From: a virus | Reading direction: 5' to 3' (one strand) | Virus record (IMG/VR): IMGVR_UViG_3300021185_003287 | Coordinates: 1 to 23,982 of that record | Length of the DNA stretch: 23,982 nt | Shown: piece by piece, positions 1-23,982 of the stretch | How positions within the stretch are numbered: the first letter of the stretch is position 1 | How the letters are laid out: each line of letters begins with the position of its first letter | Program-made: the position numbers and the translations under genes | Notes under the pieces: model-generated | Database searches by the model: none | What the model was told of the DNA's origin: nothing | What the model saw: the letters and a program-made list of their open reading frames with translations, nothing else

Positions 1-74
1 AGTACACGAGCGCAGAGACGAGCGCAGAGTACACGAGCGCAGAGTACACGAGCGCAGAGTACACGAGCGCAGAG
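1..74 (+). repeat. In-frame 15-bp minisatellite (YTSAE linker)
   Basis: The unit AGTACACGAGCGCAG recurs head to tail, with one 12-nt unit (AGACGAGCGCAG) lacking the Tyr codon and a degenerate last unit. Both unit lengths are multiples of three, so changes in copy number keep the frame. It encodes the Thr/Ser/Ala/Glu linker of the beta-propeller protein. The array runs off the left edge, so its full length is unknown. Confidence 0.9.
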
Positions 75-1127
75 ACCTCGGCTGAGACTAAAGGTGGTTT
101 TTTTTTGGATGGCTCGCCTCCATCTTGGCCAAGCTTCAAGTATCTAGAAGGTGAGATCCACGGTAATCTCACAAAAACTCGCACGATGGCGATGGACGAT
201 AGCGGAATTATCCATTCTTTGGGTTATAAGTCAGATATGTATATTGAGACAGACACTCTCAACAACTCTATAAAAAGAAATACTAAAGGGAGTCATGGGT
301 TTATCGGAAACGTGGAAGCTTCTGATGGGTATACTTATTTTTTACCAGCATATTCTAGTTCTATTGCTAAGTTAAAAAGATCAACTGGAGAAATTACACT
401 AGAAAAGAAATTCACCTCTTGCCCTCAAGTTAGATCTGGAGCAGAGGGTGCGAATGGTATTATTTACATGCCGTCATATACTAAGACTTTAAAAATTTAT
501 ACTTTAGATACAAAAACAGGGGAGATTGGATCATTTACTCCTCCACAAACAGGATTCTTTGGACATGTATGGGGGGCAGCAGCAGATCCAAATGGGAATA
601 TTTACATGCCACCAGCTTTAGGAAATAAAATCCTTAAAATAGATAAGAGTGGTACAACATCATTGCTGGAAGGTAAGCCTGTCACCTCTGGGGTTTCTGG
701 GTTTAGTGTTAAATATGTTGGAGCTACATACGTTAAGAGTGTGAATAAAGTAATTTGTTTACCAAGAACGGGGAAAAAGATTTTAATTATTAATTGTGCT
801 GATGATAGTTATGAGGAGATTGATTTGCCAGTAGAATATTTAAAGGTAGCTAATAAGAATAAAAACTTCCACGGTTATCTTGCTCCTGACGGCTGGCTTT
901 ACAGTGCATTTTGGGGAGACACTAAGTGCTTTAGGGTAAATCCACTTACTCAAGAAATCCAATGGAAGGACTATGAGTATGAGTTTATGGATGGTTGGCC
1001 AACAGCGAAAGAGGGTTCTGGCATTATGAGTCTTGGTACTGGCTATTCTACTTGTGCTACAGTTAAAGGCAAAGATGTTTTTCTTGGATTAGCGGGAACT
1101 TCTAGAGCTGTTAAACTTGAATTTTAA
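3..1127 (+). CDS. Beta-propeller-like virion/adhesin protein, 5' end outside the window
   Basis: The frame is open to the left edge, so the gene starts upstream. A TTG at 105 is only an internal leucine codon. The first ~25 visible residues are a low-complexity linker of YTSAE and TSAE units, then a TKGGFF junction. About 340 residues follow with repeated short beta-strand modules: DGYTYFLPAY, NGIIYMPSY, NGNIYMPPA, DGWLYSAFW. The spaced 'D/NG-x-I/L-Y' signatures are typical of SMP-30/NHL/PQQ-like beta-propellers. Repetitive flexible linkers joined to propellers are common in phage fibres and surface proteins, so a receptor-binding or host-polymer-binding virion role is inferred, not shown. 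I see no catalytic motif. An enzymatic propeller (lyase-like) remains possible. A small membrane-protein gene follows 7 nt after the stop. Confidence 0.7.
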   Translation, partial: YTSAETSAEYTSAEYTSAEYTSAETSAETKGGFFLDGSPPSWPSFKYLEGEIHGNLTKTRTMAMDDSGIIHSLGYKSDMYIETDTLNNSIKRNTKGSHGFIGNVEASDGYTYFLPAYSSSIAKLKRSTGEITLEKKFTSCPQVRSGAEGANGIIYMPSYTKTLKIYTLDTKTGEIGSFTPPQTGFFGHVWGAAADPNGNIYMPPALGNKILKIDKSGTTSLLEGKPVTSGVSGFSVKYVGATYVKSVNKVICLPRTGKKILIINCADDSYEEIDLPVEYLKVANKNKNFHGYLAPDGWLYSAFWGDTKCFRVNPLTQEIQWKDYEYEFMDGWPTAKEGSGIMSLGTGYSTCATVKGKDVFLGLAGTSRAVKLEF

Positions 1128-1134
1128 ATACCTT

Positions 1135-1302
1135 ATGACAAAGAAAGAAAACGAAGAGATTGTTTCAATCAAAAAAGATATTAGCGATCTTAATGATACA
1201 ATCCAAATTAGAACCAGAGGTTTAAAAACTATTGCTGTATTTTTCGGCACATTGTTTGTTCTGGATGCAGCAATGCTAATTTATAGCATTTTAACTAAGT
1301 AA
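1135..1302 (+). CDS. Small single-pass membrane protein
   Basis: 55 codons starting at ATG 1135, 7 nt after the propeller gene stops. An upstream TTG at 1117 in the same frame lies inside that gene and is less likely. The N-terminal half is charged and heptad-like (KKENEEIVSIKKDISDLND). The C-terminal half is one hydrophobic segment (GTLFVLDAAMLIYSIL) ending in TK. The shape fits a small phage membrane protein of the holin or spanin type, but there is no endolysin nearby, so a lysis role is a guess. There is no Shine-Dalgarno sequence. Confidence 0.6.
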   Translation: MTKKENEEIVSIKKDISDLNDTIQIRTRGLKTIAVFFGTLFVLDAAMLIYSILTK

Positions 1303-1359
1303 AACCCATAATTCCAGCTTGACTTGAGGTCGAAACTATGGAGAATATGGTGTAGGACG

Positions 1360-1485
1360 ATGGGCGAGCGAGTGTCAGACAACCCTAGGGAAGCTGACCT
1401 CGCCGCTCTCATCCGAACTTTCTGGTGGTTTGTGCATATCACGACATGTGGTTTTATTATTGCAAATACTATCAGGCATTGGTAA
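1360..1485 (+). CDS. Small membrane peptide, 41 aa
   Basis: ATG at 1360, TAA at 1483-1485. The product starts with a polar MGERVSDNPREADLAALIR stretch followed by a tryptophan-rich hydrophobic segment (TFWWFVHITTCGFIIANTI), so one transmembrane helix is predicted. AGGA lies just before the ATG. The frame also stays open upstream to a TTG at 1324. It sits between two other membrane or secreted small genes, which suggests a shared envelope function. No family recognised. Confidence 0.45.
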   Translation: MGERVSDNPREADLAALIRTFWWFVHITTCGFIIANTIRHW

Positions 1486-1498
1486 CTAAATTAAAATT

Positions 1499-1921
1499 AT
1501 GAAAAAAATATTATTGTTCGCGTTTGTTTGTTTGCCTCTATGGGGCGTAGCTGCTTGGCATGGTTATAAAGAACCAAAAGTACAAGTTAAAGAGACTGTA
1601 AGGGTTGTATCTCCAGAGAAAGTTGATGCTCATGTTTTTCTGACTAAGTGGCAGCTTACTAAAATGCTCAAGACTTTTGAAGAAGATGCTCATCCTGCTG
1701 ATACTTTAAAGTTTAAAACGGTAGTAAAGAGCGATGGCGATGGATGGAGGATTTCTTCTACCCATTTAGCAAGAGGCGCTGAACCATATCCAATCCCAGA
1801 GGGGAAGTACTTTGTTATTGATTCTTCTTATGTGGATCACTCAGGCGACTTTAAATCCTGTGTTGAGTATGCCGATAGCTACAAGAACTTTCACGATTAC
1901 ATTGTAATTAGCGCAGAATGA
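1499..1921 (+). CDS. Secreted or periplasmic small protein
   Basis: 140 aa. The N-terminus is a clear signal peptide or membrane anchor: MKK, then a hydrophobic core of about 16 residues (ILLFAFVCLPLWGVAAW). There is no lipobox, so Sec signal peptidase I processing or N-terminal anchoring is expected. The mature part is mixed alpha/beta with no motif I recognise. Upstream is AT-rich without a ribosome binding site. The stop overlaps the next ATG as ATGA (1918-1921), so the two genes are translationally coupled. Confidence 0.65.
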   Translation: MKKILLFAFVCLPLWGVAAWHGYKEPKVQVKETVRVVSPEKVDAHVFLTKWQLTKMLKTFEEDAHPADTLKFKTVVKSDGDGWRISSTHLARGAEPYPIPEGKYFVIDSSYVDHSGDFKSCVEYADSYKNFHDYIVISAE

Positions 1922-2151
1922 GCTTTATGTACGATAGTAGGGTTATTGGACCCAAAGGATATCAGGAATTAATGGTTGTTATTTTAAATAAGGAAAAAAA
2001 TCCTATTGATTCCTGTTGTTATAAAATAGACTCTCCACAAGTTTATGACTTAATGTCTGCTAAAAAAGGAGCGCACGATTTTGGAATAAAAGGTTGGAAG
2101 TTGGAACCATCTGATCAGTACCAAGGTTTTGCGAATAAAGTAATTAAATAA
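1918..2151 (+). CDS. Small unknown protein coupled to 1499-1921
   Basis: 77 aa. The start at 1918 forms an ATGA overlap with the upstream stop; an in-frame ATG at 1927 is an alternative. The sequence is soluble with regular beta-strand-like hydrophobics (QELMVVILNKEKNPI, SCCYKIDS). No signal peptide and no recognised domain. Coupling suggests it acts with the secreted protein upstream. Confidence 0.55.
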   Translation: MSFMYDSRVIGPKGYQELMVVILNKEKNPIDSCCYKIDSPQVYDLMSAKKGAHDFGIKGWKLEPSDQYQGFANKVIK

Positions 2152-2163
2152 AAATAAAATTCT

Positions 2164-2439
2164 ATGCAGTACATAAGAATGAGGGAAAACTCTTTGAGAT
2201 ATTACATGGACCCAATGTGTAAAATCCTTCATAGAGATGGGGGTCCAGCAGTTACTTACAACAATGGTTGTGAAGAATACTGGAATCTAGGGGTCTTACA
2301 TAATTCTGATGGACCAGCTATAGAAACAAAAAACGGAAAGAAAGTTTATTATCTTTTTGGTAAAAGGTTCAATAATTATACTGACTGGGAAGAGAGTAAA
2401 AAAATCTTTAATATATCAGAATCCTCTAATAAGGTGTAA
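2164..2439 (+). CDS. DGPA/MORN-like repeat protein
   Basis: 91 aa. It carries two copies of a 'HRDGGPAV...NG..EYW..G.LHN.DGPAI' pattern: LHRDGGPAVTYNNGCEEYW and LGVLHNSDGPAIETKNGKK. These short aromatic/Gly-Asp-Gly-Pro repeats are known from many phage and giant-virus proteins related to MORN-type beta-hairpin repeats. They usually have no enzymatic role and may mediate protein contacts. The assignment rests on the repeat pattern alone. Start at 2164 follows an AT-rich, Shine-Dalgarno-free leader 12 nt after the previous stop. Confidence 0.6.
   Translation: MQYIRMRENSLRYYMDPMCKILHRDGGPAVTYNNGCEEYWNLGVLHNSDGPAIETKNGKKVYYLFGKRFNNYTDWEESKKIFNISESSNKV
2434..2439 (+). promoter_or_regulatory. GTGTAA late-promoter-like motif before 2449 gene
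   Basis: GTGTAA ends 9 nt before the ATG. It coincides with the upstream stop codon, so this is the weakest member of the six-site set. Confidence 0.25.
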
Positions 2440-2448
2440 ATATCATTC

Positions 2449-2700
2449 ATGAAGATTACAGGCAAGCAAACAGTAGAAGTTGAGATATCTGAAGCTCAAA
2501 GGCATTTGATTGCTTTGGATTACATTTCGGAGATATTTGAATGGGATACAGACTACTTTATCGAAGATGGTTGGGTGATCAAAAGAGAGATAGCCCACAC
2601 CTCACATTCTTTTGAATTAAAGAATAAAGTAAGGGAAGCCAGCAAAAAGGATCAATGCCTTTATGATATATTTAAGGTACTAAGGAAGCAGTCTTTTTAA
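2449..2700 (+). CDS. Small unknown acidic protein
   Basis: 83 aa, charged, predicted mixed alpha/beta, no membrane segment. GTGTAA at 2434-2439 lies 9 nt before the ATG; its TAA is also the stop of the preceding gene. The same hexamer precedes several structural genes (see findings). The gene is convergent with the leftward lipoprotein region, whose extended frame overlaps its last ~20 nt. No family recognised. Confidence 0.6.
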   Translation: MKITGKQTVEVEISEAQRHLIALDYISEIFEWDTDYFIEDGWVIKREIAHTSHSFELKNKVREASKKDQCLYDIFKVLRKQSF

Positions 2701-2808
2701 TGCAGGGTGCATTTCTTTAGGGTAAAGCTTCCCATTTTTTACCTCATAATCTTTGAGGTTTGGCTGAAGTGTTTCTTCATGACTCACGGTCACGCACTTT
2801 TGCTTACC

Positions 2809-2874
2809 TCAACAAGAGGAGCAAGATGTAGAGAAAACTGCTGCTGTAATTAGAATTAATGTTTTTTTAATCAT
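2809..2874 (-). CDS. 21-aa lipoprotein-like ORF; frame continues past TGA to 2680
   Basis: ATG at 2874 overlaps the stop of the upstream leftward gene as ATGA, good evidence that translation begins here. The product reads MIKKTLILITAAVFSTSC then SSC: a charged N-terminus, hydrophobic core and Cys, resembling a lipoprotein signal peptide, although the lipobox is not ideal. TGA occurs right after the third Cys. Past the TGA the same frame continues for 42 codons without a stop (beginning GKQKCVTVSHEETLQP) to a TAG at 2680. It could be a genuine mini-lipoprotein, a gene with a nonsense mutation, or a readthrough product. TGA is a normal stop elsewhere in the window, so a changed genetic code is not supported. 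Confidence 0.5.
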   Translation of the reverse strand: MIKKTLILITAAVFSTSCSSC

Positions 2875-3404
2875 GACTTATCTCCTTTAGCTTTTTCTAT
2901 TTGATCAGATGTTGGCGCTCCTTTGTCACCCTTCTTTCTCATCTTCTCTCCAGAACCTCTTTTGATTCTTTCTTTTTTCTTTCTGATATTCTCCCAAAGA
3001 CTACTGTCGGATTTTTCTTTTTCTTTTAAGATTTCATCGTGACGCTTCATGAAGGTTTTGTGATCAGGTCCAGCCATGTACAAGGTTTTACCGTCTTTGG
3101 TTTTATGGGGGTGTATACCTTTTAAACCCATTTTTTTAGCGTCTTCTAAAGCCTCCTCTTTTGTTTTAAAGTAGTGCTTACCAACATCAGGAGAAGCCTT
3201 AGAAAAGAATAAGGTACAGTCTTCTTTATTTATTGGGTCATTAATTACCACAGAAGCTTTGCTCTCAGCTTCTTCAAATTGAGAATAACAAACAGCGGCT
3301 CTTTGTTTATTGTCTTTAAATTCTTTTTTGTCGGAAAGATCGACCATGCATCGACTAATAAATTTAGATTTATTTTCTCCGTTTTTAGGCTGTGGTAATG
3401 GCAT
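2871..3404 (-). CDS. Lys-rich phage protein with RCM...AVC motif
   Basis: 177 aa. The N-terminus has the pattern 'MPLPQPKNGE..FISRCM...KEFKDNKQRAAVCYSQFEE'. From memory this short Cys motif recurs in phage head-region proteins, alone or fused to prohead protease or scaffold-like domains. The middle (HYFKTKEEALEDAKKMGLKG) is helical and the C-terminal third is very rich in Lys/Arg/Glu, suggesting a nucleic-acid- or capsid-associated tail. It follows the tail-tube-like gene in the same direction and couples to the lipoprotein ORF by ATGA. GTGTAA lies 8 nt upstream of the ATG. A structural or assembly role is inferred. Confidence 0.55.
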   Translation of the reverse strand: MPLPQPKNGENKSKFISRCMVDLSDKKEFKDNKQRAAVCYSQFEEAESKASVVINDPINKEDCTLFFSKASPDVGKHYFKTKEEALEDAKKMGLKGIHPHKTKDGKTLYMAGPDHKTFMKRHDEILKEKEKSDSSLWENIRKKKERIKRGSGEKMRKKGDKGAPTSDQIEKAKGDKS

Positions 3405-3412
3405 ATTTAAAA

Positions 3413-3418
3413 TTACAC
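3413..3418 (-). promoter_or_regulatory. GTGTAA late-promoter-like motif before 2871-3404
   Basis: On the minus strand TGTGTAATTTT stands 8 nt (counted from the end of GTGTAA) before ATG 3404. The same 11-mer occurs at the same distance before the tail-tube-like gene. Confidence 0.45.
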
Positions 3419-3467
3419 AAAAAAGCCCAAGTTTAAACAGGATTTTGCCAAATATGCAGAGTGGAAT

Positions 3468-4337
3468 TTAATTAAAAATATTATTATTATCTTTTAAATT
3501 AAACGAATAATTAAAATTCATTTTTGTGTCATCATCCAAAGATGCATTTTCGGAAACTGAAATTAAAGAGCAGTTTTGAACTTGGTAGGTCTTTTCCGAA
3601 GTCTCACTAGGGTTAAATTTTATAATTAAATTTCCTTTCTCTAATACCAGACTTGATAGATCAACTCCTGTTACCTGATTCTTTAAAATAGAAACAGATA
3701 TTTCGCCATTTACGTTTGGATCAGGATACCTGTACTTGGGTACTTTTGAACCTATTCTAGTTACTGGAGTCCTATCTAAAGAGACATCTATAGATACAGA
3801 GGAAACGCAGTAGCTGGTTGTGTTAATACCTTCATCAAAATTTGTGCTTACTGTTATATTATTTGGATTTAAAAATGCTATATCAGAATCAGAAGTTTGG
3901 TTGTTGTACTCAAGATTATTTGTATCATTATAAGATATCGAATCTGCTTGAAAAGATACAGATCCTTCTGGAATCTCTCCAACCTCCAAGTTTAAGGAGT
4001 AATTTTGCAAATATGCACCGCTAATTTTATTTTCTCCAGCTAAATCTCTAATTTTAAAGTTTAGGCTACCTGTAGATAAAAAACCACTGTCGGTAAAAGC
4101 AAAAAAAGGATCGTTAGTTTTCTGCTCATTTAGAATAAAATCTAATTTTAATTCAGTAGTCTGATTAGAATTTAGAATTCTATTTTGAGTACCAAACTTG
4201 CCCAACTCAGATAACTCTGTAAATTGTTTTTGAGAATTAAACGAGCATTCTTGAATTCCGACTAGTCTGCTCTCTGTAGAGTCTGTATAATTAAAGACCT
4301 GAGTGTCGCTGGAATTCACTCTTTTAAATGTTGGCAT
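3468..4337 (-). CDS. Tail-tube-like virion structural protein
   Basis: 289 aa, rich in Ser/Asn/Thr with alternating beta-strand patterning and no catalytic motif. Segments such as IQECSFNSQKQFTELSELG, ELKLDFILNEQKTNDPFFAF, SVSIDVSLDRTPVTRIGSK and VNGEISVSIL resemble phage tail tube or tail-associated beta-sandwich proteins, which are usually 150-300 aa. This is by sequence style and context, not a confirmed match. It is the first gene of a leftward pair with a shared motif upstream (GTGTAA, 8 nt before the ATG). It diverges from the RuvB-like gene across 66 nt. A capsid decoration protein is an alternative. Confidence 0.6.
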   Translation of the reverse strand: MPTFKRVNSSDTQVFNYTDSTESRLVGIQECSFNSQKQFTELSELGKFGTQNRILNSNQTTELKLDFILNEQKTNDPFFAFTDSGFLSTGSLNFKIRDLAGENKISGAYLQNYSLNLEVGEIPEGSVSFQADSISYNDTNNLEYNNQTSDSDIAFLNPNNITVSTNFDEGINTTSYCVSSVSIDVSLDRTPVTRIGSKVPKYRYPDPNVNGEISVSILKNQVTGVDLSSLVLEKGNLIIKFNPSETSEKTYQVQNCSLISVSENASLDDDTKMNFNYSFNLKDNNNIFN

Positions 4338-4345
4338 AAAAAAAA

Positions 4346-4351
4346 TTACAC
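4346..4351 (-). promoter_or_regulatory. GTGTAA late-promoter-like motif before tail-tube-like gene
   Basis: Minus-strand TGTGTAATTTT followed by T-rich sequence to ATG 4337, with an 8-nt gap, identical in core and distance to the site before 3404. Confidence 0.45.
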
Positions 4352-4369
4352 ATAATGTAAAGAAAAGGC

Positions 4370-4397
4370 TTGCACCGAATTAAAAATCCTTTAATAT
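4370..4397 (+). promoter_or_regulatory. Sigma70-like promoter of RuvB-like gene, -10 six nt from ATG
   Basis: TTGCAC (4370-4375), 16 nt, TAATAT (4392-4397), then the 6-nt AGCGAC and the ATG. A run AAAAGGC precedes the -35. The predicted start is the A of the ATG. Confidence 0.6.
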
Positions 4398-4403
4398 AGC
4401 GAC

Positions 4404-5345
4404 ATGCAAATCAATAAAGCGTTCAGTGAGTGCATTGGTCAAGAGTCTGTAAAGAAGTCTTTAAGCTTGTATATAGATGCTTACAAAACCACAAATCGTT
4501 TGCCGTTTTTGAATCTAACTACTCAAAAGGGTGGGGGTAAGACATTCTTTGCTCGAAAGTTTAGAGAAGCTTTGGTCAATAAAAATGGTACTAGACCTCC
4601 CATGCTTGAGATCAATGGCAAGACTATTCGTAATGCTAGAGCTTTCTTTGATCAAGTCTATCCTTTGTGGGTAGAGCATAATGCTTTTTTGTTTATTGAT
4701 GAGGGACATAATCTACCAAAAGATTTGCAGGAGATTTTCTTAACTGCATTGAATGTAGACAAGAATCCAAGAAGGTCTGTGGAACTAGAGGGAATGAGGT
4801 ACGACTTCGATTTCGAGAAGATTTCTCTATGTATGGCTACAACAGATCAACAGAAACTTTCTGAGCCTCTTAGAGATAGACTGAGAGATATCTCCTTTGA
4901 AGAGTATAGCCCTGAGCAACTCTATCAGATCTTCGAAGATAATCTAGAGTGTAAAGTTGACGTAGACCCTGCTGCAAAAAAAGATATTGTTTCTGTTTTT
5001 CGTGGCAACCCAAGGGATGCGGTAGTTAAAGCTGAAGATGCTAAAGTCTTTTCTGCTGCTCGTTCTGCTAAGAAAATCACCAAGAAAGTTTGGGCTGATA
5101 TCTGTGATACGATGGCGATCCATCCCTATGGTCTTTCTAATTCTGAAATGACAGTTGTCAAGGCTTTGGCTCAAAGGGGTTCGATGAGCTTGAATGGGCT
5201 TTCATCAGTTACTGGCTTCCAAAGGGCTGCGATTCAGAGAGATTATGAATCCATGCTGGTCAAGAAGAATCTAATGAAGATAGATGGAAAGCGTACTATT
5301 ACAAAAGAAGGTAAGAGACTGGCTATTAAAATGAATTTTATATAG
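4404..5345 (+). CDS. RuvB-like AAA+ Holliday junction helicase
   Basis: 313 aa, close to the usual RuvB length (~335). Walker A is QKGGGKT (residues 41-47), Walker B FLFIDEGHN (95-103), sensor 1 CMATTD (143-148), the arginine-finger region EPLRDRLRD (154-162) and sensor 2 RGNPRDAV (200-207). A C-terminal winged-helix-like region follows (SSVTGFQRAAIQRDYESML, then ITKEGK). In bacteria RuvB drives branch migration with RuvA on Holliday junctions. No RuvA or RuvC is visible here, so the phage protein may work alone, with host RuvA, or with the ERCC4-type nuclease at 19321. A role in resolving branched replication DNA is inferred. It has its own sigma70-like promoter and no Shine-Dalgarno. Confidence 0.8.
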   Translation: MQINKAFSECIGQESVKKSLSLYIDAYKTTNRLPFLNLTTQKGGGKTFFARKFREALVNKNGTRPPMLEINGKTIRNARAFFDQVYPLWVEHNAFLFIDEGHNLPKDLQEIFLTALNVDKNPRRSVELEGMRYDFDFEKISLCMATTDQQKLSEPLRDRLRDISFEEYSPEQLYQIFEDNLECKVDVDPAAKKDIVSVFRGNPRDAVVKAEDAKVFSAARSAKKITKKVWADICDTMAIHPYGLSNSEMTVVKALAQRGSMSLNGLSSVTGFQRAAIQRDYESMLVKKNLMKIDGKRTITKEGKRLAIKMNFI

Positions 5346-5350
5346 GCAGA

Positions 5351-5641
5351 CTAACCTTTTATATTTATATTATTGAGAACCCAAGGTATGACTAGATTCT
5401 CGACGCATCGAACATACGCTTCTTCATCATTGTTTTCCATGAAGGCTAACCCCGTCATCTCAAAAATCATATGGGTAACCTCGTGAACCAGTGTCCACCA
5501 GTGCTGTTCTGGATCTTTAAGACATTTTTTATTTAATTTAATTAGCTTATCGTCCATAAAGCATTCCCCCCAGTCTTCCATCTCCTCGTAAACTACCTTT
5601 ATTTTATGATCCAGTACGTTTATCGAGGATACTTTTCTCAT
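5351..5641 (-). CDS. SprT/M78-like zinc metalloprotease-fold protein
   Basis: 96 aa. The centre carries HWWTLVHEVTHMIFEMTG, with the zinc-protease HExxH helix at residues 53-57. Downstream acidic residues (NNDEEAYVRCVENL, ~70-82) could supply the third ligand. Small HExxH proteins of this kind are frequent in phages, often labelled ImmA/IrrE-, SprT- or M78-like; substrate unknown. It lies convergent with the RuvB-like gene (5-nt gap) and divergent from 5699. The upstream motif is of the GTGTAA class, unlike its rightward neighbours. Confidence 0.65.
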   Translation of the reverse strand: MRKVSSINVLDHKIKVVYEEMEDWGECFMDDKLIKLNKKCLKDPEQHWWTLVHEVTHMIFEMTGLAFMENNDEEAYVRCVENLVIPWVLNNINIKG

Positions 5642-5650
5642 CTATATTAA

Positions 5651-5656
5651 TTACAC
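5651..5656 (-). promoter_or_regulatory. GTGTAA late-promoter-like motif before metalloprotease gene
   Basis: Minus-strand AGTGTAATTAATATAG directly precedes ATG 5641, with 9 nt between GTGTAA and ATG. Confidence 0.4.
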
Positions 5657-5663
5657 TTCTTCA

Positions 5664-5692
5664 TTGACTAAATCAACTCTTGAATTTAAAAT
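5664..5692 (+). promoter_or_regulatory. Sigma70-like promoter for 5699 gene, -10 six nt from ATG
   Basis: TTGACT (5664-5669), 17 nt, TAAAAT (5687-5692), 6 nt (ATTATT), ATG. It is back to back with the GTGTAA motif of the leftward gene. Confidence 0.65.
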
Positions 5693-5698
5693 ATTATT

Positions 5699-5926
5699 AT
5701 GACTGTAAAAGAAGAACTTAAAATCGTAAAGGAGACTCAGCAAATCCTTGCTGGCTTAGATTTGGAAAAAAAGAAAGTCTATGATGAGTTGGTAGAAAAG
5801 ATTCAACCTGAGCCTAGGTTAGAGAGTTCAATGTGGGATTTTGTGTATAATGGAGTTCAATGCTATATCTACGATATTGAGGATTTACTTAAAAATAGAA
5901 AAAAATCGCTTGACTCAGAAGGGTGA
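5699..5926 (+). CDS. Small helical unknown protein
   Basis: 75 aa, charged and largely helical (KEELKIVKETQQILAGLDLE) with an aromatic C-terminal part (SSMWDFVYNGVQCYIYDIED). No known domain. A strong promoter sits 6 nt upstream and no leader is predicted. It is first in a rightward series of genes running to 7053. Confidence 0.55.
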   Translation: MTVKEELKIVKETQQILAGLDLEKKKVYDELVEKIQPEPRLESSMWDFVYNGVQCYIYDIEDLLKNRKKSLDSEG

Positions 5927-5946
5927 ATCTATATCCTAACTGAGCA

Positions 5947-6474
5947 ATGAACATATTCGTTACAGATAAAGATCCATACAAGGCGGCGCAAAATCTTTGT
6001 GATAAGCATGTATCCAAGATGATTGTCGAGACCGCCCAGATGCTGGCTAATTGTTTTACTCTCGACACCTTGGCTGAACCTGATTGCCCTAGAAGTCAAA
6101 AAGGCTTCCCTCGAAAGCATTCGTATTCCAAGCACCCGTGTACAATTTGGGCTATGAAAAACAAAAGTAATATGATGTGGTTAATCCGTCATGGTATGGC
6201 TATGGCAAGAGAAAAGAAGTTTAGAACAGACAAGGATCATTTTTCTGAAAAGTTTATCCAATGGTGTATGCTTAACATGCATAAATCAAATGTACCTGCT
6301 GGTCAGCTTTCAGAATTTGCTGTAGCTATTAGCCAAGATCAAAGGTGCAGGACTCATCCTAGGTTCGATACTCTTTCCGTTGTGGAGAAGTACAGGGAGT
6401 ATTACAACTACGATAAATCGCGCTTTGCTAAATGGACTAAGAGGCAAGCTCCTAACTGGTACAGTGTAAAATGA
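5947..6474 (+). CDS. Phage family often annotated pyrimidine dimer DNA glycosylase
   Basis: 175 aa. The N-terminus MNIFVTDKDPYKAAQNLCDKH, then VSKMIVETAQMLANC, followed by YSKHPCTIWAMKNKSNMMWL, is the hallmark I recall for a widespread phage family ('CDKHV.KM..E.aQ', 'HPC..W'). Database entries often label it pyrimidine dimer DNA glycosylase or hypothetical. Similarity to T4 endonuclease V is remote at best, so a repair role is uncertain. Conserved Cys/His residues (C18, H21, H122-type positions) may be functional. The C-terminal ATGA overlap couples it to the membrane gene at 6471. A weaker promoter-like pair (TTGACT at 5910-5915, ATCCTA) lies upstream with an 8-nt spacer. Confidence 0.6.
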   Translation: MNIFVTDKDPYKAAQNLCDKHVSKMIVETAQMLANCFTLDTLAEPDCPRSQKGFPRKHSYSKHPCTIWAMKNKSNMMWLIRHGMAMAREKKFRTDKDHFSEKFIQWCMLNMHKSNVPAGQLSEFAVAISQDQRCRTHPRFDTLSVVEKYREYYNYDKSRFAKWTKRQAPNWYSVK

Positions 6475-6728
6475 AAAACTTTTTTGAAGAACTAACCTTA
6501 GCATTGGGGGCTGCTTTTCTAGGGGTGGTAGTAGGTTTCTTTGTGGGTATTGTATGCTGGGTGAAGTTTCCTTTTGTGATATATAGAACTGCTAGGGCTA
6601 AAATGGCTATAAAGAGAATACAGGAGGCAGAGGAATACTTAGAGAGGAATGGTCAGGGTACAAGATCTAAGGACATTTGGGCTAGACATATAGAGAGAAT
6701 GGAACAGAAAAAAAATTATGACAACTGA
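6471..6728 (+). CDS. Small membrane protein
   Basis: 85 aa. One long or two tight hydrophobic segments near the N-terminus (LTLALGAAFLGVVVGFFVG and IVCWVKFPFVIY) are followed by a basic cytoplasmic-looking helix (RTARAKMAIKRIQEAEEYLE). It overlaps the upstream stop (ATGA at 6471-6474) and the next gene by 11 nt, so it is part of a coupled set. No family recognised. Confidence 0.6.
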   Translation: MKNFFEELTLALGAAFLGVVVGFFVGIVCWVKFPFVIYRTARAKMAIKRIQEAEEYLERNGQGTRSKDIWARHIERMEQKKNYDN

Positions 6729-7053
6729 AGAACTGATAAATCTACATATCACAACCTGTGATAATTGTAGGGATATAATGAAAAAGAAAAACAGTGATTA
6801 CACTGGCGGCAAAGGAGCCACCGATGTATTTGCTAATTTCAATGCATCCTCTATATTGGATATCGATCCAGTACAAGGATTATTACTTAGAGTAATAGAC
6901 AAAATTCAAAGGATTCGTAGCTTCACCAACGACAAAGAGTTGGCTGTGCCAGATGAATCTGTTGAAGATGCTTGTGATGATATAGTGAACTATGCTATAT
7001 TGGCCAAAGGAATGTTAAAAGACCAAAGAGCTAGAGATGCAAAAAACCTTTAA
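6718..7053 (+). CDS. DUF1599-like (MazG-like helical) protein
   Basis: 111 aa. The motif run 'MKKKNSDYTGG...FANFNASSILDIDPVQGLLLRVIDKIQRI...VPDESVEDACDDIVNYAIL' closely follows the DUF1599 pattern (KN.DY, FaNF, gll.R..DK..R, DEsv.D...D..NYaiL). The acidic E/D residues would form an all-alpha NTP-pyrophosphatase-like metal site. Such phage proteins are thought to act on nucleotide pools or modified nucleotides; the substrate here is unknown. It starts inside the preceding membrane gene (11-nt overlap). Confidence 0.7.
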   Translation: MTTEELINLHITTCDNCRDIMKKKNSDYTGGKGATDVFANFNASSILDIDPVQGLLLRVIDKIQRIRSFTNDKELAVPDESVEDACDDIVNYAILAKGMLKDQRARDAKNL

Positions 7054-7069
7054 AATCAATAAAAACTCG

Positions 7070-7097
7070 TTGACAACTTTCCAATATACGATACTAT
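7070..7097 (+). promoter_or_regulatory. Sigma70-like promoter for 7104 gene, -10 six nt from ATG
   Basis: Consensus TTGACA (7070-7075), 16 nt, TACTAT (7092-7097), 6 nt (AACCGC), ATG at 7104. One of the clearest members of the family. Confidence 0.75.
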
Positions 7098-7103
7098 AAC
7101 CGC

Positions 7104-7274
7104 ATGCAAGACAGTAAAATCGCTCTAGAGATCAACGGTCAGCGTTACGAGACTGAAGGTATTGACATCATTTACGCTGTTAATGACCTCCTGACCGAAG
7201 CAGGTATCCTTGAAGAGGGTGACACCCTTGAGCTTCTTGATAGAGATCAAGATTATATTCTCCATAAGTATTAA
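7104..7274 (+). CDS. 56-aa acidic unknown protein
   Basis: ATG 7104 to TAA 7272-7274. It reads MQDSKIALEINGQRYETEGI, then IYAVNDLLTEAGILEEGDTL, then an acidic end: soluble, acidic, alpha/beta. The strong promoter exactly 6 nt upstream and the clean codon usage support a real gene. Small acidic early phage proteins often bind host factors, but there is no direct evidence here. Confidence 0.65.
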   Translation: MQDSKIALEINGQRYETEGIDIIYAVNDLLTEAGILEEGDTLELLDRDQDYILHKY

Positions 7275-7295
7275 ACCCAATAACAAAGAAAAAAA

Positions 7296-7520
7296 ATGGC
7301 TAAACGTGGCAGACCAGCAGGATCAACATCTTTTGTAAATGTTGATATGAGAACACTAAACAGACTATTCAATGAGAATGTTTCTGTTCAAGTAAGTAGA
7401 ATTTGGCTTAAGAACCTCGGCATCGAAGTCGAAGAGTCAAAGAATACTAAGATTAAAACCCCATCTCATGTAGAGGTTCCAAATTCAGAACCTAAGATTG
7501 AGATGAACCTTCAACCTTAA
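7296..7520 (+). CDS. Small protein with AT-hook-like N-terminus
   Basis: 74 aa. The N-terminus MAKRGRPAGS contains a KRGRP core resembling an AT-hook, a minor-groove DNA-binding motif. Residues ~15-48 form a helical core (MRTLNRLFNENVSVQVSRIW) and the C-terminus is Lys/Pro/Glu-rich and probably disordered. A DNA-binding role is plausible. It follows the 7104 gene by 21 nt and may share its transcript. Confidence 0.6.
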   Translation: MAKRGRPAGSTSFVNVDMRTLNRLFNENVSVQVSRIWLKNLGIEVEESKNTKIKTPSHVEVPNSEPKIEMNLQP

Positions 7521-7529
7521 TTTGCTTAA

Positions 7530-7721
7530 ATGAATTATATTATAAGGTACGAGGTATATGATAAAAAGAATCGTTGGATGGGAGGTTACTCTACAAAGTT
7601 AGATAATATAAAGAACTCCTCCTCTTCCTTCGATATGGCTAAGATAAACGCCTCTCAATCAAATGGGACAGTACGAGCTATATTCAGCGACGGCTCAGAG
7701 AGTCAAGTGTACCCCAAGTAA
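7530..7721 (+). CDS. Small unknown protein, 63 aa
   Basis: Beta-rich looking (NYIIRYEVYDKKNRWMGGY, GTVRAIFSDGSESQVY). The start lies 9 nt after the preceding stop in an AT-rich leader. Last gene of the rightward group before the long non-coding stretch; no terminator is visible after it. Confidence 0.5.
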   Translation: MNYIIRYEVYDKKNRWMGGYSTKLDNIKNSSSSFDMAKINASQSNGTVRAIFSDGSESQVYPK

Positions 7722-8347
7722 GCTCGTTCATTACAGTGCATAAATAAGCAGTTCAATCCTCTTGTTTATGTATTTTGTTATAAATTATAAAGTAATTTTA
7801 TTTTGGGGCTAATTCCAATAGTGTTTATTACCAGTAGAATACTCTACAAACCTTATAGGTACAATAAAGTACCCAGATCAAGTAGGTACTCTAAGTCTTC
7901 GAAGAAAGTATAATTTAAAAGAATAAAAGATAATTGTTATTACGTTTATTATTATATAGAATAAAGTCATTATAAAGAACAAGTATATAGGGGATATAGA
8001 TAGTATAGAAAGAAACTAAAAACATTATAAAATAAAGGATTCTAAGCTATTCTAATAGAAATAAAAGGAATGTAGGTATGTGGCCAACGCGCTAAATAAA
8101 CAAATCAAATCATTCTGTACCAAATCACCTTCCCAAACCCCACCAAACCAACCAAAATAAAACGCCATTTTGCGAGGTTTACGCTTAATAAACACAATTA
8201 AACAGCTTTTTGGCAAATAAACACAAATTATTTTAAACTTTTACTGGCCTTAATAAAACTTTTTAAAATAAATGAGTGCCAGCCTAGGGGTAAATAAACA
8301 CCCCATACCTGCTTTTTTAAAAAAAATAAACAAACCATTATGTACCA
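7722..8347. other. AT-rich non-coding region (626 bp), candidate control/origin region
   Basis: No convincing gene on either strand. The left part (7740-8080) is extremely AT-rich with many TATA-like strings. It includes an inverted repeat AGTACC-11 nt-GGTACT around 7869-7891. The right part (8091-8340) carries several TAAATAAAC-type repeats on one strand, including GGGGTAAATAAACACCCC at 8287-8304, where a GGGGT/ACCCC stem encloses the motif. A replication origin or large regulatory region is inferred from composition and repeats only. Confidence 0.45.
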
Positions 8348-8518
8348 ATGAAACACAGTGAGCAAGCAAATAAGCATGAGTTCGAAGTAGATCCTGAACA
8401 AGCCGAACGACTGCGGCAGATGCTGGGCCTAGGTTCTAACTTCAGGCCAGAGCAATTTAAACAAACAAAAAACAAGCGCAGACTACGCGCAAAGATTGCC
8501 AGATTTTTTGGCAAATAA
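8348..8518 (+). CDS. 56-aa basic helical protein
   Basis: ATG 8348 to TAA 8516-8518. A hydrophilic helical protein beginning MKHSEQANKHEFEVDPEQAE, with a strongly basic C-terminus (KQTKNKRRLRAKIARFFGK), so it may bind nucleic acid. It has gene-like composition and is followed by an intrinsic terminator. The overlapping leftward frame is Ser/Cys-rich and looks like a shadow. Its last codons lie inside a 26-bp repeat unit. No clear promoter upstream. Confidence 0.55.
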   Translation: MKHSEQANKHEFEVDPEQAERLRQMLGLGSNFRPEQFKQTKNKRRLRAKIARFFGK

Positions 8519-8557
8519 AGGTTGCCCGATTTAATCGCAAATAAGTATATAGTAGAT

Positions 8558-8591
8558 CCCGCCTCCTGAAAAGGAGCGCGGGCTTTTATTT
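8558..8591 (+). terminator. Intrinsic terminator after 8348-8518
   Basis: CCCGCCTCCT-GAAA-AGGAGCGCGGG hairpin (one bulged base) followed by CTTTTATTT. Well placed 40 nt after the stop of the rightward gene. Confidence 0.75.
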
Positions 8592-8708
8592 GAGCAGTAG
8601 TTCGAAGACCTTCACGATCACCCCGCAGGAGAATAGACATGAAAGCAACAGCATACAAATAAACACAACGTTCTCAAAGAAGGTTCGATGATTCTCATTC
8701 TTGTACAT
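8586..8708 (-). CDS. 40-aa single-pass membrane peptide
   Basis: ATG at 8708, TAA at 8588-8586. A polar N-terminus (MYKNENHRTFFEN) is followed by a Cys/Leu-rich transmembrane stretch (VVFICMLLLSCLFSCGVIV) and a short KVFELLLK tail. A near-perfect extended -10 (TGGTATAAT) sits 6 nt before the ATG. Function unknown; a membrane-acting early peptide is possible. Confidence 0.55.
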   Translation of the reverse strand: MYKNENHRTFFENVVFICMLLLSCLFSCGVIVKVFELLLK

Positions 8709-8714
8709 ATAGTC

Positions 8715-8742
8715 ATTATACCAAAAGTGGCTAAAGGTTAAA
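8715..8742 (-). promoter_or_regulatory. Extended -10 promoter of the 40-aa membrane peptide
   Basis: Minus strand: TTTAAC (8742-8737), 16 nt ending in TGG, TATAAT (8720-8715), 6 nt, ATG. TGnTATAAT is a full extended -10 consensus. Confidence 0.7.
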
Positions 8743-8813
8743 GGGAATATTTGCAAATAAACGCCCGTACATTTTGTTTTGTTCTTTTAGATATTGATTG
8801 ATTTATTAAATCC

Positions 8814-8911
8814 AAAAACCTCTCTAAGTGACTGATTAGTAGGGAGTTAGGAGGCTCCGCCCGCCCCCGCCCGCTAACACGCTGATATTCAACGAGTTAC
8901 GGGGGTTTTTT
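8814..8911. repeat. Hairpin element copy 1, bidirectional terminator-like
   Basis: Order: AAAAACCTC, a CTAAGTGACTGATTAG...GAGTTAG dyad, a GC-rich centre, a CTAACACGCTGAT-ATTCAACGAGTTACG dyad, then GGGGGTTTTTT. Oligo-A and oligo-T edges would give U-runs on either strand. It abuts the stop of the leftward ten-gene operon and probably terminates it. Confidence 0.65.
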
Positions 8912-9086
8912 ATTTAATGTATTCTTTTACAGAGAGGCAGTTAAACTCCATTGCCCTTTGATCGGTAGGATCTCCAGCCTCTCCAACCTCAACCAAGTCG
9001 ATAGCCGCAGCCTCCGAAGAGGCTTCAACTTCAAACTGCAAGCGGTTCACTTCCTCCATTATAACCAAGTAGTTTTTAATCTTCAT
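8910..9086 (-). CDS. Small unknown protein, last gene of leftward operon
   Basis: The preferred start is ATG 9086, giving 58 aa (MKIKNYLVIMEEVNRLQFEV...). GGAAAGGAG lies about 10 nt upstream, one of the few Shine-Dalgarno-like sites here. A longer frame from 9107 is possible. The sequence 'N.L.FEVEASSEAAAIDLV..GEAGDPTDQ' resembles small phage domains with a 'V.A.S.eeA' strand-helix. It overlaps the upstream gene by 11 nt. Confidence 0.55.
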   Translation of the reverse strand: MKIKNYLVIMEEVNRLQFEVEASSEAAAIDLVEVGEAGDPTDQRAMEFNCLSVKEYIK

Positions 9087-9366
9087 CTGGCAACGGCTCC
9101 TTTCCATAGTCGAGGTAATGCATATGTTGCTTGGCGTACTGGTAAACCTTAGTCATTGCTTCCTTAACCTCTTCTCTTTCTTGATAAGCTTTATCCCAAG
9201 CTTCATTCCCAAGAGGGTAGTAATCTCTCTCATGGAAGTCTGTATCATAAAGCAGTTTAACTTGAGCATCGCTTACAGCGCAAAACAAATCATTGTATTG
9301 TCTGCGTAGTCTATCCTCATCCGATCCATTCATGTGGATCAAGGGCATTGTATGTTTTTTAATCAT
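9076..9366 (-). CDS. Conserved small phage protein with RDYYP-type motif
   Basis: 96 aa. Pattern 'PLIHMNGSDEDRLRRQYNDL...A...L.....HERDYYPLGNEAWDKAYQEREEVKEAM...V'. From memory this is a widespread phage family of unknown function with an invariant (R)DYYP..... core. ATG 9366 overlaps the upstream stop as ATGA; the inner ATG at 9348 (MPLIHMNG) also fits family starts. All-helical and soluble. Confidence 0.65.
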   Translation of the reverse strand: MIKKHTMPLIHMNGSDEDRLRRQYNDLFCAVSDAQVKLLYDTDFHERDYYPLGNEAWDKAYQEREEVKEAMTKVYQYAKQHMHYLDYGKEPLPDED

Positions 9367-9713
9367 GATTTTAATTCTTTTTCTTTTTCATATTCAACCA
9401 GTTCCTCATCTATTCTGAAAGAACCCTCTATATAACTGCCATCTGAAGGTAATGGAGCATCTTCTGATTTACTGATTGCTTCCTCCCAAGATTCTGCTTC
9501 TACCACTGTTGTACCATAAACCTCCCATGAGCATGGTACTTTATAAAACTTAGGACTAGTCTCCTCCTTTAATCCATCAATGAATTTTGTGGCTTGATCA
9601 AGTGTTGTCAACAGGGTACCGTCTCCGTTGTAGATTTGTCCTAGGTTATGAGTCTCAATGTAAGAGTGGAGGAGAGCCTCAAGTAGTTTCTTTGTGCTTA
9701 TTTCTGTATTCAT
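9363..9713 (-). CDS. Small unknown protein with VEAESWEEA domain
   Basis: 116 aa. A helical N-terminal half precedes 'KFYKVPCSWEVYGTTVVEAE', 'SWEEAISKSE' and an acidic end. The strand-turn-helix 'V.AeS.eEAi' recurs in small phage proteins of unknown function and partly resembles the 8910-9086 product, so the two may be distant paralogs. ATGA coupling to the next gene; 3-nt gap to the previous one; AAGGA upstream of the ATG may help initiation. Confidence 0.55.
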   Translation of the reverse strand: MNTEISTKKLLEALLHSYIETHNLGQIYNGDGTLLTTLDQATKFIDGLKEETSPKFYKVPCSWEVYGTTVVEAESWEEAISKSEDAPLPSDGSYIEGSFRIDEELVEYEKEKELKS

Positions 9714-9716
9714 AAT

Positions 9717-9899
9717 TTAAATCCTTTCTTTTACTTGTTCAATGACTAAGACAAAGCCCAACTCTTTTAGAGCCTCAATGTCATAGTGAGTTAAAGTTTT
9801 TCTTCCTGTTAGTTTCTTTATAGAATTCCTTACAGATTCTTTTTTTACATAAGTTAGGGTATTACCGTAAACTTCTTTTCTTTCTACTTCTATAGTCAT
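9717..9899 (-). CDS. 60-aa basic unknown protein
   Basis: Short, basic and helical (SVRNSIKKLTGRKTLTHYDI then EALKELGFVLVIEQVKERI). No motif recognised. Support comes from its tight position in the operon: 3 nt and 4 nt to its neighbours. Confidence 0.5.
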   Translation of the reverse strand: MTIEVERKEVYGNTLTYVKKESVRNSIKKLTGRKTLTHYDIEALKELGFVLVIEQVKERI

Positions 9900-9903
9900 G
9901 ATT

Positions 9904-10146
9904 TTAGCTTTTTTTATAATTAGGGTGCCAAGTTGGGAATTCTAATTTTGGGGCCAATTCTGTATACCCTAGCTCTGTGAAATGTTCATGCAGTGAAACC
10001 GCTCCATGCTTGCATATTTCAAAGAAAACTTGTTTCTTTTCGTCAGTATATTCAAAGCAACAATCTGCTCTCCCCGTCTCACACTTAGTTGCTCTAAATG
10101 TTTTAGGGAATACTCCTGTCAATTTAATTGTTTTTGGTTCGTTCAT
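9904..10146 (-). CDS. 80-aa unknown protein with Cys residues
   Basis: Preferred start ATG 10146 (MNEPKTIKLTGVFPKTFRATK...). This cuts the overlap with the upstream gene to 23 nt; the frame extends to 10248 but then overlaps by 125 nt. It contains CETGRADCCFEY and EICKHGAVSLHEHF, with several Cys/His, so metal binding is conceivable but not demonstrated. Confidence 0.5.
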   Translation of the reverse strand: MNEPKTIKLTGVFPKTFRATKCETGRADCCFEYTDEKKQVFFEICKHGAVSLHEHFTELGYTELAPKLEFPTWHPNYKKS

Positions 10147-10393
10147 CTTTTGCTTGTTGTATTTTTTTCTTTCTGTCGATTCTGTCATGAAACCATGCAG
10201 AACCGTATCTAATGTTTCTTGATTTAAAGAATCTATCACAGGCTTCACTTACTATGCGAGCATTATTTACAGGCATTACATCGTACATCCCAAAGTTTCC
10301 TTGTGAGGATTGCTTGATTATATCCTTTTCCTCGACAGCTTTTAGGATGCCTTCATCTTTTAGGGCGTAGTAGTCCCTCGCTTTCATTTCCAT
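10124..10393 (-). CDS. 89-aa unknown protein
   Basis: Helical and charged: MEMKARDYYALKDEGILKAV, an aromatic middle (IRYGSAWFHDRIDRKKK) and a basic tail. The stop of the 47-aa gene lies 1 nt upstream of its ATG (TAA-A-ATG), supporting this start. No family recognised. Confidence 0.5.
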   Translation of the reverse strand: MEMKARDYYALKDEGILKAVEEKDIIKQSSQGNFGMYDVMPVNNARIVSEACDRFFKSRNIRYGSAWFHDRIDRKKKIQQAKDERTKNN

Positions 10394-10394
10394 T

Positions 10395-10538
10395 TTATTT
10401 TATTTCTTTTATGATTTCTAAAAGGGATTGTTTATCGACATTGATCATTATTTCAATCTCATCTTTGTCGTCGCCTAAGAATAGAAGGCAAACTTCATTT
10501 GGATTATCGGGGACGGGTCTTTGTGCTGTTAATTTCAT
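10395..10538 (-). CDS. 47-aa acidic peptide
   Basis: MKLTAQRPVPDNPNEVCLLF, then LGDDKDEIEIMINVDKQSLL and a short helix. Compact, acidic, beta-alpha-like. Start overlaps the upstream stop as ATGA and the stop lies 1 nt before the next ATG. This double junction is the main evidence for the gene. Confidence 0.55.
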   Translation of the reverse strand: MKLTAQRPVPDNPNEVCLLFLGDDKDEIEIMINVDKQSLLEIIKEIK

Positions 10539-10615
10539 CTTTTAAAAAGGTCTATAATGATAATGATTAGGGCTCCGATTATAACTAAACTTATATGAAT
10601 TTCTCCTATGTCCAT
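10535..10615 (-). CDS. 26-aa transmembrane micropeptide
   Basis: MDIGEIH, then one hydrophobic helix (ISLVIIGALIIIII), then DLFKR. Its ATG overlaps the stop of the Gp88-like gene as TAATG (10617-10613) and its stop overlaps the next start as ATGA. Such exact stop-start coupling on both sides is unlikely by chance. Function unknown. Confidence 0.5.
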   Translation of the reverse strand: MDIGEIHISLVIIGALIIIIIDLFKR

Positions 10616-11340
10616 TATTTCGGCTCCACAACAAAACCTGTTTCGTCTTTTTTAGCAAGACCTTTCTCGACTAATCCAACGATCACACCTTTAGGATCTT
10701 TAAAGCGCAAATCGGTTTTGTCTCCGTCTACCACTTTGTATCCCATATATTTTTTAGGGAGGGAACCACGGAAAACCACAGCGACGTTGCCACCTAATTC
10801 AAGAATTGTTTTCATCTTGTAATCACTTGTCGATTCACTGCGAGAAAAGGTGAGGTGATAGTTGTCAGGCATTTTGCCATCAAGCCAAGCTCTCATCCTG
10901 TAAAACCCTTTGGTGTAATCATAGAATTTTACTTTAGGGAACTCTTCCATAACATTCAAAGAGCAGATTGGAGGCTTTGTTGTCCTCCCCTTGCGGATAT
11001 TCTCCCAAGGAATATCTGAGGTTAGATTTAGGCGAAAGCATGGAATCATTTTATTTTTGGCCGCGCTAACGATTGCCTTGCTGATTTCAATCCTTAAGTC
11101 TGACATAAATCCAACCTGATCTTTAAAGAATCTTTTGGTTTTGTTAATTCTGGAATCTTGTACGTTCGGCATACAACCACGCCCCGCAGTATCTAAACAA
11201 GCAGCACGACAACCCGCGCTTGCCCATTTGCAGACATTGTAACCTGATTTATTGGCGGGAGAAAGATGGAGCCCGAATGTACGGTAGCCAAGCACTTCGC
11301 CCTTAACTGTTTTAGTGTTGCCTTGATTAAGTAATTTCAT
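10615..11340 (-). CDS. Gp88-like Cys-containing phage protein
   Basis: 241 aa. N-terminal signature 'TFGLHLSPANKSGYNVCKWA', 'SAGCRAACLDTAGRGCMPNV', 'QDSRINKTKRFFKD', with Cys at residues 37, 44, 48 and 56. From memory this matches a phage family (Gp88/DUF7227-like) with a conserved C-x6-C-x3-CLDTAGRG core; its activity is unknown to me. The Cys cluster could bind a metal. The rest is alpha/beta (IPCFRLNLTSDIPWENIRKG, YHLTFSRSESTSDYK). It heads the ten-gene leftward operon. Confidence 0.6.
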   Translation of the reverse strand: MKLLNQGNTKTVKGEVLGYRTFGLHLSPANKSGYNVCKWASAGCRAACLDTAGRGCMPNVQDSRINKTKRFFKDQVGFMSDLRIEISKAIVSAAKNKMIPCFRLNLTSDIPWENIRKGRTTKPPICSLNVMEEFPKVKFYDYTKGFYRMRAWLDGKMPDNYHLTFSRSESTSDYKMKTILELGGNVAVVFRGSLPKKYMGYKVVDGDKTDLRFKDPKGVIVGLVEKGLAKKDETGFVVEPK

Positions 11341-11346
11341 AGCAGA

Positions 11347-11377
11347 AGTATTTTGACAGGATTTTTAACGCACACAA
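11347..11377 (-). promoter_or_regulatory. Promoter of the ten-gene leftward operon
   Basis: Minus strand: AAAAAAGGC, TTGTGT (11377-11372), 19 nt, AATACT (11352-11347), 6 nt, ATG 11340. The -10 position matches the family; the -35 match and spacing are poor. Confidence 0.4.
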
Positions 11378-11431
11378 GCCTTTTTTAACTATTATTAATC
11401 TTTTTTAAATGCTTGACTTTGCATTAATTAT

Positions 11432-11532
11432 AAAAACCTCGTAACTCATTGATTGATAGGGGCTTAGAAGGCGGGGGCCGCCCCCGTCCGATAACCCGTT
11501 GATATACAGTGACTTAGAGCGTTTATTTTTTT
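11432..11532. repeat. Hairpin element copy 2
   Basis: AAAAACCTCGTAACTCATTG...GGCTTAG, GC-rich palindromic centre (GCGGGGGCCGCCCCCG), GATAACCCGTTGATAT...GACTTAG, AGCGTTTATTTTTTT. Lies between the leftward DUF932 gene and the operon promoter. Confidence 0.65.
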
Positions 11533-11539
11533 ATTGACA

Positions 11540-11577
11540 AAAGAAAAACCCCGCCCCCCATGCAGAGGGGACGGGGC
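11540..11577 (-). terminator. Intrinsic terminator of DUF932 gene
   Basis: Minus strand: CCCCGTCCCC, loop, GGGGCGGGG, TTTTT. Placed ~22 nt after the stop at 11599. The sequence is closely similar to the terminator at 13428-13467. Confidence 0.8.
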
Positions 11578-11598
11578 TTGCTATGTCTACCCAGAAAT

Positions 11599-12363
11599 TT
11601 ATGCGGGGAGTACTAGGGCCGACTCCTTATCCTCCTGAGATATAATCTCAGAAGTATGGTTGGCGAACTTGTCAAAAATGGATTGCATTCGCATAGTACG
11701 GTCTGCAAGCTTGGTGAGATCGCCACCCTTGAGATTCTCAGTGATGGAGTTGTAGAGGGTCCAGAGAGAACCGCCTTTGAATTCCTCGTGGCGAGGGTTG
11801 CGAAACTCCTCGACGGCCTTGTAGATGTCGCGAGCAGGGAAAGCCTTGGCATCGACCAAGTCAACGATCATAGCGGCGGCATCACGGACCTCGGTCTGCT
11901 GGTAAGCATCAATGCGCTTGCCCATATCTTGCCAGTGGGAAGTGACACGGGCAACGGCTGAAGCCAGAACACGGGGAAGGTCACCCAAAATGTGGGTGGT
12001 GTGACGGCGAGCAAGCTTAACATCCGAAGAGAAGCAAAGGTTTTCGCAAACCATCATCTGATTACCCGCAGCGATAGAAGCGGCAAAAGACTTGTCGTGA
12101 GCATTCCGAAGGCCCAAAACAATGCGGCGATCATCGCCAGTAACATCCTGACCCTTGAGAGCGAACCCTCCGAAGTAGCGAAGGCCACCACGGGCAAGAG
12201 CGTGTTCCTCCTCGGTAACCTCAAGACCTGCGCGGCCAAGAGTTTCGCGAGTCATCTTCACCAAGTGGTGATGTGGGATCGGAGTATGGGACTCTGTACC
12301 CTCTGGGGTTTGAACTCCAGCAAGTTGCTCCGAATCGACTTTGTTTTTTGCGTAGATAAGCAT
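11599..12363 (-). CDS. DUF932 (phage/plasmid-like) protein
   Basis: 254 aa. Core 'FGGFALKGQDVTGDDRRIVL', 'GLRNAHDKSFAASIAAGNQM', 'MVCENLCFSSDVKLARRHT' matches the DUF932 pattern (RNSyD.s.a...g....VC.N......d...rHt), a family common on phages and plasmids with unknown biochemistry. Family members are often 230-370 aa, so this one is complete. Base composition is clearly more GC-rich than the flanking AT-rich phage genes, suggesting a different origin. Unlike other genes here it has a ~50-nt leader with a hairpin followed by five U. Confidence 0.7.
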   Translation of the reverse strand: MLIYAKNKVDSEQLAGVQTPEGTESHTPIPHHHLVKMTRETLGRAGLEVTEEEHALARGGLRYFGGFALKGQDVTGDDRRIVLGLRNAHDKSFAASIAAGNQMMVCENLCFSSDVKLARRHTTHILGDLPRVLASAVARVTSHWQDMGKRIDAYQQTEVRDAAAMIVDLVDAKAFPARDIYKAVEEFRNPRHEEFKGGSLWTLYNSITENLKGGDLTKLADRTMRMQSIFDKFANHTSEIISQEDKESALVLPA

Positions 12364-12378
12364 AATAGTAGTTAGGTT

Positions 12379-12400
12379 AAAAACGAGAGACTGTCTCTCG
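12379..12400 (-). promoter_or_regulatory. Leader hairpin of DUF932 gene (attenuator-like)
   Basis: Minus strand CGAGAGA-CAG-TCTCTCG (7-bp stem) followed by TTTTT, between promoter and ATG. It could be a weak terminator/attenuator or a 5' stabilising hairpin. Confidence 0.5.
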
Positions 12401-12408
12401 ACAGGGGG

Positions 12409-12436
12409 ATTATGACAGAAAACAGATTGTATGCAA
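12409..12436 (-). promoter_or_regulatory. Promoter of DUF932 gene
   Basis: Minus strand: TTGCAT (12436-12431), 16 nt, CATAAT (12414-12409). Its -10 is far (~45 nt) from the ATG, unlike the leaderless family. Confidence 0.55.
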
Positions 12437-12470
12437 CACCTTTTTAATCTTTTTTTGCAGAAAAAAATGC

Positions 12471-12571
12471 GCTAACAATGCCAAATATTTTAACAAATAA
12501 ACTTGACTAACATCGCCAGATATTTAAGCAAATAATCGGCTAATATTGCTTAGGTTAACAGCAAATAAGCC
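12471..12571 (+). repeat. Tandem 33-34-bp iteron-like repeats (3 copies)
   Basis: Units at 12471-12504, 12505-12538 and 12539-12571. Each has the form RCTAAYAT-YGC-yARRTATTT-ARCAAATAA. The inner 26 bp matches the tandem pair at 8495-8546. A partial fourth unit (GCCAAATATTTTATAA) follows. No gene lies here. Confidence 0.7.
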
Positions 12572-12580
12572 AAATATTTT

Positions 12581-12722
12581 ATAACTCACTGACGCTCAGG
12601 CAGTTACAGAGGCTAATTAAAAGAAAAAACCTCCTAACTCACTGATACTCAACGAGTTAGAAGGCGGGGCCACGCGCTGCGCTCTAAGACGCTGATAATC
12701 AACGACTTAGAAAGCTTTTTTT
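12581..12722. repeat. Half hairpin plus hairpin element copy 3
   Basis: 12581-12613 has a single dyad (TAACTCACTGACGCTCAGGC, then AGTTA). 12624-12722 is a full copy: AAAAAACCTC, CTAACTCACTGATACTCAAC-GAGTTAG, GGCGGGGCC...GCGC, CTAAGACGCTGATAATCAAC-GACTTAG, AAAGCTTTTTTT. The right edge touches the stop of the leftward gene at 12721. Confidence 0.65.
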
Positions 12723-12939
12723 ATATATCCATGTACTCTCCGATTGCCTTGCCGTCCCGCCAAGCGTGCCAGCCCTCCACGGATATGCCTGAGCAGTAGT
12801 CTGCCTTAGCGTCCCCCTCGGAGAGATTTTCCCAAGCGATCTGAGAGGCTTTTTGGGAAGCGGCCTTGGGAGAGCGCGAAATGGCTACTCCTGTGTAAAC
12901 TCCTGTGCTGGCGACTATGTAGTAACTGAATTTGTACAT
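12721..12939 (-). CDS. 72-aa small phage protein
   Basis: MYKFSYYIVASTGVYTGVAI, then SRSPKAASQKASQIAWENLS and a tail rich in Gly/Trp/Asp. The pattern 'yyIV.StGvYtG.AiS.spkaA...A' looks like a recurring small phage domain of unknown role. Start fixed by a promoter whose -10 lies 6 nt before the ATG. Monocistronic, ending at a hairpin element. Confidence 0.6.
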   Translation of the reverse strand: MYKFSYYIVASTGVYTGVAISRSPKAASQKASQIAWENLSEGDAKADYCSGISVEGWHAWRDGKAIGEYMDI

Positions 12940-12945
12940 GAGCGG

Positions 12946-12974
12946 AGAGTAACAGAAGAATTTGTTTTTGGCAA
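12946..12974 (-). promoter_or_regulatory. Promoter of 12721-12939 gene
   Basis: Minus strand: TTGCCA (12974-12969), 17 nt, TACTCT (12951-12946), 6 nt, ATG 12939. Confidence 0.65.
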
Positions 12975-12995
12975 TACTTTTTTATATAAAAGTGT

Positions 12996-13022
12996 AAAAA
13001 AAAAGACTCCCTTTCGGGAGCC
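12996..13022 (-). terminator. Intrinsic terminator of 13040-13219 gene
   Basis: Minus strand GGCTCCC-GAAA-GGGAGTC followed by nine T. Stop to hairpin is ~17 nt. Confidence 0.9.
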
Positions 13023-13039
13023 TTGAAAAGCGATTTGGA

Positions 13040-13219
13040 TCACTTGGTGTTTTCAGGAGTGGGGTCAGGCGTGGAGGCTTCCGCGATACGGGCGAGACGC
13101 TCATCCTCCGCTTGCCACTCGCGATAATCCTCATCAGAGAGTTGCTCGCGTACCTTGCGGTATCCGTCATATTGTGCTTGCAGGGCTTCCCAGTCGGTGG
13201 TGGTATGTATATTAAACAT
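13040..13219 (-). CDS. 59-aa acidic/charged unknown protein
   Basis: Start set at ATG 13219 because the promoter's -10 (TACCCT) ends 6 nt before it; a start at 13234 would lie within the promoter. Helical and charged (ALQAQYDGYRKVREQLSDED, then YREWQAEDERLARIAEAS) with a Pro/Thr-rich tail. Coiled-coil or protein-binding role possible; no family recognised. Confidence 0.6.
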   Translation of the reverse strand: MFNIHTTTDWEALQAQYDGYRKVREQLSDEDYREWQAEDERLARIAEASTPDPTPENTK

Positions 13220-13225
13220 GGCCGA

Positions 13226-13253
13226 AGGGTACAAAAACTGTAGGGTATGGCAA
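13226..13253 (-). promoter_or_regulatory. Promoter of 13040-13219 gene
   Basis: Minus strand: AAAAAAGC then TTGCCA (13253-13248), 16 nt, TACCCT (13231-13226), 6 nt, ATG 13219. Confidence 0.65.
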
Positions 13254-13274
13254 GCTTTTTTATTTATTTTTTTT

Positions 13275-13366
13275 GCCTCGTAAGTCTTTGATTGATAGTG
13301 GGTTAGAAGGCGGGGCGGGGCCGCGACCTCTAAGTTCCTTGTACTCAGTGAGTTACGAAGCTTTTT
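13275..13366. repeat. Hairpin element copy 4
   Basis: CCTCGTAAGTCTTTG...GTGGGTTAG, GGCGGGGCGGGGCCGCG, CTAAGTTCCTTGTACTCAGT-GAGTTACG, AAGCTTTTTGC. Here the left edge is T-rich, so only rightward transcripts would gain a U-run. Confidence 0.6.
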
Positions 13367-13427
13367 GCTTTATTCGTTTGGGAGTATATGTCAACTAAAA
13401 AAAGATTTATTTTTATGCTTTACAAAA

Positions 13428-13467
13428 GAAAAAACCTCGCCCCCCAAACATTAAAAGGGGACGAGGC
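13428..13467 (-). terminator. Intrinsic terminator downstream of 13559-14178 operon
   Basis: Minus strand CCTCGTCCCC, ~13-nt loop, GGGGCGAGG, TTTTTT. Near-duplicate of the one at 11540-11577, including flanking bases. Confidence 0.75.
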
Positions 13468-13558
13468 TATGTACTAGGCTTTTATGCAGTTACCTAGTCG
13501 GCGATGAATTAACCAGAGGAACAAATGAAAACCCCCCGCTGCATTACCTACCACACAC

Positions 13559-13858
13559 CTAAAAAAGAGTTTTGATCATTTGGATTGCGGTGGCGAAGCG
13601 GCCTTTCACCTTGGTGATACCTGCAACGTGGAGGGTGCGGAACTTGCGCTCCCCTGCGTCGTCGAGGTCGCGGGTGGCAGCTACAACATAACGCTTGCCA
13701 TTGGATTCTGCGAATCCATCGGTCTGGATTTCTTCCACAAGGAAGTTTCTGATACCGTCAGCCTTGATGCTGCTTTGCCCAGCATTGGCGTAGGTGATCA
13801 CGCGCTTAGTGAGTTTAGATTCAAGGGCGTATGGTGTTAGTGTGTATAGGTTTTTCAT
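13559..13858 (-). CDS. 99-aa unknown protein, paralog of 14241-14480 product
   Basis: C-terminal half 'NGKRYVVAATRDLDDAGERK', 'FRTLHVAGITKVKGRF' aligns with 'FAVCKVVDKSHDSKTGNKQV', 'FKTLHFGRIDRDGMRRY' of the neighbouring gene, so the two share a domain (strand, Gly/Asp turn, F+TLH). Function unknown. Third gene of a leftward operon from promoter 14185-14212, 10 nt after the previous stop. Confidence 0.6.
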   Translation of the reverse strand: MKNLYTLTPYALESKLTKRVITYANAGQSSIKADGIRNFLVEEIQTDGFAESNGKRYVVAATRDLDDAGERKFRTLHVAGITKVKGRFATAIQMIKTLF

Positions 13859-13868
13859 CAGGGATAGT

Positions 13869-14012
13869 TTAAAGGTTTTGAGAGATCTTGTCGAGGATAT
13901 TTCTGCGATTTTCCGCTTTTATTTTTTGGTCTTGTTCCCACTCCCGAAGCTCAAGGTTTCCAGCGATTACCATGAGTAGAGTGAGGCCAGTGAGACAGAG
14001 AAAGGTTTTCAT
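13869..14012 (-). CDS. 47-aa membrane-anchored peptide
   Basis: MKTFLCLTGLTLLMVIAG forms an N-terminal hydrophobic anchor or signal, followed by a charged helix (NLELREWEQDQKIKAENRRN). ATG 14012 is 1 nt from the upstream stop (TAA-T-ATG). Middle gene of the three-gene operon. Confidence 0.55.
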   Translation of the reverse strand: MKTFLCLTGLTLLMVIAGNLELREWEQDQKIKAENRRNILDKISQNL

Positions 14013-14013
14013 A

Positions 14014-14178
14014 TTACTTAGAGGATTTGATGAGGAGTTTGGCGATCTTGTTGCTGACAGAAAGCATCTTGCGAGTTGGCTTAACTGGCATTCCCTTGAA
14101 TTCTGAATCGAAGCGATAAGAGAGAAGCTTGCGAGCTTGAGACTTGAGTTCTTTCTGGTATTCTTGTTGCTGTGTCAT
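14014..14178 (-). CDS. 54-aa basic unknown protein
   Basis: Begins MTQQQEYQKELKSQARKLLS; basic and helical, ending in an IAKLLIKSSK tail. Start defined by a textbook promoter 6 nt upstream. First gene of the operon. Possible nucleic-acid binder by charge only. Confidence 0.6.
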   Translation of the reverse strand: MTQQQEYQKELKSQARKLLSYRFDSEFKGMPVKPTRKMLSVSNKIAKLLIKSSK

Positions 14179-14184
14179 GTGAGA

Positions 14185-14212
14185 AGTATAGTTGAATTGG
14201 GGCTGGAGTCAA
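14185..14212 (-). promoter_or_regulatory. Promoter of 13559-14178 operon
   Basis: Minus strand: TTGACT (14212-14207), 16 nt, TATACT (14190-14185), 6 nt, ATG 14178. Confidence 0.75.
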
Positions 14213-14240
14213 CCCCTTTTTAAATGTTTTTTAATTATTT

Positions 14241-14480
14241 TTAAGATCGCTGATAACGACGCATACCGTCGCGATCAATGCGCCCGAAGTGAAGAGTCTT
14301 GAACACTTGCTTGTTGCCAGTCTTGCTATCGTGACTCTTGTCCACGACCTTGCACACTGCGAATTCATTTGTCATGCGCTCGATACCGCGAAGGATGTAC
14401 ATACGAGGATTGCCATTGTTGGCGGTATAGTAAACAAACTGTTTTCCTGTTAGGCTAGTGATGCTTTCTTTAGTGATCAT
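14241..14480 (-). CDS. 79-aa unknown protein, paralog of 13559-13858
   Basis: Start set at ATG 14480, 6 nt after a TATACT -10; the open frame up to 14528 is not needed. MITKESITSLTGKQFVYYTA, then NPRMYILRGIERM and the shared FKTLHFGRI segment. See the paralog entry. Monocistronic. Confidence 0.6.
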   Translation of the reverse strand: MITKESITSLTGKQFVYYTANNGNPRMYILRGIERMTNEFAVCKVVDKSHDSKTGNKQVFKTLHFGRIDRDGMRRYQRS

Positions 14481-14486
14481 GCGGAG

Positions 14487-14514
14487 AGTATAGGGCCAGA
14501 CCACCAGAATTAAA
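14487..14514 (-). promoter_or_regulatory. Promoter of 14241-14480 gene
   Basis: Minus strand: AAAAAAAGC then TTTAAT (14514-14509), 16 nt, TATACT (14492-14487), 6 nt, ATG 14480. Confidence 0.6.
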
Positions 14515-14587
14515 AGCTTTTTTTGCATAAAATTAATTTATTTTTTTATCTAAAAAGCTTGACATGGGGTTAGATTATATTATGGGG

Positions 14588-14687
14588 AAAAACCTCGTAA
14601 GTCGTTGATACTCAAGGGGTTAGAAGGCGGGGCGGGGCGCTCCGCGCTAAGTCGTTGTCGCTCAGTGAGTTAGAGCGTTTTTTTATT
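14588..14687. repeat. Hairpin element copy 5
   Basis: AAAAACCTCGTAAGTCGTTG-ATACTCAAGGGGTTAG, GGCGGGGCGGGGCGCTCCGC, CTAAGTCGTTGTCGCTCAGT-GAGTTAG, AGCGTTTTTTT. Lies in the 378-nt gap between the genes at 14480 and 14859. Confidence 0.65.
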
Positions 14688-14722
14688 AAATGTTTTTATT
14701 TACTTTTTTTACCCTAAAAGGC

Positions 14723-14751
14723 TTGACAATCTCACCGTTCTGATTTAAAAT
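14723..14751 (+). promoter_or_regulatory. Orphan rightward sigma70-like promoter
   Basis: AAAAGGC, TTGACA (14723-14728), 17 nt, TAAAAT (14746-14751), then 6 nt to ATA, not ATG. No rightward ORF follows. Confidence 0.6.
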
Positions 14752-14757
14752 GGTGGC

Positions 14758-14858
14758 ATATTTCTGCGAGGGCTATGCCAGACCCACGACCCTTCCTTAT
14801 TTAACGTCTTACGGATCGCTTAACCGTGTTTGTACTCACTTGACGAAAGTTTATTGAT
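14758..14858 (+). ncRNA. Candidate small RNA downstream of orphan promoter
   Basis: Defined only by the consensus promoter and absence of an ORF longer than a 9-codon MPDPRPFLI. The tract is mixed-composition, unlike the AT-rich flanks, with short GGG/CCC complementary segments. No clear terminator; transcription would run antisense into the leftward gene ending at 14859. Ends approximate. Confidence 0.3.
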
Positions 14859-15137
14859 CTAGGTTTTTGGCTTTTCTTCTTGGTCATAAAGATTGTCTAT
14901 GTCTCCCAAGTATCCATCACACGCATGGTCTTCATCTTTGGGGCAATCCCCATTACAATATAAACAGCTTGGCGCATCATCAAGTGATGATATGACGGGA
15001 GGTAGAGGCTCGATACCAAGCGCCCAAGAAATTTCATCAATCCCTTTATTGGCTTCCTCCAAGGTAGAGAAAGCGTGATCGAGAGATATTACCCAACACC
15101 CCTTCTTTTCTTCGCTTATTTGAAAATGGAACTGCAT
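14859..15137 (-). CDS. 92-aa protein with Cys cluster
   Basis: The N-terminal part (WVISLDHAFSTLEEANKGID) resembles small phage alpha/beta domains. The C-terminal part has CLYCNGDCPKDEDHAC (C-x2-C-x3-C-x7-C), a possible zinc site, and an acidic end. Last gene of a four-gene leftward operon beginning at 15838, 11 nt after the previous stop. Confidence 0.55.
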   Translation of the reverse strand: MQFHFQISEEKKGCWVISLDHAFSTLEEANKGIDEISWALGIEPLPPVISSLDDAPSCLYCNGDCPKDEDHACDGYLGDIDNLYDQEEKPKT

Positions 15138-15148
15138 AGTTTTCTTGG

Positions 15149-15391
15149 TTAGTCACACCCATATTGGGAAAAGCTTTTGAAAGCAAAGTCCATGTCTGCA
15201 TCTATCTTATCACGGGGGATAATCATTTTCTTGCCATAGTCTGGGTTAGGGACTTTCTTACCATCAACCCTCATCTCTCTCCAAGGGTTGAGTTTAAAGT
15301 AGTTCTCGCCGTCAAACTCTAACTGCATAGAGCCAGTGGCCCAATCATGGATTCTTTTTTCTTCTTTACTCATGTGTATTGCTTTAGTCAT
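15149..15391 (-). CDS. 80-aa unknown protein
   Basis: Polar and aromatic (HDWATGSMQLEFDGENYFKL, then PWREMRVDGKKVPNPDYGKK). An inner ATG at 15373 is an alternative start. No family recognised. Third gene of the operon. Confidence 0.5.
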   Translation of the reverse strand: MTKAIHMSKEEKRIHDWATGSMQLEFDGENYFKLNPWREMRVDGKKVPNPDYGKKMIIPRDKIDADMDFAFKSFSQYGCD

Positions 15392-15402
15392 CTTATTTTT
15401 GT

Positions 15403-15627
15403 TTACTTGCCGTATATCCAGCGAAGCTCATCGCTCCACTCCTTAACCATCTCAGCCTCGACCCCTTGTGGATTCTTGCAAGCGGCGGGAAGCCACTTCC
15501 TTATCATGCGCTGGAGCTTCCGCATCCTAAGCCATTCACCCAAGTGGATGCCGATGGCGAAAGGGTAAGTGAGAATGAGAAGGGCTTTGCCCTTGGTGTC
15601 TTGGTCTTTGAAGTTGTGTAGGTTCAT
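15403..15627 (-). CDS. 74-aa basic protein with hydrophobic segment
   Basis: Contains ALLILTYPFAIGIHLGEWL, a possible membrane segment, then a basic stretch (RMRKLQRMIRKWLPAACKN). Possibly a small monotopic or single-pass membrane protein. Starts 4 nt after the preceding stop. Confidence 0.5.
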   Translation of the reverse strand: MNLHNFKDQDTKGKALLILTYPFAIGIHLGEWLRMRKLQRMIRKWLPAACKNPQGVEAEMVKEWSDELRWIYGK

Positions 15628-15631
15628 AGTG

Positions 15632-15838
15632 TTAGTGTACTGCTTTTACTTTGTTATCTCTGAATGCACCGAGTGCGTCGTTTAGGTGTTTGGCTATGTG
15701 AGGGTCAGTTGCCCTAAGTAGCCAGATAGCCTCTGAAACTTTATAGTCTAATTCAAGGGCAGCTTTCCGCTCCTGCATAAAGTTGTTGAAGTTTAGGTTA
15801 GCTCTCTCTTGGGAGAGTTCGAATGCTGTGTCAGTCAT
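15632..15838 (-). CDS. 68-aa helical unknown protein
   Basis: Helical and soluble (FELSQERANLNFNNFMQERK, then EAIWLLRATDPHIAKHLNDA). First gene of the operon with a promoter whose -10 is 6 nt from the ATG. Function unknown. Confidence 0.55.
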   Translation of the reverse strand: MTDTAFELSQERANLNFNNFMQERKAALELDYKVSEAIWLLRATDPHIAKHLNDALGAFRDNKVKAVH

Positions 15839-15844
15839 GGGAGT

Positions 15845-15874
15845 ATTCTAGTATAGAGTTGGGGTTAGTGTAAA
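15845..15874 (-). promoter_or_regulatory. Promoter of 14859-15838 operon
   Basis: Minus strand: TTTACA (15874-15869), 18 nt, TAGAAT (15850-15845), 6 nt, ATG 15838. Confidence 0.55.
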
Positions 15875-15877
15875 GAT

Positions 15878-16042
15878 TTATTTTGATTTTTTAAAGACTA
15901 CTTTGCCAGTCTCCATAGTAGCTTTCCAGTCGATAGGGTTGGCGTTGCGCTGTTCTTCGCGCTTCATTGTGTCCTTGGCAAGTGACTCGCGAGCATCTAA
16001 AACTCTTTCGTGGTAAGTACGGCCTGTGTTGTTTGCTTTCAT
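15878..16042 (-). CDS. 54-aa basic unknown protein
   Basis: Begins MKANNTGRTYHERVLDARES; charged, helical, with a VVFKKSK tail. Start supported by TATACT exactly 6 nt upstream. Its stop lies just upstream of the next promoter. Confidence 0.55.
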   Translation of the reverse strand: MKANNTGRTYHERVLDARESLAKDTMKREEQRNANPIDWKATMETGKVVFKKSK

Positions 16043-16048
16043 GTGAGT

Positions 16049-16076
16049 AGTATACATTAAAAAGTGATTTAAAAAA
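16049..16076 (-). promoter_or_regulatory. Promoter of 15878-16042 gene
   Basis: Minus strand: TATACT (16054-16049), 6 nt, ATG. The -35 region is only T-rich (TTTTTT), with AAAAAGC just beyond. Confidence 0.5.
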
Positions 16077-16099
16077 GCTTTTTCTGCTATTATTTTAAT

Positions 16100-16321
16100 T
16101 TATTTACTTATCCAACCGAACTTAAAAAAGTCAAAGTGACCATTGTCATTGCCATACTTAAGATATTCCTTGACGATCTCTGAACCGTACTTATCTTCGA
16201 TGTCTTTGTACACACTGCCAGCAAACACCTCATCCATGATCTGAAAGAATAAACTCTTGTTCATGCCTCCACCATCTTCGTTGGCGTAGTTAAAAGGCTG
16301 CATCTCTTCTTGTTTCTTCAT
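16100..16321 (-). CDS. 73-aa unknown protein
   Basis: Gly/aromatic-rich (NYANEDGGGMNKSLFFQIMD) with an aromatic end (NGHFDFFKFGWISK). Last leftward gene before the rightward packaging block. Promoter -10 (TAAAAT) 6 nt from the ATG. No family recognised. Confidence 0.6.
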   Translation of the reverse strand: MKKQEEMQPFNYANEDGGGMNKSLFFQIMDEVFAGSVYKDIEDKYGSEIVKEYLKYGNDNGHFDFFKFGWISK

Positions 16322-16327
16322 GGGTAG

Positions 16328-16355
16328 ATTTTACCACAGTATCGACTAAACTAAA
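16328..16355 (-). promoter_or_regulatory. Promoter of 16100-16321 gene
   Basis: Minus strand: AAAAAAGCTT, TTTAGT (16355-16350), 16 nt, TAAAAT (16333-16328), 6 nt, ATG. Confidence 0.55.
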
Positions 16356-16528
16356 AGCTTTTTTTACATATAAATGCATTTTTTATTTAGGGGAGGGGTT
16401 TTCTGAAAATTTTTACTTTTTCGCTTGACAGCATCTGAGCGGGGGGGTGGTGAACACTATAAGTAATTTCTTTTTAGAAAGGGACGGGTTTCGAGATATA
16501 ATAAAATACAAACACATTAGATAAAAAT

Positions 16529-16534
16529 GTGTAA
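16529..16534 (+). promoter_or_regulatory. GTGTAA late-promoter-like motif before PhoH gene
   Basis: TGTGTAAATAAT, with 13 nt from GTGTAA to ATG 16548. A sigma70-like TATAAT at 16496-16501 lies further up and could also serve the block. Confidence 0.4.
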
Positions 16535-16547
16535 ATAATAAAAACAA

Positions 16548-17213
16548 ATGGCAAAGGAAAATAGCTTATTGCTGGGTCATATAGAATTGACAACAAAACA
16601 AAAGGAGTTTTACGACATCATGACAGATGACAAAACAAGAATTGTATTTGTGGGTGGTCCAGCGGGTACCGCTAAGACGTTTTTGTCGGTTTACAGTGCA
16701 TTAGATTTATATAATACAGATAAGAACTTAAAAATATTATATTTGCGTAGTGTGGTGGAGAGTGCGGATAGGGGGATAGGTTTTCTGAAAGGAGACATGG
16801 ATGATAAGTTTGGGCCATATATGGCACCCCTTTTAGATAAGATTGATGAATTATTAAATAAGCCTGAAAAAGATCAATTAAAAAACAAGAAGGTACTTGA
16901 AGCAGAGCCGATTAACTTTCTGCGTGGGTGTACGTGGAGGGATAAGATAGTTATTGTGGATGAAGCCCAGAATATGAGTGTGAGAGAATTGACTACTGTG
17001 CTTACAAGGATAGGTCGAGGGAGTAAGTTATTTATATGCGGGGATAGTTTGCAAAGTGATATAAGGAATAGTGGGTTTGATAAGTTGTATTCCTTGTTTG
17101 AAGATGAGGTTAGTTCCAAAAAAGGAGTATATAGTGTATCTTTTGATAAGGCTGATGTCGTAAGAGATAAAATAATTAGTTATCTTGTAGAAAAAATTGA
17201 AAAAATAGGTTAA
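16548..17213 (+). CDS. phoH: PhoH-like P-loop ATPase
   Basis: 221 aa. Walker A GPAGTAKT (residues 37-44), PhoH-typical YLRSVVESADRGIGFLKGD (65-83), Walker B IVIVDEAQN (134-142), then the ICGDSLQSD motif (163-171). PhoH-like proteins are widespread in phages; predicted RNA-related or helicase-like ATPase, true role unclear. It opens the rightward packaging block, possibly driven by both a sigma70-like and a GTGTAA-class promoter. Confidence 0.85.
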   Translation: MAKENSLLLGHIELTTKQKEFYDIMTDDKTRIVFVGGPAGTAKTFLSVYSALDLYNTDKNLKILYLRSVVESADRGIGFLKGDMDDKFGPYMAPLLDKIDELLNKPEKDQLKNKKVLEAEPINFLRGCTWRDKIVIVDEAQNMSVRELTTVLTRIGRGSKLFICGDSLQSDIRNSGFDKLYSLFEDEVSSKKGVYSVSFDKADVVRDKIISYLVEKIEKIG

Positions 17214-17221
17214 TATTTACC

Positions 17222-17596
17222 ATGAACAAAGTTTTTTGTGTATCTTGTGGATTCAAGAATTCGTATGAGGTGACGAAACCGAAGTTTTGTGCAAACTGCG
17301 GTACGCCTATCTCTGGTGGAGTTAGGCCCAAAGAGTTGGCTCAAGAAGAAGTTGAGGATGAACCTGAAGTTTCTAGTTTGGCGAGTTTAGATTTAAGAAA
17401 GTTGCGTCGAGATATCGTCGCTGAAGCTAATACACAAAAGACAACACTAACTGATTTATGGAAATCTGCTTCTGAATCTGATGCGGTTCAAGAAGAGTAT
17501 AAGAGAAACGCTCCTAATCTTCCAGAAGGTGATGCTTTATTGAAACAAACTCAAGCTGACTGTGCCTCTTCTAGGCCCACGGAAATAGATGGATAA
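17222..17596 (+). CDS. Zinc-ribbon protein
   Basis: 124 aa. N-terminal CVSCG...CANCG gives C6-x2-C9-x13-C23-x2-C26, a four-Cys zinc ribbon. The rest is acidic and low in hydrophobics, with a helix (LASLDLRKLRRDIVAEANTQ). Zinc ribbons next to sigma-like factors may contact RNA polymerase or DNA; it overlaps the sigma gene by 8 nt, so a transcription co-factor is a reasonable guess. Confidence 0.65.
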   Translation: MNKVFCVSCGFKNSYEVTKPKFCANCGTPISGGVRPKELAQEEVEDEPEVSSLASLDLRKLRRDIVAEANTQKTTLTDLWKSASESDAVQEEYKRNAPNLPEGDALLKQTQADCASSRPTEIDG

Positions 17597-18266
17597 GGAA
17601 TATGAAGACCTTATTCCAGAGATAGAGCAAGTACTCGCTAAATATAGAGCTAAATGGCAACTAAATGCATTAACATGGTTAGACTATGATGATGTTTGTC
17701 AGATCATAAGGCTACATATTTATAATAAGCTTCATTTGTGGGATCAGAAAAGGGCGTTTAAACCTTGGGCTAGTGTTTTGATATCTAATCAGATAAAGAA
17801 TCTGATAAGGAATCATTATAGTAACTTTGCTAAACCTTGTTTACAGTGTCCTCATTATTCTGGGGGTTTAGATTGTAGTATGACTAAAAGCGGGGAACAA
17901 GATACTAGTTGTTCTTTGTTTGCTAATTGGCGCAAGAAGAAAGAGAATGCATATAATTTGAAGTTACCATTATCATTGGATACATCTATTTTTGTTTATG
18001 ACAACTTGTACGATGAGAATGTTGATTATGATAGAAAAGTGGCCAAGATACATGAGTTGGTTTTGAAGGAATTGAGTGAGAAGCATAAGATAATATATAC
18101 AATGTTATTTATTGAGAACGCTACTGATGAAGAGGTTGCTAAGAAGTTTGGTTTTAAAAAAGATACGAGTAAGAGGAAGACTCCCCGATATAAACAAATA
18201 AACAACTTAAAGAAGAAATTTTACCTGATAGCCCAAAAAGTAATTAAGAAAGACGATTTAACATGA
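17589..18266 (+). CDS. Sigma-70-like factor with Cys4 insertion
   Basis: 225 aa. Residues ~30-77 fit sigma region 2 (TWLDYDDVCQIIRLHIYNKL, then AFKPWASVLISNQIKNLIRN). Residues ~160-195 form a region-4-like helix-turn-helix (LKELSEKHKIIYTMLFIENA, then TDEEVAKKFGF). Between them lie Cys84, 87, 96 and 108, probably a zinc knuckle, absent from ordinary sigma factors. It most resembles small phage late sigma factors in role (compare T4 gp55). It probably directs host RNA polymerase to late promoters; GTGTAA sites are candidates. ATGA coupling to the next gene. Confidence 0.7.
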   Translation: MDKEYEDLIPEIEQVLAKYRAKWQLNALTWLDYDDVCQIIRLHIYNKLHLWDQKRAFKPWASVLISNQIKNLIRNHYSNFAKPCLQCPHYSGGLDCSMTKSGEQDTSCSLFANWRKKKENAYNLKLPLSLDTSIFVYDNLYDENVDYDRKVAKIHELVLKELSEKHKIIYTMLFIENATDEEVAKKFGFKKDTSKRKTPRYKQINNLKKKFYLIAQKVIKKDDLT

Positions 18267-19324
18267 ACAACTTTAAACTATCAGAAGAACAGGAGAAGCA
18301 GATTTTAAAAGAGTTCAAAAAGAACCCTGACTTGATGTCTATCACCCGAAAAGTATTTAAAGACGAGAATATTGACGGTAGGTCTAAACAGGGGAGAGCG
18401 GTGAGGGCTTTCCTAGCCAAACAAAATAGAGACTACAATACTTCTCTAGTCCCTAAAGCAGATAACCTAGAACTAACTCAAGAACAGAAGTCCTTCCTTA
18501 TGAGTGATAATATCCATTCGGATATGAATGCTTTAGAAGTTGCCCGATTAACGTTTAAGGATAGAGATGTCGCAAGCCTTAGCATTAAACATAGGTTGAT
18601 TGTAGATTTCCTCAAAACTTATCGCCCTGAAGTAGTTGATGATAACGAGATTGTAACAAAAGAAAAATGGATAGCCCCAAAAGCTTTGTCTCGCGTTATC
18701 TCTAAAGTCAACACTTTTTGTGGTACCTCTTTCGAGGAGACAACGATTCAAAACAAACAAAAGAAGTTAATGGATCAATTGATGATCTATCTTCGTAGTC
18801 CTAGATTTAATCACTTTATAAACCAGTACTCTACCTTAGCAGACAGAGACCTTTTTGAAAGCGAGTTTGTTAGGGCTATTTGGGACAAGCCTGACCTCAC
18901 TAATGATGAGTTGAACCTGTACGTGACCGTATGTACCAACTACGTGCGCCAAAAACACATCCAGCAGCGCATTGACAAGCTTAACGCACTACTAGACGAC
19001 CAAGACAACGAAAGAGACATTACAATGCGTCTGACAGAGATTATCAAGGCTACGAGTGATGAACTTAATCAATGCGAAAAAAGGATAGAGTCTCTTACAA
19101 AAGATTTGAATGGTTCTAGAACTGCAAGACTCAAAGCCAAGGGAGAAGAAAATGGATCTATCTTTGCTTTAGTGGAAGCCTTCCAAGAAAGAGAAGAGCG
19201 TGATCGAATGATCATGATGGCAGAGCTTCAAAACAAACTGATTGAAGAGGAAGCTGATAGACTTGAAAGTATGGATGATTATAAGGCTAGAATCCTAGGT
19301 ATTTCTAAAAAAGAACTATTATGA
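18263..19324 (+). CDS. Coiled-coil protein with duplicated N-terminal module; small terminase candidate
   Basis: 353 aa. Residues ~5-52 and ~69-118 are a diverged duplication (LSEEQEKQIL...ITRKVFKD...RAVRAFL versus LTQEQKSFLM...VARLTFKD...RLIVDFL), each HTH-like. The centre is mixed; residues ~235-345 are a long charged coiled coil. Position before terL and possible DNA-binding repeats make a small terminase subunit conceivable, but there is no clear TerS signature. ATGA overlaps at both ends. Confidence 0.5.
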   Translation: MNNFKLSEEQEKQILKEFKKNPDLMSITRKVFKDENIDGRSKQGRAVRAFLAKQNRDYNTSLVPKADNLELTQEQKSFLMSDNIHSDMNALEVARLTFKDRDVASLSIKHRLIVDFLKTYRPEVVDDNEIVTKEKWIAPKALSRVISKVNTFCGTSFEETTIQNKQKKLMDQLMIYLRSPRFNHFINQYSTLADRDLFESEFVRAIWDKPDLTNDELNLYVTVCTNYVRQKHIQQRIDKLNALLDDQDNERDITMRLTEIIKATSDELNQCEKRIESLTKDLNGSRTARLKAKGEENGSIFALVEAFQEREERDRMIMMAELQNKLIEEEADRLESMDDYKARILGISKKELL

Positions 19325-20274
19325 GTGATTTTACCTGTAAAGAATGTGGAAAGGAGTTCGACAATAGGAAAAGCTTTCACATGCACCTGAAAGCACACTC
19401 TTTGTTTATTGGAGACTATTATGTAAAGCATTTCCAGAAAAAGGATTTGTACACGGGTTCTTTGCTCCCTTTTAAGAATTATGACCAATACTTTAGAGAA
19501 GATTTCTCCTGCAAGGAAAATTATCTTAATTGGCTTAAAATCACACCTTCAGAGACCTGCAAGGAATATGTTGAAAACAAAGCTAAATCTAAATTCACAG
19601 ATAAGAAGATAACGATATCCCCTCCTAATTTGTTTTATCAATTATCGGACATGGCCGACATTCAAACCTATAGGAAGTTATGGGGGTCTTATTCTAATTT
19701 TACAAAAGAACTGAATTTAAAAAACCAGTTTTGCAGAAACCTCCCAAAAACCTTTTGGGAATCCTCTCACGAGGATATCTCTATTTTCGTAGACACAAGG
19801 GAAAAGCTCCCCTTTACTTTCAAGAACGGCTTAGTAAACAAGTTGGACTTTGGCGACTATACTGCTGGAGGAGAACATTATTCAAAAACATTCATAGATA
19901 GAAAATCACAAGATGACTTCAGACAAACATTTGGTAAAGATATTAAAAGGTTCAGGAGGGAAATGGATCGCTGTGTCCAGTTTAATTCTTACATGTTCAT
20001 TGTTGTCGAGTCTTCTATTGAAAAAATCGAAGAAGACAACAAAATATCGAAGTTTAAATCGAACCTAGGTTATGTATGGCATAATTTGAGGGGTCTTATG
20101 GTAGACTACCCAGAAAACATACAATTTATATTCGCCTACAATAGGAAAGGCGCTAAAAAGCTAATACCCAAAATCCTTTATTATGGTCAGGATTTATGGG
20201 AGGTTGATTTACAGTACCATATAGACAATAAAGTTTATGGCTTGGAACAAAGGAAAACAGAGATATCGCACTGA
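19321..20274 (+). CDS. C2H2 zinc finger-ERCC4-type nuclease fusion
   Basis: 317 aa. N-terminal C2H2 finger: C6-x2-C9-x12-H22-x3-H26 (CKECGKEF...MHLKAH). Residues 27-130 form an aromatic linker domain (FIGDYYVKHFQ, LLPFKNYDQYF). The C-terminal half has the ERCC4/XPF nuclease motifs: VDTRE (157-161), DFGDY (176-180), FIDRKS (191-196) and a basic FRREM helix (211-215). ERCC4-fold enzymes cut branched DNA. Sitting directly before, and overlapping, terL suggests trimming or resolving branched DNA for packaging, analogous in role to T4 endonuclease VII. It may cooperate with the RuvB-like ATPase. Confidence 0.75.
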   Translation: MSDFTCKECGKEFDNRKSFHMHLKAHSLFIGDYYVKHFQKKDLYTGSLLPFKNYDQYFREDFSCKENYLNWLKITPSETCKEYVENKAKSKFTDKKITISPPNLFYQLSDMADIQTYRKLWGSYSNFTKELNLKNQFCRNLPKTFWESSHEDISIFVDTREKLPFTFKNGLVNKLDFGDYTAGGEHYSKTFIDRKSQDDFRQTFGKDIKRFRREMDRCVQFNSYMFIVVESSIEKIEEDNKISKFKSNLGYVWHNLRGLMVDYPENIQFIFAYNRKGAKKLIPKILYYGQDLWEVDLQYHIDNKVYGLEQRKTEISH

Positions 20275-22126
20275 CTTCTCTGCTAAGGATTTCAACTCTT
20301 ACTTGAGATCTTTTGAAGGCGACTTGCCCGACGAAGAAGCTAAGTATTTTTTGTATAAGTTCTTGAGGGCTAATATTGCATTTACCTCAGAATTATTTTT
20401 GGGAGTAAGATTATTCCCTTTCCAAGCAATGGCTATCAAGGGGATGATGGTCTCTGACTATTCTATGTTCGTATTCTCTCGCGGTATGTCTAAGACGTTC
20501 TCCACAGCGATTTATGTATTACTTGAGTGTCTACTAAACCCTAATGCCAATATAGGTGTTATTGCAGGTAGCTTTAGGCAATCAAAACAAATCTTCCAAA
20601 AGATGGAGGATATACTAGCCAAACCCGAAGCGAAGCTTGCAAAAGAATGTGGGGTAAAGATAACTAAAGGAACTGACCAGTGGACTTTGAAGATAGGTAA
20701 CAGTAGAGCTATAGCGTTACCTTTAGCAAATGGAGAAAGGTTGCGTGGATTTCGATTTAATCGCATTGTACTTGATGAGTTCTTAACTATCCCCGAAAAG
20801 ATTTTCAACGAAGTTATCATCCCTTTCCTTGGCGTAGTGGAAAATCCTATCGAGCGAGAAGAACTTCACAAATTAGAATCGCGCTTAATCGAGAAAGGCG
20901 AGATGCAAGAAGAAGAAAGATATGTATGGCCTAATAACAAATTAATAATACTTTCATCTCCCTCTTTTAAATTCGAATATATGTACAAATTGTACAAAAA
21001 ATACGAGGGGCTAATATTCGGGGAATTAAATCAAGATGATGAAGATGAACCAGCTGCTGATGAGGCTTATAGACTAATAATGCAATTGAGTTATGATTGT
21101 GCTCCTACTAGGCTATACGATCAAAACCTGCTTAAACAAGCTAAGGCTACAATGTCTGAGATGCAGTTTAAACGAGAGTTTGGCGCTCAGTTTGTGGATG
21201 AGAGTGACGGCTACTTCAGGTTATCTAAAATGGCTGCTTGTACTATAGCAGATGGAGAATTTCCTGCTGTTGAGATTGTTGGAAATCCAAGTGACGACTA
21301 TATTCTTGCTTTTGACCCTAACTGGGCGGGAAACACAAGTGCTGACCACTTTGCAATGCATGTGTTTAAAGTTATGAGGGAAGAACAGAAGGTTTGTCTT
21401 GTTCATAGCTACGCAGTAGCTGGAGTATCTTTAAAAGAACATATGAGATATTTCCTTTATCTAATTCAACACTTTAATATTGTTGGTATCTGCGGAGACT
21501 ACAACGGAGGTGTACAATTTATAAATTCTTGTAACGAGAGTCAGATATTTAAAGATGCTAGTATCAACATAGGAGTTATTGAAGTAGAACTAGAAAAACC
21601 TGATCAATGGCACTCTGATATCCTAAACTTTAAAAATCAATATAATCAAAAAGAAAGAAAGTATTGTATCTTAAGAAAACCTACATCTAATTGGATTAGA
21701 AATGGTAACGAGATGCTGCAAGCAGCAATAGACCATAAAAGAATACTGTTTGGGTCTAGGGCGATAGACGGCCACTTTGACGAGCAAAGAAAGAAGAACA
21801 TTCCTATAGATGAAATAAAGTGGGATCATAAGATTACAGCTGCCTCAAAAGGAGCTAAAATGATTGATTTTATAGATCAACAGAAAAGCAATATAGAACT
21901 TACAAAGTCAGAATGCGCTAACATTGAAGTTGCGACAAACCCTCAAGGTTCTCAATCTTTTAATTTACCTCAAAACATCAGAAGACAAAAAGGACCAAAT
22001 AGAGCAAGAAAAGACTCTTACTCTGCTTTAATATTAGGAAACTGGTTCGCAAAGGTTTATTTTGACTCGTTGCATATTAAGGCGGAAAAGAGACCTACCG
22101 CTACATTTATTCCATTCACAATTTGA
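20237..22126 (+). CDS. terL: Terminase large subunit
   Basis: 629 aa. ATPase: Walker A-like SRGMSKT (81-87), Walker B RIVLDE (176-181), motif III LIILSSP (236-242). RNase H-like nuclease: ILAFDPNW (D360), GICGDYNGG (D421) and a third acidic candidate in KDSYSALILGN (D593). It cuts concatemers and pumps DNA into the procapsid with the portal. The Walker A lacks the usual Gly before Lys (Ser instead), a variation known in phage terminases. It begins 38 nt inside the nuclease gene, so expression is coupled. Confidence 0.9.
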   Translation: MAWNKGKQRYRTDFSAKDFNSYLRSFEGDLPDEEAKYFLYKFLRANIAFTSELFLGVRLFPFQAMAIKGMMVSDYSMFVFSRGMSKTFSTAIYVLLECLLNPNANIGVIAGSFRQSKQIFQKMEDILAKPEAKLAKECGVKITKGTDQWTLKIGNSRAIALPLANGERLRGFRFNRIVLDEFLTIPEKIFNEVIIPFLGVVENPIEREELHKLESRLIEKGEMQEEERYVWPNNKLIILSSPSFKFEYMYKLYKKYEGLIFGELNQDDEDEPAADEAYRLIMQLSYDCAPTRLYDQNLLKQAKATMSEMQFKREFGAQFVDESDGYFRLSKMAACTIADGEFPAVEIVGNPSDDYILAFDPNWAGNTSADHFAMHVFKVMREEQKVCLVHSYAVAGVSLKEHMRYFLYLIQHFNIVGICGDYNGGVQFINSCNESQIFKDASINIGVIEVELEKPDQWHSDILNFKNQYNQKERKYCILRKPTSNWIRNGNEMLQAAIDHKRILFGSRAIDGHFDEQRKKNIPIDEIKWDHKITAASKGAKMIDFIDQQKSNIELTKSECANIEVATNPQGSQSFNLPQNIRRQKGPNRARKDSYSALILGNWFAKVYFDSLHIKAEKRPTATFIPFTI

Positions 22127-22154
22127 AAAGTTATAAAGTAACTTTTATAACTTT
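22127..22154. other. Perfect AT-rich inverted repeat between terL and portal
   Basis: Arms AAAGTTATAAA and TTTATAACTTT around the 6-nt loop GTAACT, directly after the terL stop. There is no GC stem or U-run, so it is not a classical terminator; it may be an RNA processing hairpin or a protein-binding operator. Confidence 0.6.
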
Positions 22155-22155
22155 A

Positions 22156-22161
22156 GTGTAA
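22156..22161 (+). promoter_or_regulatory. GTGTAA late-promoter-like motif before portal gene
   Basis: TTTAGTGTAACAATTGTTAA leads into ATG 22173, with 11 nt between GTGTAA and ATG. AACAATTGTT is an additional 10-bp palindrome. Confidence 0.45.
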
Positions 22162-22172
22162 CAATTGTTAAC

Positions 22173-23982
22173 ATGGAGGAAAAGCGCAAATACACGAAGA
22201 GATCTGAGTATTGGAATAAATTCAAAAGCAATGCTTCTAACAACAATTTAGATGAGTTATTTAAAGAGAATACTGAGTCTGATATTAATCCAGAGTTAGT
22301 TGGAGAATCTTTATATGAAAGTGTGGCTTCTAGGCTTCAACCTTCTAATAGAACTGCAAGCAGAAGTAATAATGTATCTCAAAACTTTGTAAAGGGTCGT
22401 TTTAAAAATATAGATGATGGACTTCTCCCATTTGATTATTCTCGTGATTCTGTAGACGCTAGAGATGCTATACAATTATGTCAAAAAGCTTACTTTAATG
22501 TACCTGCATTTCGTAGTACTATCGACATGCTTTCAGACTTCGCTGACTCTGATATCTACTTAGAAGGTGGTACAGAAAAATCTCGCAAGTTTGTAAACGC
22601 TTGGTTTAAGAGAATCAAGATACATGATATAAAATCTCAATATTTCCGAGAGTACTATCGATCAGGTAATGTTTTCTTATATAGAATCGATGGCAAACTT
22701 AAAATGCAAGATTCAGGTCAAATCTTAGAGACCTATGGTGCTACTAAAAAAAATGCACCTATACCCATTAAGTATATGGTTATCAATCCAACCGATGTTG
22801 CTACTAAGGGTTCTATTTCTTTTAATGATTTCCAATATTTCAAAGTACTTACTCCTTATGAAATTTCTAGATTAAAGAATCCTCAAACAGATCATGAGAA
22901 AGAGATGTATAATTCTCTGCCAGAAGATGTCCAGATTAGGATTAAAAACAATCAAGCTTCCACCTCTGAAAGACTGTATATAAGATTAGCATCTGATTTA
23001 TTACATGTGGTGTTCGCTAAGAAACAAGACTATGAGCCTTTGTCGATTCCTTATGGATTCACAGTGTTAGACGACATTAATAAGAAATTAGAGTTAAAAA
23101 AGATAGATCAAGCGATTTCTCGATCCATTGAAAATGTTGTACTTTTAGTCACTATGGGTGCAGAGCCAGATAAAGGCGGGGTAAATCACAAGGCTTTAGC
23201 CGCAATGCAAAACATCTTTAAGAACCAAAGCGTTGGTCGAGTGCTTGTTTCAGATTATACAACTAAAGCAGACTTTGTTATACCTGACTTGCGAAAAGTT
23301 GTTGGGCCTGAGAAGTACGAAGTTCTAAATAGAGACATTCAAGAGGGATTGCAAAATGTGCTTATTGGAGACAATAAGTATGCCGACGGCCAATTAAAGA
23401 TGAAGATCTTTATTCAACGTTTGGAAGAATCTCGCGATTTATTTATAAAAGAATTTCTCCAGCCAGAAATCCGTAGAATCTGTAAGTCTATTGGTATGAG
23501 ATCTTGGCCTGAAGCAAAGTTGGTTAAAACAGACACATTGGATAATTCTGATATGACAAAACTTGCTACCAGAATGATGGAGCTTGGAGTTATAACCCCA
23601 GAGCAAGGAATGAAGGTTGTACATACAGGTGTTTTCCCAAAATCTGTAGACATGGACAAAGCTCAAGAAGCGTTTAAACAAAAAAGAGAAGAGGGTTACT
23701 ACATGCCTCTTGTTAATAGCGTTAATCTATATCAAGAAGAAAAAGATGGCGGTTCCGAACCTGAAGTAAAAGAAAAGGCTGCTCCTATAGCTCCATCTGG
23801 AGGTAGACCAATTGGAGTATCTAATTCAAGCTTTTCGAAGAAACACATTATCAAGGCTACTCAAAAAGTTAGTGAATTTGAGTTAAAAGCATATAGAGAC
23901 TTTGCTCTCAAATATGGTATAGACGAACTAGATGAGCAAAGAAAAGATCTTGTGTCTCAAGCTTGTGAAGCAATTATAGTTT
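22173..23982 (+). CDS. Portal protein, 3' end outside window
   Basis: Open from ATG 22173 to the right edge (603 codons). Portal-type features: early acidic segment, PAFRSTIDMLSDFADSDIYL, YFREYYRSGNVFLYRIDGKL, HVVFAKKQDYEPLSIPYGF, and the mid/late 'IQEGLQNVLIGDNKYADGQL...RLEESRDLFIKEFL' helix region typical of portal stem/wing. Position straight after terL fits. It forms the dodecameric portal ring for DNA passage. The last ~80 residues after a Pro/Gly-rich linker may be an extra domain. No Shine-Dalgarno upstream. Confidence 0.8.
   Translation, partial: MEEKRKYTKRSEYWNKFKSNASNNNLDELFKENTESDINPELVGESLYESVASRLQPSNRTASRSNNVSQNFVKGRFKNIDDGLLPFDYSRDSVDARDAIQLCQKAYFNVPAFRSTIDMLSDFADSDIYLEGGTEKSRKFVNAWFKRIKIHDIKSQYFREYYRSGNVFLYRIDGKLKMQDSGQILETYGATKKNAPIPIKYMVINPTDVATKGSISFNDFQYFKVLTPYEISRLKNPQTDHEKEMYNSLPEDVQIRIKNNQASTSERLYIRLASDLLHVVFAKKQDYEPLSIPYGFTVLDDINKKLELKKIDQAISRSIENVVLLVTMGAEPDKGGVNHKALAAMQNIFKNQSVGRVLVSDYTTKADFVIPDLRKVVGPEKYEVLNRDIQEGLQNVLIGDNKYADGQLKMKIFIQRLEESRDLFIKEFLQPEIRRICKSIGMRSWPEAKLVKTDTLDNSDMTKLATRMMELGVITPEQGMKVVHTGVFPKSVDMDKAQEAFKQKREEGYYMPLVNSVNLYQEEKDGGSEPEVKEKAAPIAPSGGRPIGVSNSSFSKKHIIKATQKVSEFELKAYRDFALKYGIDELDEQRKDLVSQACEAIIV

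Follow-up and report, generated by a model that had tools for sequence, protein, structure and literature searches.

The question raised by this locus is what a phage does with a sigma-like protein that has four cysteine residues between its regions 2 and 4 and is encoded directly after, and in overlap with, a zinc-ribbon protein. The window analyzed here is a 23,982-base IMG/VR virus record, for which simple ORF calls were used as genes. A sequence-only reading of this DNA had proposed a two-part late transcription apparatus, in which zinc modules replace the usual sigma domain 3 or co-activator contacts. The answer that we regard as probable is a phage-specific late sigma factor, which would act on the host RNA polymerase at GTGTAA promoters with the zinc-ribbon protein (ZnR) as its probable co-factor. 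The genes of the cassette containing this pair, together with the cysteine insert, are the following.

16548-17213, + strand: PhoH-like ATPase, first gene of the cassette (Pfam PhoH, E 5e-49)
17222-17596, + strand: zinc-ribbon protein ZnR, 124 residues (Cys invariance; position directly upstream of sigma)
17589-18266, + strand: sigma-70-family protein, 225 residues (Pfam, AlphaFold model, structural matches, 198 distinct homologs)
17832-17918, + strand: codons of the Cys4 insert, residues 82-110 (Lys82 to Leu110), with Cys84, Cys87, Cys96 and Cys108 (Cys invariance in homologs)
18263-19324, + strand: X353, a 353-residue protein in conserved order (no confident family)
19321-20274, + strand: ERCC4-type nuclease with an N-terminal C2H2 finger (PHROG 3490, E 3e-9; weak Pfam zf-C2H2 and ERCC4)
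20237-22126, + strand: terminase large subunit, TerL (Pfam Terminase_6N, E 8e-8; PHROG 2, E 5e-29)
22173-23981, + strand: portal protein, running off the window (tblastn matches to portal proteins annotated in Slashvirus, E as low as 8e-9)

The sigma-like and ZnR reading frames described earlier were both recovered, and they overlap by 8 bases. The Pfam family Sigma70_r2 matches residues 30-76 of the sigma protein (E 4.5e-6, 26.8 bits, above the gathering cut-off of 24) and also exceeds its cut-off in 15 of 16 large relatives. The match to Sigma70_r4 at residues 158-188 is weak (E 0.07, below cut-off). Cys84, Cys87, Cys96 and Cys108 are indeed located between these two matches, with the spacing CX2C-X8-CX11C. 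Their conservation in an alignment of homologs had been set beforehand as the refuting test, and the result was decisive. All four are invariant in 43/43 distinct close homologs and in 198/198 distinct homologs, which have a mean pairwise identity of 52% and a minimum of 33%. The fifth cysteine, Cys37, is free to vary among the 198 homologs (Cys, Ser, Lys, Glu or Ala). The insert is variable in length, and the clade with a longer insert still has all four Cys residues. No Pfam or PHROG family above threshold was found for the insert. It is probably a metal site, with zinc as the likely ligand and an Fe-S cluster as a possible alternative to zinc.

The structure of the sigma protein was predicted with AlphaFold from a 69-sequence alignment (pLDDT 80), replacing an earlier model based on 18 sequences (pLDDT 72); all predictions were of single chains. 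The model consists of a sigma2 domain (residues 1-78), the insert with its helix (residues 82-122) and a sigma4 domain (residues 146-225). The Cys4 module is composed of short strands, residues 82-108, followed by a helix, residues 109-122, and a disordered linker spans residues 127-143. The insert is modeled with modest confidence (pLDDT about 70-80), and the model does not define how the domains are placed with respect to one another (pTM 0.40). The sigma2 domain matches that of an ECF sigma factor (5uxx; 72 residues, 2.1 Å). The sigma4 domain matches domain 4 of sigmaA (4g6d; 58 residues, 1.4 Å) and also region 4 of E. coli sigmaE on -35 DNA (2h27; 69 residues, 2.9 Å), the overall range being 1.4-2.9 Å across 58-70 residues. 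Both features of the sigma-70 family, the region 2 domain and the region 4 helix-turn-helix, are thus present in the model.

The ECF (group 4) sigma factors likewise have sigma2, a linker and sigma4 without sigma3, an arrangement seen here in the model, and the top structural matches include MTB SigL and SigH and E. coli sigmaE. The present protein differs from the ECF group in the extra Cys4 module after region 2.4, in putative promoters without a detectable -35 element, and in having no membrane anti-sigma or zinc-binding anti-sigma (ZAS). The earlier idea that the insert replaces sigma domain 3 is upheld in position only, directly after region 2.4. An ECF-like architecture already lacks sigma3, and therefore nothing need be replaced by the insert.

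The insert may be compared with the CorE-like sigmas of Myxococcus, in which the sigma2-sigma4 linker contains a CXC and a Cys-rich domain is found at the C-terminus (PMC8999054). The linker cysteines of CorE-type ECF sigmas are needed for metal-dependent activity (PMC8999054). With cysteines in the same linker here, the Cys4 module could be a switch (Fe-S, redox or metal) that renders the sigma factor conditional in the CorE manner. However, the C-terminal Cys-rich domain that CorE also requires is absent here, no C-terminal cysteines being present, and the CXC of the CorE linker compares with a four-cysteine CX2C-X8-CX11C insert. The constant presence of the module in a lytic-type cassette also suggests a structural site. 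We therefore consider a switch of this kind quite unlikely.

The upstream overlapping gene had been read as a zinc ribbon, and this assignment is borne out by its cysteines. Residues 1-30 of ZnR contain the pattern CX2C-X13-CX2C, in which Cys6, Cys9, Cys23 and Cys26 are invariant in 182/182 distinct neighbors. Beyond the ribbon, the clade consensus shows an acidic variable linker (median net charge of -4 for residues 31-90), a short conserved TLxDL-like motif and a conserved C-S/A-S-S-R tail. ZnR was detected upstream of the sigma gene in 266 of 286 loci, and 15 others begin too close to the contig end. Of the remaining five, L163, L246 and L247 do have the ribbon, which was missed by the ORF rule, while L005 and L070 begin inside it, L070 being a longer cut of the contig of L005. 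ZnR is thus directly upstream of sigma in every relative whose contig extends far enough. This strict co-conservation makes it plausible that ZnR is a co-activator or co-factor of the sigma protein, although the conservation of gene order is not specific to the ZnR-sigma pair and spans the whole terminase cassette. A fusion of the two genes, sought as evidence of interaction, was not found.

Overlapping pairs of a sigma gene and a small-protein gene are typical of sigma/anti-sigma pairs. The overlap seen here, together with the acidic tail, could indicate that the sigma protein is the GTGTAA late sigma and that ZnR is an anti-sigma, or a redox or metal sensor, holding it until late infection. 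However, anti-sigma genes are usually located downstream of the sigma gene, while ZnR is upstream. The signature of zinc anti-sigmas is HX3CX2C, whereas the ribbon is CX2C-X13-CX2C without an invariant His. The identity of ZnR as a ZAS protein was rejected, since HX3CX2C is absent and no invariant His occurs in 182 sequences. An anti-sigma or sensor role for ZnR is accordingly held to be improbable, and the co-factor role is preferred.

The cassette order PhoH-ZnR-sigma-X353-ERCC4-TerL-portal is identical in every listed locus, as far as the contig extends, and PhoH is found in all, or almost all, of the relatives with a contig long enough to include it. The ERCC4-type nuclease with its C2H2-like finger is always flanked by X353 and the terminase. 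Viral contigs were scanned with the window sigma and two distant relatives, which gave 63, 389, 92 and at least 589 confirmed matches, and at most 80 loci per scan were taken into the comparison. Bacterial genome bins contributed two of the loci, one of them from a bin labeled Flavobacteriaceae. The window sigma has no tblastn match in 50,697 phage records (INPHARED), and a distant sigma relative gave a chance-level match only (E 0.7) against the same phages. The sigma cassette belongs to a widespread family of uncultured marine phages; it occurs in hundreds of IMG/VR contigs, yet is absent from the cultured phages of the INPHARED set searched.

Two other elements of the window may be mentioned. 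The frame at 4404-5345 encodes an AAA+ ATPase, RuvB-like or clamp-loader-like, with a C-terminal winged helix. A single-copy G-rich element at 16439-16462, GCGGGGGGGTGGTGAACACTATAA, preceded by TTGAC, is located upstream of the PhoH-terminase operon and is kept in window-like relatives. It is a candidate packaging (cos/pac) or regulatory site.

Comparison of the sequences upstream of PhoH in relatives revealed the hexamer GTGTAA a short distance before the ATG, where it is kept in most of them, down to 41% PhoH identity. The promoter-like GTGTAA elements of the window are the following.

16529-16534, + strand: GTGTAA of the PhoH-ZnR-sigma-X-ERCC4-TerL operon, 19 nt before the PhoH ATG
22156-22161, + strand: GTGTAA, 17 nt before the portal gene
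2434-2439, + strand: GTGTAA, 15 nt before ORF 2449-2700
3413-3418, - strand: GTGTAA, 14 nt before ORF 2871-3404 (-)
4346-4351, - strand: GTGTAA, 14 nt before ORF 3468-4337 (-)
5651-5656, - strand: GTGTAA, 15 nt before ORF 5351-5641 (-)

The motif was assessed by an unbiased ranking of all 4096 hexamers in the interval 10-28 nt before gene starts. Across related loci GTGTAA ranks first of 4096 (177 genes vs 5.9 expected); as related sequences contribute to this count, its P value should not be taken literally. In the 118-kb relative G001 it is second, almost tied with the overlapping AGTGTA (11 vs 0.55 expected, P 1.3e-11). In the window alone it is third, after AATTAA and GTAATT (5 vs 0.17 expected, P 6e-7). 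All three sigma clades are enriched (clade A, 76 vs 4.8 expected; B, 92 vs 3.9; C, 110 vs 4.3). The logo of 150 non-redundant sites reads AGTGTA(A/T) followed by AT-rich bases, and the spacing from motif to ATG peaks at 14-16 nt. No -35 signal was found in these 150 sites. A weak signal, T-rich or ACTTT, is seen about 16 nt upstream and could be a degenerate -35 element.

The distribution of the motif over gene modules was followed in G001. It occurs before the tape measure, tail fiber and structural protein genes, the PhoH-terminase operon and other virion-module genes, while DNA polymerase III alpha, primase, DnaB, RecA and the sugar genes are without it. With modules delimited by us from position and annotation, 13/35 genes of the late modules have the motif vs 1/40 in the replication and metabolism modules (Fisher P 1.5e-4). 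The proposed role in late transcription is thus supported by a promoter-like motif that is family-wide and concentrated on late genes. In the literature searched, no relevant paper on a published GTGTAA phage promoter was found. Bacillus phage Slash and Microcystis phage MaeS also have a sigma-like gene upstream of a distantly related terminase and portal. However, their sigma proteins are without the Cys4 insert, no zinc ribbon adjoins them, and GTGTAW does not precede their genes (the GTGTAA motif before 0/43).

A second promoter class is found before other genes. At -38 to -33 from the ATG, TTGAC is enriched both in G001 (10 vs 1.0 expected) and in the window (4 vs 0.24), and the peak of TAnAAT is at -14 to -9. 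GTGTAA shares its ATG register (about -20 to -9) with the TAnAAT of these TTGAC/TAnAAT promoters, and therefore occupies the -10 position. At 5699, 7104, 14178 (-) and 15838 (-) of the window, and also in G001, TTGAC or TTTAC is found with TAnAAT, phased very near the ATG. With TTGAC/TAnAAT so near the ATG, many transcripts would have little or no leader. A scan of the whole contig for the TTGACA/TATAAT consensus gave counts not above shuffles, only the ATG-phased TTGAC being enriched. The TAnnTTTG host promoter class of Bacteroidota was rejected, as it is not enriched. Most close relatives keep a TATAAT, at 16497-16502 in the window, which precedes the PhoH-operon GTGTAA by about 30 nt. It may be a promoter for the host sigma, from which synthesis of the phage sigma would begin ahead of the late switch.

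The link between the sigma protein and GTGTAA is a co-occurrence within one phage lineage. For this reason the motif could instead be read by a host alternative sigma or an unrecognized phage activator, with the Cys4 sigma serving another promoter class. A full sigma4 domain would be expected to read a -35 element, yet the GTGTAA promoters are without one, and three large contigs encode further region-2 proteins. However, the Cys4 sigma is the sole region-2 protein in 13/16 large contigs, and the motif is kept across all three sigma clades. The second position is the most critical base of the host -10 element, and in TGTAAT it is broken by a G. Another reader of GTGTAA is thus held to be improbable, and the Cys4 sigma is preferred. 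The exceptions, G019 (L159), G021 (L151) and G018 (L181), are contigs of 104-211 kb with one or two additional sigma region-2 proteins.

No genes for the RNA polymerase beta and beta' subunits were found in the contigs of large relatives searched, where positive controls were detected, and the sigma protein therefore most likely uses the host core enzyme. A search for a single-subunit phage RNA polymerase gave no match, its controls being silent as well. We infer the link of sigma to GTGTAA, the metal, the binding of ZnR and the use of the host core. In the proposed mechanism, the ECF-like sigma, with its Cys4 module (probably zinc-binding) after region 2.4, would bind the host core. It would direct the polymerase to a single -10-like element, (A)GTGTA(A/T) with AT-rich DNA, about 14-19 nt before the ATG, and recognition of GTGTAW would turn on the virion-building (late) genes. 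On the simplest account, the remaining genes would be transcribed from TTGAC/TAnAAT promoters read by the host sigma, before the Cys4 sigma redirects the polymerase. The operon of the sigma gene itself carries GTGTAA (16529), which may provide positive feedback. The Cys4 module would sit at the position of domain 3.0 of primary sigmas and may help to read the GTG of GTGTAA where there is no -35 element. ZnR is probably a dedicated co-factor in the same holoenzyme, its ribbon docking on polymerase or DNA and its acidic tail with the conserved short motif docking on sigma.

Several known phage systems can be compared with this arrangement. In SPO1, gp33 and gp34 are two small proteins of neighboring genes, both needed for late transcription, and split the sigma functions between them, while here one protein has both sigma domains. 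The late promoter motif of T4 is TATAAATA, compared with GTGTAW here. Late transcription in T4 uses the gp55 sigma, the gp33 co-activator and the gp45 sliding clamp with the host RNA polymerase, and gp55 is described as having a sigma2 homology domain and a helix-loop-helix alone (PMC7892883). Common to both systems are a divergent sigma of phage origin that has a region-2 domain, a second, small phage protein and late promoters with one -10-like element and no -35; the host polymerase is used in T4, and its use is what we infer here. However, sigma4 is present in our protein, while the T4 sigma is without it and the flap role is taken by gp33. The Cys4 insert is a further difference, as is a zinc-ribbon partner instead of the helical gp33. 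The analogy with T4 gp55/gp33 is functional and not one of membership.

The C-terminus of the sigma protein (18190-18263) has a conserved D-I/L-F-Y-E tail in clades B and C and E-D-L in clade A, with Asp223 conserved. This tail loosely resembles clamp-binding motifs and is a candidate lead. A DnaN-type sliding clamp was not found in the relatives searched, where the controls were detected; the T4-type clamp PF02916 gave no match in relatives, and its controls were silent as well.

A more far-reaching reading would make the Cys4 module a promoter-reading metal domain in the place of sigma3.0 and ZnR a detached TFIIB-like protein, and the two together would allow initiation by a bacterial RNA polymerase at GTGTAW promoters that have a -10 element only. 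Such a late sigma system, in two parts and dependent on metal, would be previously undescribed and used by a very abundant marine phage lineage; we hold it to be speculative and rather unlikely. The computationally defined late promoter provides an early/late gene map for the lineage and a testable sigma-promoter pair. If the proposed role is true, late transcription independent of a -35 element arose among phages in a form unlike that of T4, one in which metal-binding modules are part of the initiation machinery.
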